DNA of 64,000 nt, taken from the NCBI GenBank assembly GCA_002733665.1, contig NVWM01000027.1:1-64000 (forward strand). The letters run 5' to 3'. The notes under the pieces were generated by a model. That model saw only the letters and a program-made list of their open reading frames with translations. It did no database searches and was not told the DNA's origin. Below, in pieces: positions 1 through 64,000 of this stretch. This DNA comes from Lutibacter sp. GTDB lineage: Bacteria; Bacteroidota; Bacteroidia; Flavobacteriales; Flavobacteriaceae. Made by a program: the position numbers and the translations under genes. Each line of letters begins with the position of its first letter. The stretch's first letter is position 1.

Positions 1-1
1 A

Positions 2-1237
2 GTTAAGATTGCGCCTAACTATGCTAATACTGTTGTTCATGTGAATGATGCTTCAAGAGCAGTTACTGTTGTTGGAAACTTACTAAAAAAAGACAATACT
101 GTTTATAAAAATCAAATTAGAAAAGAGTATGATAAATTCCGTGAGAAATTTTTAAATCGCTCGAAAACAAAAGAATATATCTCTATTGATGAGGCTCGTA
201 AACGTAAATTTAAAATTGACTGGCAAAAATCAAAAATTACAAAGCCAAATAGACTTGGAATTCAAGAGATTCAAGATTTTGACATAACTAAATTAGAAAC
301 GTTTATTGATTGGTCTCCTTTTTTTAGAAGTTGGGATTTGCATGGAAAATATCCAGATATTTTAACAGATAAAGTAGTTGGAGAACAAGCCACAGAATTA
401 TTTGCGGATGCTCAAGAATTATTAAAAAAGGTTTTTGATGGAAAATTATTAAAAGCCAAAGCAGTTTTTGGATTATTCCCAGCAAATACAATTAATGATG
501 ACGACATTGAGGTTTCTGTTGATAAATGTCCCCTCGAGCGCAGTCGAGAGGTTTTACAGCTAAAACAAGAAAAAGGTCTTGACGGAGTTAATATTGAGCG
601 CAGTCGAAATGCTCGACATGACAAAATAAAATTCTTAACGCTACGTCAACAATTAAAAAAACGTGATGGAATTTCTTCGTTCTCACTAGCTGATTTTATT
701 GCGCCAAAAGAGACTAATATTCAAGATTATGTTGGGGCGTTTTGTGTTTCAACAGGCTTTGGAACTAAAAAACTCGCTGAACAATTTGAAGCAGCCAATG
801 ATGATTACAACTCAATTATGATTAAAGCATTGGCAGATCGATTAGCAGAGGCTTTTGCGGAATATTTACATAAGGAAGTGAGGACAAAACATTGGGGATA
901 TTCTTCGGGAGAGATTTTGTCAAATGAAGATTTAATTAAAGAAAGTTATAAAGGAATTCGTCCTGCTCCAGGATATCCTGCTTGTCCAGATCACTTAGAA
1001 AAAAAGACAATTTGGAATTTGCTAGATGTTGAGAGTCGGATTGGAGTTGAGTTGACTGAAAGTCTAGCAATGTGGCCAGCAGCAAGTGTTTCAGGTTACT
1101 ATTTCGGAAACGAAGAAGCGAAATATTTTGGGTTGGGGAAAATTACGGAAGATCAACTAGTAGACTATTCCAAACGGAGAGAAATTTCAATTGAAGAAGC
1201 AAAAAAATGGTTGAATTCAAATCTAGCAGAAACTTAA
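2..1237 (+). CDS. metH: Methionine synthase (cobalamin-dependent), C-terminal part, truncated by the window start
   Basis: Transfers the methyl group of 5-methyltetrahydrofolate to homocysteine through cobalamin; this part carries the end of the B12-binding domain and the AdoMet-dependent reactivation domain. The frame is open from base 2, and the first residues (VKIAPNY, then VVHVNDASRAV) are the end of the cobalamin domain, so the true start lies outside the window. The AdoMet-binding signature RPAPGYPACPDH and the C-terminal LTESLAMWPAASVSGYYFG motif are present. Relative to the E. coli protein as I recall it, about 27 extra residues lie between DDIEV and LRQQ. They are encoded by a palindromic element at 527-623 and include CPLERSREV and IERSRNARHD. 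The gene ends at a TAA that directly abuts another repeat. metF follows about 215 bp downstream on the same strand. Function is near certain; whether the insertion is tolerated is inferred from the intact frame. Confidence 0.95.
   Translation, partial: VKIAPNYANTVVHVNDASRAVTVVGNLLKKDNTVYKNQIRKEYDKFREKFLNRSKTKEYISIDEARKRKFKIDWQKSKITKPNRLGIQEIQDFDITKLETFIDWSPFFRSWDLHGKYPDILTDKVVGEQATELFADAQELLKKVFDGKLLKAKAVFGLFPANTINDDDIEVSVDKCPLERSREVLQLKQEKGLDGVNIERSRNARHDKIKFLTLRQQLKKRDGISSFSLADFIAPKETNIQDYVGAFCVSTGFGTKKLAEQFEAANDDYNSIMIKALADRLAEAFAEYLHKEVRTKHWGYSSGEILSNEDLIKESYKGIRPAPGYPACPDHLEKKTIWNLLDVESRIGVELTESLAMWPAASVSGYYFGNEEAKYFGLGKITEDQLVDYSKRREISIEEAKKWLNSNLAET
527..623. repeat. Palindromic element (CGAGCGCAGTCG type) inserted in frame in metH
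   Basis: Begins TGTC followed by CCTCGAGCGCAGTCGAGAGG and ends GAGCGCAGTCGAAATG then CTCGACATGACA. The same core (TCGAGCGCAGTCGAGA or its complement) occurs at 1327-1350 and 57967-58047, and with one base changed at 24461-24516. Here it is translated as part of the MetH activation domain without a stop or frame change. Confidence 0.8.
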
Positions 1238-1315
1238 CTGTCATTCCTGCGTAGGCAGGAATCTCTTGGTTAAAAATAATGTAAATAAAAGATTCCTGCC
1301 TTCGCAGGAATGACA
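1238..1315. repeat. 78-bp inverted-repeat element (CCTGC..GCAGG type)
   Basis: Starts TGTCATTCCTGCGTAGGCAG and ends with the near-complement CTGCCTTCGCAGGAATGACA. Each half is itself a small hairpin (CCTGC/GCAGG), and the two halves are complementary, so the RNA could fold as two hairpins or one long stem. It starts directly after the metH stop codon. Related half copies lie at 1431-1449, 16048-16072, 24621-24645 (inside trpF) and 25998-26064. Confidence 0.85.
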
Positions 1316-1326
1316 TCCTTTTCATT

Positions 1327-1350
1327 TGTCTCTTCGAGCGCAGTCGAGAA
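1327..1350. repeat. Half copy of the CGAGCGCAGTCG palindromic element
   Basis: TGTCTCTTCGAGCGCAGTCG followed by AGAA, matching the first half of the elements at 527-623 and 57967-58047. It lies in the metH-metF gap. Confidence 0.7.
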
Positions 1351-1430
1351 GTTGTCAAATAAAAAGGTATAACGAAAAGCGCGACCTTTTGGTAACGCAA
1401 AAAGAGAAATTAAGTTGAAATTTAAAAGAT

Positions 1431-1449
1431 ACCTGCCTATGCAGGCATA
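1431..1449. repeat. Short hairpin repeat abutting the metF start codon
   Basis: ACCTGCCTATGCAGGCAT forms a CCTGC/GCAGG hairpin of the same type as one half of the 1238-1315 element. It ends about three bases before the metF ATG, so it occupies the position where a ribosome binding site would lie. Confidence 0.6.
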
Positions 1450-1451
1450 TT

Positions 1452-2408
1452 ATGAAAGTAACTGAACATATCACAAGAGCAAAAGGAAAAACCCAATTTT
1501 CCTTTGAAATTTTACCTCCATTAAAAGGTCAAAATGTACAATCAATTTTTGACAATATTGATCCTCTAATGGAGTTTAAACCACCATTTATTGATGTCAC
1601 ATACCATAGAGAAGAATATGTATATAAAGAATTAGAAAGTGGATTGATTGAGAAAAAAATAGTCCGAAAACGTCCTGGAACTGTGGGGATTTGTGCTGCA
1701 ATTCAGAATAAGTATAGTGTTGATGCCATACCTCATATATTGTGTGGAGGTTTTACCAAAGAGGATACCGAGAATTTTTTAATTGATCTTGATTTTTTAG
1801 GAATTGATAATGTGATGGCACTTCGTGGTGATGCTGTTAAAAGCGAAACTTATTTTAAATCGGAAAAAGAAGGACATAAATTTGCTTCAGAGCTAACATC
1901 ACAAATTCAAGATTTAAACAACGGAATTTACTTGGATGAAGAATTGCAGAACTCTTCTAAAACTGATTTTTGTATTGGTGTTGCTGGTTATCCTGAAAAA
2001 CATATGGAAGCACCAAGTTTAGATTCTGACATACATTTTTTAAAGAAAAAAATTAAGAAAGGAGCGACTTATATTGTAACCCAAATGTTTTTTGACAATC
2101 AAAAATATTTTGAGTTTGTAAAAAAATGTAGAGCAGAAGGAATTACGGTACCAATTATTCCTGGATTGAAACCTATTTCTACTAAGAAGCAATTGAATTT
2201 ACTTCCGCATCGTTTTCATGTGGATTTACCTCAAGATTTAATTATTGAAATTGTTAAGTGTAAAGATAATAAAGAAGCTCGCGAAGTGGGAATAGAATGG
2301 TGCATCAATCAAAGTAGAGAATTGATAAAGGCTGGTGTTCCATTATTGCATTATTATTCTATGGGGAAATCATCAAATATATATCAAATAGCGAAAAAAG
2401 TTTTTTAA
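1452..2408 (+). CDS. metF: Methylenetetrahydrofolate reductase
   Basis: Reduces 5,10-methylenetetrahydrofolate to 5-methyltetrahydrofolate using FAD and a reduced nicotinamide; the product is the methyl donor for MetH encoded just upstream. The 318-residue length is normal for the family. The N-terminal FSFEILPP segment holds the conserved catalytic Glu (about residue 19). DVTYHREEY, the ALRGDA loop, GVAGYPEKH and the VTQMFFD segment are all characteristic. The ATG is preceded by a palindromic repeat rather than a visible Shine-Dalgarno. The gene converges on the recombinase gene and overlaps its 3' end by four bases. The gap to metH is filled by three repeat elements, so co-transcription is plausible but would cross strong hairpins. 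Confidence 0.96.
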   Translation: MKVTEHITRAKGKTQFSFEILPPLKGQNVQSIFDNIDPLMEFKPPFIDVTYHREEYVYKELESGLIEKKIVRKRPGTVGICAAIQNKYSVDAIPHILCGGFTKEDTENFLIDLDFLGIDNVMALRGDAVKSETYFKSEKEGHKFASELTSQIQDLNNGIYLDEELQNSSKTDFCIGVAGYPEKHMEAPSLDSDIHFLKKKIKKGATYIVTQMFFDNQKYFEFVKKCRAEGITVPIIPGLKPISTKKQLNLLPHRFHVDLPQDLIIEIVKCKDNKEAREVGIEWCINQSRELIKAGVPLLHYYSMGKSSNIYQIAKKVF

Positions 2409-3337
2409 AACATCGATAATTGTGCGTCATTATCTCCTTGCTTTTTACCAATATATTCTAGAAACATCTTTTCTGTGCTATGTGCAGTAATATTCATCAA
2501 CATTGGTGTTGGATATTTTGGATTTCCATAAAAATTTGTAGCAAATGAGCGCCTGCAAATGTGTGAAGAAACTAATTTGTACTTTTCGAATTCTCCTTCT
2601 TCATTTCGCTTTGTCTCGCTATTATAAACACTTCCTTTTTCTATTGCATCAAGCTTAGCAACTTTACACAATTGTTTTAAATATCTATTAAACAATGACT
2701 TGTTACTTTCAAAATTCTCTGCAAATGCTGGCGGAAATTCTCCGTTCCTTTTTAATAAAAGACGTTTAATTTCTATATGCATTGGAATTTGAACCAATTT
2801 CCCTGTTTTAATTTGTTTTATTACTATGACTTCAGAGTTCTGTGTTTTTTGAATAGAAGCACTATCCATCTTTAATAAATCTGAAACGCGTTGCCCTGTA
2901 TAACATCCAATTATCAACCAATCTCTAGCAATTTTATGATTGGTTTTAGAAAAATTTGTGCTTTTTATTTGATCAAGTTCAGCAAATGTAAGAATCGTTT
3001 TAACGGCTTTAACTGTGTATCCTTTAAAATAACTCAATTCTCTGTTTACGTATATCCCTTGACGTTGAGCGTCTAAACAAAGACTTTTAATAAATTTCAA
3101 ATAGCGTCCAATCGTGTTATCGCCAAGTCTATGTACATCCGAAAAGTAATAAATTAACTCAGTTCTAAGTTTTAAATCAATCTCTTTAAATGTTATTTTT
3201 TTATTTCGATAAATTTCAAATTCTACTAATTTATTTACAATAGTACTGTATTTCTTTTGCGTTGCAATTGCAAGATCTGGTTGATTTTTTATAAATTTTT
3301 CTCCGTAAGCTGTTAAAGAATTTAAGTCAGTTGTCAT
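2405..3337 (-). CDS. Tyrosine-type site-specific recombinase/integrase
   Basis: A 310-residue tyrosine recombinase of the phage-integrase family that cuts and rejoins DNA through a tyrosine nucleophile. An N-terminal SAM-like core-binding domain (about residues 10-105) is followed by the catalytic domain. All catalytic positions are visible: Arg150 (TGQRVSD), Lys180 (KTGK), His259 and Arg262 (HICRRS), His286 (TAHSTEK) and Tyr295 (LEYIG). It is shorter than many conjugative-transposon integrases of Bacteroidota and seems to lack the extra N-terminal arm-binding region. No excisionase, mobilisation or phage genes lie nearby, so it is either a solitary recombinase or the remnant of a lost element. 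The nearest candidate attachment landmark is an isolated terminator at 3484-3517. Its 3' end overlaps the metF stop codon. Confidence 0.92.
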   Translation of the reverse strand: MTTDLNSLTAYGEKFIKNQPDLAIATQKKYSTIVNKLVEFEIYRNKKITFKEIDLKLRTELIYYFSDVHRLGDNTIGRYLKFIKSLCLDAQRQGIYVNRELSYFKGYTVKAVKTILTFAELDQIKSTNFSKTNHKIARDWLIIGCYTGQRVSDLLKMDSASIQKTQNSEVIVIKQIKTGKLVQIPMHIEIKRLLLKRNGEFPPAFAENFESNKSLFNRYLKQLCKVAKLDAIEKGSVYNSETKRNEEGEFEKYKLVSSHICRRSFATNFYGNPKYPTPMLMNITAHSTEKMFLEYIGKKQGDNDAQLSMF

Positions 3338-3483
3338 TTTTGTGATTTAAACATTCAAATTTAAGAGATATTTTTTAATTCTTAAAAAAAGAATTATTTT
3401 TTTTAAACGAGTAAGTTTCAAAACAAAATTTCGACTCTTTATATGATAAGGGTTATTCCTTATCAACTTTTTCATAGCAATTT

Positions 3484-3517
3484 CCCACTTCAATTTATTG
3501 GAGTGGGTTTTTATTTT
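3484..3517 (+). terminator. Strong intrinsic terminator without an obvious gene
   Basis: An 11-bp stem, CCCACTTCAAT, TT loop, ATTGGAGTGGG (one G-T pair), followed by a run of T. The orientation is plus, but no plus-strand gene lies between it and metF, because the divergent recombinase intervenes. It lies just upstream of the first glycosyltransferase. It may end an unrecognised small transcript, or be a relic of an integration site. The rest of 3338-3542 shows no convincing coding sequence. Confidence 0.6.
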
Positions 3518-3542
3518 TATCTTGCACACTTATAAAAATTGA

Positions 3543-4628
3543 GTGAAGCGTATAATTATTTCTGTAACAAATGACTTGGTAACTGATCAACGGGTTTTTA
3601 AAGTATGTAATACTTTAAAAGAACTCGGTTATGATATTTTATTAATCGGACGGAAATTACCTAATAGTTTACCTTTAGAAAGACCTTATAAAACATATAG
3701 AATGAGGCTACTGTTCAACAAAGGGTTTCTTTTTTATGCGGAATATAATACAAGGCTTTTTTTTAAATTACTATTTATCAAAAAAGATGTTTTACTTGCA
3801 AACGACCTTGACACTTTAACTGCCAACTACCTCATTAGTCAATTTTTAAATAAAAAATTAATTTATGATAGTCATGAATTATTTACTGAAGTTCCTGAAT
3901 TATTAAATAGACCAAGTGTTCAAAAGGTATGGCTAAAAATTGAAAAAAACATTTTACCAAAACTAAAAAACTGTTATACAGTTTGTCAATCTATTGCCGA
4001 TTATTATAATGATAAGTACAATACTGATTTTAAAATTATTCGGAATCTTCCAGAAAAATCTACAATAAAAACCACAAAATTCCCTTTTGATTTAAAAGGC
4101 AAGAAAGTCATTCTGTATCAAGGCGCATTAAATATTGGAAGAGGGATAGAACTAATAATTGATACAATGCAATATCTTGAAGGTTGTATTTTTGTAATTA
4201 TTGGTGATGGTGATATTTCAAATAAATTAAAGCAACAGGTGATTGACTTAGAACTTAAAGATACTGTAAAATTCTTAGGAAAGATAACTCCAAATGAATT
4301 AAGGTCTATTACTCCTTTGGCGGATTTAGGCATCAGTACAGAAGAAGATTTAGGGCTGAATTACCATTTTGCACTACCAAATAAAATATTCGATTATATA
4401 CAAGCAGAAATTCCAATTTTAGTTTCCCATTTACCAGAAATGAAACAAATTATTAATAACTATAAAGTTGGTGAAGTTGTACTTGATAGAAATCCGAAAG
4501 AAATGGCAATTCAAATTAAAGGCATCCTTAAAAAAAGTTACTTAGTAGATATACAATCAGCAAAAAAGGTGTTAATTTGGTCTCAAGAAAAAGAAAAACT
4601 AAAATCTATTTTCAATCATCTCAACTAA
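3543..4628 (+). CDS. Glycosyltransferase, GT-B fold, family 4-like
   Basis: A 361-residue cytoplasmic glycosyltransferase, probably acting in cell-surface polysaccharide synthesis; donor and acceptor cannot be read from sequence. The start is GTG (MKRIIISVTNDLVTDQRVFK), the usual N-terminus of this group, where a nucleotide-binding Rossmann domain begins directly. The C-terminal half has the GALNIGRGIELII loop (about residue 195 on) and a region rich in acidic and Asn residues (STEEDLGLNYHFALPNKIFD) equivalent to the donor-binding EX7E segment. The second glycosyltransferase follows with its frame overlapping this gene's stop codon, so the two should be translated together. An isolated terminator lies just upstream at 3484-3517, so transcription probably starts after it. 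Confidence 0.88.
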   Translation: MKRIIISVTNDLVTDQRVFKVCNTLKELGYDILLIGRKLPNSLPLERPYKTYRMRLLFNKGFLFYAEYNTRLFFKLLFIKKDVLLANDLDTLTANYLISQFLNKKLIYDSHELFTEVPELLNRPSVQKVWLKIEKNILPKLKNCYTVCQSIADYYNDKYNTDFKIIRNLPEKSTIKTTKFPFDLKGKKVILYQGALNIGRGIELIIDTMQYLEGCIFVIIGDGDISNKLKQQVIDLELKDTVKFLGKITPNELRSITPLADLGISTEEDLGLNYHFALPNKIFDYIQAEIPILVSHLPEMKQIINNYKVGEVVLDRNPKEMAIQIKGILKKSYLVDIQSAKKVLIWSQEKEKLKSIFNHLN

Positions 4629-5739
4629 AAAATTACATATTGTATCTTTTGATGTCCCTTTTCCTGCAAACTATGGAGGAGTAATTGATGTTTTTTATAA
4701 GTTAATAGAACTACATAAAATAGGCGTAGAAATACATTTTCATACTTTCGAATACGGAAGAGGAAAACAGAAAGAGTTAGAAAAATATTGTAAAAAGGTT
4801 TATTACTACCATAGAAATTCTTTTATCAAAAGTTTTTTTTCTAAAGACCCATTTATTGTTAAAAGCAGAGAAAACAGACACTTAATTAGCAATTTAACTG
4901 CTGATAATTCCCCTATCCTTTTTGAAGGATTGCACACCACTTCGCCTATATTCTTAAAAGCAATAAAAAATCAAAAAACATTTGTCAGAGCACATAATAT
5001 TGAACATTTATTTTACAAAGGTTTATCAGAAAGTGAAAGTAGTGTCTTTAAAAAAACTTTCTTCAAGCAAGAATCTAAGAAATTAATTAAATACGAATCA
5101 ATTTTAAAAAAAGTTGATGGAATTTTTACAATATCTCCATTCGAGCATGCTTATTTTTTAGAGAAGTATGGCGAAAAGGCAACTTACATCCCTGCATTTC
5201 ATGAGGTTACAAAGAATTTTATTCATACAGATAATTCTAAAAAAACAGTCTTATTTCATGGCAATATTTTAGTCCCAGAAAACATTAGAGCTATTTTATT
5301 TTTGATTAGCATTTATAAGAATTCCATTTACAATCTAGTTATTGCTTCTAGTCATCAAAATAAGAATATAAATACTGAGATTGATAAGCATAAAAATATT
5401 CAGTTTGTTAATTTAAAATCGCAGGATGATTTAAAACAATTATTTAGAACAGCACATATAAATGTTTTGCCAACATTTCAAAAAACAGGAATTAAACTGA
5501 AACTTCTAAATGCTTTATACCAAGGAAAATTTATAATTGCAAATAATAATATGGTTGAAGATACTGGTTTAGAAGAACTAACTGAAATAGCAAATTCTAA
5601 GGAAGAATTCTTGCAAAAAACTGCTATCCTTTTTGACAAAAAATTTAATCAAGAAATAGTAAATAAAAGGCTTGAAAAATTAAAAAGTTTTGACCCTCAA
5701 AAAAGTGCTCAAAAAATTGTAGATATTATCTTTAATTAG
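4618..5739 (+). CDS. Glycosyltransferase, GT-B fold, lacking a canonical start codon
   Basis: A second glycosyltransferase of about 373 residues. The conserved N-terminus is in frame well upstream of the first usual start: KLHIVSFDVPFPANYGG from about 4630, then HFHTFEYGRGKQKELE. Back to the in-frame stop at 4600-4602 there is no ATG, GTG or TTG; the first TTG (4930) would remove about 100 conserved residues. Candidates are ATC at 4615 or 4618, ATT at 4639, or a +1 frameshift from the preceding gene, whose stop (AACTAAAAAA context) lies at 4626-4628. The start given here is therefore arbitrary. The C-terminal half has the sugar-nucleotide-binding segment GIKLKLLNALYQGKFIIANN. The 3' end overlaps the convergent FtsE-like gene by eight bases. 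Probably a partner of the preceding enzyme in surface glycan synthesis. Confidence 0.8.
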   Translation: MSTKKLHIVSFDVPFPANYGGVIDVFYKLIELHKIGVEIHFHTFEYGRGKQKELEKYCKKVYYYHRNSFIKSFFSKDPFIVKSRENRHLISNLTADNSPILFEGLHTTSPIFLKAIKNQKTFVRAHNIEHLFYKGLSESESSVFKKTFFKQESKKLIKYESILKKVDGIFTISPFEHAYFLEKYGEKATYIPAFHEVTKNFIHTDNSKKTVLFHGNILVPENIRAILFLISIYKNSIYNLVIASSHQNKNINTEIDKHKNIQFVNLKSQDDLKQLFRTAHINVLPTFQKTGIKLKLLNALYQGKFIIANNNMVEDTGLEELTEIANSKEEFLQKTAILFDKKFNQEIVNKRLEKLKSFDPQKSAQKIVDIIFN

Positions 5740-6415
5740 TCTGTTGCACAACCTCAAAAATTTCTTCTCCTTCACATTTTAAAGTTCTATGAGGATATTT
5801 AAGTATCAAAGCATAATCATGTGTTGCCATTAAAATCGTCTTTCCGCTTTTATGAATTTCTTCGAGAACTCCCATAACTTCAATCGAAGTTCTTGGATCA
5901 AGATTTCCTGTAGGTTCATCAGCCAAAATAAGTTCAGGATCATTCAATAATGCTCTTGCAATCGCAATACGTTGTTGTTCTCCTCCAGATAGTTCAAAAG
6001 GCATTTTAAATCCTTTGGTGTGCATAGTTACTTTCTCTAAAACTTCATTAATTTTGGATTTCATTTTCTCTTTTTCTGTCCATCCTGTTGCTTTTAAAAC
6101 AAATAAGAGATTCTCAGTTATATTCCTATCATTCAATAATTTAAAATCTTGAAAAACAATACCAATTTTACGTCTTAGAAACGGAATTTCTTTTTCTTTT
6201 AATTTTTCCAAATCAAAATCAACAATAGCACCTTCACCTTTTTGCAATTCTAAATCGCCATATAAAGTTTTCATCAAACTACTTTTTCCACTACCAGTTT
6301 TACCAATAATATAGATAAATTCACCTTTTTCAATTTCGATATTTACATCTGATAACACCAAATTATCTCGTTGAAAAATAGAAGCGTTTTTAAGAAAAAG
6401 TACAGGTTCTTGCAT
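5732..6415 (-). CDS. ftsE: FtsE-like ABC transporter ATP-binding protein
   Basis: A 227-residue ATPase of the FtsE/LolD class. In division it pairs with the membrane protein FtsX at the septum to control peptidoglycan hydrolysis; FtsX is not encoded beside it here. Visible motifs are the Walker A GKTGSGKSS (38-46), Q-loop VFQDFKLL (about 88-95), signature LSGGEQQR (142-149), Walker B LILADEP (162-168) and switch His199 (MATHD). The length matches FtsE. The assignment to FtsE rather than a related exporter ATPase rests on overall resemblance and on its isolation, which is usual in Flavobacteriia. It is divergent from the TlpA-like gene and has its own promoter at 6436-6465. Confidence 0.85.
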   Translation of the reverse strand: MQEPVLFLKNASIFQRDNLVLSDVNIEIEKGEFIYIIGKTGSGKSSLMKTLYGDLELQKGEGAIVDFDLEKLKEKEIPFLRRKIGIVFQDFKLLNDRNITENLLFVLKATGWTEKEKMKSKINEVLEKVTMHTKGFKMPFELSGGEQQRIAIARALLNDPELILADEPTGNLDPRTSIEVMGVLEEIHKSGKTILMATHDYALILKYPHRTLKCEGEEIFEVVQQTN

Positions 6416-6435
6416 GAAATTTTTATATTTATCTA

Positions 6436-6465
6436 CAAATTTAGGCTTTATCTGTAATCTTTCAA
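6436..6465 (-). promoter_or_regulatory. Predicted Bacteroidota-type promoter of the ftsE-like gene
   Basis: Read on the minus strand: TTG (6463-6465), a 19-base spacer, then TAAATTTG (6436-6443), matching the TTG/TAnnTTTG consensus. It lies about 20 bp upstream of the start codon. Confidence 0.6.
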
Positions 6466-6502
6466 AATACTGACGACTTTATAATTATAAAATCAAAATG
6501 AT

Positions 6503-6510
6503 TACATTTG
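6503..6510 (+). promoter_or_regulatory. Predicted -7 box of the TlpA-like gene
   Basis: TACATTTG matches the Bacteroidota TAnnTTTG box 22 bp upstream of the ATG. No clear TTG box lies 19-23 bases upstream, so the promoter is only half supported. It is divergent from the ftsE-like promoter. Confidence 0.45.
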
Positions 6511-6532
6511 AATTCTTATAAACACTGTCAAA

Positions 6533-7759
6533 ATGAATAAATATCAATCTTACTTAATAGTAGTTTTCTCATTATTTTTTATACTATCATGTAATACAGA
6601 AAAGAAAAATACGGAACTCAAAACTGGTTTCTGGCGAGGAGAAATAACAATACAAAAGCAACAATTACCATTTGTCTTTGAAGTGACAAAAAATGAAGGC
6701 AACTATAAAATAAACCTTCACGACAGTGACAATCATATCGATATCAACGAAGTTAAAGTGGTAAACGATTCTATCTTTTTTACAATGCATATTTTTGATA
6801 TTGATGTAAAAGCAAAGATTAATAACAACTCTTTAGTTGGTACATTTACCAAGAATTATGCAGATGATTATACTCTTCCTTTTAAGGCGACTTTTGGCAA
6901 AAAAGAGCGACTAGATAAGATGTCTTCAAATAATAAGTTTGACGGAAAGTGGACAGTAAATCTTCATAAAGAAGATGGAACTGATAATAAAACTATTGGA
7001 ATTTTCAGAACAGAAGATAATAAGTTAAAAGGCACAATACTTACCAAGACTGGTGATTATCGTTTTCTAGAAGGAACAACTGACGATAATAAATTCACAT
7101 TATATGCTTTTGACGGAAATCACTCATTCATTTTTAAAGCCGAACTAGAAAACGATACAATTTTTAAAGGAGATTTTTGGTCTGGTAAAACATTTCATCA
7201 GAAGTTTACTGGAATTAGAAACGAAAACGCTTCACTTCCTGATGCAAACAAATTGACGTATTTAAAAGATGGTTTTGATAAAATCGAATTCTCTTTTCCA
7301 AATCTTGAAGGAAATTTAGTAAGTCTTGATGCTCCAAAATACAAAGACAAAGTTGTGGTACTTCAAATTTTCGGAACTTGGTGTCCAAACTGTATGGATG
7401 AAACAAAATTTTACACAAAATGGTATGACAAAAACAAAGATCGAGGTGTTGAAATCATTGGTTTGGCATACGAAGTGAAAGATGATTTTGAATATGCAAA
7501 AGCACGTGTGCAAAAAATGAAAGACACTTATAATGTGAATTATGATTACCTAATCGCAGGAACATCTGACAAAGGAAATGCTTCAAAAACATTACCAATG
7601 CTCAATCATATTATGTCATTCCCAACATCAATAATTATTGACAAAAAAGGGAAAGTACGTTCTATACATACAGGTTTTTCTGGTCCTGCAACAGGGGATT
7701 ATTACTTACATTATGTTGAAGAGTTTAATTCACTAATGGATACATTATTGAGCGAGTGA
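6533..7759 (+). CDS. TlpA-like thioredoxin-fold lipoprotein
   Basis: A 408-residue exported protein. The N-terminus is a lipoprotein signal ending in FFILSC, so the mature protein should be anchored at Cys20. Residues about 30-230 form two copies of a beta-rich domain, each containing a GxW-type opening (TGFWRGEI, DGKWTVNL). The C-terminal thioredoxin domain has the redox motif WCPNC (Cys284, Cys287) after VVLQIFGT, and the cis-Pro region FPTSIIID. The family reduces or isomerises disulfides in the periplasm; the exact substrate is unknown. It appears to be a single-gene unit with its own promoter. Resemblance to AhpC/TSA-type thiol reductases leaves redox signalling or peroxide reduction as alternatives. 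Confidence 0.85.
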   Translation: MNKYQSYLIVVFSLFFILSCNTEKKNTELKTGFWRGEITIQKQQLPFVFEVTKNEGNYKINLHDSDNHIDINEVKVVNDSIFFTMHIFDIDVKAKINNNSLVGTFTKNYADDYTLPFKATFGKKERLDKMSSNNKFDGKWTVNLHKEDGTDNKTIGIFRTEDNKLKGTILTKTGDYRFLEGTTDDNKFTLYAFDGNHSFIFKAELENDTIFKGDFWSGKTFHQKFTGIRNENASLPDANKLTYLKDGFDKIEFSFPNLEGNLVSLDAPKYKDKVVVLQIFGTWCPNCMDETKFYTKWYDKNKDRGVEIIGLAYEVKDDFEYAKARVQKMKDTYNVNYDYLIAGTSDKGNASKTLPMLNHIMSFPTSIIIDKKGKVRSIHTGFSGPATGDYYLHYVEEFNSLMDTLLSE

Positions 7760-7933
7760 ATAAAAAATAAACAACTTTTAATGCAATTTCAGCAATTTTA
7801 AACGTTATGCTATTGTATTTCTTTTGGTACACTATTTGATAAATAGTTCAGAAGGAAACTATATAAAATCTATATTTAGATATATAATTTATGTAGTTTT
7901 GATTACATCTATATCTGTATAAAATTATTGGGA

Positions 7934-10900
7934 ATGAACTTTAGAAAATTTATTTTAGTTTGTTGTATATCAGCAATATCAACGCTTTCTTTTGCACAAA
8001 AAACTGCAATTTACACACACGAATTCAAAGAGTATAATCACGCTATAGAACTCTATAAAGACAAGTCATATCTTGCATCACAACAGTTGTTCAATCAAAT
8101 TAGGGAAACGTTTGATGATACAACCGAAAAAAGAGCAAATTGTGAGTATTATATTGCAAATTGTGCTATTAGACTGAACCAAAGAGGTGCAGATGATATG
8201 ATGCTGGATTTTGTAAAAAGATATCCTACTAGTACCAAACGAAACAATGCTTTTATAGAAACAGCTGATTATTATTTTAAGGCTCGTAAATATTCGTATG
8301 CATTAAAATGGTATGGCAAAGCAAACGTTAACAGCCTATCAATCAAACAACAAGATACTTATAATTTCAAATATGGTTACGCATTGTTTGCAACCAAAAA
8401 CTACACAAAATCTAAAGAATACTTCAAAAAATTATTAGATTCTCAAGAGTACGGTTCGCAAGCAAAATACTATTATGGATATATCGCCTATTCTGATGAA
8501 GATTATGATACAGCAAATGAATATTTAGGTCAAGTTGTAACAGATGAGTCATATAAAAAAGATGTTTCATATTACTTGGCAGACATTAATTTTAAAGGCG
8601 GAAAATTCGAAAAGGCAATCGAACTTGGAGAGCCATTATTACCAAATGTTAAAAGAGAAGAACATTCACAAATTTCAAAAATTGTAGGTGAAAGTTATTT
8701 TAATCTAAAAAAATATGCTGAAGCTATTCCGCATTTAAAAAACTACAAAGGTACTCGTGGAAAATGGAACAATACCGATTATTACATGCTTGGATATGCA
8801 TATTACAAACAAGATGATTATAGCAGTGCAATTTCACACTTCAATAAAATCATCAATGGTGATAATGCCGTAGCACAAAATGCATATTATCATTTGGCGG
8901 AATGTTATTTAAAACTAGATGAAAGGTCTAAAGCCTTAAATGCTTTTAGAAGTGCTTCGCATATGGAATTTAACTCTAAATTACAGGAAGACGCTTATCT
9001 AAATTATGTAAAACTGAGTTACGAAATTGGAAACCCATATAAGAATGTGCCTGAAGTATTACAAGATTACTTAAAAAAATATCCGAAGTCAAACCACAAA
9101 AAAGAAATTGAAGATTTGATTATCAGCGCATATTTAACTTCACAAGATTATGCAGGTGCAATCAAATATCTTGAAAATAAAAAAGACACTAACAATGTTT
9201 TGTACCAAAAAGCAACATTTTATAGAGGTGTTCAAGTGTTTAACGAAAATGATTTTGATAAAGCAATTGTTAATTTTGATAAATCATTATCGCAAAACAA
9301 AGACAAAACTATTGGGATACAATCACTTTACTGGAAAGGCGAATCGAATTTTAGATTGAATAACTTTAATGATGCCTTGGCAAATTTCAATGTCTTTTCT
9401 ACCAATTCTGAAGCAATATATACATCAGAATATAAAAACATAAATTACAATCTTGCTTACACGTATTTTAACCAAAAAAAATATTTAAATGCAGGAACTG
9501 AATTTCAAAATTATATCAATACAAATCCAGAAGATGAAGTAAAACTAAACGATAGTTATGTACGTTTAGCTGACACATATTTCGTTACGAGCAGTTATCA
9601 AAACGCCATCAATACATACGATAAAATTGTACAACTTAACACTCCTGATGCAGACTACGCTCAATTTCAGAAGGCTGTTAGTTATGGGTTTATTCGTCAA
9701 GATCAACAGAAAATAGATGAATTAAATATGTTTTTAACCAACTATCCGAAGTCAAAATATCGCGATGAGGGTTACTATGTTTTGGCAAATGAATATGTAG
9801 ATGCCAACGAAACTGACAAGGCTTTAGAAAAATACGATTATTTAATTGACCATTTCAAACGCAGTCCGTTGGTTTCAAAATCTATGCTAAAAAAAGGTGT
9901 TCTTTATTATAATACTGATAGAAACGAAGAAGCACTATCAATTTACAAACAAGTTGTTAGCCAATTTCCAAATACTGCAGAAGCAAAACAAGCCGTTGCA
10001 AGTGCACGACAGATTTATGTTGATTTAGGGCGTGTTGATGAATACGCAGATTGGGTAAAAGGGATTGATTTTATAAATGTTACAGATGCAGATTTAGACA
10101 ACGATATGTACGAATCGGCAGAAAAACAATACTTGCAAAGCAATCATCAAAATGCAATTTCTGGATTTAATAAATATCTTAATAGATTTCCAAGAGGTTT
10201 ACATACACTGCACTCTCATTTCTATTTAGCGCAATCATATTATTCCGAAAAACAAATTAACAAAACAATACCTCATTACAAGTATGTAGTTGAGCAAGAG
10301 CAAAATGAATATACAGAACAAGCTCTTTCTCGCTTAGCGCAAGCATATTTAGAAGCCAAAGATTGGTCAAATGCCATTCCGATATTGGAACGACTTGAAA
10401 ACGAATCTAACGATACACAAAACAGCATTTTCGCACAGTCAAACTTGATGAAAGGTTATTACAAACAAGAAAATTATACAAATGCTGTTGAATATGCCGA
10501 TAAAGTTTTAAGTCAATCAAAAGCCGACAATCAAATGAAATCGGATGCACAAATAATTATTGCGAGAAGTGCTATTAAAACTAATAATGAATCAAAAGCA
10601 CGAAGTGCATATAAGAAAGTTGAAGCAATTGCTTCTGGCGAATTAAAAGCCGAAGCGTTGTATTACGACGCGTATTTTGAACACAATGATGGAAGCTATA
10701 GAGTTTCAAATAAAGTTGTGCAAAAAATTGCATCAGATTATTCTGCATATAAATATTGGGGAGGAAAAGGATTAATCATTATGGCTAAAAACCATTACGA
10801 ATTAAAAGATTCTTTTCAAGCAACATATATTTTAGAAAGTGTGATTAAAAACTTTTCGCAGTTTGATGATGTTGTTGAAGAAGCACAAACTGAACTCAGT

Positions 10901-10954
10901 AGAATTAAAACCGAAGAAGCAAAAACGAATTTTTCTGTTACACCAGGAAATTAG
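7934..10954 (+). CDS. Large exported tetratricopeptide-repeat protein
   Basis: About 1006 residues with an N-terminal signal peptide (MNFRKFILVCCISAISTLSFAQ), then TPR-like helical repeats through the whole length. Typical repeat cores are YYYGYIAYSDEDYDTANEYL, YMLGYAYYKQDDYSSAISHF and YYVLANEYVDANETDKALEK. The ATG at 7934 is preferred over a TTG two codons earlier because it gives the cleaner signal sequence. Such proteins usually serve as periplasmic assembly scaffolds; no partner can be named from sequence. The outer-membrane barrel gene starts 62 bp downstream on the same strand, with only a short palindrome between, so the two are likely one operon and may act together in the envelope. 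Confidence 0.85.
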   Translation: MNFRKFILVCCISAISTLSFAQKTAIYTHEFKEYNHAIELYKDKSYLASQQLFNQIRETFDDTTEKRANCEYYIANCAIRLNQRGADDMMLDFVKRYPTSTKRNNAFIETADYYFKARKYSYALKWYGKANVNSLSIKQQDTYNFKYGYALFATKNYTKSKEYFKKLLDSQEYGSQAKYYYGYIAYSDEDYDTANEYLGQVVTDESYKKDVSYYLADINFKGGKFEKAIELGEPLLPNVKREEHSQISKIVGESYFNLKKYAEAIPHLKNYKGTRGKWNNTDYYMLGYAYYKQDDYSSAISHFNKIINGDNAVAQNAYYHLAECYLKLDERSKALNAFRSASHMEFNSKLQEDAYLNYVKLSYEIGNPYKNVPEVLQDYLKKYPKSNHKKEIEDLIISAYLTSQDYAGAIKYLENKKDTNNVLYQKATFYRGVQVFNENDFDKAIVNFDKSLSQNKDKTIGIQSLYWKGESNFRLNNFNDALANFNVFSTNSEAIYTSEYKNINYNLAYTYFNQKKYLNAGTEFQNYINTNPEDEVKLNDSYVRLADTYFVTSSYQNAINTYDKIVQLNTPDADYAQFQKAVSYGFIRQDQQKIDELNMFLTNYPKSKYRDEGYYVLANEYVDANETDKALEKYDYLIDHFKRSPLVSKSMLKKGVLYYNTDRNEEALSIYKQVVSQFPNTAEAKQAVASARQIYVDLGRVDEYADWVKGIDFINVTDADLDNDMYESAEKQYLQSNHQNAISGFNKYLNRFPRGLHTLHSHFYLAQSYYSEKQINKTIPHYKYVVEQEQNEYTEQALSRLAQAYLEAKDWSNAIPILERLENESNDTQNSIFAQSNLMKGYYKQENYTNAVEYADKVLSQSKADNQMKSDAQIIIARSAIKTNNESKARSAYKKVEAIASGELKAEALYYDAYFEHNDGSYRVSNKVVQKIASDYSAYKYWGGKGLIIMAKNHYELKDSFQATYILESVIKNFSQFDDVVEEAQTELSRIKTEEAKTNFSVTPGN

Positions 10955-10980
10955 CATTCACTTCACAATCACATTAATAC

Positions 10981-10998
10981 AAGGGACTTAAGTCCCTT
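10981..10998. repeat. Perfect 18-bp palindrome between the TPR and barrel genes
   Basis: AAGGGACTTAAGTCCCTT is a perfect palindrome located 26 bp after the TPR stop and 18 bp before the barrel start. It has no T-run, so it is not a classic terminator. Confidence 0.7.
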
Positions 10999-11016
10999 GC
11001 GAAAAAACAAAAAACA

Positions 11017-12738
11017 ATGAATAAAAATCTGATACTACTATTCATCACATTAATCTCAACAACGCTCTTCGCACAAGAAGAAAGCGTTAGAGACACATTA
11101 AATACAGGCGAAATAAATGTTGTAAAACCATATACACCAACAATTTCTGACGCATTTAAAATAAAGGAGAATCCAACATTAGACTATACAGACATTCCTA
11201 AAGATAGCGTTTCATATACCATCAATTCTGTTCCTGTTGCCTCAACTTTTACACCTGTAAAAGGGAAAGCAAAGGGAGTTGCAAAAGAAAAATTAGATAA
11301 AATATATGCAAACTATGTATCTGTTGGATTTGGGAATAACACAACACCATTTTTAGAGGCTTACATTCACTCAAGTAGTACAAGAAATAATGATTATGGT
11401 GTGTTTATCAATCATCTTTCTTCAAAAGGAAATGTAAAAGATGTATTACTTGATAATAATTTTTCTGACACCAAAGTGAATTTATATTACAAGCAATTTG
11501 ATCGTGATTATAATTGGGAAATAAATGCAGGGCTAAAACATCAAATCAATAATTGGTATGGATTGCCAAAAGATATAACTTATAGTGAACCGTACCTAAA
11601 TAGCATTGACCCTAAACAAAAATACTTCAATGTTTTTGCTGGCGGTAAATTACATTTTGAAGATGGAATTTTTAAAGGCGGAAAAGTTGAACTCAACCAG
11701 TTTTCTGACAATTATAATAGTAATGAAATTCATTTATTGGTTCAACCAAAAGTAGAATTTCCGATTTCTTCTGAATTGATAAACACTACTGCTACGATTG
11801 AGTTTCTTAGCGGAAAATTCAATCAAAATTACACAACAATTAACAATATAAATCACAATTTTTTAAAACTAGGAATTGCTCCAAACTTCAAAGTTTTACG
11901 AGATGATTTAACTGTAAATTTAGGTGCAAGAATTTATTATAGTTTTGATTTAGAAAACAGCGTAAACAAGTTTTTTGCGTATCCAAATGTAACAGCATCT
12001 TACAAAATTTCTGAAGAAACATTAATTGCTTATGCAGGAATTACAGGAGATTTACATTTAAATAGTTTTAGAGAGTTTGCGCAAGACAATCCATTTGTTT
12101 CTCCAACATTAAACGTTTCTCAAACTGATAAACAATACAATGCATACATTGGTGCAAAAGGTCAATTAAACGCTGATGTAAGTTATAATTTCAAAGCATC
12201 ATTTATAAACGAAAGAGGAAAACCTTTATACATTCAAAACCCTTCAAAAACTGATGGAGTTATAACAACAACTAATAGTTATGAATTAGGAAACTCATTT
12301 AAAGTTATTTATGATAATGTAAAAACATTGGCTGTTTCTGGGGAATTAAATATTGATTTTTCTAAAGATTTTAAATTTGGTGGTACTGTAGAATTTGACA
12401 ATTACACAACCAAAACAGAAGACGAAGCATGGAATCTACCAACTATAAAAGCGGCTTTATTTGCTGACTATCACAACAACAAATGGTTTGCAGGAAGTAA
12501 CCTTTATTTTGTAGGGAAACGTTATGATTTTGTTACACCATTTGTTGGCTTAGGAGAAAAAGTAGAATTAGATTCTTTTATAGATCTTAACCTAAAAGGA
12601 GGTTATGTATTTACTGATAGATTGACTGCTTTTGCTAAAGCAAACAATGTCTTAAGTACCAATAACCAACGTTACGCTAACTTTGATACGCAAGGAATTC
12701 AAGTATTGTTAGGAATTACGTATAAATTTGACTTTTAG
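11017..12738 (+). CDS. Outer-membrane beta-barrel protein, TonB-receptor-like, without plug
   Basis: A 573-residue protein with signal peptide MNKNLILLFITLISTTLFAQ. A short periplasmic stretch (about 21-100) containing GEINVVKPYTPTISDAFKIK is followed by alternating hydrophobic/polar strands with aromatic girdle residues, ending in the typical terminal strand GIQVLLGITYKFDF. It resembles the barrel half of TonB-dependent receptors, and similar proteins are often annotated so, but I see no complete plug domain. It is probably co-expressed with the TPR protein upstream. Substrate and energy coupling are unknown. A weak inverted repeat at about 12748-12777 may end the transcript. Confidence 0.8.
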   Translation: MNKNLILLFITLISTTLFAQEESVRDTLNTGEINVVKPYTPTISDAFKIKENPTLDYTDIPKDSVSYTINSVPVASTFTPVKGKAKGVAKEKLDKIYANYVSVGFGNNTTPFLEAYIHSSSTRNNDYGVFINHLSSKGNVKDVLLDNNFSDTKVNLYYKQFDRDYNWEINAGLKHQINNWYGLPKDITYSEPYLNSIDPKQKYFNVFAGGKLHFEDGIFKGGKVELNQFSDNYNSNEIHLLVQPKVEFPISSELINTTATIEFLSGKFNQNYTTINNINHNFLKLGIAPNFKVLRDDLTVNLGARIYYSFDLENSVNKFFAYPNVTASYKISEETLIAYAGITGDLHLNSFREFAQDNPFVSPTLNVSQTDKQYNAYIGAKGQLNADVSYNFKASFINERGKPLYIQNPSKTDGVITTTNSYELGNSFKVIYDNVKTLAVSGELNIDFSKDFKFGGTVEFDNYTTKTEDEAWNLPTIKAALFADYHNNKWFAGSNLYFVGKRYDFVTPFVGLGEKVELDSFIDLNLKGGYVFTDRLTAFAKANNVLSTNNQRYANFDTQGIQVLLGITYKFDF

Positions 12739-12796
12739 GCGAAAAAAGAAAGCACAAACTAAGTGTTTATGCTTTTCATTCTCTTTAAAAAAAGTT

Positions 12797-13387
12797 TTAC
12801 TGCTTAGTTAACACCAATAATTCTGGTATTATTTGTTCTAAAATACCATTTGGACAATCAATTTCTGGGTCAATCATACGACTTACTCGACTAGGTTTTA
12901 AATATGATTTCATTTGAGTATTACTGTTAAATAGAGCAATTGCAACATCTCCTATTCTTCCACAATAACCTTCAGTATCTCCATAATAAGAAAACGTATA
13001 GCTTAGATCTCCAACATTATTTGTTTCAAAAAGAAATCCTTCTAAATGCACATCATCATCTAAAACCAATAACGTATCCTCTATTACAACATTTGTAATT
13101 ACATCAATTATTTTATGTCTCATTAATAATTTATCTTGTAGAATATTATATTCTTCATCAAAAATAACAGTCTTTTCTGTAATTACAAATGTATATTCTT
13201 TATTATCTAAAGTTCCTTTCCAAGTTCCTACATAATTATCTAATACATTGTTTACATCTTTGATATAGGTAGTTTCTCCCTCTTCTACATTGTCAAAATA
13301 ATTAACTACTTCTTCTACAGGAACAATTTGTGCTTTACAACTTTTACATAATAGGACAATTAATCCCAAACATATTAACTTTTTCAT
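12797..13387 (-). CDS. DUF6705-like exported protein
   Basis: About 196 residues from the ATG at 13387; an ATG eight codons earlier would only prepend MKCYQKNN to the signal sequence. MKKLICLGLIVLLCKSCKAQ is a signal peptide with a possible lipobox. The segment VVNYFDNVEEGETTYIKDVN, then NVLDNYVGTWKGT, resembles the flavobacterial family DUF6705, whose function is unknown. The body has alternating strands (KEYTFVITEKTV, YTFSYYGD) consistent with a small lipocalin-like or beta-sandwich fold, which is inference. It converges on the barrel gene and stands alone. Confidence 0.7.
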   Translation of the reverse strand: MKKLICLGLIVLLCKSCKAQIVPVEEVVNYFDNVEEGETTYIKDVNNVLDNYVGTWKGTLDNKEYTFVITEKTVIFDEEYNILQDKLLMRHKIIDVITNVVIEDTLLVLDDDVHLEGFLFETNNVGDLSYTFSYYGDTEGYCGRIGDVAIALFNSNTQMKSYLKPSRVSRMIDPEIDCPNGILEQIIPELLVLTKQ

Positions 13388-13502
13388 ATTGTTTTTTTGA
13401 TAGCATTTCAATTGATAAATTTAGTGAAAATTTGATTGATGTTAAATAATTTCTTGATGCATATTTTTTCCGTAGTTTTATGCTCTTAAAAACTTTAACT
13501 AA

Positions 13503-14927
13503 ATGAAACACTACTTTTTAGCAGTTTTTGCTGCACTATTATTAATTTCTTGTAACGAAAAAGCAACAACATCAATAGTGAAAAATGAAACTGTAAACAA
13601 AACAGACTCAATCGCTATCAAGCAATTTTTCAACACTGCACTTTCAGATGGTGCTGCTTATGAATGGTTAAGAGACTTGACTCAAAATATTGGTGGTCGT
13701 TTGTCTGGTTCTCCAGAAGCACAAATGGCTGTAGAATGGGGAGAAAAGTTGATGAAAGATGAAGGTTTTGACAAAGTTTGGCTTCAACCAGTTATGGTCC
13801 CTCATTGGGTTAGAGGAGAAAAAGAAGTAGCAAATTACTCAGTAAATGGTGCTAAAGTGAATGTTCCAGTATGCGCACTTGGTGGTTCTATTGCAACACC
13901 AAATAATGGAGTTACTGCAGAAGTTATAGAAGTACAAAGTGTTGAAGAAGCAGAAGCATTAGGAGAAAAAATGCGTGGAAAAATAATTTTTTACAATCGC
14001 CCTTTTGATGCAACTTTGATTAATACTGGTGAAGCTTATGGTGGATGTGTTGGGCAACGCTATTCTGGAGCAAAGATTCCTGGAAAATTTGGCGCTTTAG
14101 GAACTATCGTTCGCTCAATGTCTTCAAGACAAGATGACTACCCTCATACTGGAGTTATGAGTTATGGAGATATTCCGTCTGAAGAATATATTCCTACTGC
14201 TGCAATCAGTACAAATGCTGCTGTTTTACTGAGTAAGCATTTAAAAGAAAACCCGAATTTAAAATTTTATTTCAAGCAAAGTTGCGAAACATTACCTGAC
14301 GCTCCTTCGTTCAATGTAATTGGTGAGATTACAGGAAGTGAATTCCCTAATAAATACATTACTGTTGGTGGTCATTTAGATTCTTGGGATTTAGGTGAAG
14401 GCGCACATGATGATGGAACAGGTATAGTTCATTCTATTGAAGTTTTAAGTCTTTTAAAAAGAACTGGAATCAAACCAAAACATACAATTAGAGCCGTTTT
14501 ATTTATGAATGAAGAAAATGGAACTCGTGGTGCAAAGAAATATGCTGCAGAAGCAAAATTAAAAAATGAAATTCACGTTGCTGCTTTAGAATCTGATTTT
14601 GGAGGGCATACTCCTAGAGGTTTTTCTTATGATGGAAATGATCAAAACGAAGAATTATTTATGAGTTGGAAAGCATTATTGGAGCCATACGGATTAACTG
14701 ATTGGTCAAAAGGTGGTGCTGGAGCAGATATTACTCCGCTTAAAAACGAAACCATAACTTTATCTGGTTACAGACCAGATTCTCAACGCTATTTTGATTA
14801 CCATCATACCGAGATTGATACTTTTGATAAAGTAAACCTTAGAGAACTTGAATTAGGGAGTGCTGCAATGACTTCTTTAATCTATCTTATGGATAAATAT
14901 TTGGATGTTGAGCCTGTGAAGAAATAA
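13503..14927 (+). CDS. M28-family zinc peptidase lipoprotein (carboxypeptidase Q-like)
   Basis: 474 residues with lipoprotein signal MKHYFLAVFAALLLISC. The M28 catalytic domain carries the usual dinuclear zinc ligands: His in GGHLDSWD (about residue 291), Asp in HDDGTG (about 303), the catalytic and bridging Glu pair in MNEENGTRG (about 337), Asp in LESDFGG (about 364) and His in YHHTEID (about 434). Residues about 110-270 include a PA-type insert, as in plasma glutamate carboxypeptidase/carboxypeptidase Q. It likely removes amino acids from peptides in the periplasm or at the surface. A cupin gene follows after seven bases and may be co-transcribed. Confidence 0.92.
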   Translation: MKHYFLAVFAALLLISCNEKATTSIVKNETVNKTDSIAIKQFFNTALSDGAAYEWLRDLTQNIGGRLSGSPEAQMAVEWGEKLMKDEGFDKVWLQPVMVPHWVRGEKEVANYSVNGAKVNVPVCALGGSIATPNNGVTAEVIEVQSVEEAEALGEKMRGKIIFYNRPFDATLINTGEAYGGCVGQRYSGAKIPGKFGALGTIVRSMSSRQDDYPHTGVMSYGDIPSEEYIPTAAISTNAAVLLSKHLKENPNLKFYFKQSCETLPDAPSFNVIGEITGSEFPNKYITVGGHLDSWDLGEGAHDDGTGIVHSIEVLSLLKRTGIKPKHTIRAVLFMNEENGTRGAKKYAAEAKLKNEIHVAALESDFGGHTPRGFSYDGNDQNEELFMSWKALLEPYGLTDWSKGGAGADITPLKNETITLSGYRPDSQRYFDYHHTEIDTFDKVNLRELELGSAAMTSLIYLMDKYLDVEPVKK

Positions 14928-14934
14928 GAATTTT

Positions 14935-15309
14935 ATGGACAATAAACTAATACATTTAGAAGATTCATTTTCTACAGTTAGTGCTTTTTTCTCACCAAAA
15001 ATAATTGGTGAAGTAAACAATGAATTTGTTAAGATTGCAAAAATAAAAGGTGAAGACATTCCGTGGCATAATCATAAAAATGAAGATGGACTATTTTTAA
15101 TTCTTGAAGGCTTACTCCTAATGGAAATTGAAAATGAATCAAGTTTTACAATGAATACAGGAGATATGTATATTGTCAAAAAAGGTGTTAACCATCGAGT
15201 ATCATCTACTGAAGAATGTAAGATACTATTGATTGAAAGTAAAACGACTAAACATACTGGTGAAATAGTTTCTAAAGTTACTAAGAGTTTAGAAGACCAA
15301 TCTTATTAA
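14935..15309 (+). CDS. Small cupin-domain protein
   Basis: A 124-residue single-domain cupin. Motif 1 is recognisable as PWHNHKNEDGLFLILEG (metal-binding His pair and Glu), and motif 2 as GDMYIVKKGVNHRVSSTEE with its His. Short single cupins of this type bind a metal and are commonly annotated as mannose-6-phosphate isomerase-like, but the reaction cannot be read here. No signal peptide is seen, so it is cytoplasmic. It sits between the M28 peptidase and the glycosylase-family gene with gaps of seven and two bases, so the three form a likely operon. Confidence 0.82.
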   Translation: MDNKLIHLEDSFSTVSAFFSPKIIGEVNNEFVKIAKIKGEDIPWHNHKNEDGLFLILEGLLLMEIENESSFTMNTGDMYIVKKGVNHRVSSTEECKILLIESKTTKHTGEIVSKVTKSLEDQSY

Positions 15310-15311
15310 CT

Positions 15312-16034
15312 TTGTTTTTCCACAAGCATCCATATGAGCCATTTATCAAAAACGATACAGAGAAACTAATCGTTGGCACTTTACCTCCTCCTCGATTTAC
15401 CACAGGAGAATTGATAAAACAAGATGTTGATTTTTGCTATGGTAGTTATTACAATTCACTTTGGCTGTATATTAATAAAATTCATGATTTAGATTTAGAT
15501 TTTGAAAATACAAATAGAGCCATTGAACAACGAAAAAACTTTTTAATAAAACATAAAATTGGTGTTTGTGACATTGTGGATTCTTGTAAAAGAGATAAAA
15601 TTGATGCTTCAGATCTTGGGATGCAAAATATTCAATTACGCAACTTAATTGGTTATCTAAACAAGTTCCCAACCATCAACACATTACTTTTTACTGGCGG
15701 GAATTCTAAAAATGGTCCTGAATATTTTTTCAGAAAACACTTAAAAGAGCACAATTTGAAATTGGAAGTAGTTTCAAATACAGTTCCAAGAATACATCAG
15801 TTTAAAATACCACGTCACCCTGAACTTGTTTCAGGGTCGCATAAAAAGGGTGAGATTCCGAAACAAGTTTGGAATGACGATTTCCGAATCATAAAAACTG
15901 TTTCTTTAACTTCACCTTCTGGTTCGGCAAATAGAGCCATTGGATCTATGGAATTATATAAAAATATGAAGAATGAAAACTCGAAGTTTACAACTTTTGA
16001 TTTCAGAGTGTTACAATACAGAAATTGGTTTTAA
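15312..16034 (+). CDS. Uracil-DNA-glycosylase-family protein with an in-frame palindromic insertion
   Basis: 240 residues from a TTG start directly after the cupin stop (MFFHKHPYEPFI). The LIVGTLPPPRFTTG segment and the C-terminal LTSPSGSANRAIGS loop are typical of a UDG/Mug-superfamily group common in Bacteroidota, expected to excise damaged bases. GVCDIVDSCKRDKIDASD is also conserved in that group. Between HQFKI and RIIKTVSL lie about 22 extra residues, including RHPELVSGS and EIPKQVWND. They are the translation of the repeat at 15813-15879. The insertion lies just before the catalytic-loop strand, so its effect on activity is an open question. The frame is intact on both sides. Confidence 0.85.
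   Translation: MFFHKHPYEPFIKNDTEKLIVGTLPPPRFTTGELIKQDVDFCYGSYYNSLWLYINKIHDLDLDFENTNRAIEQRKNFLIKHKIGVCDIVDSCKRDKIDASDLGMQNIQLRNLIGYLNKFPTINTLLFTGGNSKNGPEYFFRKHLKEHNLKLEVVSNTVPRIHQFKIPRHPELVSGSHKKGEIPKQVWNDDFRIIKTVSLTSPSGSANRAIGSMELYKNMKNENSKFTTFDFRVLQYRNWF
15813..15879. repeat. 67-bp palindromic element (GAACTTGTTTC type) inside the glycosylase-family gene
   Basis: Runs from CGTCACCCTGAACTTGTTTC to CCGAAACAAG plus TTTGGAATGACG, with the two arms complementary around an unpaired centre. The element inside trpF (24865-24931) has exactly the same length, orientation and reading phase relative to its host gene. The trpA-trpB gap holds a third copy. Confidence 0.88.
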
Positions 16035-16047
16035 AAATATTACCAAC

Positions 16048-16072
16048 TGTCATTCCTAGAAAGGCAGGGACT
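16048..16072. repeat. Half copy of the CCTGC-type repeat
   Basis: TGTCATTCCTAGAAAGGCAG followed by GGACT, a degenerate half of the element at 1238-1315, lying 14 bp after the glycosylase-family stop codon. Confidence 0.6.
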
Positions 16073-16160
16073 ATTTATTTGTTTATTTAATTTTTTAAGC
16101 CACAATATTCAACAAAACATAAAAATATTTTTTTATATACCCCTTAAACAACAATGTATC

Positions 16161-18062
16161 TTAATTAATACTCAAAATTTCTAGTTTAGATTCTAGTTTA
16201 TCTAATCTATTAGATAGTTCATTCATATCATTAAGTTTTAATTCTATTTCTGTAATTCTTTCTTTCTGTTCTTTTAATATTTCTACCCATTCATTTGTTT
16301 TTAAGCCTACCGAAACATTTATTAAACTAGCTTTATTTCCATTAGATCCTGACCATGCTTTCCCAATTATTGACTTTAAATCTTTCAACTTTATATCTTT
16401 TGCAGAAACTGCTTTTGCATACCCATCATTATAACCTGATGCAACTATATAATCTCCAATTACTACATTACCCAATGTTAAAACAGGAACTTGCCCCATA
16501 AATCCAACCTTTTCAAAATCTTCTTTTCTATCTTCGTTAGGCATATTTCCTAATACAATGGGTGCTAGCGAAATTGACATTACTTGATCTGCATTTGAAG
16601 TATTTCTTGATATTTTCCCTCCTTTTACACCTACAACTTCTCCAAACATATATTTTTCTTCTGGATTTTCTTTTTCTAACCACTCAGCATAATCTGCCCC
16701 TTTTGACCCATAGATTACTCCTTGGTTCATAGCTACTTGTTTTGCTGAAAGAATTAATGGAACTAAGGCTATTTTCCAAGGGGTAGTTGGTAAAAATCCT
16801 GGGGTCCCGTTACGCATTCCCCAACCTATCATTGCGCCTATATCATCTCCTGCATCAGATGCCGCTGTAGGGTTCCAAAAACCATCAAAATCGAATGTAG
16901 GAAATGAACCTACGTTTAGATTAGGAAATGAGCCTGAATAAAAACTTAAAGATGGAGTAGATCCATCGTCCCAATCGTAATCTAAATCTGTCCAATCTAT
17001 ACTCAAAGATGGTGTAGATCCGTCATTCCAATTGACCGAAGGAGTTACTCCACCTGTTAACGAAGGTAATGCTCCCCCTGATATTACATTATCAAAATCA
17101 AAAACATCTATCAAATTTGCGAAATCTGGCACAGGAAATGACTCCCATAAGTCTCCTGCAAGCAAATCGTAACTTTCTACTCTTCCTGCAACATAATCTC
17201 CATTTCCATAAAACGTTATAAACCTATTTTTATAACCTAGCTTATTACTTGTATTGCCATGAATTCTAATCGCAATACCATCTGCTTTATTTCCATTTAA
17301 TGTATTTGTATTTTCAAAAAGTGCTATGTGGTTTGCTCCTGAACCTCCGCCAATATCATCCCCGCCTTTTACCACTAAATTTGCTAAAGTTGTATTGCCC
17401 TCTATACTCAAATCTCCTTTTAAAGTAGTATTACCTTCAACATCTAAATTTCCATCTAATAAAGAATTCCCTTCTACTGATAAGCCACTATTCATTAATG
17501 TTTCTCCTTCAATAACTAGATCATTTACAAAAGTTACAAGCCCGCCTACATTTAATGTTCCTGATAAATTTGATGGCTTTTGATTACTTACATTAAAATC
17601 ACCATTAAGAGTTGTTAACCCATCTACAGTTAAATTTCCTGTTGCCAAGATATTTCTATGAAAAGCAAATGGAGTAAACGTGAGTTTTTGTTCTCCCAAA
17701 GCAGTAAAAACACCACCTCCACTAAGGTCAATTTCAACTTTTAAATTTTTAGGAGTTCCATCCCATTCTATTTCGTTAAAACTATTCCCTGTAGGATTAC
17801 CTTCCCCTATAAAAAGGTTAATCATTCCAAAAGAATCGGTTGTAGTTGCTTGTGTTTCTTGATAGTCATTCGAACCATTATCGTTTATAATTGTAAAACG
17901 AATAACAATGGCTTTATTTGGATAAATATTACCCGAAATATCAACTCCAGGCAATTCTATTGTTTCTGGATTTAAAATTACGGCTTGATAACTTAATCCA
18001 TCAGTTTGAGAATATACTGTTGTGGATAAAAAAAATACGATTAAAAAATAAATTTTTTTCAT
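16161..18062 (-). CDS. Exported fibre-like surface protein with Peptidase_G2-like C-terminal region
   Basis: 633 residues with signal MKKIYFLIVFFLSTTVYSQ. An N-terminal domain (about 20-135, starting LSYQAVILNPET) of a type common in Bacteroidota surface proteins is followed by short repeats (about 138-225; LTVDGLTTLNGDF, LDVEGNTTLKGDL, LSIEGNTTLANL) suggestive of a beta-helical or fibrous stalk. A Gly/Ser/Pro/Asp-rich segment (about 325-390) with repeats of DDGSTPSLS follows. Near residue 445, VIYGSKGADYAEWLE resembles the start of Peptidase_G2 domains of phage tail/appendage proteins. The C-terminus is a short coiled coil (KERITEIELKLNDMNELSNR). It is the last gene of a cluster with a barrel protein and a T9SS cargo protein. 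Adhesion or a surface fibre is inference. Confidence 0.75.
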   Translation of the reverse strand: MKKIYFLIVFFLSTTVYSQTDGLSYQAVILNPETIELPGVDISGNIYPNKAIVIRFTIINDNGSNDYQETQATTTDSFGMINLFIGEGNPTGNSFNEIEWDGTPKNLKVEIDLSGGGVFTALGEQKLTFTPFAFHRNILATGNLTVDGLTTLNGDFNVSNQKPSNLSGTLNVGGLVTFVNDLVIEGETLMNSGLSVEGNSLLDGNLDVEGNTTLKGDLSIEGNTTLANLVVKGGDDIGGGSGANHIALFENTNTLNGNKADGIAIRIHGNTSNKLGYKNRFITFYGNGDYVAGRVESYDLLAGDLWESFPVPDFANLIDVFDFDNVISGGALPSLTGGVTPSVNWNDGSTPSLSIDWTDLDYDWDDGSTPSLSFYSGSFPNLNVGSFPTFDFDGFWNPTAASDAGDDIGAMIGWGMRNGTPGFLPTTPWKIALVPLILSAKQVAMNQGVIYGSKGADYAEWLEKENPEEKYMFGEVVGVKGGKISRNTSNADQVMSISLAPIVLGNMPNEDRKEDFEKVGFMGQVPVLTLGNVVIGDYIVASGYNDGYAKAVSAKDIKLKDLKSIIGKAWSGSNGNKASLINVSVGLKTNEWVEILKEQKERITEIELKLNDMNELSNRLDKLESKLEILSIN

Positions 18063-18069
18063 GATTGAT

Positions 18070-18744
18070 TTATTTGCTGATTAATTTTCTTTGATTCTCT
18101 TTTTTAGATTTCTTAAGGTTTATAATTAATCCAAATCCAATATCATGAGATTTGAATTTAATTCTTGCCTGATTACTGTGTGACGAATCATTTTTAAGTT
18201 GTTTACTCTTTCCGTATTTATATTGCAAAGAAATGTTTACAATATCTGATAATGGATACTCTAAAACGGCTCCTCCACGAAAAAAAATATTTGATTTATC
18301 AAAATCTTCTTCACCAACCAAATCATAAACATTATTATTTACTATTTGTGTTCCTTGCAACAAAAATTCAACTGAAGTTGTTCCTCTTAAGTAAAATGTC
18401 ATTTTCTTTATTTTTAACAGCTTAATATCTACGCCTGCTAAAAAACCTAAATATGTTGTCTCCCATTCATAATAATTATTTACAGCATTATCGCTTCCTA
18501 TAGTGCCATAGCTATTCATGCTTGTCCCCACTAAAACGTGTAAAAAATCTTTTATGGCATTTTTTCTAAACCCTAAAAATATATAATTTTGTGTTGTTCC
18601 TTGTAGGTTTTCTAACTTAGTTCCTTGTGAGTCTTTAAACTCAAAAGACGTCATTGATTTACCTGATTCAAGTATAATTTGTTGTGCATTCACTTGAATA
18701 TTCAGAAAAGAAAATAAGACTAATAAACTGTAAAAATATTTCAT
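18070..18744 (-). CDS. Small outer-membrane beta-barrel protein
   Basis: 224 residues with signal peptide MKYFYSLLVLFSFLNIQVNA. The rest shows alternating amphipathic strands (IFFRGGAVLEYPLSDIVNIS, LQYKYGKSK) and a penultimate strand KSHDIGFGLIINL, as in eight- to ten-stranded outer-membrane barrels. There are seven bases to the fibre-like gene and six to the T9SS protein upstream, so translation is probably coupled. It may anchor or help export the neighbours; no family name can be given with confidence. Confidence 0.7.
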   Translation of the reverse strand: MKYFYSLLVLFSFLNIQVNAQQIILESGKSMTSFEFKDSQGTKLENLQGTTQNYIFLGFRKNAIKDFLHVLVGTSMNSYGTIGSDNAVNNYYEWETTYLGFLAGVDIKLLKIKKMTFYLRGTTSVEFLLQGTQIVNNNVYDLVGEEDFDKSNIFFRGGAVLEYPLSDIVNISLQYKYGKSKQLKNDSSHSNQARIKFKSHDIGFGLIINLKKSKKENQRKLISK

Positions 18745-18750
18745 AATTAT

Positions 18751-19254
18751 TTATTCTTTAATTAATCGAACTGAGAATTTTTTATTTTCTGAAGTGACAT
18801 TTAAAAAGTAAATTCCTGTTGATAAGGATGACATATTAACTTGTTTACTCCTAGAAGGTCCATAATTTTTATTTGAAATCAATTTACCCGTAATATCAAA
18901 AAGTGTAACTTCAAATGATGTTTTTAAAACATCATTAAATAAGATAGTTATATGATTTCTTACTGGATTTGGATATGCGACAACGTTTAAATCATTAATT
19001 ACATCAGTAATTACCTCTATTTTAATTGGCGGTTGCTGAAATCCCTGTCTAATACCATACGAATCTTTAACAAAAGTCCCTATAACACTATTTTGCCCTA
19101 CACTTTGACTGATATAAAAATTATTATCATTAACAGTTAATTCAATGGAACTCCCTGAAACTCCAACTGTAGATCTCTTTAAGTTCTGTGCTATTATATT
19201 AATACTAACTAAACACAAAATAGCGCATACAAAACTAAACTTATTAACTTTCAT
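18751..19254 (-). CDS. Small T9SS cargo protein with type A sorting domain
   Basis: 167 residues. An N-terminal signal peptide (MKVNKFSFVCAILCLVSINIIAQ) is followed by a short beta-rich module (FYISQSVGQNSVIGTF, IRQGFQQPP), and then a type A T9SS sorting domain from about residue 92 (VVAYPNPVRNHITI, LFDITGKLI, LSTGIYFLNV, ending KFSVRLIKE). The sorting domain directs export across the outer membrane and surface attachment. The QSVGQ and RQGFQQP module is recurrent in Bacteroidota next to fibre-like proteins, which matches the arrangement here. Its small size suggests a structural or capping role rather than an enzyme. Confidence 0.82.
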   Translation of the reverse strand: MKVNKFSFVCAILCLVSINIIAQNLKRSTVGVSGSSIELTVNDNNFYISQSVGQNSVIGTFVKDSYGIRQGFQQPPIKIEVITDVINDLNVVAYPNPVRNHITILFNDVLKTSFEVTLFDITGKLISNKNYGPSRSKQVNMSSLSTGIYFLNVTSENKKFSVRLIKE

Positions 19255-19361
19255 AATTAATGGGCTTTAAAATAATACCATAAAATATATTACACCAAAA
19301 ATATTAAATAATAATAGATAAAACAATAGGTAAGAGTACTTAACTTACTAAGGTTCACACC

Positions 19362-19988
19362 TTAATAAGCATTTTTATTTTGATAAACCCATTTAATTAA
19401 ACTATTATTTTCGGGTTTTAATTGGAGTTTTTTACAGATGTTATATCGATGAGAATGAATTGTTTTAACCGAAACAAATAACATTTCAGCAATTTTTTTC
19501 GATGTTTTCCCAGTAGCAATTAACTTGAGAATATTTACTTCGGATTTTGTGAATTCTGGATGTTTTTTTTGATTATTAGCACGGTATTTATCTATCGAAT
19601 TACTATAAAATTTTTCGTTATTTAAGACAGCGATTATACATTTGGTAATTTCATCAACAGAAAATTCTTTTAGTAAGTAGCCATAAATATCTAAATCTTG
19701 AATTTCATTAAAAAATATTTTTTCTTTATGAAGTGTCAAAATTATTATTTTTGTTTTATTGGTAGTCAATCGCAATTTTCGTACAACTTCAATCCCATCT
19801 AAAAAAGGCATTTCAATGTCTAAAATAGCAATATCCGGACTTTTGTGTGCTATTTTCTGGAGTGCGTCTGCACCGTTATTAACTGTGGTAATTTCGGCTC
19901 TAGGAAACTCATTTTTAATAACAGCAACAATACCTTCCAACAAAATCGGATGATCATCTGCCACAACAATTGTAAATTCTTTTTGCAT
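19362..19988 (-). CDS. LuxR/NarL-family response regulator
   Basis: 208 residues. The receiver domain (1-120) has the acidic pair Asp11/Asp12, phospho-acceptor Asp57 (AILDIEMPF), Thr at ILTLH and Lys at LLKEF. A C-terminal helix-turn-helix follows (about 143-205; TKSEVNILKLIATGKTSKKI, then AEMLFVSVKTIHSHRYNICK). It activates or represses target promoters after phosphorylation. The start codon immediately follows the histidine-kinase stop, so the two form a two-component system. The downstream T9SS, barrel and fibre genes on the same strand are the obvious candidate targets, though this is inference from position. Confidence 0.92.
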   Translation of the reverse strand: MQKEFTIVVADDHPILLEGIVAVIKNEFPRAEITTVNNGADALQKIAHKSPDIAILDIEMPFLDGIEVVRKLRLTTNKTKIIILTLHKEKIFFNEIQDLDIYGYLLKEFSVDEITKCIIAVLNNEKFYSNSIDKYRANNQKKHPEFTKSEVNILKLIATGKTSKKIAEMLFVSVKTIHSHRYNICKKLQLKPENNSLIKWVYQNKNAY

Positions 19989-21773
19989 TTACTTATATAA
20001 AGTGATTTTAATTTTCGTCCCTTTTAGAAGTCCAGTATCAAACTCTATTTTACCTTTTAAATAATCAACTCTTTCAATTAATGATTGCAAACCTAAAGTT
20101 TTAAATTTAGTTTTTGCTTTTTCTAATCTAAATCCTTTACCATTATCTTGAACAGTTAAAACTATAACATCTTCATTATTCACTACTGAAATTTTGGATG
20201 CACTAGCCTCACTATGCTTAATAATATTATTTATACATTCTTGAATAATTCTATACAAATAAATTTCTTCTTCTTTTTTCAAAGACTTGTCAATATTTTG
20301 AACATCTTCAGAAAAGAAAATACCAGTAACATCATTAACTTCATTTACCATATTAATTATGGCTTTGGTAATTCCAACTTTTTCTAATTCTACAGGGTGA
20401 AGATTTCGAGATAACGCACGTATATTCTCTATTGTTTTATCGATCAATTTAGGTGCTTTTTCAACATCTATTTTTACTGAATGCTTTATTAATAATAAAT
20501 CTTGACCAATACCATCATGCAATTCTTTTGCGATGCTTTTTCGTTCATTTTCTTGTGCAACTATTAACTGATGTGCAAATTTTTGCTGCATTACCAACTT
20601 TTTTTGGGCAAATGATTTTGAACGAAAAGCAACAAACAAGCCAAAAACAAATAGTAAACCAAGCCCTCCAAATAATAGCCATTGTGTCTTTATCTTGCTT
20701 ACGGCATCTAATAGTTTTATCTCGTTTTGCTGTTCTATAATTTGAGTATCTCTTTTTTCGGTTTCGTAAAGTGTTTGATAATAACTCAAACCTCGTGCTT
20801 TTTTAAGTCCAGTAATAGAATCTTTTATTGTAGTATAATTTTTATAATATTGATATGCTTTTTCATCATTACCTAAAGTTTCGTACACTTTAGCCAAAAA
20901 CTGAGATGCTTGTTGTAAACCATCAAATTGTTTAGTTTCTGATTTATATTTAAAAAAATCTATCCCCCTTTTTAAAGCTAGATTGTATTCTTTTTTCGCA
21001 AATGAAAATCGCATATATGCTTCTTTATAAAAAGAAATAGAATTTCCTGGCGATTTTTTTCGTGGTTCTTTTTCAAGTAATTCAATATATGTTTTAGCAT
21101 TTTCTATGTCGTTAATTTCAGAATATGCAATTACCATAGCAGACAAATACACTGGTTTATAATAGGCTTTATATTTAGATTTTTCAATATTTTCAAGGGC
21201 TAATTTAATGAAAGGCACACGTTCACTTAATCTATCTCTATTTCTTAACTCTAAGGAATAATTAAAATAAATTTGAGATAAAAACAAATAATGTTCTTCT
21301 TTTTTTGCAAGTTCAATTGCTTCCTTTCGTTCTCTTTCAGCTTCTTCATAAAATCCGTTTTCCGAATACAAACTAATCATAACGTTCTTTACATTAATAA
21401 TAGAATTATTACTTTTAGATTCTTTGAAAAATGGAATTGACTTTTGTAAATTTTCAGAAGATTTACTTAATTTTCCTTGAGAGTAAAACACCATACCTAA
21501 GCCCATGTAAATTTCTCCAATTGCTTCTATATCGGTAGTCTTTACAGCATGCTTCAATGCTTCCTCATAAAATAACAAGGATTCATCATATTTAGCCATA
21601 TGAAAATGAATCAAGCCTCCTGCTTTGTAAAAGTTTGATAACCTTCTAGGTTTTTTGACCTTTAGGATGTGATGCTTTTTAAAATCATCAAAAATGCTTT
21701 TTGAAGTATCTAAATCGCCTTTAACTCCCGAATAATAATACATTCTATTAACCACATGGTGCTGCAACATCAA
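19989..21773 (-). CDS. TPR-containing sensor histidine kinase, main part (5' end shifted out of frame)
   Basis: Up to 594 residues. TPR-like repeats occupy about 1-330 (LIHFHMAKYDESLLFYEEAL, IYMGLGMVFYSQGKLSKSSE). A transmembrane helix (WLLFGGLGLLFVFGLFVAF, about 362-380), a HisKA_3 dimerisation domain with phospho-His in AKELHDGIGQD (about 412) and a HATPase_c domain (NNIIKHSEAS, VQDNGKGFRLE) follow. The family autophosphorylates and passes phosphate to NarL-type regulators such as the one encoded next. The signal peptide and first TPR residues are on a separate frame at 21748-21999. Removing one C from the GCACCATG near 21755 would join the two into one normal protein. Without that, this part has no export signal and should misfold or be inactive. 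Confidence 0.85.
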   Translation of the reverse strand: MMLQHHVVNRMYYYSGVKGDLDTSKSIFDDFKKHHILKVKKPRRLSNFYKAGGLIHFHMAKYDESLLFYEEALKHAVKTTDIEAIGEIYMGLGMVFYSQGKLSKSSENLQKSIPFFKESKSNNSIINVKNVMISLYSENGFYEEAERERKEAIELAKKEEHYLFLSQIYFNYSLELRNRDRLSERVPFIKLALENIEKSKYKAYYKPVYLSAMVIAYSEINDIENAKTYIELLEKEPRKKSPGNSISFYKEAYMRFSFAKKEYNLALKRGIDFFKYKSETKQFDGLQQASQFLAKVYETLGNDEKAYQYYKNYTTIKDSITGLKKARGLSYYQTLYETEKRDTQIIEQQNEIKLLDAVSKIKTQWLLFGGLGLLFVFGLFVAFRSKSFAQKKLVMQQKFAHQLIVAQENERKSIAKELHDGIGQDLLLIKHSVKIDVEKAPKLIDKTIENIRALSRNLHPVELEKVGITKAIINMVNEVNDVTGIFFSEDVQNIDKSLKKEEEIYLYRIIQECINNIIKHSEASASKISVVNNEDVIVLTVQDNGKGFRLEKAKTKFKTLGLQSLIERVDYLKGKIEFDTGLLKGTKIKITLYK

Positions 21774-21999
21774 CGGTATCTTGCGCTATAGCATAAGCAA
21801 TAGTAACTTTTGTAATTGAATCAAAATTATATCCTTGCTGTCTCCAAGTAATAGTAGCTAAACTATCTAACAACTTAATACGTTCCTTACTTTTTGAATT
21901 TGATATCTTTTGCTCTAATTCCTTTATTATGTCCTTATCAATTTGTGCATTCAATGAAATGTTAAAGACAATAAAAATAAATAGTAGTGTTTTTTTCAT
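21748..21999 (-). pseudogene. 5' fragment of the TPR sensor histidine kinase (signal peptide and first repeat)
   Basis: 83 residues: signal peptide MKKTLLFIFIVFNISLNAQ and the start of the sensor region (KSKERIKLLDSLATITWRQQ). The frame ends at DTVDVAAPCG and a TAA. The continuation of the sensor (HVVNRMYYYSGVKGDLDTSK) is in the next frame and overlaps it by 26 bases. This is the pattern of a single-base insertion in one original gene. A programmed frameshift or a base-calling error remain possible. Confidence 0.7.
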
Positions 22000-22103
22000 A
22001 AAAAATTAAATCACATTGAGCAAAAAATCACCCCAATTAATTCTTAAATATATAAAATAAATTTTACCTAAAATAGAATGATTGGGTTTATTACTTTTGC
22101 AAA

Positions 22104-22412
22104 ATGACTTTAAAGTTTTTCTCACATTACGGCTTACACTTTATTTTTCCAGCAATCATTGCTTTTATTTTCTTTAGGAAACAATGGTTAAAAGTGTATG
22201 TTATTTTTATTGTTACAATGCTTGTAGATTTAGATCACTTATTAGCAAACCCAATTTTTGACCCAAATAGATGTAGTATCAATTTTCACCCTCTTCACTC
22301 CTATTTTGCTATTGGAGTATACGCTTTAGGAACTTTTTTTAAACCAACTCGAATTGTTGCAATTGGTTTGTTACTGCATATACTTGCTGATGCTGTGGAT
22401 TGTTTATTTTAA
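22104..22412 (+). CDS. DUF6122-like small integral membrane protein
   Basis: 102 residues with three or four hydrophobic segments (GLHFIFPAIIAFIFF, VYVIFIVTMLVDLDHLL, SYFAIGVYALGTFF, IVAIGLLLHILADAVDCL). The conserved His and Asp positions (HYGLHF, DLDHLLANP, HPLHSY, HILAD) resemble membrane-bound metal-dependent hydrolase-like families, but no activity is known; flavobacterial homologues are filed as DUF6122. A TACTTTTG box (22092-22099) ends five bases before the ATG, so the transcript might be leaderless. No TTG box accompanies it. The 3' end overlaps trpA, convergent, by nine bases. Confidence 0.72.
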   Translation: MTLKFFSHYGLHFIFPAIIAFIFFRKQWLKVYVIFIVTMLVDLDHLLANPIFDPNRCSINFHPLHSYFAIGVYALGTFFKPTRIVAIGLLLHILADAVDCLF

Positions 22413-23171
22413 AATTCCATCAGTAAACTCATCAATTTTCTCAACACCATTTGACTCTAAAAACTTAATAAAAGCAGAACCAATAATAGCACCATTCACA
22501 TACTTGCATACAGTATCGAAAGTTGTTTTATTTGAGATTCCAAAACCTACAATTAACGCACTTTTTAAATTCATCGCTTTGATACGTTCAAAATAGGTGA
22601 TTTGATCTTGAGAAATCTCTCCTTTTGCTCCAGTTATTGAAGCAGAAGCAACTACATAAATAAACGTTTCTGTCAATGCATCAATCTTTCTAATACGCTC
22701 TTCTGAAGTTTGAGGAGTGATTAAAAACACATTCGAAATACCATATTTTGCAAACAACTTTTTATAATGATTCTCATACTCAAGCATTGGTAAGTCTGGT
22801 AAAATCACAGTTTCAATTCCGCAAGCAACACATTGCTCACAAAAACGCTCTTCACCATATTTCAACACTTGATTTAGATAACCCATCAATACTAAAGGAG
22901 TTTTAACTTCGTCTTTAACAGCTATTAATTGGTCAAAAATAATATCGAGATTAATACCATTATTCAAAGCAACCTCACTACTATGTTGGATTGTTGGGCC
23001 ATCAGCCAAAGGATCAGAATAAGGCAGTCCTACTTCAATAAAATCAATACCGTTTACTTCTAAACTTTTGATTATAGAAACAGTATCATTCAATTGTGGA
23101 AATCCAGCAGTAAAAAATACTGAACACAGATTTTTATCTTTATTTTTAAATAATTCTTTTAATGAGTTCAT
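22404..23171 (-). CDS. trpA: Tryptophan synthase alpha subunit
   Basis: 255 residues. Cleaves indole-3-glycerol phosphate to indole and glyceraldehyde 3-phosphate, passing indole to TrpB. The catalytic Glu in FIEVGLPYSDPLADGPTIQ and the catalytic Asp region LPDLPMLEY are present. The phosphate-binding loop region (VGFGISNKTTF, GAIIGSAFIKF) is also present. It is the last gene of the trp operon, 86 bp after trpB, with a palindromic element in the gap. No terminator was found downstream; its end overlaps the DUF6122-like gene. Confidence 0.97.
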   Translation of the reverse strand: MNSLKELFKNKDKNLCSVFFTAGFPQLNDTVSIIKSLEVNGIDFIEVGLPYSDPLADGPTIQHSSEVALNNGINLDIIFDQLIAVKDEVKTPLVLMGYLNQVLKYGEERFCEQCVACGIETVILPDLPMLEYENHYKKLFAKYGISNVFLITPQTSEERIRKIDALTETFIYVVASASITGAKGEISQDQITYFERIKAMNLKSALIVGFGISNKTTFDTVCKYVNGAIIGSAFIKFLESNGVEKIDEFTDGILK

Positions 23172-23188
23172 GCCAATTTTATTTATTA

Positions 23189-23250
23189 GTCATTCCGAAC
23201 TTGTTTCGGAATCCCATCCTTATGAGACCCTGAAACAAGTTCAGGGTGAC
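23189..23250. repeat. Palindromic element (GAACTTGTTTC type) in the trpA-trpB gap
   Basis: From GTCATTCCGAACTTGTTTCG to CCTGAAACAAGTTCAGGGTG and AC. It is three bases shorter than the in-gene copies at 15813-15879 and 24865-24931 but otherwise of the same type and built from the same two arms. Confidence 0.88.
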
Positions 23251-23257
23251 GTAAATT

Positions 23258-24442
23258 TTATTTCAAATTCTTAATATAAGTTTCTAAATCTTTATCTCCT
23301 CTTCCTGACAAATTAACCACAACAACCTGATTTTTCTTAAAATCAAGCTTTGGTAGAACAGCCAAAGCATGAGCTGATTCCAATGCAGGAATAATTCCTT
23401 CTATTCTTGTCAATTCATAAGCCGCATCCAAGGCTTCTTGATCTGTTGCATTCATAAATACTGCTCGTTTACTTTCGTTTAAAAACGCATGTAAAGGCCC
23501 TATTCCAGGATAATCAAGTCCAGCAGATAATGAGTAAGGTTCTATTACTTGGCCATATTCATCTTGCATTAATATTGTTTTACTTCCGTGTAAGACACCT
23601 ACTTCTCCCAAAACAGAAGTCGCGGCACTTTCTCCACTATAAACTCCTAATCCTGCTGCTTCTACAGCAATTAATTCGACATCTTCATCATCTAAAAAAT
23701 GATAAAATGCTCCAGCTGCATTTGAACCTCCACCAACACAAGCAATGACAGAATCTGGTTTTTCTTGTCCTGTTTGTTCTAATAATTGCGCTCTAATTTC
23801 TTTACTAATCACAGATTGCAATCTCGCTACCATATCAGGATATGGATGAGGACCAACTACAGAACCTATCAAATAATAAGTATCTTCTGGATTCCCAATC
23901 CAATCACGAATTGCTTCATTAGTTGCATCTTTCAACGTTTTACTTCCACTTATTGCTGGAACCACTTTTGCTCCAAGCATTTTCATTCTCGCAACATTTG
24001 GCGCTTGTCTTTTTATATCAACTTCACCCATAAAAACAACACACTCTAGATTCATTAGCGCACAAACTGTTGCTGTAGCAACGCCATGTTGTCCAGCGCC
24101 AGTTTCGGCAATGATGCGTTTTTTTCCTAAATGTTTGGCGATTAATATTTGTCCAATTGTATTGTTAACTTTATGCGCTCCTGTATGATTTAAATCTTCT
24201 CTTTTAAGATAGATATGTGCTCCATATTTCTCTGACAATCTTTTTGCCAAATACAATGGTGTAGGGCGACCAACATAATCTTTTAATAAGTATTTGAACT
24301 CTTTTTGGAACTCTTCAGATTCCATAATTTTCAAATAATTATCTTCCAATTCTTTTACATTTGGATATAACAATTCTGGAATAAAAGCACCTCCAAACTG
24401 CCCGTAGTATCCATTTTTATCTACTTGAAATTTTGATTTCAT
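23258..24442 (-). CDS. trpB: Tryptophan synthase beta subunit
   Basis: 394 residues, the usual length. A pyridoxal-phosphate enzyme that condenses indole with serine. The PLP lysine is in [29 protein letters not shown] and the phosphate-binding glycine loop [15 protein letters not shown] are present, as is the C-terminal [13 protein letters not shown]. The N-terminus ([20 protein letters not shown]) is the classical TrpB1 type, which forms the alpha2beta2 complex with TrpA. It follows trpF in the operon, separated by a palindromic element. Confidence 0.98.
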
Positions 24443-24460
24443 TTCTTTACATTGATTTTT

Positions 24461-24516
24461 GTCCGTTCGAGCGGAGTCGAGAACTTAATAACCTCTCGAC
24501 TCCGCTCGAGGAGACA
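24461..24516. repeat. Palindromic element (CGAGCGGAGTCG type) in the trpB-trpF gap
   Basis: GTCCGTTCGAGCGGAGTCGA and its near-complement CTCGACTCCGCTCGAGGAGA about ten bases apart make a long hairpin. It is the same type as the elements at 57967-58047 and in metH (527-623). Confidence 0.88.
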
Positions 24517-24517
24517 C

Positions 24518-25204
24518 TCATTTATTTAATTCTTTTAAAAAAAACTTAAGCCTTTCTATATTTTTAACTGATGGCGCATCTTCAAATCCACTATTCAAAT
24601 CTATACCTATACATTGTTTAGATTCCTGCCTTCTCAGGAATGACAAAACGGCTTCAACATCATCTTTATTTATTCCTCCACTTAATAAAAAAGGAGTTTG
24701 ACCTTTATATTCTTTTAAAATAGACCAATCGTATTTCAACCCATTTCCACCGTAATCTTTTCCTTTGGTATCAAATAGGAATAAATCACAAGTCGATTCA
24801 TAATCTTGAGTTTGCTTAAAATCAAAACTTTCATCAACTGCAAAAACTTTGATAATTTCTAATTCGTCATTCCGAACTTGTTTCGGAATCTCATCACTCA
24901 TATGAGATGCTGAAATAAATTCCGCATGACGTAGTCTCAAATCCTCACAAAACTCTGAAGTTTCATTCCCATGCAATTGAACCACGTCCAATTTATATTT
25001 TGAAATTTTACGAACTATTTCTTCTTCTGTTTCATTTACAAATACACCTACTTTTTTAATTGACGAAGGAATTTCTACTTGTGGAAAATCAGCAACAAAT
25101 CGTTTTGATTTGTCATAGAAAATAAAGCCAATATAATCTGGAGTTAGACCAACTAACTCAGTTATATTTTCGCTATCGCGCATTCCACACACTTTGATTT
25201 TCAT
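24518..25204 (-). CDS. trpF: Phosphoribosylanthranilate isomerase with two in-frame repeat insertions
   Basis: 228 residues, longer than the usual 200-210. Isomerises phosphoribosylanthranilate in the tryptophan pathway. The catalytic Cys is in KVCGMRD (residue 6) and the catalytic Asp in FLFDTKGKDYGGNG. Substrate loops VVQLHGNE, LLSGGIN and DLNSGFED are present. After FCEDLR come about 23 extra residues (RHAEFISAS, DEIPKQVRND), the translation of the repeat at 24865-24931, before the strand IIKVFAV. A second stretch, FLRRQES, near residue 190 is the translation of the half element at 24621-24645. Both fall between core secondary-structure elements, so the barrel may still fold. The start overlaps the trpC stop by one base, indicating translational coupling. 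Confidence 0.95.
   Translation of the reverse strand: MKIKVCGMRDSENITELVGLTPDYIGFIFYDKSKRFVADFPQVEIPSSIKKVGVFVNETEEEIVRKISKYKLDVVQLHGNETSEFCEDLRLRHAEFISASHMSDEIPKQVRNDELEIIKVFAVDESFDFKQTQDYESTCDLFLFDTKGKDYGGNGLKYDWSILKEYKGQTPFLLSGGINKDDVEAVLSFLRRQESKQCIGIDLNSGFEDAPSVKNIERLKFFLKELNK
24621..24645. repeat. Half copy of the CCTGC-type repeat inside trpF
   Basis: GATTCCTGCCTTCTCAGGAA followed by TGACA, matching the right half of the 1238-1315 element. On the coding strand it reads as SFLRRQES within TrpF. Confidence 0.8.
24865..24931. repeat. 67-bp palindromic element (GAACTTGTTTC type) inside trpF
   Basis: From CGTCATTCCGAACTTGTTTC to AAATTCCGCATGACG-like end. Same length, orientation and translated phase as the copy in the glycosylase-family gene: RHAEFISAS here versus RHPELVSGS there, and IPKQVRND versus IPKQVWND. 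Confidence 0.9.
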
Positions 25205-25986
25205 TATAATCTCTTTATAAACTCTTTACACGCTTCTCCAGGATTTTCTGTCCTCATAAAATTTTCACCGATTAAAAAACCTTGAAAATCATACTCTCTT
25301 AATCCGATTATTAATTCTGGACTATCAATTCCGCTTTCAGAAATTTTAACACATGTATCTGGAATTTGACTTGCCAATTCAATGGAATGCTCAATATCAA
25401 CCTGAAAAGTTTTTAAATTCCGATTGTTGATTCCTATAATTTGCTTGTCCACATCTATTTTATCTAAATCTTCTTGATTATGAACTTCATACAAGACTTC
25501 CATACCCAAATCATTGGCTAAATTGCCAAAATTTTTAAGTTCTTTTTTAGTCAAGCATGTAGCTATTAGCAAGATTGCATCAGCACCAATTGCTTTTGAT
25601 TCAATGATTTGAAATGGATCTACAATAAAATCTTTTCGCAAAATGGGTTTCATTGTATTGAGAGTTCTTGCTTGCATCAAATCAACAATAGTACCTCCAA
25701 AAAAATGAAGATCGGTCAAAATAGATTGTGCAGCAACTTTGGCTTCTAAATATCCTATGGTTACATCTTCTACGGTTGCTGTACTATTAATAATTCCTTT
25801 TGAAGGTGATTGACGTTTGTATTCGGCAATAATTCCATTAGAATTTTTATGCAACAATGCTGCGCGTAATGAAATTGGTTCTCTTTTAAAAGCAGGGCTT
25901 TCAATTAAACTCTTTAAAGAAATTTCTGTTTTTAATTGCGCTACTTCTTTTCTTTTTTGTTCTATTATTTTATCTAAAATATTCAT
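25204..25986 (-). CDS. trpC: Indole-3-glycerol phosphate synthase
   Basis: 260 residues, standard length. Closes the indole ring from carboxyphenylaminodeoxyribulose phosphate. The catalytic Lys/Glu set is visible: IIAEYKRQSPSKG, LTDLHFFGG (catalytic Lys positions replaced as in the family pattern), ILRKDFIVDPFQI, LYEVHNQED, GINNRNLKTF and ISESGIDSPE. It is the fourth gene of the operon after trpE, trpG and trpD, with a composite repeat in the gap to trpD and a one-base overlap with trpF. Confidence 0.97.
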   Translation of the reverse strand: MNILDKIIEQKRKEVAQLKTEISLKSLIESPAFKREPISLRAALLHKNSNGIIAEYKRQSPSKGIINSTATVEDVTIGYLEAKVAAQSILTDLHFFGGTIVDLMQARTLNTMKPILRKDFIVDPFQIIESKAIGADAILLIATCLTKKELKNFGNLANDLGMEVLYEVHNQEDLDKIDVDKQIIGINNRNLKTFQVDIEHSIELASQIPDTCVKISESGIDSPELIIGLREYDFQGFLIGENFMRTENPGEACKEFIKRL

Positions 25987-25997
25987 TTTTTCTTCTT

Positions 25998-26064
25998 TGT
26001 CATTCCTGTGAAAGCAGGAACCTATTTTTTATTTTCTGGATTCCGTATCAAGTACGGAATGACA
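25998..26064. repeat. Composite palindromic element in the trpC-trpD gap
   Basis: TGTCATTCCTGTGAAAGCAG opens it (CCTGC-type arm) and GGATTCCGTATCAAGTACGG then AATGACA closes it (TTCCGTA..TACGGAA hairpin). The outer ends are the shared TGTCATT/AATGACA, but the inner hairpins belong to two types. Confidence 0.8.
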
Positions 26065-26068
26065 GTTT

Positions 26069-27055
26069 TTACTTCACTAATTTCATTAAACACTCTTTCG
26101 CTTTTAATCCAAATAATGAATCCTTTGCTTCTTCAAATGCTTGTTCAAATGTTTTATTTTCATCAACAATTTTCAATGCAAAGGCTGCATTGGTCAACAC
26201 AACATTATTTTGTGCATCTATACCATTCCCTTCTAGTATAGTTTCAAATATTTTGGCAGCATCTAAAACAGAATTTCCACCAAAAATATCTGATTGCTGA
26301 ATAATTTTTTGATTAATATCTTCAGGATGGATCAATTGTTCACCCTCTTTCGTGAAAAACTTAAATCCACTTGTTAAAGAAATTTCATCGTATCCATCCA
26401 ATGAATGGACAATTCCATAATTTGTATTTTCATCTTGCAAAAGATAATTATATAATCTTGCAATTTCGAGATTAAAAGTTCCTAACAATTGGTTTTGAGG
26501 CGAACTTGGATTTACCAATGGCCCCAACATATTGAAAAATGTTTTCAATGCCAATGCTTTTCTTGTTGGACCAACTGCTTTCATTGCTGGATGAAACTTT
26601 GGCGCATGCAAAAAACAAATATTTGCTTTGTCTAAATGCTGCTTTAAAGTATCCTCATCATTAGTGAATTGGTATCCAAAACTTTCCAACATATCAGAAG
26701 AACCAGATTTTGAAGAAACAGAATAGTTTCCGTGTTTTGCTACCTTTTGCCCAGTTCCTGCAACAATAAACGATGTTAAGGTAGAGATATTAAAAGTATC
26801 TTTACCATCTCCTCCTGTACCCACGATATCTATCGTATTATAATCTGAAAAATCTACTTTTATTGCCAATTCCATTAACGCTTCACGAAATCCTGAAAGT
26901 TCGTCAACCGTAATTGGACGCATCATAAATACAGTCATAAAAGATGCTAAATGAGCGTCATTATAGTGTTCATTGGTAATATTAACAAGCACCTCTTTTG
27001 CCTGAGACTTGGATAATTTTTTATGCTGATATAAATCGTTTAAAATTGATTTCAT
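26069..27055 (-). CDS. trpD: Anthranilate phosphoribosyltransferase
   Basis: 328 residues. Transfers phosphoribose from PRPP to anthranilate. The glycine-rich PRPP loop VGTGGDGKDTFNIST, KHGNYSVSSKSGSSD and the Mg-binding acidic region LDGYDEIS are present, together with HPAMKAVGPTRKALALKTFF and LGPLVNP. The protein is a stand-alone TrpD, not fused to TrpG, which is encoded just upstream across a repeat-filled 95-bp gap. No unusual residues were seen. Confidence 0.97.
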   Translation of the reverse strand: MKSILNDLYQHKKLSKSQAKEVLVNITNEHYNDAHLASFMTVFMMRPITVDELSGFREALMELAIKVDFSDYNTIDIVGTGGDGKDTFNISTLTSFIVAGTGQKVAKHGNYSVSSKSGSSDMLESFGYQFTNDEDTLKQHLDKANICFLHAPKFHPAMKAVGPTRKALALKTFFNMLGPLVNPSSPQNQLLGTFNLEIARLYNYLLQDENTNYGIVHSLDGYDEISLTSGFKFFTKEGEQLIHPEDINQKIIQQSDIFGGNSVLDAAKIFETILEGNGIDAQNNVVLTNAAFALKIVDENKTFEQAFEEAKDSLFGLKAKECLMKLVK

Positions 27056-27069
27056 TTGTTATTCAGATT

Positions 27070-27149
27070 TGTCATTGCGAAGTAAATAATCATTTACTGT
27101 GGCAATCTTATAGTTAATAAAGAGATTACTTCTTTTCACTCGTAATGAC
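27070..27149. repeat. Interspersed repeat (GTCATTGCGA type) in the trpD-trpG gap
   Basis: Begins TGTCATTGCGAAGTAA and ends TTTTCACTCGTAATGACG, with internal GCAATCT. The outer ends again read GTCATT/AATGAC, but the inside is unlike the other element types in the window. Confidence 0.7.
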
Positions 27150-27150
27150 G

Positions 27151-27726
27151 TTATTTATTTGCTTCAATAAAATTTCTAACTATTTGTTCACCTACTTCCG
27201 TTAATATGCTTTCTGGATGAAACTGAACTGCTGAAAGATTAAATCGCTTATGTTCAATCGCCTGTATTCCTCCTTCGTTATCTCTAGCCGTAACAACCAA
27301 TTCAGCAGGAAAATCTATATCTGTTGCTATCCAAGAATGATAACGTGCTGCTAAAAATGTTTCAGGAACACCTTGAAAAATAGTCGCCATATCGTTAGTT
27401 ACTGTCATTTCTGTTGCAACACCATGAAAAACTTCATCCATATTCTCTATTTTCCCTCCAAAAACTTCGGTAATCGCTTGCAATCCAAGACAGACACCAA
27501 AGATTGGTTTTTTGCCTGCGTATTCTTTAATTACTTCTTTTAAAATTCCTGCTTCATCTGGAATTCCTGGTCCTGGAGAAAGCATAATTAAATCATATTT
27601 TTCAATTTCTTCAAGTGTGATTTCATCATTGCGAAAAACATCAGGAAATTTACCTGTAATTTTCTCCACCATATGAACCAAGTTATAGGTGAACGAATCG
27701 TAATTATCTAATATTAATATATTCAT
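27151..27726 (-). CDS. trpG: Anthranilate synthase component II (glutamine amidotransferase)
   Basis: 191 residues, class I glutamine amidotransferase that supplies ammonia to TrpE. The nucleophile Cys is in FGVCLGLQAI, the oxyanion GPGIP motif is in LSPGPGIPDEA, and the His-Glu of the triad are in AVQFHPESILTE. YHSWIA is typical. One base separates its start from the trpE stop, so the two subunits are translationally coupled. A role in folate synthesis (as PabA) may be shared, as is common when only one copy exists. Confidence 0.96.
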   Translation of the reverse strand: MNILILDNYDSFTYNLVHMVEKITGKFPDVFRNDEITLEEIEKYDLIMLSPGPGIPDEAGILKEVIKEYAGKKPIFGVCLGLQAITEVFGGKIENMDEVFHGVATEMTVTNDMATIFQGVPETFLAARYHSWIATDIDFPAELVVTARDNEGGIQAIEHKRFNLSAVQFHPESILTEVGEQIVRNFIEANK

Positions 27727-27727
27727 C

Positions 27728-29119
27728 TTATATGTTTTCTGCTAATAACAACGCTTTTTTTAAGGCTGCCAATTTATTATTCACTTCTTGTAATTCTTTT
27801 TCTTCATCGCTATGAATTACAATTCCTGCTCCTGCTTGATAGTATAATGTATTCTTTTTACTTACAAAAGACCGTATTGCAATCGCCAAATTCACAGAAC
27901 CATCCAACCCAATAATTCCAACTGCTCCTCCATAAAATCCTCTTGATTGATTTTCATATCTATCAATCAATTGCATCGCATTATATTTTGGCGCTCCACT
28001 TAACGTTCCTGCTGGAAAAGTATCTCCAACAATCTTAATAGGATCTCCTTTTATTTCCCCTTGAACAGTCGATACCAAATGTATTACATGACTAAAATAT
28101 TGTACTTCTTTAAAAACCTCAACCGTTACATTACTTGCATGTTTGCTTAAATCATTTCGAGCAAGATCTACCAACATAACATGCTCTGCTGTCTCTTTTT
28201 TATCTTCCGATAATTTCTTCCCTAACTTTATATCTTCTGCCATATCTCCTGTACGGCGAAAAGTTCCAGCAATAGGATTGATAATTGCTTTTCCTTTTGA
28301 AATTTTAATTTGCGCTTCTGGAGAAGAACCCATCAATTTAAAATTCCCATAGTCAAAATAAAACAAATACGGTGATGGATTGATAGATCTCAATGCTCTA
28401 TAAACATTAAATTCATCTCCCTTAAAAGACTGTTGAAACTGTCTTGATAACACTAATTGAAACACATCACCTCTTTTACAATGTGCTTTTGCTTTAGAAA
28501 CATATTCTTTAAAATCGTTATTTGTACAATTAGAAGTTTCTTCTCCTGTGATTTCAAAATTCTGTGTGTTAAACACTTGAGAATTAATAATAGTTTGAAT
28601 TTCATTCAACCTAGAATCAGAATTTTCTTCAATATTTTCTATCAAAGTCATTTCGTCATTAAAATGGTTAATGGCAATGATAAAACGATAAAAACTGTAT
28701 TGCATTAAAGGAATTGATGATGGTGCATCTTCCACTTTTATTTCAATATTTTCAAAATACTGCACACTGTCATAGGTTGTATATCCATACAATCCGTTAG
28801 AGGCTTTTAACTTTTCATCACATTCTAAATCTATTGACTTACTATAAGAATCAAACAATTCATAAAAATTTTTATCTATTTTATTACTTTCAATAGTATT
28901 TCCTTTATGGTTTAAAATCAATGCATGGTTATCTGTCTTTATCGTTATCACAGGCTCAACACATATGAACGAATAACTTTCTTCCTTACTATGATAATCG
29001 GAACTTTCAAGCAACAATGTATTGGCATACTTATCTCGAAAACGCAAGTACAATCCTACAGGAGTAACAGTATCTGAAATCCTTGTGGTACTTATTGTTT
29101 TAAATTTTATTTTCTTCAT
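27728..29119 (-). CDS. trpE: Anthranilate synthase component I
   Basis: 463 residues. Converts chorismate and ammonia to anthranilate, the first step of tryptophan synthesis. The N-terminal LLLESSD matches the tryptophan-feedback site (LLES motif). Catalytic segments are PIAGTFRRTGD, HVMLVDLARNDL, FSHVIHLVSTVQG and LSGAPKYNAMQ. The C-terminus is GAGIVIHSDEEKELQEV. First structural gene of the operon; its ATG is 11 bases downstream of an attenuator hairpin and about 75 bases downstream of a Trp-rich leader peptide, so expression should respond to charged tRNA-Trp as well as to feedback. Confidence 0.97.
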   Translation of the reverse strand: MKKIKFKTISTTRISDTVTPVGLYLRFRDKYANTLLLESSDYHSKEESYSFICVEPVITIKTDNHALILNHKGNTIESNKIDKNFYELFDSYSKSIDLECDEKLKASNGLYGYTTYDSVQYFENIEIKVEDAPSSIPLMQYSFYRFIIAINHFNDEMTLIENIEENSDSRLNEIQTIINSQVFNTQNFEITGEETSNCTNNDFKEYVSKAKAHCKRGDVFQLVLSRQFQQSFKGDEFNVYRALRSINPSPYLFYFDYGNFKLMGSSPEAQIKISKGKAIINPIAGTFRRTGDMAEDIKLGKKLSEDKKETAEHVMLVDLARNDLSKHASNVTVEVFKEVQYFSHVIHLVSTVQGEIKGDPIKIVGDTFPAGTLSGAPKYNAMQLIDRYENQSRGFYGGAVGIIGLDGSVNLAIAIRSFVSKKNTLYYQAGAGIVIHSDEEKELQEVNNKLAALKKALLLAENI

Positions 29120-29130
29120 TTTATCAAATA

Positions 29131-29160
29131 AAAAAGGCTTATCGTGAGATAAGCCTTTTT
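29131..29160 (-). terminator. trp attenuator terminator
   Basis: On the minus strand: AAAAAGGCTTATC, TCAC loop, GATAAGCCTTTTTTATTT. It lies between the leader peptide and trpE, i.e. a terminator placed before the operon. Its 5' arm CTTATC (29148-29153) can instead pair with GATAAG at 29195-29200, which overlaps the leader stop codon; GTGAGA after the stop can alternatively pair with TCTCAC. Either pairing would disrupt the terminator. Confidence 0.85.
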
Positions 29161-29195
29161 GTTTATATTTTAATAATATATAGGATTCTTCTCAC

Positions 29196-29243
29196 TTATC
29201 GATTAAGAGAGTTCCACCACCATATGTTATTATTAATTTTCAT
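29196..29243 (-). CDS. trpL: trp leader peptide with three consecutive Trp codons
   Basis: 15 codons, MKINNNIWWWNSLNR, then TAA. Three adjacent TGG codons in so short a frame directly upstream of an anthranilate synthase gene and a terminator hairpin are the classic arrangement of transcription attenuation. After the Trp codons, CTCTCTTA can pair with TAAGTGAG (one mismatch) as the 1:2 hairpin. The TAA lies within GATAAG, the strand that would form the antiterminator, so a ribosome reaching the stop would mask it and permit termination, while one stalled on TGG would leave it free. The promoter lies at 29261-29290. Confidence 0.88.
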   Translation of the reverse strand: MKINNNIWWWNSLNR

Positions 29244-29260
29244 ATTTGTTTTCTACTCTA

Positions 29261-29290
29261 CAAATGTAAAATAGTTTTTAAATTAACCAA
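29261..29290 (-). promoter_or_regulatory. Predicted trp operon promoter
   Basis: Minus strand: TTG (29288-29290), 19-base spacer, TACATTTG (29261-29268), a full match to the Bacteroidota TTG/TAnnTTTG pattern. Transcription would begin near 29254, about 11 bases before the leader ATG. The rest of the 361-bp gap to asnB (29291-29480) is very AT-rich; I see no clear box for asnB in it. Confidence 0.75.
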
Positions 29291-29480
29291 CCTTTTTTTT
29301 AAATAAAATACATTTCAATTGAAAATTGATAAAATATATATTTAAAAACGATCTTTTAATTACATTTAATTATTAATGACAAAATAAAAGTTACAAATTA
29401 TAATCATAAATACACTTTTTGTTTTCATAAAAGAATAATAAAACGTTATTTGCATTATAATTAATACAAAAATAAAGATT

Positions 29481-31145
29481 ATGTGTGGAATTGTATGTGC
29501 GTTTGATTTAAAAGAAAAATCAGAAAGTTTACGCCCTCAAATATTAGAAATGGCAAAGAAAATTCGCCATAGAGGTCCAGATTGGAGTGGAATATATAGT
29601 GATGATAAATCAATAATGGCTCATGAAAGATTGGCAATTGTTGATCCAGCATCAGGAAAACAACCTTTATTCAGTGAAGATAAGAAACTAATCTTGGCAG
29701 CGAATGGTGAAATTTATAATCACAGAGAATTAAGAAAACAGTTTGAAGGAACATATAATTTTAAAACAGAATCTGATTGTGAAGTGATATTGGCTTTATA
29801 CCAAAAAAAAGGTGTTGACTTTATTGATGAAATGAATGGAATGTTTGGGTTTGCAATTTACGATGTTGAAAAAGACGAGTACTTTATTGCACGTGATCAC
29901 ATGGGAATTATTCCTTTATATATTGGTTGGGATGTAAACGGAACTTTTTATGTAGCTTCAGAATTGAAAGCACTTGAAGGTGTATGTACTAAAATTGAGT
30001 TATTTCCTCCAGGTCATTATATGTCTAGTAAAGATGGTGAGTTTGTAAAATGGTACAACAGAGATTGGTCAGATTATGATGCCGTAAAAGAAAATGAAAC
30101 TAGTATTGCGGAAGTAAGAGAATCATTAGAAGCAGCAGTTCATAGACAATTAATGTCTGATGTGCCTTATGGTGTTTTATTATCTGGTGGATTAGATTCG
30201 TCAGTTATATCTGCTATAGCAAAAAAGTATTCACAAAAAAGAATTGAATCTGATGATAAAAGTGATGCTTGGTATCCACAATTACATTCATTCGCTGTTG
30301 GACTAGAAGGTTCGCCTGATCTAGCAGCAGCAAGAAAGGTTGCTGATCATATTAAAACTATTCATCACGAAATAAAATTCACTATTCAAGAAGGTTTAGA
30401 TGCGATCAAAGATGTTATTTATAACATTGAAACGTATGATATTACAACCATTCGATCTTCTACACCAATGTATTTAATGGCTAGAGTTATTAAATCTATG
30501 GGAGTTAAAATGGTATTGTCTGGTGAAGGTGCTGATGAGATATTTGGTGGATATTTATACTTTCATAAGGCTCCAAATGCTCAAGAGTTTCATGAAGAAA
30601 CGGTGCGTAAATTAGACAAACTTCACATGTATGATTGTTTAAGAGCAAACAAAAGTTTAATGGCTTGGGGAATAGAAGGTCGTGTTCCATTTTTAGACAA
30701 AGAATTTATAGATGTTGCTATGCGCATCAATCCAAAAGACAAAATGATTAATGGAGAACGCATGGAAAAATGGGTGATCAGAAAAGCATTTGAAGATATG
30801 TTACCTGAAAGCGTTGCTTGGAGACAAAAAGAGCAATTCTCAGACGGAGTTGGTTACGATTGGATAGACACATTAAAAGAGGTTGTTGATAAAGAAGTTT
30901 CTGACGAACAATTGGCAAATGCTAAATTCAGGTTTCCAATACAAACACCCCAAAACAAAGAAGAGTTTTATTACAGAACGATTTTTGAAGATCATTTTCC
31001 AAGTGATACTGCCGCATTAAGTGTCCCACAAGAACCTAGTGTTGCTTGTAGTACAAAAATTGCCTTAGAATGGGATGAAGCCTTCAAAAACATGAACGAA
31101 CCATCTGGTAGAGCAATATTGAATGTTCATGATGATGCTTATTAA
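29481..31145 (+). CDS. asnB: Asparagine synthase B (glutamine-hydrolysing)
   Basis: 554 residues. Makes asparagine from aspartate, glutamine and ATP. The mature N-terminus begins with the nucleophile Cys2 (MCGIVCAFD). Amidotransferase residues RHRGPDWSG, AIVDPASGKQPL and NGEIYNHRELR follow. The synthetase domain has the PP-loop LLSGGLDSSVIS (about 233-244) and VLSGEGADEIFGGYLYF. The length is that of the E. coli AsnB class. It is divergent from the trp operon and ends at a clear terminator, so it is a single-gene unit. Confidence 0.97.
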   Translation: MCGIVCAFDLKEKSESLRPQILEMAKKIRHRGPDWSGIYSDDKSIMAHERLAIVDPASGKQPLFSEDKKLILAANGEIYNHRELRKQFEGTYNFKTESDCEVILALYQKKGVDFIDEMNGMFGFAIYDVEKDEYFIARDHMGIIPLYIGWDVNGTFYVASELKALEGVCTKIELFPPGHYMSSKDGEFVKWYNRDWSDYDAVKENETSIAEVRESLEAAVHRQLMSDVPYGVLLSGGLDSSVISAIAKKYSQKRIESDDKSDAWYPQLHSFAVGLEGSPDLAAARKVADHIKTIHHEIKFTIQEGLDAIKDVIYNIETYDITTIRSSTPMYLMARVIKSMGVKMVLSGEGADEIFGGYLYFHKAPNAQEFHEETVRKLDKLHMYDCLRANKSLMAWGIEGRVPFLDKEFIDVAMRINPKDKMINGERMEKWVIRKAFEDMLPESVAWRQKEQFSDGVGYDWIDTLKEVVDKEVSDEQLANAKFRFPIQTPQNKEEFYYRTIFEDHFPSDTAALSVPQEPSVACSTKIALEWDEAFKNMNEPSGRAILNVHDDAY

Positions 31146-31167
31146 ATAGTTTATTTTACTAAAACCT

Positions 31168-31200
31168 AAAAAACCTTCAGATTCGTCTTGAAGGTTTTTT
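31168..31200 (+). terminator. Intrinsic terminator after asnB
   Basis: AAAAACCTTCA stem, short loop, TGAAGGTTTTTT. It lies about 25 bases after the asnB stop. Confidence 0.85.
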
Positions 31201-31238
31201 AGTATATTTACGGCACCAAAAATTAATTAATTTTAAAA

Positions 31239-33047
31239 ATGAAAAAAATAATTTTATCAGCACTAATAATCACAGTATTATTTAGTTGCAAAACAGATGC
31301 TAAAGTTGAGAATCAAACAAAAAAAGATGCTCAAGCATTTTTAGATGTTTATTCAGATACTTATAAAAACTTATATTATACATCTGCAGAGGCAGAATGG
31401 GCAGCAAACACTCATATTGTAGAGGGAGACACGCTAAATGCTTACAATGTTCAAAAAGCAAATGAAGCATACGCAACATTTACTGGGAGTAAAGAAGTAA
31501 TTGAAAAAACGCGAGATTTTCTTAAGGAAAAAGATCAATTAGATTTAGTTCAAGTTCGTCAATTAGAGAATATTTTATATAGTGCAGCTAATAATCCTGA
31601 AACAGTATCGGAAATTGTAAAAAAACGTATTGCAGCAGAAACAGCACAAAACGAAACATTATTTGGATTCGATTTTAAGGTTGATGGAAAATCGGTTTCA
31701 ACAGGAGATATTGATGGCATTTTAAGAGAATCAAACAATGAAAAAGAACGTTTAAAAAACTGGGAAGCATCAAAAGAAGTTGGTACAACTTTAAAAGGTG
31801 GACTTGAAAATTTAGTCAGTCTCCGTAATAAAACAGTACAAGCTTTAGGGTATGATGATTACTTCTCTTACCAAGTTTCTGATTATGGGATGAATCGTGG
31901 TGAGATGATGACTGAAATGAAAAAAACGGTTCAAGAAGTGTGGCCTTTATATCGTGAGTTACATACTTGGGCACGTTATAATTTGTCTAAAAAATATAAT
32001 GCTGAAGTTCCAGAATACCTTCCAGCACATTGGTTACCAAATCGTTGGGGACAAGATTGGAGTGCTCTTGTAAATGTTGAAGGACTTGACTTAGACGCAG
32101 CACTAAAAGATAAAGATCCAGAATGGATTGTAAAAGAAGGTGAGGATTTCTTTGTAAGTATTGGTTTCGATCCGTTACCAAAGAGTTTTTACGAAAAATC
32201 TAGTATGTATCCACTTCCAGAAGGTGCAGATTATAAAAAAAACAATCATGCTTCTGCTTGGCACATGAATTTAGAGAACGACTTACGCTGCTTGATGAGT
32301 ATTGAACCGACAGCAGATTATTACGAAACTATTCACCACGAATTAGGGCATATTTATTACTATCAAGCTTATACAAACCCTGACGTTCCACCATTATTAA
32401 GAGGCGGAGCAAATAGAGGTTATCATGAAGCTATTGGTAGTTTATTAGGATTTGCAGCAATGCAAAAACCGTTTTTAGCAGCAAAAGGACTTGTTGATGA
32501 AAATGCTAAAGTTGACGAAACTCAAAAATTACTAAAAGAGGCTTTAAGTAATATCGTTTTCTTACCGTTTGCAGCAGGAGTTATGAGTGAATTTGAAAAT
32601 TCTTTATATGCTGAAAACTTACCTAAAGATGAGTACAATAAAAAATGGTGGGAATTAGCAAAAAAATATCAAGGGATGGTTCCACCTACCGAAAGAGGTG
32701 AAGAGTTTTGCGATGCCGCTTCTAAAACACATATTAATAATGATGCTGCACAATATTATGATTATGCCATTTCGTATATTCTATTATTTCAATTTCACGA
32801 TCATATTGCAAAAAACATCTTAAAACAAGATCCTCACGCTACTAATTATTTTGGAAGCAAAGAAGTTGGAAGTTTCTTACACGGAATCTTAAAGCAAGGT
32901 GCAAATTGTGATTGGAATGAAGTCTTAAAAGAAAACCTTGGCAGCGGAATGAGCGCTAAACCAATGCTTGATTATTTTGAGCCATTAATGGTATATCTAA
33001 AAGAACAAAACAAAGGAAGAACACATACATTGCCAGAGAAAATGTAA
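31239..33047 (+). CDS. M2-family peptidyl-dipeptidase (angiotensin-converting-enzyme-like) lipoprotein
   Basis: 602 residues with lipoprotein signal MKKIILSALIITVLFSC. The zinc site HHELGH places His367, Glu368 and His371, and the third ligand Glu is in NRGYHEAIGS (about residue 395). ASAWHMN before the zinc site, FLPFAAGVMSEFENSLY, and a C-terminal FQFHDHIAKNIL are family features. M2 enzymes release dipeptides from peptide C-termini; the lipid anchor puts it in the periplasm or on the outer membrane, for peptide scavenging. A TATATTTA sequence (31203-31210) may serve as the -7 box. A terminator follows. Confidence 0.92.
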   Translation: MKKIILSALIITVLFSCKTDAKVENQTKKDAQAFLDVYSDTYKNLYYTSAEAEWAANTHIVEGDTLNAYNVQKANEAYATFTGSKEVIEKTRDFLKEKDQLDLVQVRQLENILYSAANNPETVSEIVKKRIAAETAQNETLFGFDFKVDGKSVSTGDIDGILRESNNEKERLKNWEASKEVGTTLKGGLENLVSLRNKTVQALGYDDYFSYQVSDYGMNRGEMMTEMKKTVQEVWPLYRELHTWARYNLSKKYNAEVPEYLPAHWLPNRWGQDWSALVNVEGLDLDAALKDKDPEWIVKEGEDFFVSIGFDPLPKSFYEKSSMYPLPEGADYKKNNHASAWHMNLENDLRCLMSIEPTADYYETIHHELGHIYYYQAYTNPDVPPLLRGGANRGYHEAIGSLLGFAAMQKPFLAAKGLVDENAKVDETQKLLKEALSNIVFLPFAAGVMSEFENSLYAENLPKDEYNKKWWELAKKYQGMVPPTERGEEFCDAASKTHINNDAAQYYDYAISYILLFQFHDHIAKNILKQDPHATNYFGSKEVGSFLHGILKQGANCDWNEVLKENLGSGMSAKPMLDYFEPLMVYLKEQNKGRTHTLPEKM

Positions 33048-33062
33048 TACCTTTTATAAACT

Positions 33063-33090
33063 AAAAAATCCCGCAATTGCGGGATTTTTT
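33063..33090 (+). terminator. Intrinsic terminator after the M2 peptidase gene
   Basis: AAAAAATCCCGCA and its perfect complement TGCGGGATTTTTT around a tiny AT loop. Symmetric A and T runs make it able to act for both the M2 peptidase and the convergent trxB. Confidence 0.9.
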
Positions 33091-33091
33091 A

Positions 33092-33118
33092 TGGATTCCC
33101 ATTTTCATGGGAATGACA
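33092..33118. repeat. Short hairpin repeat with AATGACA end
   Basis: TGGATTCCCATTTTCATGGG then AATGACA; CCCAT/ATGGG hairpin with the same end as the other interspersed elements. Confidence 0.55.
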
Positions 33119-33119
33119 T

Positions 33120-34067
33120 TTATTCTAAGGCTCCAAGATAACGTTCAGAATCTAAAGCAGCCATACAACCAGTTCCAGCAGCAGTTACTGCTTGCCTATA
33201 CTCTTTATCTTGCACATCACCTGCAGCAAAAACTCCAGGTAAATTTGTCTTAGTTGACTTTCCTTTAGTTATCAAGTAACCAACTTCATCCATATCTAAA
33301 ACTCCTTTAAATATTTCTGTATTTGGTTTATGACCAATAGCGATAAAAACTCCCATTACTGGAATTTCAGTTTTCTCTTTTGTTTGATTATTAACAATCC
33401 TAACACCATCAACAACATTATCTCCAATCACCTCATCCAATTCAGTATTATATAAAACAGTGATATTTTTAGTCTTCTCAACTCTATGTTGCATTGCTTT
33501 TGATGCACGCATAAAATCTTTACGTACAAGCATTGTTACATTTTTACAAATATTTGCTAAATATGTAGCCTCTTCTGCTGCCGTGTCTCCTGCTCCTACA
33601 ACTACTACATCATGTCCTTTATAGAAAAACCCATCACAAGTAGCACATGCTGATACTCCTCCTCCAATTAGGCGTTGCTCACTTTCAAGACCTAAATATT
33701 TTGCAGTTGCTCCTGTAGAAATGATTACTGTTTCTGCTTCAACATCTTTTGAACCATCAACAATCACTTTATGGATTCCTCCAACTTTATCACTAAAGTT
33801 AACTTTAGTAACCATTCCAAATCTAACTTCAGTTCCAAAACGTTCTGCTTGATTTTTAAAATCCTCCATCATCATTGTACCATCCGTTCCTTTTGGATAT
33901 CCAGGATAATTATCAACTTCTGTAGTTGTTGTAAGTTGACCTCCCATTTGCATTCCTGTATACATAATTGGCTTTAAATCCGCACGAGCTGCATAAATTG
34001 CAGCTGCATATCCTGCTGGTCCTGAACCAATAATTAAACATTTTATTCTTTCAATAGTATCTGCCAT
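33120..34067 (-). CDS. trxB: Thioredoxin reductase
   Basis: 315 residues from the ATG at 34067; an upstream ATG would add only MWCNKKKI, which is not conserved. A homodimeric FAD enzyme that passes electrons from NADPH to thioredoxin. FAD-binding GSGPAGYAAAIYAARA, redox disulfide CATC in ACATCDGFF, NADPH-binding GAGDTAAEEATYLA and C-terminal FAAGDVQDKEYRQAVTAAG are all present. CAAAAATA at 34089-34096 (TATTTTTG on the coding strand) may be its -7 box. It stands alone, convergent with the M2 peptidase gene. Confidence 0.97.
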   Translation of the reverse strand: MADTIERIKCLIIGSGPAGYAAAIYAARADLKPIMYTGMQMGGQLTTTTEVDNYPGYPKGTDGTMMMEDFKNQAERFGTEVRFGMVTKVNFSDKVGGIHKVIVDGSKDVEAETVIISTGATAKYLGLESEQRLIGGGVSACATCDGFFYKGHDVVVVGAGDTAAEEATYLANICKNVTMLVRKDFMRASKAMQHRVEKTKNITVLYNTELDEVIGDNVVDGVRIVNNQTKEKTEIPVMGVFIAIGHKPNTEIFKGVLDMDEVGYLITKGKSTKTNLPGVFAAGDVQDKEYRQAVTAAGTGCMAALDSERYLGALE

Positions 34068-34212
34068 AATTTTCTTTTTATTACACCACAAAAATATAAT
34101 ATTTTAATTTCTGTAATTATAAATGTTCATAAATTTTAATAATACAAACATCATTGTTTATAATTTGCCATTTAGTCGAAATAAAACCTTATGATTACAA
34201 ACCCAAAAACAG

Positions 34213-34220
34213 TATATTTG
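34213..34220 (+). promoter_or_regulatory. Predicted -7 box of the haloperoxidase-like gene
   Basis: TATATTTG matches TAnnTTTG 26 bases upstream of the ATG; the corresponding upstream box is poor (TTATG). Confidence 0.45.
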
Positions 34221-34246
34221 TCAGATATAATTATAAATAACAACAC

Positions 34247-36526
34247 ATGAAGAAACAACTACTCTCATTACTTCTTATTTTACTTTCTATTTTTTCTTTC
34301 TCTCAACACTCCGTAGCAAGACAATGGAATGAAATTTTATTAGAATCTATCAGAAAAGATTTTGCAAGACCTACTGTACATGCACGTAATTTATTTCACA
34401 TATCACTAGCAATGTATGACGTTTGGGCTGTTTACGACTATGAAGCAAAGCCTATCTTTTTAGGAAACACTTTAGGCGATTACACTTGCAACTTTGATGG
34501 AATCTCAACACCTATAAATATTCAAGAAGCACAAGAAGAAGCAATGAGTTATGCTGCTTATCGACTACTAAGCCACCGTTTTCAATACTCACCAAATGTA
34601 TTAGAACTACAAACAATGTATGATGAGTTCTTTTTAGAAATCAGTTGTGACAAAAATTTTACTTCAACAGATTATTCAAATGGCTCTGCTGCTGCACTTG
34701 GTAATTATATTGCCGAACAGTTGATTTTGTTTGGGCTTCAAGATGGCGCTAATGAGCAAAATTTATACGAAAACACATCTTATCAACCAATAAATCCATC
34801 ACTGGTTATAGACCTTCCTGGAAACCCAAATATTGTAGATCCAAATCGATGGCAACCTTTAACTTTAGATATATATATTGACCAAAGTGGAAATGTAATC
34901 CCATTAAATACTCCAGAATTTTTAAGTCCAGAATGGGGAGAAGTTGTGCCGTTTTCTTTAAATCCTGATGAAGCCACTATTACAAATGTAAATGGTTATG
35001 ATTATTGGGTATATGAAGATCCTGGAACTCCTCCTTATATTCAAAATGACACTTCTACTTCTGGAATTGACGATCCATATAAATGGGGATTTGCATTAGT
35101 TTCTGCATGGTCTTCTCATCTTGACCCTCAAGACGAAACAATGGTTGACATTTCTCCTGCTACAATTGGAAATATTCAAGAATTTCCAGAAACTTTTGAA
35201 GAGTACAAAGCGTTTTATGATATAGAAAATGGTGGTGATGCAAGTAGTGGATATGAAATAAATCCTTCAACAGGAAATCCATATTCACCACAAATAGTTA
35301 AACGAGCAGATTACGCTCGTGTTTTGGCAGAATTTTGGGCAGATGGCCCAGATTCTGAAACACCTCCAGGACATTGGTTTACAATATTAAACTATGTGAA
35401 TGACAATCCATTACTTATCAAAAAGTTTAATGGAAAAGGCGATGAATTATCCGATTTAGAATGGGACGTAAAATCATACATTACATTAGCAGGAACTTTA
35501 CATGATGTCGCTATTTCTTCTTGGGGAATAAAAGGATATTACGATTATATACGACCTGTTTCTGCAATTAGATATATGGCAGATAAAGGTCAAAGTACCG
35601 ATTCAAGTTTATCAAATTATAATCCTGAAGGAATTCCCTTAATTCCAAACTTTATTGAAGTTGTAGAAAATGGAGATGTATTGGCAGGAACTAATAATGA
35701 ACATGTTGGAAAAATAAAATTATATGCTTGGAAAGGTCCAACATTTATTATGAATCCTGATACAGATATTGCAGGTGTTGATTGGATATTAGCCGAAAAC
35801 TGGATGCCATATCAACGTGCATCTTTTGTTACTCCTCCTTTTGCAGGTTATGTTTCAGGACATTCGACTTTTTCGAGAGCAGCAGCTGAAGTATTAACAT
35901 TATTAACTGGTGACTCTTATTTTCCTGGAGGAATGGGAACTTTTGATGCCAATCAAAATGAATTTTTAGTTTTTGAAGAAGGACCTACTGAAAATTTAGT
36001 TTTGCAATGGGCAAGATATCAAGATGCATCTGACCAATGTAGTCTGTCAAGAATTTGGGGAGGAATTCACCCTCCTGCTGATGATATTCCAGGAAGAATA
36101 ATTGGAAAAAAAATAGGCGTTGATGCGTTTCATTTTGCGAAAAATTATTTTTATGCTGATAATGATAATGATGGCTATTATTCTTTTGAAGATTGCGATG
36201 ATAACAACAGTTTAATTCATCCAAATGGAATAGAAATATCAAGCAACTCAATTGATGAAGACTGTAACGGTGAGGATTTAGATTTCGCAGTTACAATATA
36301 TCCAAATCCAATAAACGACATCTTAAGATTTTATATTACAGATGAAAGTAGTGTAACCCTTACTATTTATAATATTACAGGAGCAACCATTCTTCAGAAA
36401 AGAATTGACATTCAAGACTATTATGGTGAAGTTCAATTATCAGAACTTTCATCAGGTATTTATATCTTTGAAATCATGAATGAACTTAATGAAAAAATAT
36501 TACTTCAAAAAATTATAAAAAACTAA
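34247..36526 (+). CDS. T9SS-exported vanadium haloperoxidase/PAP2-family protein with calcium-like repeat
   Basis: 759 residues with signal MKKQLLSLLLILLSIFSFSQ. The vanadate/phosphate pocket shared by haloperoxidases and acid phosphatases is complete: KGYYDYIRP (Lys429 to Pro437), VSGHS (about 535) and SRIWGGIHPPAD (about 600-611). The DNDNDGYYSFEDCDDNNS region, with NSIDEDCNGEDL (about 635-675), is the MopE-type putative metal-binding motif. A type A T9SS sorting domain ends the protein (TIYPNPINDILRF, YNITGATIL, LSSGIYIFEI). It is therefore exported and attached to the surface. Whether it halogenates or dephosphorylates cannot be told from sequence. Single gene, followed by the tRNA. Confidence 0.88.
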   Translation: MKKQLLSLLLILLSIFSFSQHSVARQWNEILLESIRKDFARPTVHARNLFHISLAMYDVWAVYDYEAKPIFLGNTLGDYTCNFDGISTPINIQEAQEEAMSYAAYRLLSHRFQYSPNVLELQTMYDEFFLEISCDKNFTSTDYSNGSAAALGNYIAEQLILFGLQDGANEQNLYENTSYQPINPSLVIDLPGNPNIVDPNRWQPLTLDIYIDQSGNVIPLNTPEFLSPEWGEVVPFSLNPDEATITNVNGYDYWVYEDPGTPPYIQNDTSTSGIDDPYKWGFALVSAWSSHLDPQDETMVDISPATIGNIQEFPETFEEYKAFYDIENGGDASSGYEINPSTGNPYSPQIVKRADYARVLAEFWADGPDSETPPGHWFTILNYVNDNPLLIKKFNGKGDELSDLEWDVKSYITLAGTLHDVAISSWGIKGYYDYIRPVSAIRYMADKGQSTDSSLSNYNPEGIPLIPNFIEVVENGDVLAGTNNEHVGKIKLYAWKGPTFIMNPDTDIAGVDWILAENWMPYQRASFVTPPFAGYVSGHSTFSRAAAEVLTLLTGDSYFPGGMGTFDANQNEFLVFEEGPTENLVLQWARYQDASDQCSLSRIWGGIHPPADDIPGRIIGKKIGVDAFHFAKNYFYADNDNDGYYSFEDCDDNNSLIHPNGIEISSNSIDEDCNGEDLDFAVTIYPNPINDILRFYITDESSVTLTIYNITGATILQKRIDIQDYYGEVQLSELSSGIYIFEIMNELNEKILLQKIIKN

Positions 36527-36549
36527 AGTTTTATTTGTTTAATAATGAC

Positions 36550-36579
36550 TTGGCAAATAGATATTAAATTATATATTTG
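36550..36579 (+). promoter_or_regulatory. Predicted tRNA-Pro promoter
   Basis: TTG (36550-36552), 19-base spacer, TATATTTG (36572-36579). It lies 15 bases upstream of the mature tRNA end. Confidence 0.7.
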
Positions 36580-36594
36580 CAGTCCGAAAAACTT

Positions 36595-36672
36595 CGGGGT
36601 GTAGCGTAGCCCGGTCATCGCGCCTCGTTTGGGACGAGGAGGTCGCAGGTTCGAATCCTGCCACCCCGACCA
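36595..36672 (+). tRNA. tRNA-Pro (TGG anticodon), CCA encoded
   Basis: 78 bases folding as a cloverleaf: acceptor CGGGGTG/CACCCCG, anticodon arm CCTCG-TTTGGGA-CGAGG with TGG, T arm GCAGG-TTCGAAT-CCTGC, discriminator A and an encoded CCA. It reads the CCN proline codons, CCA best. Confidence 0.97.
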
Positions 36673-36677
36673 ATTAA

Positions 36678-36708
36678 AACTTTTCACAATTGTGGAAAGT
36701 TTTTTTTG
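36678..36708 (+). terminator. Terminator of the tRNA-Pro transcript
   Basis: AACTTTTCACAATTGTGGAA, then AGTTTTTTTT; the stem AACTTTTCACA/TGTGGAAAGTT is followed by a T run just after the CCA end. Confidence 0.85.
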
Positions 36709-36740
36709 TTTTTAATATCTAAAACATGGTTTAAGTTCGC

Positions 36741-36771
36741 TTGTTATACATCAAAAATAAAAGTAACTTTG
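36741..36771 (+). promoter_or_regulatory. Predicted hut operon promoter
   Basis: TTG (36741-36743), 20-base spacer, TAACTTTG (36764-36771), 17 bases upstream of the hutH ATG. Confidence 0.7.
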
Positions 36772-36788
36772 TGAAAAATCAAATTTAG

Positions 36789-38279
36789 ATGTTTAAATAC
36801 GGAATTGATAAACTTACAATTAATAAAGTTATTGCCATTTCAAAAGGGAAACTTAAAGCAGTTTTAACCGAAGAATCCATTTCAAAAGTAAATAGTTGTA
36901 GGAAAAAAGTTGAGAAAATTGCAAGTTCTGACAAAGCAGTTTATGGTATTAATACTGGTTTTGGTCCATTATGTGATGTTCAAATATCTCCTGAAGAAAC
37001 TAGTAAACTTCAAGAGAATTTACTAATAACACATGCTGTTGGAGTTGGGAATTCTATTGATAAAGAGTTGTCTAGGATTATGATGATTTGTAAAGTACAT
37101 GCTTTATGTCAAGGGTTTTCTGGTATTCGATTAAAGGTGATTGAACGGATTATTCATTTTATTGAAAACGATTTGATTCCTGTTGTTCCTGAACAAGGAT
37201 CTGTCGGTGCTTCCGGAGATTTAGCACCTTTATCACATCTTTTTTTACCATTATTAGGCGAAGGGGAATTTTGGAGAGGAAAGGAAATTATTTCTGCAAA
37301 AAAAGTATTAGAAAAACACAACTTACAACCAATCCAACTACAAGCAAAAGAAGGCTTGGCACTTATTAATGGAACACAATTTATTTTAGCACATGCAATA
37401 ATTGGTCTTCATAAGATGAAATATTTATTGGATTTAGCAGATGTTGCTGGAGCAATGAGTATTGAAGGATATCAAGGAAGTGAATCGCCATTTAAAAAAG
37501 AACTACATACTATTCGTCCGTTTAAAGGGACACAAAAAGTTGCAAAACGAATGCGTATGTTATTCAGCAATTCAAAAAACATCAAATCGCATATTGATTG
37601 CGTGCGCGTTCAAGATCCATATTCAATGCGATGTATACCACAAGTGCACGGAGCATCTAGAAACGCTTATTATCACTTAAAAAAATTGGCGACTATAGAA
37701 ATGAACTCCGTAACCGACAATCCAATTGTGCTAAGTGATACAGAAGCAATTTCTGGAGGGAATTTTCACGGACAACCATTGGCAATGGCACTTGATTATG
37801 GTTCAATTGCAGCATCAGAATTAGGAAATATTTCTGACCGAAGATGTTATTTATTATTAGAAGGAAAATTTGGATTACCTCGTTTATTAACTGAAAGTGG
37901 TGGATTAAATTCAGGATTTATGATTCCGCAATATACAACCGCAGCATTAGTAACAGAGAACAAATCACTTTGCTTCCCTCCTTCTGCAGATAGTATTCCT
38001 ACCTCTCTTGGACAAGAAGACCATGTCTCTATGGGAAGTATTTCTGGTCGACAATTCAATCAAATATTAGGAAATATTGAAAAAATCTTGGCAATAGAAT
38101 TAATGTATGCAGCACAAGCAATAGAATTTAGAAGGCCAAATAGTTTTTCTAAAATTATTGTAGAAAATTTTAAAATTATCCGAAGTAAAGTTGACAAATT
38201 AGAAGACGATAGAATTTTAAAAGACGACATAAACAATATGATTCAACTTGTTAAAAACCAATCTTTTATTGTGAAATAA
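36789..38279 (+). CDS. hutH: Histidine ammonia-lyase
   Basis: 496 residues. Deaminates histidine to urocanate, the first step of histidine degradation. The Ala141-Ser142-Gly143 triad in GSVGASGDLAPL forms the MIO cofactor by self-cyclisation. YGINTGFG near the N-terminus, RVQDPYSMRCIPQVHGASR, NSVTDNPIV and GNFHGQP are conserved active-site segments. First gene of hutH-hutU-hutI; the hutU ATG begins two bases after its stop. It has a good promoter upstream. Confidence 0.97.
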   Translation: MFKYGIDKLTINKVIAISKGKLKAVLTEESISKVNSCRKKVEKIASSDKAVYGINTGFGPLCDVQISPEETSKLQENLLITHAVGVGNSIDKELSRIMMICKVHALCQGFSGIRLKVIERIIHFIENDLIPVVPEQGSVGASGDLAPLSHLFLPLLGEGEFWRGKEIISAKKVLEKHNLQPIQLQAKEGLALINGTQFILAHAIIGLHKMKYLLDLADVAGAMSIEGYQGSESPFKKELHTIRPFKGTQKVAKRMRMLFSNSKNIKSHIDCVRVQDPYSMRCIPQVHGASRNAYYHLKKLATIEMNSVTDNPIVLSDTEAISGGNFHGQPLAMALDYGSIAASELGNISDRRCYLLLEGKFGLPRLLTESGGLNSGFMIPQYTTAALVTENKSLCFPPSADSIPTSLGQEDHVSMGSISGRQFNQILGNIEKILAIELMYAAQAIEFRRPNSFSKIIVENFKIIRSKVDKLEDDRILKDDINNMIQLVKNQSFIVK

Positions 38280-38280
38280 T

Positions 38281-40278
38281 ATGACATTCAAAGAACAAAT
38301 ATTACAAGGAATACCTTCTGAGTTGCCTTCAAAAAAGAAGTATCCTACAGATGCGAATAGAGCGCCAAAACGAAAAGATATTTTATCAATTGAAGAAAAA
38401 AGATTGGCTATTCGTAATGCTCTGCGTTATTTTCCAAAACAATGGCATCAAGAATTGGCTATAGAATTTGCACAAGAATTACAAGACTTTGGACGTATTT
38501 ACATGTACCGTTTCAAACCAAGTTATGAGTTTTATGCACGTCCGATTTCTGAATATCCAGCAAAATCGACTCAAGCCGCAGCAATTATGCTGATGATTCA
38601 AAACAACTTAGATCCAGCAGTTGCACAGCATCCAGAAGAATTGATAACTTATGGTGGAAACGGAGCAGTCTTTCAAAATTGGGCACAGTATGTACTCACT
38701 ATGCAATATTTAGCAAACATTACAGATGAGCAAACATTGCATATGTATTCAGGTCATCCTATGGGATTATTTCCTTCTTCAAAAGATGCGCCGAGAGTTG
38801 TAGTTACAAACGGAATGGTGATTCCAAATTATTCGCAACCAGATGATTGGGAAAAATTTAATGCCCTTGGAGTATCGCAATATGGTCAAATGACAGCAGG
38901 ATCATTCATGTATATTGGTCCACAAGGAATTGTACATGGAACAACCATAACATTGATGAATGCATTCCGCAAAATTTTAAATTCTGATGAAACTCCAGCA
39001 GGAAAGATATTTTTAACTTCTGGATTAGGAGGCATGAGTGGCGCACAACCAAAAGCAGGAAATATTGCAGGATGTATTAGTATTTGTGCTGAAGTAAATC
39101 CAAAAGCAGCAACAAAAAGACACGAACAAGGTTGGGTTGATGTATTGATTGATTCAATCGATGAATTAGTACACCGCACAAAACAAGCACAAGAAAATAA
39201 CGAAGTAGTTTCTATAGCATTTATTGGAAATATTGTTGATGTTTGGGAACGATTTGATACAGAAAATATCTTTATTCACGTTGGTTCTGACCAGACTTCT
39301 CTTCATATTCCTTGGACTGGAGGCTATTATCCTACAGATGTTACCTATGATGAATCTAATCAATTGATCCGTGAAGAACCAGCAGTATTTAAAGAGAAAG
39401 TACAAACTACATTACGAAGACATGCTACTTCAATCAATAAGCATACAGACAAAGGAACTTATTTCTTTGACTATGGGAATGCCTTTCTACTCGAAGCATC
39501 TCGCGCTGGAGCAGATGTAATGGCAGAGAACAACATCGATTTTAAATACCCTTCCTATGTACAAGATATTTTAGGACCTATGTGCTTTGATTACGGTTTT
39601 GGTCCTTTTCGTTGGGTTTGCGCTTCAGGAAAATCAGAAGACTTAGATAAAACAGATGAAATTGCAATGGAAGTTCTTCAAAAAATAATGAAAAACTCTC
39701 CAAAGGAAATTCAGTTGCAAATGCAAGATAATATTACTTGGATAAAAGATGCAAAGAAAAATAAATTGGTTGTTGGCTCACAAGCACGAATTTTATATGC
39801 TGATGCTGAAGGACGTTCAAAAATTGCTGAAGCCTTTAATAATGCTGTAAAAAATGGAGAAATTGGCGCAGTGGTTTTAGGTCGTGATCATCATGATGTA
39901 AGTGGAACAGACTCACCATACAGAGAAACATCAAACATTTATGACGGAAGTAAATTTACCGCAGATATGGCAATTCACAACGTGATTGGAGATAGTTTTA
40001 GAGGTGCAACTTGGGTATCTATTCACAATGGCGGAGGCGTTGGTTGGGGAGAAGTAATTAATGGAGGTTTTGGAATGTTGTTAGATGGAACTGAGGAAGC
40101 AGAAATTCGATTAAAAAGTATGCTGTTTTATGATGTTAATAACGGAATCGCAAGAAGAAGTTGGGCAAGAAATGAAGGCTCTATATTTGCTATCAAACGA
40201 GAAATGGAAAGAACTCCAAATTTAAAAGTTACATTGCCAAATATTGTTAATGACGCTATTCTAAAAGATCTTTTTTAA
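38281..40278 (+). CDS. hutU: Urocanate hydratase
   Basis: 665 residues, the longer form usual in Bacteroidota and similar in size to the eukaryotic enzyme. Uses tightly bound NAD+ to hydrate urocanate to imidazolonepropionate. Segments MYSGHPMGLFPS, NGMVIPNYS, TSGLGGMSGAQPKA, NAFLLEASRAGAD and GPFRWVCASGK are recognisable, with the late GRDHHDVSGTDSPYRETSNI. The stop codon overlaps the hutI ATG (TAATG), giving translational coupling. Confidence 0.96.
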   Translation: MTFKEQILQGIPSELPSKKKYPTDANRAPKRKDILSIEEKRLAIRNALRYFPKQWHQELAIEFAQELQDFGRIYMYRFKPSYEFYARPISEYPAKSTQAAAIMLMIQNNLDPAVAQHPEELITYGGNGAVFQNWAQYVLTMQYLANITDEQTLHMYSGHPMGLFPSSKDAPRVVVTNGMVIPNYSQPDDWEKFNALGVSQYGQMTAGSFMYIGPQGIVHGTTITLMNAFRKILNSDETPAGKIFLTSGLGGMSGAQPKAGNIAGCISICAEVNPKAATKRHEQGWVDVLIDSIDELVHRTKQAQENNEVVSIAFIGNIVDVWERFDTENIFIHVGSDQTSLHIPWTGGYYPTDVTYDESNQLIREEPAVFKEKVQTTLRRHATSINKHTDKGTYFFDYGNAFLLEASRAGADVMAENNIDFKYPSYVQDILGPMCFDYGFGPFRWVCASGKSEDLDKTDEIAMEVLQKIMKNSPKEIQLQMQDNITWIKDAKKNKLVVGSQARILYADAEGRSKIAEAFNNAVKNGEIGAVVLGRDHHDVSGTDSPYRETSNIYDGSKFTADMAIHNVIGDSFRGATWVSIHNGGGVGWGEVINGGFGMLLDGTEEAEIRLKSMLFYDVNNGIARRSWARNEGSIFAIKREMERTPNLKVTLPNIVNDAILKDLF

Positions 40279-41531
40279 TGACAATACTCTTTAAAAATAT
40301 AAAAGAATTAATCCAAGTTCGCACTGAACAAATTTCATTTGTTTCAGGAAAAGAAATGAATGTATTGCCTACAATTAAGAATGCTTATCTAATAATAGAA
40401 AATGGTTTTATCGCAGATTTTGGCGCTATGGATAATTGTCCAAATTCAAAAGTTGACGAAGCTATTGACGCAACTGGAAAAATGATATTGCCTTCTTGGT
40501 GCGATTCTCACACTCATATTGTATATGCTGGAAACAGAGAAGGAGAATTTGTAGATAGAATAAATGGCATGTCTTACGAAGAAATTGCAAATCGTGGAGG
40601 CGGAATATTAAATTCGGCGAAAAAACTACAAGATATATCAGAAGATGAATTGTATGCGCAAAGTAAAATCCGTTTAGAAGAAGTGATGCTTTTAGGAACT
40701 GGTGCTGTAGAAATAAAATCTGGATACGGTCTTACAGTTGATGCTGAATTAAAAATGCTACGTGTCATCAAGAGATTGAAAGAGAATTATCCGATAGAGA
40801 TAAAGGCAACCTTTTTAGGTGCTCATGCACTTCCGAAGGAATACAAAAATAACAAGCAAGCCTATTTAGAATTACTTGTCGATAAAATAATGCCAAAAAT
40901 AGCAGAAGAAAAGTTGGCAGAGTATGTTGATGTTTTCTGTGAAACTGGATATTTTTCGGTTGATGAAACTGAATTTATTTTAAAAGCAGGAAAAAAATAC
41001 GGATTGATTCCAAAAATTCATGTAAATCAATTTACAGCAATTGGTGGCGTCCAAATTGGTGTGAAACACAACGCTTTATCGGTCGATCATTTAGAGGAAA
41101 TGCGAGATGAAGACATCGAAATATTAAAAAACACTACAACAATGCCTGTAGCATTGCCAAGTTGTTCTTACTTTTTGAGCATACCATACACTCCAGCAAG
41201 AAAGATGATTGATGCAGGACTTCCGTTGGCTTTAGCAACTGATTATAATCCTGGATCAACGCCTTCTGGAAATATGAATTTTGTTGTCTCTACTGCTTGT
41301 ATTAAAATGAAAATGACCCCTGAAGAAGCAATCAATGCCGCTACTATTAATGGTGCTTATGCGATGGGATTAGAGAATAAAACCGGCTCGATTACTGTTG
41401 GGAAACAGGCAAATTTATTACTTAGTAAACCTATAAATTCGTATGGATTCTTACCTTATTCTTTTGGAACAAATCAAATAGAAAAAGTATATTTGAAAGG
41501 AAAAGAGGTAAATTTCAATAGAGAATTGTAA
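40278..41531 (+). CDS. hutI: Imidazolonepropionase
   Basis: 417 residues, amidohydrolase superfamily. Opens the imidazolone ring to give formiminoglutamate. Metal-site HTHIV (about residues 77-81), FLGAHALP, PKIHVNQF, SVDHLEEM and the catalytic Asp in ALATDYNPGS are present. The enzyme that handles formiminoglutamate (HutG or a formimidoyltransferase) is not in this window, so the pathway must be completed elsewhere. It ends 24 bp before udk, which may continue the same transcript. Confidence 0.96.
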   Translation: MTILFKNIKELIQVRTEQISFVSGKEMNVLPTIKNAYLIIENGFIADFGAMDNCPNSKVDEAIDATGKMILPSWCDSHTHIVYAGNREGEFVDRINGMSYEEIANRGGGILNSAKKLQDISEDELYAQSKIRLEEVMLLGTGAVEIKSGYGLTVDAELKMLRVIKRLKENYPIEIKATFLGAHALPKEYKNNKQAYLELLVDKIMPKIAEEKLAEYVDVFCETGYFSVDETEFILKAGKKYGLIPKIHVNQFTAIGGVQIGVKHNALSVDHLEEMRDEDIEILKNTTTMPVALPSCSYFLSIPYTPARKMIDAGLPLALATDYNPGSTPSGNMNFVVSTACIKMKMTPEEAINAATINGAYAMGLENKTGSITVGKQANLLLSKPINSYGFLPYSFGTNQIEKVYLKGKEVNFNREL

Positions 41532-41555
41532 ATTTGTTATCAAAACTATTTTAGT

Positions 41556-42176
41556 ATGCTAATTATTGGTATTGCAGGAGGAACAGGAAGCGGTAAAACA
41601 ACCGTTGTAAATCAAATCTTAAATCAACTTCCAAATGATGAAGTTTGCGTGATATCTCAAGATTCGTATTACAAAGTTACCGACGATTTGTCTTATGAAG
41701 AGCGTACAAAAATTAATTTTGACCACCCAAAATCAATTGACTTTGATTTATTGGTTGATGATTTGAAAAATTTAAAAAAAGGAGAAATCATTGAGCAACC
41801 TGTGTATTCGTTTGTTACTCATAATCGAAGCGAAAACACTATAAAAACACATCCAAAAAAAGTGATAATAGTTGAAGGTATTTTGATTTTCAACAATCCT
41901 GATTTACGTGATTTATGTGATATAAAAATATTTGTACATGCTGATGCTGACGAACGTTTAATACGTCGTTTAAAACGTGATATTCAAGAACGAGGCAGAG
42001 ATCTAAACGAAGTGCTTGACCGTTATCAAAACACACTCAAGCCAATGCACAATCAATTTATTGAGCCAACTAAAAACTTTGCTGATATGATTATCCCAAA
42101 CGACCGCTACAATACTGTTGCTATTGACATTGTTAAAACTGTAATTGCTGAAAAACTTGCAAAAAATGTCTCTTAA
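41556..42176 (+). CDS. udk: Uridine kinase
   Basis: 206 residues. Phosphorylates uridine and cytidine in nucleoside salvage. P-loop GGTGSGKTT (about 8-16), catalytic Asp region SQDSYYK, FDHPKSIDFDLL, IVEGILIF and the lid RLIRRLKRDIQERGRD are all typical. It overlaps the start of the next gene by 11 bases, an arrangement in which Udk and the septum protein are commonly paired in Flavobacteriia. Confidence 0.95.
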   Translation: MLIIGIAGGTGSGKTTVVNQILNQLPNDEVCVISQDSYYKVTDDLSYEERTKINFDHPKSIDFDLLVDDLKNLKKGEIIEQPVYSFVTHNRSENTIKTHPKKVIIVEGILIFNNPDLRDLCDIKIFVHADADERLIRRLKRDIQERGRDLNEVLDRYQNTLKPMHNQFIEPTKNFADMIIPNDRYNTVAIDIVKTVIAEKLAKNVS

Positions 42177-42483
42177 AAAGTTAAAAGAAAATAAATTTAT
42201 TAAGATTATTAGCAATCCTTTTATCATCATCTTATTGGTGTTTCTTGTTTGGATATTATTTATTGATGAAAATTCGTATTTGTTTCATCATAAGGCTTTG
42301 AATCCTGAAATTGAAAAATTAGAAGACGATAAAAAATATTATCAAACTGAAATTAAAAACGACAGAAAAAAAATAAAACAATTAGAAGATCCTGATAGTT
42401 TAGATAGATTTGCTAGAGAAAAATACAAGATGAAAAAAGAAAACGAAGATATTTATATCATCGAGTTTGACACAATTCAGTGA
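42166..42483 (+). CDS. FtsB/DivIC-family septum formation protein
   Basis: 105 residues from the ATG at 42166 (MSLKKLKENKFIKII); an in-frame TTG seven codons earlier is inside udk and less likely. A single membrane helix (PFIIILLVFLVWILF, about 16-30), a coiled coil (IEKLEDDKKYYQTEIKNDR), and the family's conserved end (DPDSLDRFAREKYKMKKEN) identify it. Members link FtsL and FtsQ in the divisome at the inner membrane. The start overlaps udk; its stop leads directly into the heptanucleotide repeat. Confidence 0.88.
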   Translation: MSLKKLKENKFIKIISNPFIIILLVFLVWILFIDENSYLFHHKALNPEIEKLEDDKKYYQTEIKNDRKKIKQLEDPDSLDRFAREKYKMKKENEDIYIIEFDTIQ

Positions 42484-42550
42484 GCAGTGAGCAGTAAGCA
42501 GTAAGCAGTAAGCAGTAAGCAGTAAGCAGTAAGCAGTAAGCAGTAAGCAA
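42482..42550 (+). repeat. Heptanucleotide tandem repeat (RAGCAGT, nearly ten copies)
   Basis: Two GAGCAGT units followed by seven AAGCAGT units and a partial one, in perfect register, starting at the divIC stop and ending 12 bases before the mutA GTG. Perfect short tandem arrays are prone to slippage, so copy number probably varies. Confidence 0.95.
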
Positions 42551-42562
42551 AAATAAAAAATA

Positions 42563-43924
42563 GTGAAAACACAAAATTTATTTAATGATTTCTCTTCGGT
42601 GAGTTCAAAACAGTGGAAACAAAAAATCCAGTTTGATCTAAAAGGTGCGGATTACAACTCCACATTACTAACACACACAAACGAAGGTGTCACTATAAAG
42701 CCGTTTTACCATTCTGACGACTTTGAAAAAATTAATGTTCCAAAAAATTCAGAAGAATTTAACATTTGTCAACGTATTTTTATTTCTGATGAAAAAACTG
42801 CAAATTTTCTCGCAATTGACGCTTTAAAAAGAGGTGCAAATAGTATTTTATTTATTGCAGATGAACTTTTTGATATTACTATTGTTTTACAAAACATTGA
42901 TGTAGAAATCCATTTTCAACTTAATTTCTTATCAGAAAGTTTTAGTCTTGACTTGTTAAATCACGCTAAAAACAATCCTTTTTTTTTAAATATTGATATT
43001 ATAGGAAATCTTGTAAAAACAGGAAATTGGCATCATACTTTGAATAAAGATTTTGATATCCTAAGCAACATCAGTAAAAAAACAACTGACAATTGTACCG
43101 CCTTACAAGTAAACAGTTCGCATTATCAAAATGCTGGAGCAACAACCGTACAACAAGTTGCCTACGCTTTGGCACATGGAAATGAATATTTAAACGTCAT
43201 TTCAAGAGGTTCAATTGCAGAGCAATCTGCAATTAATTTTAATTTTTCGGTCGGCAGTAATTACTTTTTTGAAATTGCCAAAATTAGAGCATTTCGTTAT
43301 TTATGGAAAACTTTATGTGATGACTATTCTTTAAAAATTGATGCTCATATTTTTGTTCAACCATCAATCAGAAACAAAACATTATATGATTACAACACCA
43401 ACATGCTCAGAACTACAACAGAATGTATGAGTGCCATTTTAGGTGGAGCAAACACAATAAGTAATGTTTCTTATGACGAAGTATATCATAAAAAAAATGA
43501 ATTTGGAGAACGAATTTCTCGCAATCAATTACTGATATTGAAAGAAGAAAGTTACTTTAAAAATGCTCAAAATTTTACTGACGGAACCTATTATATAGAA
43601 TCTTTAACTAAAGAAATTGCTGAAAAAGCTTTGGAAATTTTTAAGGACATTGAAAAAAGTGGAGGATTCTTAAAACAACTAAAAGAGGGAACAATCCAAC
43701 GAAAAATAAAAGAATCCGCAGAGAAAGAACAAGCACAATTTGATGCAGGAGAACTGGTTTTATTAGGCTCAAATAAACATCCAAACATGGATGATAAAAT
43801 GAATGATACTATAGAATTATATCCATTTGCAAAAACGAAACCAAGAAAAACACTAATTGCTCCAATTGTTGCAAAACGATTGGCAGAAAAATTGGAACAA
43901 GAACGATTGAAAGATGAAGCGTAA
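42563..43924 (+). CDS. mutA: Methylmalonyl-CoA mutase small subunit
   Basis: 453 residues from a GTG start ([20 protein letters not shown]). It has the mutase barrel fold but no cobalamin-binding C-terminal domain, as expected for the non-catalytic subunit of the heterodimer. [33 protein letters not shown] and [20 protein letters not shown] match the large-subunit equivalents. The start is 12 bases after a slippage-prone tandem repeat. It overlaps mutB by 11 bases. Confidence 0.93.
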
Positions 43925-45971
43925 AGACATTCAACATATTGAAGTTAAAGGGCAAAGGTCAATGGCAAAAGGCTTTGAGCACGAAAATTTTGTTGCAGGA
44001 ATTTCCCCAAATCTTCGTGGACCATACTCAACAATGTATGTTCGCAGACCTTGGACAATTCGTCAATATGCAGGTTTTTCAACTGCTGAAGAAAGTAATG
44101 CTTTTTATTTACGAAACTTAAAAGCAGGCCAAAAAGGATTATCTGTCGCCTTTGATTTGGCAACACATAGAGGTTATGATTCTGATCATGAACGTGTGCA
44201 AGGTGATGTTGGTAAAGCAGGAGTTGCCATAGATTCGGTTGAAGATATGAAGATTTTGTTTGACCAAATTCCGTTAGATAAAATGTCGGTTTCGATGACT
44301 ATGAATGGCGCAGTATTGCCAATTTTAGCATTTTATATTGTTGCAGCCGAAGAACAAGGAGTTGATCCAAATCAGTTGATTGGCACCATTCAAAATGATG
44401 TTTTAAAAGAATTTATGGTGCGGAATACGTACATATATCCGCCAGCGCCTTCCATGAAAATTATTGCTGATATATTTAAATATACGACTGAGTTTATGCC
44501 AAAATTCAATAGTATTTCTATTTCAGGTTATCACATGCAAGAAGCAGGAGCAACATCAGAAATTGAATTGGCATACACACTTTCTGACGGATTAGAATAT
44601 ATACGTACTGGATTAAATTCTGGAATGAAAATAGATGATTTCGCTCCAAGACTTTCCTTCTTTTGGGCAATTGGTATGGATCATTTTAGAGAAATTGCCA
44701 AACTAAGAGCAGGAAGAATGCTTTGGGCAAAAATCGTACAAGAATTCAGTCCTCAAAACCAAAAATCACTGGCTTTGAGAACACATTGCCAAACAAGCGG
44801 ATGGAGTTTAACAGCACAAGATCCTTTTAACAATGTAGCGAGAACAACTATTGAAGCGATGGCTGCAGCATTTGGAGGAACTCAATCTTTACACACCAAC
44901 GCATTGGATGAAGCGATTGCTTTACCTACCGATTTCTCAGCAAGAATTGCAAGAAATACGCAGATATACATTCAAGAAGAAACAAAGATTACCAAAACTG
45001 TTGATCCTTGGGCTGGAAGTTATGAGTTAGAGAAAATGACCAAAGACATTGCAGATGATGCTTGGAAATTGATGCAAGAGATTGAAGAACTTGGCGGAAT
45101 GACCAAGGCTATTGAAAAAGGGATTCCGAAAATGAGAATTGAGGAAGCATCAGCAAGAAAGCAAGCACGAATTGATAGTGGACAAGATATTATTGTTGGT
45201 GTAAATGCATATCAACTCAAAGAAGAAGAGGAAATGCAGATTCTTGAGGTTGATAATAATGCGGTAAGAGATTCTCAAATCAAGCGATTAAATAAACTAA
45301 AAACTGACAGAAATGATGCTGAAGTACAACAATCTTTAGCAGATTTGACTACATGTGCGCAATCAAGTACAGGAAATTTATTAGATTTGGCAGTAAAAGC
45401 AGCACGAAACAGAGCCACTTTAGGTGAAATATCAACTGCTTTAGAAACTGTTTTTGGCAGATACAAAGCCACAATTAATTCAATTTCTGGCGTGTATAGC
45501 AAAGAAATAAAAAACGATAAGTACTTCAAGTTAGCAACCGAACTTGCCGATAGATTTGCCGATTTAGATGGTCGAAGACCACGAATAATGGTTGCAAAAA
45601 TGGGACAAGACGGTCATGATAGAGGTGCAAAAGTCGTCGCTACAAGTTTTGCTGATTTAGGCTTTGATGTTGATATAAGTCCGTTGTTTCAAACTCCTAA
45701 AGAAGTTGCCAAACAAGCTGTAGAAAACGATGTGCATATTTTAGGCGTTTCTTCACTCGCTGCTGGACACAAAACATTGATTCCTCAGGTAATTGACGAA
45801 CTCAAAAACTATGGAAGAGAAGATATCAAAGTGATTGCTGGAGGCGTTATTCCTCCTCAAGATTACGATTTCTTATTTGGTGTTGGTGTTATTGGTGTTT
45901 TTGGTCCTGGAACTAAAATTGCAAAAGCTGCAATTGATATTTTAGAGCATTTGATTGAGAATGTGGAGTGA
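43914..45971 (+). CDS. mutB: Methylmalonyl-CoA mutase large (catalytic) subunit
   Basis: 685 residues. Interconverts methylmalonyl-CoA and succinyl-CoA with adenosylcobalamin, linking propionate and branched-chain amino-acid breakdown to the TCA cycle. The barrel domain includes [11 protein letters not shown]-like [26 protein letters not shown] and [16 protein letters not shown]. The C-terminal domain has the cobalamin-binding [10 protein letters not shown] (about 567-576), where His displaces the lower B12 ligand, followed by [13 protein letters not shown] and VIAGGVIP. Co-translated with mutA. Confidence 0.97.
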
Positions 45972-46117
45972 GAAATCTTAATAAAATACAACTAACACGT
46001 ATTGTATAATTTCATGTATCATGTTTGTGTATGTTTAGTTGCGTGTTTAAGCGATTAATTTAGTAAATAAAAACCAAACTCTGGATTGTGAGCAATTAAT
46101 TTTGTTACAAAACATTT

Positions 46118-46684
46118 TTAATTGCACTCCTTTTCGTAATATTCAAATGCTTTAATTTTATCCTTATTCTTAATTTTCTTTAATTTAATAAGTTCACTTA
46201 ATTTTGGACAGTCAGAAAAGAATTGAGCACCTTTTTTTTTGAATTTATTACCATAAATAGCGTTAGTTCCTTGAAGAGAAATTTTTACGGCATATTTACT
46301 GTTATATTTTTTTCCATAATGACCAAATTCTTCGGTAATGGTATTATGTAAATTAGTGTTGTAGATATATGCTTTTCTAGAATATAAAGTAGTCTTAGAT
46401 CCTTTGTATATAATTTCCATTAAAATGGGTTTCTTCTTTTTTTCCAGGTATACATACTCATATTCTATTTTTCGACTTCCCTCTACAACTTCAAATTCTA
46501 CTCTCTCTATATCATTATAATCAAGATTTCTTCCATATACAATAACATTATTTATGCCAATTGAAGCCTTTTTCTTCAATATTTTTCCATTCAAAAAATA
46601 AATTGTACTCATTCCAGTTTGAGAATAACCAGCATAAGAAAAAATAAAAAGAATTAGAAGAACATAAGGTTTCATTATTTTCAT
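46118..46684 (-). CDS. Exported protein of unknown function
   Basis: 188 residues (an ATG three codons in is an alternative start) with signal peptide KPYVLLILFIFSYAGYSQ. The mature part is Lys-rich and begins with strands (STIYFLNGKILKKKASIG, NNVIVYGRNLDYNDIERVEF). The C-terminal portion (FFSDCPKLSELIKLKKIKNK) contains one of the two Cys; the other is the penultimate residue. It resembles small flavobacterial secreted proteins with no assigned function. Alone on its strand between mutB and the cytochrome c maturation gene. Confidence 0.65.
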   Translation of the reverse strand: MKIMKPYVLLILFIFSYAGYSQTGMSTIYFLNGKILKKKASIGINNVIVYGRNLDYNDIERVEFEVVEGSRKIEYEYVYLEKKKKPILMEIIYKGSKTTLYSRKAYIYNTNLHNTITEEFGHYGKKYNSKYAVKISLQGTNAIYGNKFKKKGAQFFSDCPKLSELIKLKKIKNKDKIKAFEYYEKECN

Positions 46685-46899
46685 TTAAAATTATTTTTTG
46701 TAACGGTTAAGATAATGTTTCGTTTCAATACTGAAACAAGCTCAGCACAAGTTATTAATATCGTACGATACGTGAAGTTAGTTAAAATAATTGATAAAAA
46801 TCCTATTTTCAAAAAATACGGTAATTTCCTCACAAAAATACAATTTTCATTTCTCCCAAACTATCCAAAATTTAACACTTCCAACCTAAAAAAAATCCG

Positions 46900-46907
46900 T
46901 AAATTTG
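46900..46907 (+). promoter_or_regulatory. Predicted -7 box of the ResB-CcsA fusion gene
   Basis: TAAATTTG, 22 bases before the ATG; no good TTG box upstream. The rest of 46685-46929 shows no gene I can support. Confidence 0.45.
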
Positions 46908-46929
46908 CATCGTTTTATACCGTTTTCAA

Positions 46930-49900
46930 ATGAAGAAATTACTAGATATCTTATACTCTACTCGCTTAACAGCCATATTGTTTGTCGTTTTTGCCGCTGC
47001 AATGGGAATTGCAACTTTTATAGAAAATGATCATGGCACACAGACTGCTCAAAAACTAGTTTACAACGCTTGGTGGTTTGAGGGTATTATGGTGTTTTTT
47101 GTGATTAATTTCTTTGGAAATATTTTCAGATACAGGCTTTATAAAAAAGAAAAATGGTCTGTGTTACTTTTTCATGTTTCCTTTCTATTTATTCTTATTG
47201 GTGCAGGAATTACACGCTATGTAAGTTACGAAGGTATTATGCCAATAATTGAAGGAGAATCTAGCAATATTATGTTCTCGCAAACCAATTATTTTGATGT
47301 CATTGCTGATGATGGGAAAGATCAAAAAGTATATGAATCTGATAAGATTTTACTTTCTGCAATAGGTAAACCTAATTATTCTTTTAAAAATGATTTTAGA
47401 GGTAAAGATTTTAAATTCAACCTTGTAGAGTACACACCAAATGCAAAAGAAGTTTTTGAAGAAACTGAAACTGGTGATAAATATCTACACTTTGTAGAAT
47501 CAACTTCAGGTTCTCGTCACGATCACTATATCAAAAAAGGAACTAGTCAATTGATTCACAATGTATTGGTTGGTTTTGATAATGTAAACAACAATTCAAT
47601 TGATATTATTACTGTTGATGATAGTCTTAAAATAATTACCAATTCTGATGGTACATTCTTTAGAATGAGTGATAGTTTTAACGGAACCATCGTCAAAGAC
47701 TCTATTCAAGATTTTCAATTTTTAGCATTACATAAATTAGTGGGACTTAGTTTTGTTGTACCAACTCCTGCAGTAAGAGGAACGTACAAAACGATAAAAA
47801 CTGATGAAGAAGGACTTTTAGACAGACTTACTTTTGATGTTACTGTTGGTGATGAAACCAAACAAATCGTTGTTAATGGTGGTCAATATAATATTGAGGA
47901 AGCTCAAAAAGTAAGTATTGACGGACTTAACTTTAGAGTAAATTATGGTTCAAAACAAATAGAACTACCTTTTCATATCAAGTTGCGAGATTTTCAATTA
48001 CAAAATTATCCAGGATCTCAAAGTCCAATGTCTTACGCAAGTGAAGTAACTGTTATTGATCCTAAAGAAACATTTGATTTTAGAATTTTTATGAATAATA
48101 TCTTGAATTATAAAGGTTATAAATTCTTTCAATCAAGTTATGAAATCACTGATGAATATGAAGAAACAAGACTTTCTGTAAATCACGATTTTTGGGGAAC
48201 AATCATCACATATATTGGTTACACACTATTATTTCTTGGTCTTATTTTAATATTATTTGTGAAAAATACACGTTTTTCGTCTTTGCGAAATAGTCTTAGA
48301 AAAATAGAAGGTAAAAAAACAGCACTAACTTTAGCGTTGTTACTTACGTTTGCTACAAGTTTCTCTCAACACAACACACATCAAATTACAGAACAGCAAA
48401 CCGACTCTATTTTACAAGCCAATAGTGTTGACAAAATACATGCTGAAGAATATAGCAAATTGATAATTCAAGATGCTGGAGGACGTATGAAACCTATACA
48501 TACTTTTGCTTCAGAATTGTTACGAAAAGTACATCATAACGATACCTTTAAAGGAATGGATGCTAATCAAGTAGTTATTTCTATTCAACAGAATCCTCGC
48601 TTTTGGTTTAACACATCAATTATATATATCAAAAAAGAAAACACCAAATTAAGAGACTTTATTGGAATTTCTCAAGATCAAGAGTATGCTCGAGTTTCAG
48701 ATTTCTTCACTCAAAAAGGTGTTTATAAAATTGCTGATGAACAAGAAAAAGCATTTAAACAAAGAATAAAAAGTAAGTATCAACAAAGTATTATCGATGT
48801 TGATAGACGTGTAAATTTATTATACTCAGCGCTTTTTGGAGATTTGTTTACCATTTTCCCTGTTCCAAATGATGCAACCAATAAATGGGTTTCTCAAAAT
48901 CAAATAGATAGTAAGAATTTCTCTGGAACTGATTCTGTGTTTGTAAAACAGATTTTACCAGTTTATTTACAAACGCTATCTGATGCAAAAAAGACAAATG
49001 ACTACTCACAATCTGAAGATATTTTAACAGGAATTAAAAAATTCCAACAAAAATATGGCTCAGCAGTATATCCATCAGAAAATAAAATTGAGTTAGAACT
49101 TTTTTACAACAAATATGACATCTTCAAGAGCCTTTTTAAATACTATCTCTACGCAGGAACACTGTTGTTTATCCTTGTTATCATCAGAATTTTTAAAACT
49201 TCGAAAACGATAAATTCACTTATAAAAATAGGCGTTTTTATCATTATTGGTTTGTTTATCTACCAGATGATTGGCTTGGGTATTCGTTGGTATATTTCAG
49301 GGCATGCTCCTTGGAGTAATGGGTATGAATCTATGATTTATATTTCTTGGGCAACGATGCTTTTTGGACTTATTTTAGGGCGAAAATCTGCATTAACAAT
49401 TGCTGCAACAACCTTTGTAGTTTCTGTAATTTTAATGGTTGCGCACTGGAACTGGATGGACCCATCAATCGGAAATTTAGTTCCTGTACTTGATTCTTAT
49501 TGGCTGATGATACATGTTGCAATTATTGTGGCGAGTTACGGACCATTCGTATTAAGTATGATTTTAGGAACACTTGCATTATTTCTGATGCTTGCAACTA
49601 CCGAAAACAATAAGAAAAAACTCGGTTTGATCATCAAAGAAATTACAATTATCAACGAAATGTCTATGACTATCGGATTGATATTATTGGTTATCGGTAA
49701 CTTTCTTGGAGGTATTTGGGCAAACGAAAGTTGGGGTCGATATTGGGGATGGGATCCAAAAGAAACTTGGGCTTTGATAAGCATTATGATATATGCATTT
49801 GTAATACACACACGCTTGGTTCCAGGACTTAGAGGTCGATTTACTTTTAATGCGATGTCTATTATTTCATTTGCAACTATATTAATGACCTATCTTGGTG

Positions 49901-50043
49901 TAAATCATTTATTATCAGGATTACATTCGTATGCTGCTGGAGAATCAGTTCCAGTTCCAATGCAAATATGGGCTTGGCTTGGAGGCTCTCTTGTCCTATG
50001 CTTTTTTGCTTATTTTAAGCATAGAAAGTATTACAAAAAATAA
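46930..50043 (+). CDS. ccsBA: Fused ResB-CcsA cytochrome c maturation protein (system II)
   Basis: 1037 residues in one polypeptide, attaching haem to apocytochromes c on the periplasmic side. The N-terminal ResB/CcsB part has membrane helices near the start (LTAILFVVFAAAMGIATF, WWFEGIMVFFVINFFG, VLLFHVSFLFILIGAGI) and a large periplasmic domain to about 420. A further helix and a second periplasmic stretch follow, and the CcsA part starts near 735. It carries the haem-handling tryptophan motif WGRYWGWDPKETW (about 934-946) and the conserved His residues in GHAPWSN, LMIHVAI and HLLSGLHSY. The fusion is usual in Bacteroidota and epsilonproteobacteria. Confidence 0.94.
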   Translation: MKKLLDILYSTRLTAILFVVFAAAMGIATFIENDHGTQTAQKLVYNAWWFEGIMVFFVINFFGNIFRYRLYKKEKWSVLLFHVSFLFILIGAGITRYVSYEGIMPIIEGESSNIMFSQTNYFDVIADDGKDQKVYESDKILLSAIGKPNYSFKNDFRGKDFKFNLVEYTPNAKEVFEETETGDKYLHFVESTSGSRHDHYIKKGTSQLIHNVLVGFDNVNNNSIDIITVDDSLKIITNSDGTFFRMSDSFNGTIVKDSIQDFQFLALHKLVGLSFVVPTPAVRGTYKTIKTDEEGLLDRLTFDVTVGDETKQIVVNGGQYNIEEAQKVSIDGLNFRVNYGSKQIELPFHIKLRDFQLQNYPGSQSPMSYASEVTVIDPKETFDFRIFMNNILNYKGYKFFQSSYEITDEYEETRLSVNHDFWGTIITYIGYTLLFLGLILILFVKNTRFSSLRNSLRKIEGKKTALTLALLLTFATSFSQHNTHQITEQQTDSILQANSVDKIHAEEYSKLIIQDAGGRMKPIHTFASELLRKVHHNDTFKGMDANQVVISIQQNPRFWFNTSIIYIKKENTKLRDFIGISQDQEYARVSDFFTQKGVYKIADEQEKAFKQRIKSKYQQSIIDVDRRVNLLYSALFGDLFTIFPVPNDATNKWVSQNQIDSKNFSGTDSVFVKQILPVYLQTLSDAKKTNDYSQSEDILTGIKKFQQKYGSAVYPSENKIELELFYNKYDIFKSLFKYYLYAGTLLFILVIIRIFKTSKTINSLIKIGVFIIIGLFIYQMIGLGIRWYISGHAPWSNGYESMIYISWATMLFGLILGRKSALTIAATTFVVSVILMVAHWNWMDPSIGNLVPVLDSYWLMIHVAIIVASYGPFVLSMILGTLALFLMLATTENNKKKLGLIIKEITIINEMSMTIGLILLVIGNFLGGIWANESWGRYWGWDPKETWALISIMIYAFVIHTRLVPGLRGRFTFNAMSIISFATILMTYLGVNHLLSGLHSYAAGESVPVPMQIWAWLGGSLVLCFFAYFKHRKYYKK

Positions 50044-50203
50044 ATTGTTGTTAATACCGATATAAATAAAGACTCATATTCGACGCTTTAAAGAAGAAAA
50101 ACTACTCTCATCTAAGAAGAGATTAAAATAATTTTCGGCTATTTTACCTTTAACAACCTCTAATTCAGTCATTTTTGAAACCATATATTTTATTCTTTTT
50201 TTC

Positions 50204-50234
50204 TTGTCTACAAATAAATATCATGATAATTTTG
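50204..50234 (+). promoter_or_regulatory. Predicted promoter of the small barrel protein
   Basis: TTG (50204-50206), 20-base spacer, TAATTTTG (50227-50234), 26 bases before the ATG at 50261. Confidence 0.6.
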
Positions 50235-50260
50235 CCCTCTTAAAATTTAAACATAAAAAG

Positions 50261-50776
50261 ATGAAAAAATTATTATTTATTGCTGCAGTTGCAGTATTAG
50301 GATTTACAAATGTAAACGCACAAGATGACAAAACAGGAAACGCTTTATCAGAAGGATCTTGGGTTATTGAAGCAAACACTGGTTCTTGGGCAACTGGAAG
50401 CACTGCTTTTTCTTTAATATCAGTTGATGGAAATACTGCTTGGTCAGTAGGTGCTGAAGGTGGTTATTTTATTAAAGAAAACTTAGCGATTAAAGTTGGT
50501 TTTGGTTATGCTGACTCAGAAGGAGTAGATGGTACTTTCACTTACAAAGTAGGTGCGAAATATTATATCGCTAGTCAATTTCCAGTAGGTGTTGATTACA
50601 CAGGAGTTTCTTTTGATGGTGGTGACGCAAGTTGGGTTGGTCTTCAAGGAGGTTATGCTTGGTTTGTTGCTGACAACGTAAGTATTGAGCCAACAGTAAG
50701 ATACAACATGTCTTTAGATAACGATAAAGCAGATGATGCTTTTCAAGGTCTTATTGGATTTGCATTTCATTTCTAA
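50261..50776 (+). CDS. Small outer-membrane beta-barrel protein (porin/OmpW-like)
   Basis: 171 residues from the ATG at 50261; an upstream in-frame start would place the predicted promoter inside the coding region. Signal peptide MKKLLFIAAVAVLGFTNVNA is followed by glycine- and aromatic-rich strands (GAEGGYFIKENLAIKVGFGY, WVGLQGGYAWFVADNVSIEP) and the terminal strand FQGLIGFAFHF ending in Phe, a barrel-assembly signal. The length fits an eight-stranded barrel. Good promoter and strong terminator mark it as a single-gene, probably highly expressed unit. Confidence 0.85.
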   Translation: MKKLLFIAAVAVLGFTNVNAQDDKTGNALSEGSWVIEANTGSWATGSTAFSLISVDGNTAWSVGAEGGYFIKENLAIKVGFGYADSEGVDGTFTYKVGAKYYIASQFPVGVDYTGVSFDGGDASWVGLQGGYAWFVADNVSIEPTVRYNMSLDNDKADDAFQGLIGFAFHF

Positions 50777-50822
50777 AAACAGACTTTATATAGTTTAATA
50801 CTTAAACTATTTAATCTATTTT

Positions 50823-50860
50823 AAATCCTTTTCAATTCATTTTGAAAAGGATTTATTTTT
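50823..50860 (+). terminator. Intrinsic terminator after the small barrel gene
   Basis: AAATCCTTTTCAA, TTCATT loop, TTGAAAAGGATTT, then ATTTTT. A 13-bp perfect stem. Confidence 0.9.
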
Positions 50861-50869
50861 CCATTTCAG

Positions 50870-50903
50870 TTGACAAAACTATTCATATAAAAATGTACCT
50901 TTG
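50870..50903 (+). promoter_or_regulatory. Predicted promoter of the small membrane protein at 50927
   Basis: TTG (50870-50872), 23-base spacer, TACCTTTG (50896-50903), 23 bases upstream of the ATG. The spacer is at the long end of the usual range. Confidence 0.55.
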
Positions 50904-50926
50904 CAATTCAAATATCAATATAAGCC

Positions 50927-51496
50927 ATGTTTAATAAATATATAAAATTAGTTATCGCTGCTGCAATCACAGTTTGGGCAGTTTTTCAATTTGTAGATGG
51001 AAATATCATGAACGGAATTTCATTGCTTTTTTTAGCAGGAATCTTTGTGTTCTTTTATTTTAAAAACGAATTTATCTTATTAGCATTTTTACAATTGCGC
51101 AAGCAAAACTTTGAAGGTTGTCAAAAATGGTTGAGCAAAATTAAGAATCCAAGTAGTGCATTAGTACAAAAACAAGAAGGTTATTATAACTTCTTACAAG
51201 GTATTATGGTTTCACAAACCAATTTAACGCAAGCTGAAAAATTCTTTAAAAAAGCATTGTCTTTAGGTTTGTCAATGGGACACGACACAGCAATGGCAAA
51301 ACTACAGTTAGCAGGAATTGCAATGTCTAAAAATCGTAAAAATGAAGCTACAAAATTAATCAATGAAGCAAAAAAATTAGATACTCAAGGAATGCTTAAA
51401 GAGCAAATAAAATCTATGAAAGACCAAATGAAACGTGTTGGTGGTGCTGGAATGGCACAAAGACAACAAATGAAAGGTCGAAAAGGGTTTCGTTAG
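50927..51496 (+). CDS. Small membrane protein with TPR-like domain
   Basis: 189 residues. Two N-terminal membrane helices (YIKLVIAAAITVWAVFQF, GISLLFLAGIFVFFYF) are followed by a cytoplasmic or periplasmic helical part with a TPR-like pair (YYNFLQGIMVSQTNLTQAEK, AMAKLQLAGIAMSKNRKNEA) and a basic, Gln/Met-rich tail (AQRQQMKGRKGFR). Similar flavobacterial proteins are annotated only as DUF2892-domain or hypothetical. No function can be given. A palindromic repeat lies between it and the convergent LysM gene. Confidence 0.75.
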   Translation: MFNKYIKLVIAAAITVWAVFQFVDGNIMNGISLLFLAGIFVFFYFKNEFILLAFLQLRKQNFEGCQKWLSKIKNPSSALVQKQEGYYNFLQGIMVSQTNLTQAEKFFKKALSLGLSMGHDTAMAKLQLAGIAMSKNRKNEATKLINEAKKLDTQGMLKEQIKSMKDQMKRVGGAGMAQRQQMKGRKGFR

Positions 51497-51512
51497 AATT
51501 GACTTAAAATAG

Positions 51513-51574
51513 TGTCATTCTGAATGAAATGAAGAATCTTTATTTGAGATTTTTCGACTACGCTCAAAATGACA
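51513..51574. repeat. Interspersed repeat (GTCATTCTGAATGAAATG type)
   Basis: TGTCATTCTGAATGAAATGA at one end and TTTTTCGACTACGCTCAAAA then TGACA at the other. The same 5' half and nearly the same 3' half recur at 60033-60119. The 3' half carries a CGACT-CGCTC core related to the metH-type element. Confidence 0.85.
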
Positions 51575-51586
51575 ATAAATCTTAAC

Positions 51587-53311
51587 TTAGTCTATTGCTT
51601 TCAAATTCAAATCTTCTTGATATTGAATCAAGAAAACCCCTTTGTTTTCTGTACTGCCAAATAGTTTTTTAGTATAATCAAATTTTGTTCCAACGCGTTG
51701 TGAAATTCCTGCTTTTGCACCTTCATTAAACGAATCAAAACTTGATAATCGTAATAATGCATCGTAGGTAACATCAAACCCTTTAATGGCAAATTTTGTT
51801 GGGTAACTATGATATTTTTGCTTGTATTTTTTTCTGAAATACTTAACAGTATCACTCGTAATATCAACAAACTCTTCCTTAGGATATGTAAACTGTAATC
51901 TCGCTAATTGATTGTTACTTACATTTTTGAAATGCGAACCTTTATCAAAACTAAATAACTGAATCTTTGCTTTCTCTTTAGACATTACACCAAGATTATT
52001 TACAACGTCATTTGCTGTAATATTATGTTTCCCAATAAATAATACCCAATTTTTTCGTTGGACAGTATCAATAACCTTAACAAATCGTTCTTTCTTTATA
52101 TATCCTTTTTCTGGTTTTAAAATCGTAACCTTAGAAATAGAATCATGTGATTTTAATCTCGCAGCAATTCTTGTGATTTTCGCAATCGATTTTACTCCTG
52201 CATCACCTGCAATTACAATGTTTTCTCCAGAGTAATTCTCGAGCATATAATTGATCAATTTATCTTCTATCAACTTTTTATTTGGTGCAACTTTTATCAA
52301 ACTACCTTCAGAAATAGTTTTTTGACTTTTAGAATATATTGGTGCAATCACTGGAGTATTTCCAGCTTTCTTAGCAACTAACTTTGCATTCTTCAAAAAT
52401 AATGGACCAATAACCACATCAACATTATCAAAATCAGTTGAATTAACAATTGATGTTATTTTACTACTACTATTCTCGGTATCCACAACTTTTAAGTTGA
52501 TGCGCATTCCTTGTTTCTTTAGCGAATCTACTGCAACTAAAACTCCAGAATGAAAATCAGTGACAATATTTAAAAGCGATGATTTCTTTTTAAACTGTGT
52601 ATTATAATCACTCGTGCTATTAAGTTTATACGGTAACATCAGCACAATATTTAATGGCTTACTTGTAATATCATCAATAAATATATTTTCTGTAACCTCA
52701 TCAACATAAACACCTACATCTAACAACATTCCTAATTTCAACCCGTTTTTCAATGCTGGATTTAATGCTAATAATTCCTCTTCAGAAATAGTAAACCTTT
52801 TAGTAATGTTATAAATCGTATCGTCTTTTACAACTTCATATTTTGAATTTGACACACCTTTAACCTCACCAACTTCATCATCATTTGATGTTTCAACAAC
52901 TACAACTTTCTTTTTTGGTGGAATCTTTAATTCTCTACCTATACTTACATTATCTCCTATAAGATTGTTTGTTTTTTTCAAATCATCAATACTCACTTCA
53001 TATTTTTGAGCAATGCTAAACAAGGTTTCTTTTCGTTTTACTGTATGAATTTTACCGTTATAAGTAGTAGTTGAAGTAGTTAATACCTTTTTCTTTGTAT
53101 TCGGAATGATGATAACTGTATTTGCATCAGGTTTTCTTGATACATCAGGATTTAAACGCAATAAATCACGTACTTTCATATCATTATCCTTAGCAATACT
53201 CTTAATTGTTTCTCCTTTTTTTACAGTATACGAAACATACTTTTTTTGCTGACCACACGCTGTAAGTGATGTCATAAAAATCAGTAAAAACAATAATTTT
53301 ATATTCTTCAT
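51587..53311 (-). CDS. LysM lipoprotein with PBP1-like domain
   Basis: 574 residues from the ATG at 53311; an ATG five codons earlier only adds MKNKR. Lipoprotein signal MKNIKLLFLLIFMTSLTAC. Three LysM domains bind peptidoglycan: YTVKKGETIKSIAKDNDMKV (about 25-70), HTVKRKETLFSIAQKYEVSI (about 88-132) and YEVVKDDTIYNITKRFTISE (about 155-200). From about 218 a periplasmic-binding-protein type I fold follows (LNIVLMLPYKLNST, VDVVIGPLFLKNA, AIKGFDVTYDALLRL), resembling the LpoA/LivJ group. A role at the cell wall is likely; the ligand is unknown. guaA lies 43 bp upstream on the same strand. Confidence 0.88.
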   Translation of the reverse strand: MKNIKLLFLLIFMTSLTACGQQKKYVSYTVKKGETIKSIAKDNDMKVRDLLRLNPDVSRKPDANTVIIIPNTKKKVLTTSTTTYNGKIHTVKRKETLFSIAQKYEVSIDDLKKTNNLIGDNVSIGRELKIPPKKKVVVVETSNDDEVGEVKGVSNSKYEVVKDDTIYNITKRFTISEEELLALNPALKNGLKLGMLLDVGVYVDEVTENIFIDDITSKPLNIVLMLPYKLNSTSDYNTQFKKKSSLLNIVTDFHSGVLVAVDSLKKQGMRINLKVVDTENSSSKITSIVNSTDFDNVDVVIGPLFLKNAKLVAKKAGNTPVIAPIYSKSQKTISEGSLIKVAPNKKLIEDKLINYMLENYSGENIVIAGDAGVKSIAKITRIAARLKSHDSISKVTILKPEKGYIKKERFVKVIDTVQRKNWVLFIGKHNITANDVVNNLGVMSKEKAKIQLFSFDKGSHFKNVSNNQLARLQFTYPKEEFVDITSDTVKYFRKKYKQKYHSYPTKFAIKGFDVTYDALLRLSSFDSFNEGAKAGISQRVGTKFDYTKKLFGSTENKGVFLIQYQEDLNLKAID

Positions 53312-53353
53312 TCTTTTATTTTTCATTTCTAATTTCCAGATTCCAAATTAGTC

Positions 53354-54886
53354 TTATTCCCACTCTATCGTTGCAGGCGGCTTTGAACTAATGTCATACA
53401 CTACTCTATTAACGCCTTTTACGTTATTTATTATTTTGTTTGATGTTTCTTGCAAAAATTTATATGGTAAATCTACCCAATCTGCAGTCATTCCATCTAC
53501 CGATTCCACGGCTCTTAACGCAACACACTTTTCATAAGTTCTTTCATCACCCATTACTCCTACTGAATTTACAGGAAGTAACATCGCTCCTGCTTGCCAT
53601 ACATCATCATATAAATTCCATTTTCTCAATCCGTTGATAAAAATAGCATCTACTTCTTGTAAGATACGTACTTTTTCTTCAGTAATATCACCTAATATTC
53701 TTATCGCCAATCCTGGACCAGGAAAAGGATGTCTTCCTAACAGTTCTGCATCAATTCCCATTGATTTTCCAACTCTTCTTACCTCGTCTTTAAAAATCAT
53801 TCGCAAAGGCTCTACGATTTTCAATTTCATGAAATCTGGCAATCCACCTACATTATGATGACTTTTAATTGTTGCACTTGGTCCTCCCGTTACAGAAACT
53901 GATTCTATTACATCAGGATAAATAGTTCCTTGCGCTAAAAATTTCACGTTTTTAATTAGTTTTGACTCATCGTCAAATACTTCAATAAAAACACGTCCTA
54001 TAATCTTACGTTTTTTCTCAGGATCACTCTCTCCCTTCAGTTCAGACAAAAAGCGTGCCGAAGCATCTACACCTTTTACATTCAATCCCATTCCTTCGTA
54101 TTGCTTGAGCACACTACTAAACTCATTTTTACGAAGCAACCCATTGTTTACAAAAATACAATGTAGGTTTTTACCAATTGCCTTGTCTAATAATATTGCA
54201 GCAACAGTTGAATCTACGCCTCCAGAAAGGCCTAAAACAACCTTGTCGTTCCCTATTTTTTCTTTTAATGAATTTACAGTAGTATCAACAAAACAATCTG
54301 GAGTCCATTCTTGTTTTAATTTTGCGATTTTCACTAAGAAGTTCTCTAATAATTGTGCGCCATCTGTAGAATGATATACTTCTGGATGAAATTGTATTGC
54401 ATAGGTTTCTTCACCTTCTATCCTAAATGCAGCATTTTCAACATCGTGTGTGCTTGCAATTTTTTTATAGTTTGATGGCAATGACAAAATAGTATCACTA
54501 TGACTCATCCAAACTTGGCTTCCTTCGGATATTCCTTCAAAAAGCGTTTCAGAAGGAGCGACAAAAGAAAGATTTGCACGGCCGTACTCACGTGTGTTTG
54601 AAGAGCCAACTTCGCCTCCAAAAAAGTGTGCTAAATATTGTGCTCCATAACAAACGCCCAACAAAGGCAATTTTCCTTTAATTTCTGATAAGTCTGGTTG
54701 CGGAGCAGATTCACTTCTAACAGAGTGTGGACTTCCTGAAAGAATGACTGCTTTAAAGTCAGCAACGTTGAATTTTTTACTATTATATGGATGAATTTCA
54801 CTATAAATGTTGAGTTCTCGAACTCTTCGTGCAATTAACTGTGTAAACTGCGAACCGAAATCTAAAATAAGTACTTTGTCTTGCAT
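53354..54886 (-). CDS. guaA: GMP synthase (glutamine-hydrolysing)
   Basis: 510 residues from the ATG at 54886 ([13 protein letters not shown]); the ATG two codons earlier is less typical. Converts XMP to GMP. Glutamine amidotransferase with nucleophile Cys in [11 protein letters not shown] and His/Glu in [14 protein letters not shown]-pyrophosphatase PP-loop [13 protein letters not shown]-terminal dimerisation domain ending [10 protein letters not shown], the invariant end of the family. CAAAAATA (54891-54898) is a possible -7 box (TATTTTTG), only five bases from the start. Confidence 0.98.
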
Positions 54887-55061
54887 GTGCAAAAATAAGG
54901 TTAAAAAATAATTTGCATGTTGTTTTTTGAAAGAAAACTTTACAATATTATTAGAATAATAAAACTGTCGCTAAAATTAATTAGCGACAGTAAATTCTAA
55001 TGAAAAATTCAGAAAGTTTAATCGTGCATTAGAACCACTTAAAACTTTATAAACACTTACT

Positions 55062-56297
55062 TTATAGATTCGTTTTATTAATTATTTCTAACGTTTGTTC
55101 AATCCAATCTTTATCAAATGACAGCGCAATATCTGGAGTAATTCCCTTTCCTTCGTATTTAATAAACTTATGAAAATCCATGTCTGTTGGCAATATTCTA
55201 AAAGAACCAGAAGGTGTTAGATAATCATACCCATAATTCATTCCGTAAGAAATTGCTCCCATTGTAACTTGTCCTAAATGCAGTGCGTTTTTTATTTTTT
55301 TTAGTTTCACAGTAAATTGTTCGGCATTGCTTACCGTAAAGGAATTTGTAATAATAAATACATTTTTCCCTTTAAGTAACTTTAAAAATGGATCTGATAA
55401 TTTTTTATTTCCACCTCCATTATTTCTTAAATCTACAATAATATTTTTAGCAGTTATCTTACTTTTCACTTCTTTATAAAAAGGCTTAAATGCTTTCCTT
55501 TTTTTATTACTAAAACTTTTAAAATATAAATACTGCACATTATCTGTCAACTGTTTAAATTCTAAATCTTTATTTTCTTTTGGAGCAAATTCATGATTTA
55601 GCGCATTATCTACTTTTTTATATCCCCAAAGCCTTCCGTTTTCAAATGATATACTTTTTTTTATTGATGGACTTCTACTTGTTATATTATAATCAAATAC
55701 ATTGTATTTATTTCCTGTAGTATGTGTTGCATAAAATCTAATTTCACCTGCTTCCCAATTATTAACATTACTTTCTAATACAACACCAATTAAGTCTTTT
55801 TTGTTTTCAGATAAATAAATTCCAATTTTTTGAATATCTCTATAATTATAAATACCTTCCAAACTACTATTTGGTTTTTGCTTTAATTTTGTTTCTAATT
55901 CTACAAGATTAAATGTTGTTTTTGGATGGTTTTTAAAAATATCAGAGTTTTTAAATTCTACTAATTTTGAGTCATCTTCAATAACTTCTTTTGTTAAAAA
56001 TTTCTTTTCGAAATAAATATTTGCATGAATATCATTCACAATCATAAGTTGCTTTTGCAATAATTGAAAACAATCAATAAGAGAGATTGGTTGTTTCATT
56101 TTTAAAACTGATTCATTGTATGTAGAATTAAATTCTACTAATTTATCATTCCTAATTTGTTTTTTATAAGATGGCATCTCTTTTATTTTTTCGACTACAA
56201 AGTCTAAATCCTTTTTACAATCACAAGTTTCTGATTGTGCATTAATATTAAAAGAGACTAATAAGAAAACGATTAAAAGTGTTGCTAAATTTTTCAT
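55062..56297 (-). CDS. S41-family serine peptidase, exported
   Basis: 411 residues with signal peptide MKNLATLLIVFLLVSFNINAQ. The C-terminal tail-specific-protease fold has the nucleophile region NSFTVSNAEQF (about residue 315) and IIVDLRNNGGGNKKLSDPF before it. The N-terminal half (about 22-220) contains no recognisable PDZ domain. S41 peptidases without PDZ often cleave exported peptides or sense envelope stress. The divergently oriented relation is absent: the LytTR membrane regulator lies upstream on the same strand with a 96-bp gap and may control it. Confidence 0.85.
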   Translation of the reverse strand: MKNLATLLIVFLLVSFNINAQSETCDCKKDLDFVVEKIKEMPSYKKQIRNDKLVEFNSTYNESVLKMKQPISLIDCFQLLQKQLMIVNDIHANIYFEKKFLTKEVIEDDSKLVEFKNSDIFKNHPKTTFNLVELETKLKQKPNSSLEGIYNYRDIQKIGIYLSENKKDLIGVVLESNVNNWEAGEIRFYATHTTGNKYNVFDYNITSRSPSIKKSISFENGRLWGYKKVDNALNHEFAPKENKDLEFKQLTDNVQYLYFKSFSNKKRKAFKPFYKEVKSKITAKNIIVDLRNNGGGNKKLSDPFLKLLKGKNVFIITNSFTVSNAEQFTVKLKKIKNALHLGQVTMGAISYGMNYGYDYLTPSGSFRILPTDMDFHKFIKYEGKGITPDIALSFDKDWIEQTLEIINKTNL

Positions 56298-56332
56298 AAT
56301 TAAGTGGTTTTGTTTGATTAAACTTTCAGATA

Positions 56333-56364
56333 CAAATCTAAATCAGAAAGCACAATAAACTCAA
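56333..56364 (-). promoter_or_regulatory. Predicted promoter of the S41 peptidase gene
   Basis: Minus strand: TTG (56362-56364), 21-base spacer, TAGATTTG (56333-56340), 36 bases upstream of the ATG. Confidence 0.6.
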
Positions 56365-56393
56365 TTATATAAGTGTTTTGGGGCGAAACCATT

Positions 56394-57209
56394 TTATTTT
56401 GTGGTGGAATTTAATTCAGATTTTACAACATCTTGATATGTCTTTGAAATTGGCACTTCAATATCATAAGAAAGTACTACAGAAATTTTTCCTTTTTCGG
56501 TTTTCCAACTCTGAAAGTGAAAAGGATTTATGATAAAACTACGATGTGTTCGTAACAATTCTGGAAACTCATCAGCAATAACAGATAATTTATTTCGGAT
56601 TAAGCTTTTCTTTAAAGCAGTTCCAGAAATGTAAAATACTTCTATGTAGTTATCCGAAGATTGAATACAAATGAGCTCATCTAACAATAATTTCAAACAA
56701 TCATAATTTCCTTCTCCTTTAATTTCAATCTTTTGTGCTTCCAGTTTTTTCTGCTTATACTTCCCAAAACCAAAACGACCAATAACCACAATTGGTAAAA
56801 TAGTAATTAACGCAGGAAATATGATTGATTTTAAATGATAACTAAAAGTGTATGGATTTCTTTCATTTGGAACGACTACATAAAGATAAAATAATCGAAG
56901 TCCAATAATTGAAATAATAATAAATAGTATTAAAAAAACCACTTCTGATAAGATTGACCATTTTTTTTGAAACCTATTATATAACAAATATTGAACTGGA
57001 AGTGAAATGATGTACAATAAAGAGCCCAAAACACCATACGCAGGCAAATAGATGGATTTTTCAGAATCACTAAATTCATTAATATCTAAAGGTTCTGTAA
57101 AATATAAAAATACAAATATCCAAATTGCTAAACTTAATGCAATTAGCAAGTGATGTTTAAATATTGGGTCAAATGGATAGTTTATTTTCAAGAGATTCAT
57201 TTCTGGCAT
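56394..57209 (-). CDS. Membrane-bound LytTR-type DNA-binding regulator
   Basis: 271 residues. Four membrane helices in the first half (HLLIALSLAIWIFVFLYF, YGVLGSLLYIISLPVQYLL, VVFLILFIIISIIGLRLF, IIFPALITILPIVVIGRF) are followed by a C-terminal LytTR DNA-binding domain (about 170-268; LLDELICIQSSDNYIEVFY, LRTHRSFIINPFHFQSW). There is no receiver domain, so the signal must come through the membrane part. Such one-component regulators occur across Flavobacteriia. The neighbouring S41 peptidase gene is a possible target. Confidence 0.88.
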   Translation of the reverse strand: MPEMNLLKINYPFDPIFKHHLLIALSLAIWIFVFLYFTEPLDINEFSDSEKSIYLPAYGVLGSLLYIISLPVQYLLYNRFQKKWSILSEVVFLILFIIISIIGLRLFYLYVVVPNERNPYTFSYHLKSIIFPALITILPIVVIGRFGFGKYKQKKLEAQKIEIKGEGNYDCLKLLLDELICIQSSDNYIEVFYISGTALKKSLIRNKLSVIADEFPELLRTHRSFIINPFHFQSWKTEKGKISVVLSYDIEVPISKTYQDVVKSELNSTTK

Positions 57210-57385
57210 AAAAATAACACTTATAAAACTAAAAAAGAATTTAATTGATTTATTACACTGTTGAGGTAGAACCGAATAGTATTATTTTTTAATTTTAACT
57301 TTTTTTTACAAAAAAAAACACTTGTTATTATTTTATTAAAAAGTATTTTAGCGGATATATATTATTAATATTAAATTTTTATAAC

Positions 57386-57673
57386 ATGAAAAAAATAATT
57401 TTAACGTTAACTTTTGGTTTATTCTTTGTTGCTATTACAAATGCACAAGGAGCAACAGAAACAAAAAATGAAGTTACAGAAATATCAAAAATTGAAAGTG
57501 CTGAATCTTCTGTAACTAAAGCAACTTGTTGCAAAGGAGAATCTAAAGCAGAATGCAAAGGCAAGGCTAAGGCAGAATGTAAAGGTAAAGCCAAAGCGGA
57601 ATGCAAAGGAAAATCTAAGGCAGAATGCAAAGGCAAGAACAAAGAGATCAAAAAGGTAAATAGACCTTTCTAA
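57386..57673 (+). CDS. Small exported Cys/Lys repeat peptide
   Basis: 95 residues with signal peptide MKKIILTLTFGLFFVAITNAQ. The mature part begins acidic (ETKNEVTEISKIESAESS), then CCKGESKAEC leads into four exact eight-residue units KAECKGKx (57545-57640). There are six Cys, two adjacent and the others spaced eight apart, amid a highly basic background. No enzyme fold is possible at this size; metal binding or a structural role is inference. The opposite strand also has an open frame here, produced by the repeat and ignored. A strong terminator follows. Confidence 0.75.
   Translation: MKKIILTLTFGLFFVAITNAQGATETKNEVTEISKIESAESSVTKATCCKGESKAECKGKAKAECKGKAKAECKGKSKAECKGKNKEIKKVNRPF
57545..57640 (+). 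repeat. Four 24-bp tandem units encoding KAECKGKx
   Basis: Units start at 57545, 57569, 57593 and 57617. Codons vary between units (AAA/AAG, TGC/TGT, GGC/GGT/GGA), so the peptide repeat is better conserved than the DNA. Confidence 0.9.
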
Positions 57674-57700
57674 GTTTTTCTTCTTTAAAAAAAAATTTTA

Positions 57701-57738
57701 GCGTTTCAATAGACTTTTGTTTATTGAAACGCTTTTTT
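57701..57738 (+). terminator. Intrinsic terminator after the Cys/Lys repeat gene
   Basis: GCGTTTCAATA, ten-base loop, TATTGAAACGC, TTTTTT. Confidence 0.9.
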
Positions 57739-57966
57739 ATTGCAAATAAACGACTCATTTTAAATAGATTTTAGAACGAATCTATATTTCTTATCCTTTA
57801 AAAACTCGAAAAAACAAAACGTCAACTTTAAAGTGGTTTTCAAGCGATTTAACGAACTATTATTAAATTTTCGATTGTTAATAACTTCAAATAACACATC
57901 TTAAATCACTTCAAAGAGACACTCTCATTCCGTATCTTTGTTTCTATATCATTCGGTATTTAATTT
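57739..57966. other. Intergenic region upstream of gyrB
   Basis: No gene seen between the terminator and the palindromic element. A TATCTTTG box (57933-57940) may be the -7 element of the gyrB promoter, with no clear TTG upstream; a gyrB leader of about 125 bases would then contain the palindromic element. Confidence 0.4.
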
Positions 57967-58047
57967 TGTCCGTTCGAGCGCAGTCGAGAACTACTTCAAC
58001 AGTTAGCAATTTTAAATATTAAAAAAGGTCTCGACTGCGCTCGACCA
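57967..58047. repeat. Palindromic element (CGAGCGCAGTCG type) upstream of gyrB
   Basis: TGTCCGTTCGAGCGCAGTCG with AGAAC at one end and GGTCTCGACTGCGCTCGACC at the other; the two arms are complementary and 35 bases apart. It ends 24 bp before the gyrB ATG. Confidence 0.88.
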
Positions 58048-58068
58048 GATAGTATAACTTATAAATAA

Positions 58069-60012
<1,944 letters not shown>

Positions 60013-60032
60013 AAATAAATAAGTCTGAAAAG

Positions 60033-60119
60033 TGTCATTCTGAATGAAATGAAGAATCTCTAATAATCAAATTATTAGTTTACCCTAAAAAAGATTTTTC
60101 GACTCCGCTCAAAATGACA
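60033..60119. repeat. Interspersed repeat (GTCATTCTGAATGAAATG type) after gyrB
   Basis: Same 5' half as the copy at 51513-51574 (26 or more identical bases starting TGTCATTCTGAATGAAATGA), a different AT-rich middle, and the end TTTTTCGACTCCGCTCAAAA then TGACA. Confidence 0.88.
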
Positions 60120-60167
60120 TTTGAAATACTTTTCAGATATCTATAAAACAATAAATAAAAAACAAAA

Positions 60168-61094
60168 ATGAAAGTAACAGTAGTAGGCGCTGGAGCAGTA
60201 GGCGCAAGTTGTGCAGAGTATATTGCCATTAGAAATTTCGCATCTGAAGTAGTACTCCTTGATATTAAAGAAGGTTTTGCTGAAGGTAAAGCAATGGATT
60301 TAATGCAAACTGCATCTTTATTAAAATTTGACACCAAAATTACTGGTGTAACAAATGATTATTCACAAACAGCAAATAGTGATGTGTGTGTAATTACTTC
60401 AGGAATCCCAAGAAAACCTGGAATGACACGTGAAGAATTGATTGGCATCAATGCAGGAATCGTAAAAATGGTTTCTTCAAGTTTGTTAGAACACTCTCCA
60501 AATACAATTATTATTGTAGTGAGTAATCCAATGGATACTATGGCATATTTAGTTCATAAAACTACAGGAATTGCTAAAAACAGAATTATTGGAATGGGTG
60601 GAGCATTAGATTCTGCACGTTTCAAATACCGTTTGGCTGAAGCATTAGACGCTCCAATTTCTGACATTGATGGAATGGTAATTGGCGGTCATTCTGATAA
60701 AGGAATGATTCCGTTGACAAGATTGGCAACAAGAAATTCAGTTCCAGTATCAGAATTTTTATCTGAAGATAGATTAGAAAAAGTTGCTGCAGATACCAAA
60801 GTTGGTGGCGCAACATTAACAAGTTTATTAGGTACAAGTGCTTGGTATGCTCCAGGAGCAGCAGTTTCTGGAATGGTACATGCCATTGCAACTGACGCTC
60901 AAAAAATGTTTCCAGCTTCTACTTTATTAGAAGGCGAATATAACTTAAATGATATTTCAATTGGAGTTCCTGTGATTTTAGGTAAAAACGGTATTGAACG
61001 TATTGTTGAAATTGATTTAACAGATGCAGAAAAAGCAAAAATGCAAGAAAGTGCAGCAGCTGTTAAGAAAACAAATGAATTGCTAGAAATTTAA
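60168..61094 (+). CDS. mdh: Malate dehydrogenase (lactate-dehydrogenase-like type)
   Basis: 308 residues. Oxidises malate to oxaloacetate in the TCA cycle. NAD-binding GAGAVGASCAEYIA, substrate Arg in GIPRKPGMTREEL, VSNPMDTMAYL, catalytic RFKYRLAEAL region and the His of GGHSDKGMIPL. The length and motif set match the Chloroflexus-type MDH. Single gene with a terminator directly downstream. Confidence 0.97.
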   Translation: MKVTVVGAGAVGASCAEYIAIRNFASEVVLLDIKEGFAEGKAMDLMQTASLLKFDTKITGVTNDYSQTANSDVCVITSGIPRKPGMTREELIGINAGIVKMVSSSLLEHSPNTIIIVVSNPMDTMAYLVHKTTGIAKNRIIGMGGALDSARFKYRLAEALDAPISDIDGMVIGGHSDKGMIPLTRLATRNSVPVSEFLSEDRLEKVAADTKVGGATLTSLLGTSAWYAPGAAVSGMVHAIATDAQKMFPASTLLEGEYNLNDISIGVPVILGKNGIERIVEIDLTDAEKAKMQESAAAVKKTNELLEI

Positions 61095-61112
61095 ATTTTC
61101 CTATTTTAATCT

Positions 61113-61152
61113 AAAAATCCTCATAGAAATATTTTTATGAGGATTTTTTTTA
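61113..61152 (+). terminator. Intrinsic terminator after mdh
   Basis: AAAAATCCTCATA, nine-base loop, TATGAGGATTTTTTT. Located 19 bases after the mdh stop. Confidence 0.9.
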
Positions 61153-61179
61153 TGTGTATATTTACAGATATAAGTTAAC

Positions 61180-61509
61180 ATGAATCGAAAAATCGCTTTT
61201 ATTTTAATAATATCACTCACTATTATTATTTTTACTTTAGGATTTGTATCTATAATGATTGCTAAGGAACCAATAGACAAAAATTTCAATGGTATTGTTC
61301 GTGATTATAAGAGGATATATCCTGGATTAGTTGTGTTTCATCTAAATGATCAAAAAGACCAGTTTATTATGGCTAATAGCCTTAATGAGTTTAAAAAATC
61401 CCTTTCAGTAGGTGATTCAATATCAAAACCTAAAGGTGAATTAAATATCTACATTTTCAAAAAACAAGAAGGGAAATTCGTCTTGCATAAAAAGTTTGTT
61501 TACGATTAA
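61180..61509 (+). CDS. Small single-pass membrane protein of unknown function
   Basis: 109 residues. A membrane helix (KIAFILIISLTIIIFTLGFV) near the N-terminus is followed by an exported domain of about 80 residues with alternating strands (GIVRDYKRIYPGLVVFHLND, GDSISKPKGELNIYIFKK). No family recognised. The TATATTTA just upstream (61157-61164) is a possible -7 box. It is followed by the alkB-like gene after 38 bases. Confidence 0.65.
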   Translation: MNRKIAFILIISLTIIIFTLGFVSIMIAKEPIDKNFNGIVRDYKRIYPGLVVFHLNDQKDQFIMANSLNEFKKSLSVGDSISKPKGELNIYIFKKQEGKFVLHKKFVYD

Positions 61510-61547
61510 ATTTTTATCTGTATATTTACTGGATAACAATTTTTACT

Positions 61548-62573
61548 ATGAAAAAATTAAAATACTTAGGTATTCTCATATTACCAATAACAGCATATAT
61601 TTCTTTTACATCTACAGGGCTTCTTACTTTTTTACCCTTATTAATTACATTTGTTGCTGTTCCCATTTTAGAATTATTTTTTAAACCAAACAAGCAAAAC
61701 TTATCAGAAATGGAAGTCGAATCTGCAACAAAAGACTCGTATTACAGTGTGCTTTTATTTCTGATGGTTCCAATTCAAATTGCTGCTTTACTCCTGTTTT
61801 TTCAAGTTGTTCAAGAAGATATTTCTACAGTAGATTTAGTTGGTAGAATTACATCAATGGGGATATTATGTGGAGTTCTTGGAATAAATGTTGGTCATGA
61901 ATTAGGACATAGAACCAATCGTTTTGAGCAATTTTTAGGGGAAGTATTACTGCTCACTTCTCTCGAATCTCACTTTTTACCATACCATAACACAGGACAC
62001 CATTTTGACGTTGCCACTCCTGAAGATGCAGCAACTGCTCGCAAAAATGAATGGCTGTTTACCTTTTGGTTTCGCTCTCAAATAGGAAGTTATTTTAAAG
62101 CATGGCAATTAGAAAAGAAAAGGCTGACAATTCTAAAAAAATCAGTTATATCCATCAATAACAAAATGATAATTTATACGATTGCTCAAATTACTTTGGT
62201 TGTAAGCATCTATTTTTTCTTTGGAAAAGTAATATTACTTTATTTTTTGTCGGCTGCAATTTTGGGAATTTTATTGCTCGAAACCGTAAATTATATTGAG
62301 CACTACGGCTTACTCCGCAAAAAGAAAAAAAGCGGACGCTATGAAGTTGTAACTTTAAAACATTCTTGGAATTCTGATCATACTTTAGGTCGCATTTTAT
62401 TATTCGAACTCTCTAGACATTCAGACCACCATCATAGAGCAAGCAAACCTTATCAATTATTAGACTCTCATGAAGAATCACCTCAAATGTTTACAGGTTA
62501 TCCTGGAATGATGCTTTTGGCACTCGTTCCTCCTCTTTGGTTTGCGGTTATGAATAAAAGATTACCTGAATAA
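61548..62573 (+). CDS. alkB: Alkane 1-monooxygenase (AlkB-like membrane di-iron hydroxylase)
   Basis: 341 residues. Hydroxylates terminal carbons of medium-chain alkanes or related lipids in the inner membrane. Six membrane helices and the di-iron histidine boxes are visible: HELGHR (about 122-127), HNTGHHFDVATPEDAATAR (about 148-166), the AlkB signature NYIEHYGLL (about 245-253), and RHSDHHHRASKPYQLL (about 293-308), with SWNSDH before it. The usual EHNRGHH is YHNTGHH here, keeping the three histidines. No rubredoxin or rubredoxin reductase lies nearby, so electron donors must be encoded elsewhere. Confidence 0.93.
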   Translation: MKKLKYLGILILPITAYISFTSTGLLTFLPLLITFVAVPILELFFKPNKQNLSEMEVESATKDSYYSVLLFLMVPIQIAALLLFFQVVQEDISTVDLVGRITSMGILCGVLGINVGHELGHRTNRFEQFLGEVLLLTSLESHFLPYHNTGHHFDVATPEDAATARKNEWLFTFWFRSQIGSYFKAWQLEKKRLTILKKSVISINNKMIIYTIAQITLVVSIYFFFGKVILLYFLSAAILGILLLETVNYIEHYGLLRKKKKSGRYEVVTLKHSWNSDHTLGRILLFELSRHSDHHHRASKPYQLLDSHEESPQMFTGYPGMMLLALVPPLWFAVMNKRLPE

Positions 62574-62580
62574 CTTTACT

Positions 62581-62670
62581 TAACCGCAAAGTACACAAAG
62601 TCTTGTCGCAAAGTTCGCAAAGAAAAACCGTGAGAATAAAAACCTACAAGGCTTTAGAAACTCTGCGAAA
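62581..62670. repeat. CGCAAAG-rich interspersed repeat
   Basis: TAACCGCAAAGTACACAAAG, then TCGCAAAGTTCGCAAAG and a terminal CTCTGCGAA. The GCAAAG unit recurs four times with variation; it fills the gap between alkB and fhs and differs from the palindromic elements elsewhere. Confidence 0.6.
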
Positions 62671-62680
62671 TAATTAGTAT

Positions 62681-64000
62681 CTAAGACAATCCAGAAATAA
62701 CACCATTATTATCAATGGTCATCCCTTCACTTGCAGGTGTTGCTGGTAATCCAGGCATACGCATCATTTTACCTAAAATTGGAATTACAAATCGTGCTCC
62801 TGCAGCAATTTCTATTTCCCTAACTGTTACTTTAAATCCTGTTGGACGACCAATTTTTGTATCGTCATCTGAAAAAGATTTTTGTGTTTTTGCCATGCAG
62901 ACTGCGAAGTCATTAAAGCCTAGTCTTTCTATTCTACGCAAATTCAATAATGCTTTCTTATCAAACACAACAGCATCTGCTCCATAAATTTCTGTTGCAA
63001 TGGTTTCTATTTTTTCTTTCATTGGAGATTTCCAATCGTATAATGGTTTGAATTGTGTTGCCTTGTTTTCTACAACATCTACAACGGCTCTTGCCAAATC
63101 TTGTGTTCCGTTTCCTCCTTTTGCCCAACCTTCTGAAACTACTGCTTGAACACCTAATTTCTTACAAGCATCAATAATAAAATCTACTTCTTCTTGACTA
63201 TCAGAAATAAAAGAATTTATCGCAACTACTGGCTCTATATTAAATTTTCTAATGTTTTCAATATGCTTCTCAAGGTTTGGAAATCCGTTTTGAACACGCT
63301 CAACACTTGGCGTATTATACTCTTCTTTTTTTGCGCCTCCATGATGACGTAGCGCTCTAATTGTTGCTACCAAAACCACACATTTTGGATTTAATCCTGC
63401 ACTTTGACATTTTATATTTAAGAATTTCTCTGCTCCTAAATCTGCTCCAAAACCTGCTTCTGTAACTACATAGTTAGATAATGACAATCCCATTTTAGTT
63501 GCAATAATTGTGTTTGTTCCTTGTGCTATATTAGCAAAAGGTCCTCCATGAATAATTGCCGGATTTTTCTCTAAAGTTTGTACTAAGTTTGGTTTGATAG
63601 CATCCTTCAGTAAAATTGCCATCGCATTTTCTGCTTTTAAATCACGAGCAAAAATAGTTTTCTTATCAAATGTAAAACCAATAAAAATATCTCCAAGACG
63701 TTGTTTTAAATCTTCGAAATCTGAAGCCATACATAAAATCGCCATCACTTCTGATGCAGGCGTAATATTAAAACCGTCTTGACGTGGAATCCCGTTTCCA
63801 GTTCCTCCAAGACCAATCGTAATATCTCTTAAGGCTCTATCATTCATATCAATCACACGTTTCCAAAAAATAGTTCTTGGATCTAAATTCAAGTTACCAA
63901 CTTTACTTTGCAAATTATTATCTATCAATGCCGACAATAAATTATTTGCTTTTTCTACTGCATTAAAATCACCTGTGAAATGTAAGTTTATATCTTCCAT
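62681..64000 (-). CDS. fhs: Formate-tetrahydrofolate ligase, C-terminal part, truncated by the window end
   Basis: At least 440 residues of a family of about 555; the frame stays open to the last base, and the first visible residues (MEDINLHFTGDFNAVEKANN) are internal to the family. Makes 10-formyltetrahydrofolate from formate, ATP and tetrahydrofolate. Conserved segments DRALRDITIGLGG, QDGFNITPASEVMAIL, IIHGGPFANIAQGTNT, EAGFGADLGAEKF and VATIRALRHHGG are present, ending PGLPATPASEGMTI. It belongs to the same one-carbon network as MetF and MetH at the other end of the window. Confidence 0.97.
   Translation of the reverse strand: MEDINLHFTGDFNAVEKANNLLSALIDNNLQSKVGNLNLDPRTIFWKRVIDMNDRALRDITIGLGGTGNGIPRQDGFNITPASEVMAILCMASDFEDLKQRLGDIFIGFTFDKKTIFARDLKAENAMAILLKDAIKPNLVQTLEKNPAIIHGGPFANIAQGTNTIIATKMGLSLSNYVVTEAGFGADLGAEKFLNIKCQSAGLNPKCVVLVATIRALRHHGGAKKEEYNTPSVERVQNGFPNLEKHIENIRKFNIEPVVAINSFISDSQEEVDFIIDACKKLGVQAVVSEGWAKGGNGTQDLARAVVDVVENKATQFKPLYDWKSPMKEKIETIATEIYGADAVVFDKKALLNLRRIERLGFNDFAVCMAKTQKSFSDDDTKIGRPTGFKVTVREIEIAAGARFVIPILGKMMRMPGLPATPASEGMTIDNNGVISGLS

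Follow-up and report, generated by a model that had tools for sequence, protein, structure and literature searches.

Unrelated families of CGTC-tagged REPs occupy the same few coding sites in flavobacterial enzymes, which look like reusable docking sites

Introduction

REPs tagged with CGTC form a superfamily that, in the account of Di Nocera, De Gregorio and Rocco (2013; PMC3733652), includes the Rickettsia elements RPE-4 and RPE-6 and has Bacteroidetes among its hosts. The same account describes some REPs that lie within other palindromes, for example CGTC-1 dimers of H. neapolitanus, a precedent for palindrome insertion. In Rickettsia, inserts occupy shared loci in orthologs and in some cases belong to different RPE groups; the authors who described this favoured a common origin and called hotspots 'still not negligible' (PMC3767692). 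For another class of REPs, TnpAREP is described as cutting single-stranded REPs, at CT in S. maltophilia and, in Marinomonas, at CT and CA, the tag steering which of the two is used (PMC8266576). Tobes and Pareja (2006; PMC1525189) reported REPs as insertion hotspots for IS elements. The REPs of two Flavobacterium species are listed in PMC12306157, a listing in which in-gene copies are not treated. The open-access literature searched yielded no paper on the peptide HPELVSGS and, on in-frame palindromes in flavobacteria or nested REPs, nothing beyond the works cited here.

Here we analyze an element of this known kind, a CGTC-tagged REP dimer and thus a tiny non-autonomous mobile palindrome, in a Lutibacter genome. 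The window is the whole stretch of 64,000 nucleotides that was analyzed. The element had been likened to the Rickettsia RPEs from the letters alone; that likeness in kind is sound, since PMC3733652 puts RPE-4 and RPE-6 among the CGTC-REPs, and it rests on this family assignment, not on sequence comparison.

Results

The two in-frame copies are located at 15813-15879 on the forward strand (peptide RHPELVSGSHKKGEIPKQVWND) and at 24865-24931 on the reverse strand (peptide RHAEFISASHMSDEIPKQVRND). Both are head-to-head CGTC-REP dimers of 67 bp (1 mod 3) from a family that we call A. In both hosts the CGT of the tag is a codon, and the phase is identical. The original prediction had placed two such copies in frame and in one phase, and the sequence and its ORFs confirmed the positions and the reading. 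The intergenic copy that it named is also real and slightly wider (23188-23251, 64 bp); this copy is a head-to-head family A dimer in the gap between trpA and trpB. The family A hairpin, ATTCTGAA-CTTGT-TTCAGAAT, has an 8-bp stem and a 5-nt loop and starts with CGTC. A CGTC or TGTC tag was present in the family A copies inspected in this genome, with CGTC in most of them; the dimer census demanded a GTC tag and is not an independent test of it. All five families (A, B, C, E and F) have a 5' [C/T]GTC tag; their labels and their cores were defined in this analysis.

Between positions 23188 and 26024 the window holds REPs of three families (A, E, and F) in three gaps of the trp operon (trpA/B, trpB/F, and trpC/D) and in two places within trpF. 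The second REP of trpF belongs to family E (24620-24645, reverse strand, peptide SFLRRQES) and is 96% identical to a copy at 1290-1315. A head-to-head family F dimer with the core TCGAGCGGAGTCGA occupies the intergenic positions 24460-24516 between trpF and trpB, and a family E REP is found at 25998-26024 between trpC and trpD. Other dispersed palindromic repeats of the window are at 1239-1315, 57969-58049, 51508-51542, and 60028-60062 (E dimer, F dimer, GTCATTCTGAATGAAATGAAGAATC). In the congener G113, 12 family A matches fell within 7.4 kb of its trpF region.

The two hosts encode unrelated proteins, as had been claimed, yet in many relatives both genes are within about 15 kb of each other. 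The first (15312-16034, forward strand, 240 aa) is a deoxyinosine/uracil-glycosylase-like ORF, and its assignment to the uracil-DNA-glycosylase family proved approximate: the best model was TIGR04274, deoxyinosine glycosylase, at 44.5 bits (cut-off 80), and no Pfam model matched. The second (24518-25204, reverse strand, 228 aa) is trpF, phosphoribosylanthranilate isomerase (PF00697, E = 2e-37). Comparison with relatives delimited true inserts in both. Many glycosylase relatives align on both sides of the dimer-encoded segment and skip query residues about 168-190. REP-free TrpF relatives tend to have shorter linkers between helix 4 and strand 5 (site 1): the linker had 9-63 residues with a REP core (median 26, n = 47) and 4-34 residues where no REP core was recognized (median 12, n = 120). 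The predicted TrpF structure (pLDDT 91.6, pTM 0.88) was mostly confident in the barrel. In this model the insert is placed between the barrel halves, that is, between the fourth and fifth strand-helix units. Its first part extends helix 4 (residues 83-100), residues 101-110 average about 60 pLDDT, and a separate loop (149-154) falls below 50. Insertion in frame into conserved genes, as in the Rickettsia RPEs, was found here, with an exposed position modelled for TrpF only.

Such inserts extend beyond this genome: at the same residues, related genera have REPs either of the same family or of another. Extra residues in relatives without the repeat had been named as grounds for doubting the inserts. 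That objection applies in part: in some relatives the extra residues turned out to be other or decayed palindromes, although REP-free relatives with short linkers exist as well.

The inserts come from a dispersed palindrome. Genome-wide, GAACTTGTTTCRGRRTC (at most 2 mismatches) gave 33 matches in 2.7 Mb (37 contigs) versus 2 for the reversed control, a copy number above chance. Among 24 family A elements sampled in this genome, 8 were head-to-head dimers and 16 were single; no other pairing occurred. Most of them (19/24) were outside ORFs and five were inside, "inside" meaning well inside by the rule of this analysis, which agrees with the multi-copy, mostly intergenic and partly intragenic pattern of CGTC-REPs. 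In all five the CGT of the tag was a codon, with one phase throughout; the hosts are the glycosylase-like gene, trpF, bshC, and genes for a 3-hydroxyacyl-CoA dehydrogenase and a methylase-like protein. In congener G113, 8 of 35 family A elements (from 30 of 69 pattern matches plus two host loci) were inside ORFs, and the hosts include leucyl-, glutamyl- (GltX), and methionyl-tRNA synthetase (MetG), MnmE, BioF, and a FabF-like protein. Besides its in-frame REP pair, the congener's leucyl-tRNA synthetase (L294, 124-3018) matches DUF559 at residues 136-232.

One claim failed, namely that the element is selected to carry one stop-free frame. No open frame on either strand was found in 5/6 dimers sampled outside ORFs in this genome, nor in 5/8 such dimers of G113; selection of that kind was rejected on this result. 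Most sampled dimers outside ORFs are closed in all frames, and the coding copies therefore appear to be survivors. A single A-type REP usually has three of its six frames open regardless of location. Units of families F and C are read in different frames depending on the gene, as SFRAQSRN or HLERSRE in TrpF and as SSAVETS in MetG and the glycosylase. The hydrophobic VILNLFQ frame was used by none of eight single in-gene family A copies (p = 0.04 if the three open frames are equal), but the set is small and partly non-independent and does not carry a claim of frame preference.

Site sharing was quantified in 167 TrpF sequences, comprising 90 copies from family genomes (the window's own included) and 77 of 80 named loci, three of which had no protein. 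The 90 were mostly the top of the score list, and the genomes omitted mostly gave split matches that skip the insert. The named relatives were mostly Flavobacteriaceae (Lutibacter, Polaribacter, Tenacibaculum, Winogradskyella, and Flagellimonas/Allomuricauda) with a few other Bacteroidota. When the A, B, C, E, and F cores were sought over the full ORFs, 80 core matches were obtained. Site 1, a linker of 28 residues (89-116 in the window's own protein), took 65 of the 80, in 47/167 sequences, which given this sampling is not a population frequency. Another 11, all of family E, were at residues 192-196 (site 2; 11/167 sequences, the window's own included). The 4 matches outside sites 1 and 2 are at about chance level, as shuffled TrpF sets gave 7.3 matches per set over whole ORFs.

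For each of the other genes the 30 best-scoring loci were used. All 11 core matches in the glycosylase were at the insert site (7/30 sequences; the ORF of L090 is broken near the site), and all 3 in BshC were at its site (29 ORFs, L404 having none by the motif used). In MetG, 10 of 16 matches were at one site (10/30 sequences). The six outside it comprise five at the 3-mismatch limit and one exact match, apparently upstream of the start; twenty more MetG stretches (L444-L463), chosen by length, are not part of this count. Binomial p values for site concentration ranged from 1e-5 to 6e-45 and are descriptive, as the sequences are related and the windows were picked after the inserts had been seen. 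At the MetG site the family A peptide is CHSELDSES and that of families F/C is NVTSSAVETS, with tags 2 nt apart. The glycosylase site holds A, F, and C by core match and, by eye, B-like units in some other genera. Across species, the same few spots in these enzymes hold palindromes of unrelated families, which gives them the look of reusable docking sites and not of one-off accidents.

At TrpF site 2 (24620-24645; residues 192-196), REP-bearing and most REP-free relatives are equal in length, which suggests replacement or conversion of native sequence by the palindrome and not an addition to it. Similarly, the REP form of BshC is merely about 2 residues longer. Because lengths are near-equal with and without the REP, simple insertion does not describe these two sites.

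Tolerance alone could produce such concentration if REPs inserted at random everywhere and the sites were the few linkers in which in-frame inserts are neutral. The sites are linkers, the TrpF insert is modelled as a helix extension followed by a loop of about 60 pLDDT, and the TrpF linker varies from 4 to 34 residues without a recognized REP too. Yet TrpF matches outside the two sites (4) stayed at about chance level, and the presence of several families at one site would be improbable under random insertion alone. We consider plain tolerance a serious possibility at somewhat less than even odds, compatible with re-use of the sites.

Turnover between close relatives was seen in the Flagellimonas/Allomuricauda group, where TrpF site 1 switches between A and F units along a trp-operon tree. 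The tree was built by a quick method from TrpA, B, C, D, and F without the insert columns; 41 of its 78 inner branches had support of at least 95 and 19/78 were under 80. With 81 taxa the site state required 19 changes (10 with the REP-bearing taxa alone), compared to a mean of 27.3 and a minimum of 24 in 50 label shuffles; states were set by core match and some are mislabelled, L188 as 'none' despite a split A unit and L242 by a weak F call. As 19 changes are fewer than in any shuffle, the site state is partly inherited. Within this group L196 (A) and L218 (F) are mutual best matches in all four trpF segments, with 88-90% identity up to the insert. L199 (A) and its F-bearing relative L226 share 73% identity in the 150-nt 5' flank versus 92% further upstream, and allele exchange is possible in this diverged stretch.

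Allele exchange would more generally mean that old A and F versions of the trpF site moved between species by homologous recombination, and a recombination tract could leave a flank drop like that of L199/L226. Against the re-use reading, the codon offset of one family within a site is often constant across genera, which fits descent plus allele exchange. The pair L196/L218, however, shows no tract beyond the insert, A-bearing species are absent from the three best matches of every L196 segment, and the nested units described below are left unexplained. We rate allele exchange at less than even odds, on a par with plain tolerance, and it too is compatible with re-use.

A single ancient insertion per site, inherited and with the families diverging in place, is the explanation preferred for RPE-4/6/7 in PMC3767692, where orthologs with inserts at the same locus are described. 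It would account for one site, often with one codon offset, across genera, and for forms resembling decayed family A that were seen by eye in several genera. We nevertheless find it unlikely: families A, B, and C are also dispersed elsewhere in these genomes, related species carry near-perfect copies of different families at the site, and the pair L196/L218 weakens it further. Least probable is that the inserts were selected as helpful to the enzyme or its expression, for example as mRNA hairpins pacing translation at the TrpF half-barrel boundary; although site 1 falls at that boundary in the modelled barrel and the coding strand of several inserts is predicted to form strong hairpins, 120/167 TrpF sequences have no recognized REP there, and frames and families vary.

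REPs were also found inside the hairpins of other REPs. For family C, 17 of 71 units were in the loop of a tagged hairpin in the same orientation when the unit was removed (permutation mean 3.4, maximum 8 in 100), and 0/71 were nested in the opposite orientation. The 71 units come from 70 loci of 82 pattern matches in five genomes, with L194 outside the set. No excess over permutation was present for A (1/175), F (2/66), or E (0/84 units). Because nesting is clear for family C only, it does not by itself explain the A/F turnover in trpF. The base before the nested family C unit was C in 13/17 and T in 4/17, and 13/17 junctions read C^TGTC. An empty/filled pair was recovered: a 23-nt family C unit sits exactly in the loop of an E-like hairpin in L194 and L195, and the hairpin is empty in L226. 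In the trpF of L129 a family F unit lies in frame inside a B hairpin. By eye, further nested or compound units are in frame in the trpF of L188 (a palindrome in the loop of A), L210, and L219 and L224 (stacked).

A RAYT was considered as the mobilizing enzyme and rejected, the correlation with PF01797 being weak and the scanned RAYT-like loci not being flanked by families A-F. Among 149 genomes, PF01797 was present in 25/48 with at least 10 REP-A matches versus 34/101 others (Fisher p = 0.048; Mann-Whitney p = 0.029 on the counts) and was absent from 23/48 of the REP-rich genomes. In 23 RAYT-like/Y1 loci (L031-L033, L264-L283; flanks of about 0.8 to 1.5 kb), a set that excluded the 30 best Y1 loci (L154-L183), no A-F core with at most 2 mismatches was detected save in L031, about 1.2 kb from the Y1 match. 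Against this, a CGTC-tagged palindrome from a different family lies in the weak Y1-like ORF of L033, and L267 holds a weak example.

Two of these loci have features of their own. In L031 (G000 contig 10, 215828-216169) the ORF with the Y1_Tnp match extends a methylase-like gene in a different frame and adjoins a methylase ORF with an in-frame REP. In L033 (1480-3282) the weak Y1-transposase-like ORF bears two SQGFTLSETLT palindromic repeats, of which one scored as a CGTC-tagged palindrome, and, by eye, continues into an apparent helicase.

Discussion

Beside the observed identity of the element, its in-frame inserts, the sharing of sites across genera, the different families in sister species, and the same-orientation nesting of family C, we set a reading to which we assign a probability of roughly 70%: CGTC-REP families insert, selection filters the insertions, and occupied sites are re-used by other REP families. 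Several [C/T]GTC-tagged families of such mobile palindromes are dispersed in these flavobacteria. Selection presumably filters the in-gene insertions, so that those remaining are open and in tolerant linkers. A site that holds a REP would tend toward re-use, with other families replacing, joining, or nesting into the resident, in part because REP hairpin loops may themselves be insertion targets. Founder hairpins would then be the cause of re-use, and the reaction may be a single-strand, hairpin-guided one of the IS200/IS605 type.

A stronger version is offered more cautiously, as a suggestion that we rate below even odds. Here a REP hairpin, after fixation within a gene or a spacer, would be a preferred, oriented landing pad for REPs of other families, a few linkers of essential enzymes would be rewritten repeatedly, with every new palindrome contributing a short peptide or exchanging one, and a single-strand enzyme would read the shared GTC tag. 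If REP loops are landing pads, non-coding palindromes would have a steady route in bacteria for adding peptide segments to specific linkers in essential enzymes, and the target rule would offer a way to look for the mobilizer of CGTC-REPs.

The question raised for Rickettsia, hotspot or diverged insert (PMC3767692), is decidable in Flavobacteriaceae, for which many genomes are available. The evidence from flavobacteria leans toward re-use of sites; its main rivals, allele exchange and plain tolerance, do not exclude it. As described in PMC3767692, RPE-4, RPE-6, and RPE-7 are frame-keeping inserts in solvent-exposed parts of proteins, like those found here, and the RPE motif ATGAC is the complement of the GTCAT of our elements. 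The present case differs from theirs in phylum and in that intact, distinct palindromes alternate between close species.

The REPs of RAYT/TnpAREP systems (PMC8266576, PMC6006769) and REPINs (PMC3116915) are tagged hairpins as well; the tag described for the former is GTAG/GTGG (PMC8266576, PMC6006769), whereas it is CGTC/TGTC here. The C^TGTC nested junctions (13/17) recall the CT cleavage by TnpAREP, though across the 23 loci no RAYT-like gene was flanked by families A-F save for the core in L031. Compared with the hotspots of PMC1525189, where the insert is an IS, the insert here is another REP.

The closest likeness is to the CGTC-REPs of PMC3733652. As described there, these have a 5' CGTC/TGTC tag, stems of 8-9 bp, a loop of 4-5 nt, and a predominance of head-to-head dimers; they include intragenic copies, among them copies in repair and tRNA-synthetase genes, and that account gives them no transposase association. 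All of this holds for the elements studied here, the lack of transposase association within the 23 loci scanned. The flavobacterial case goes beyond what is described in that account in two respects: different families replace one another at a single coding site, and REPs lie nested in another REP's loop.
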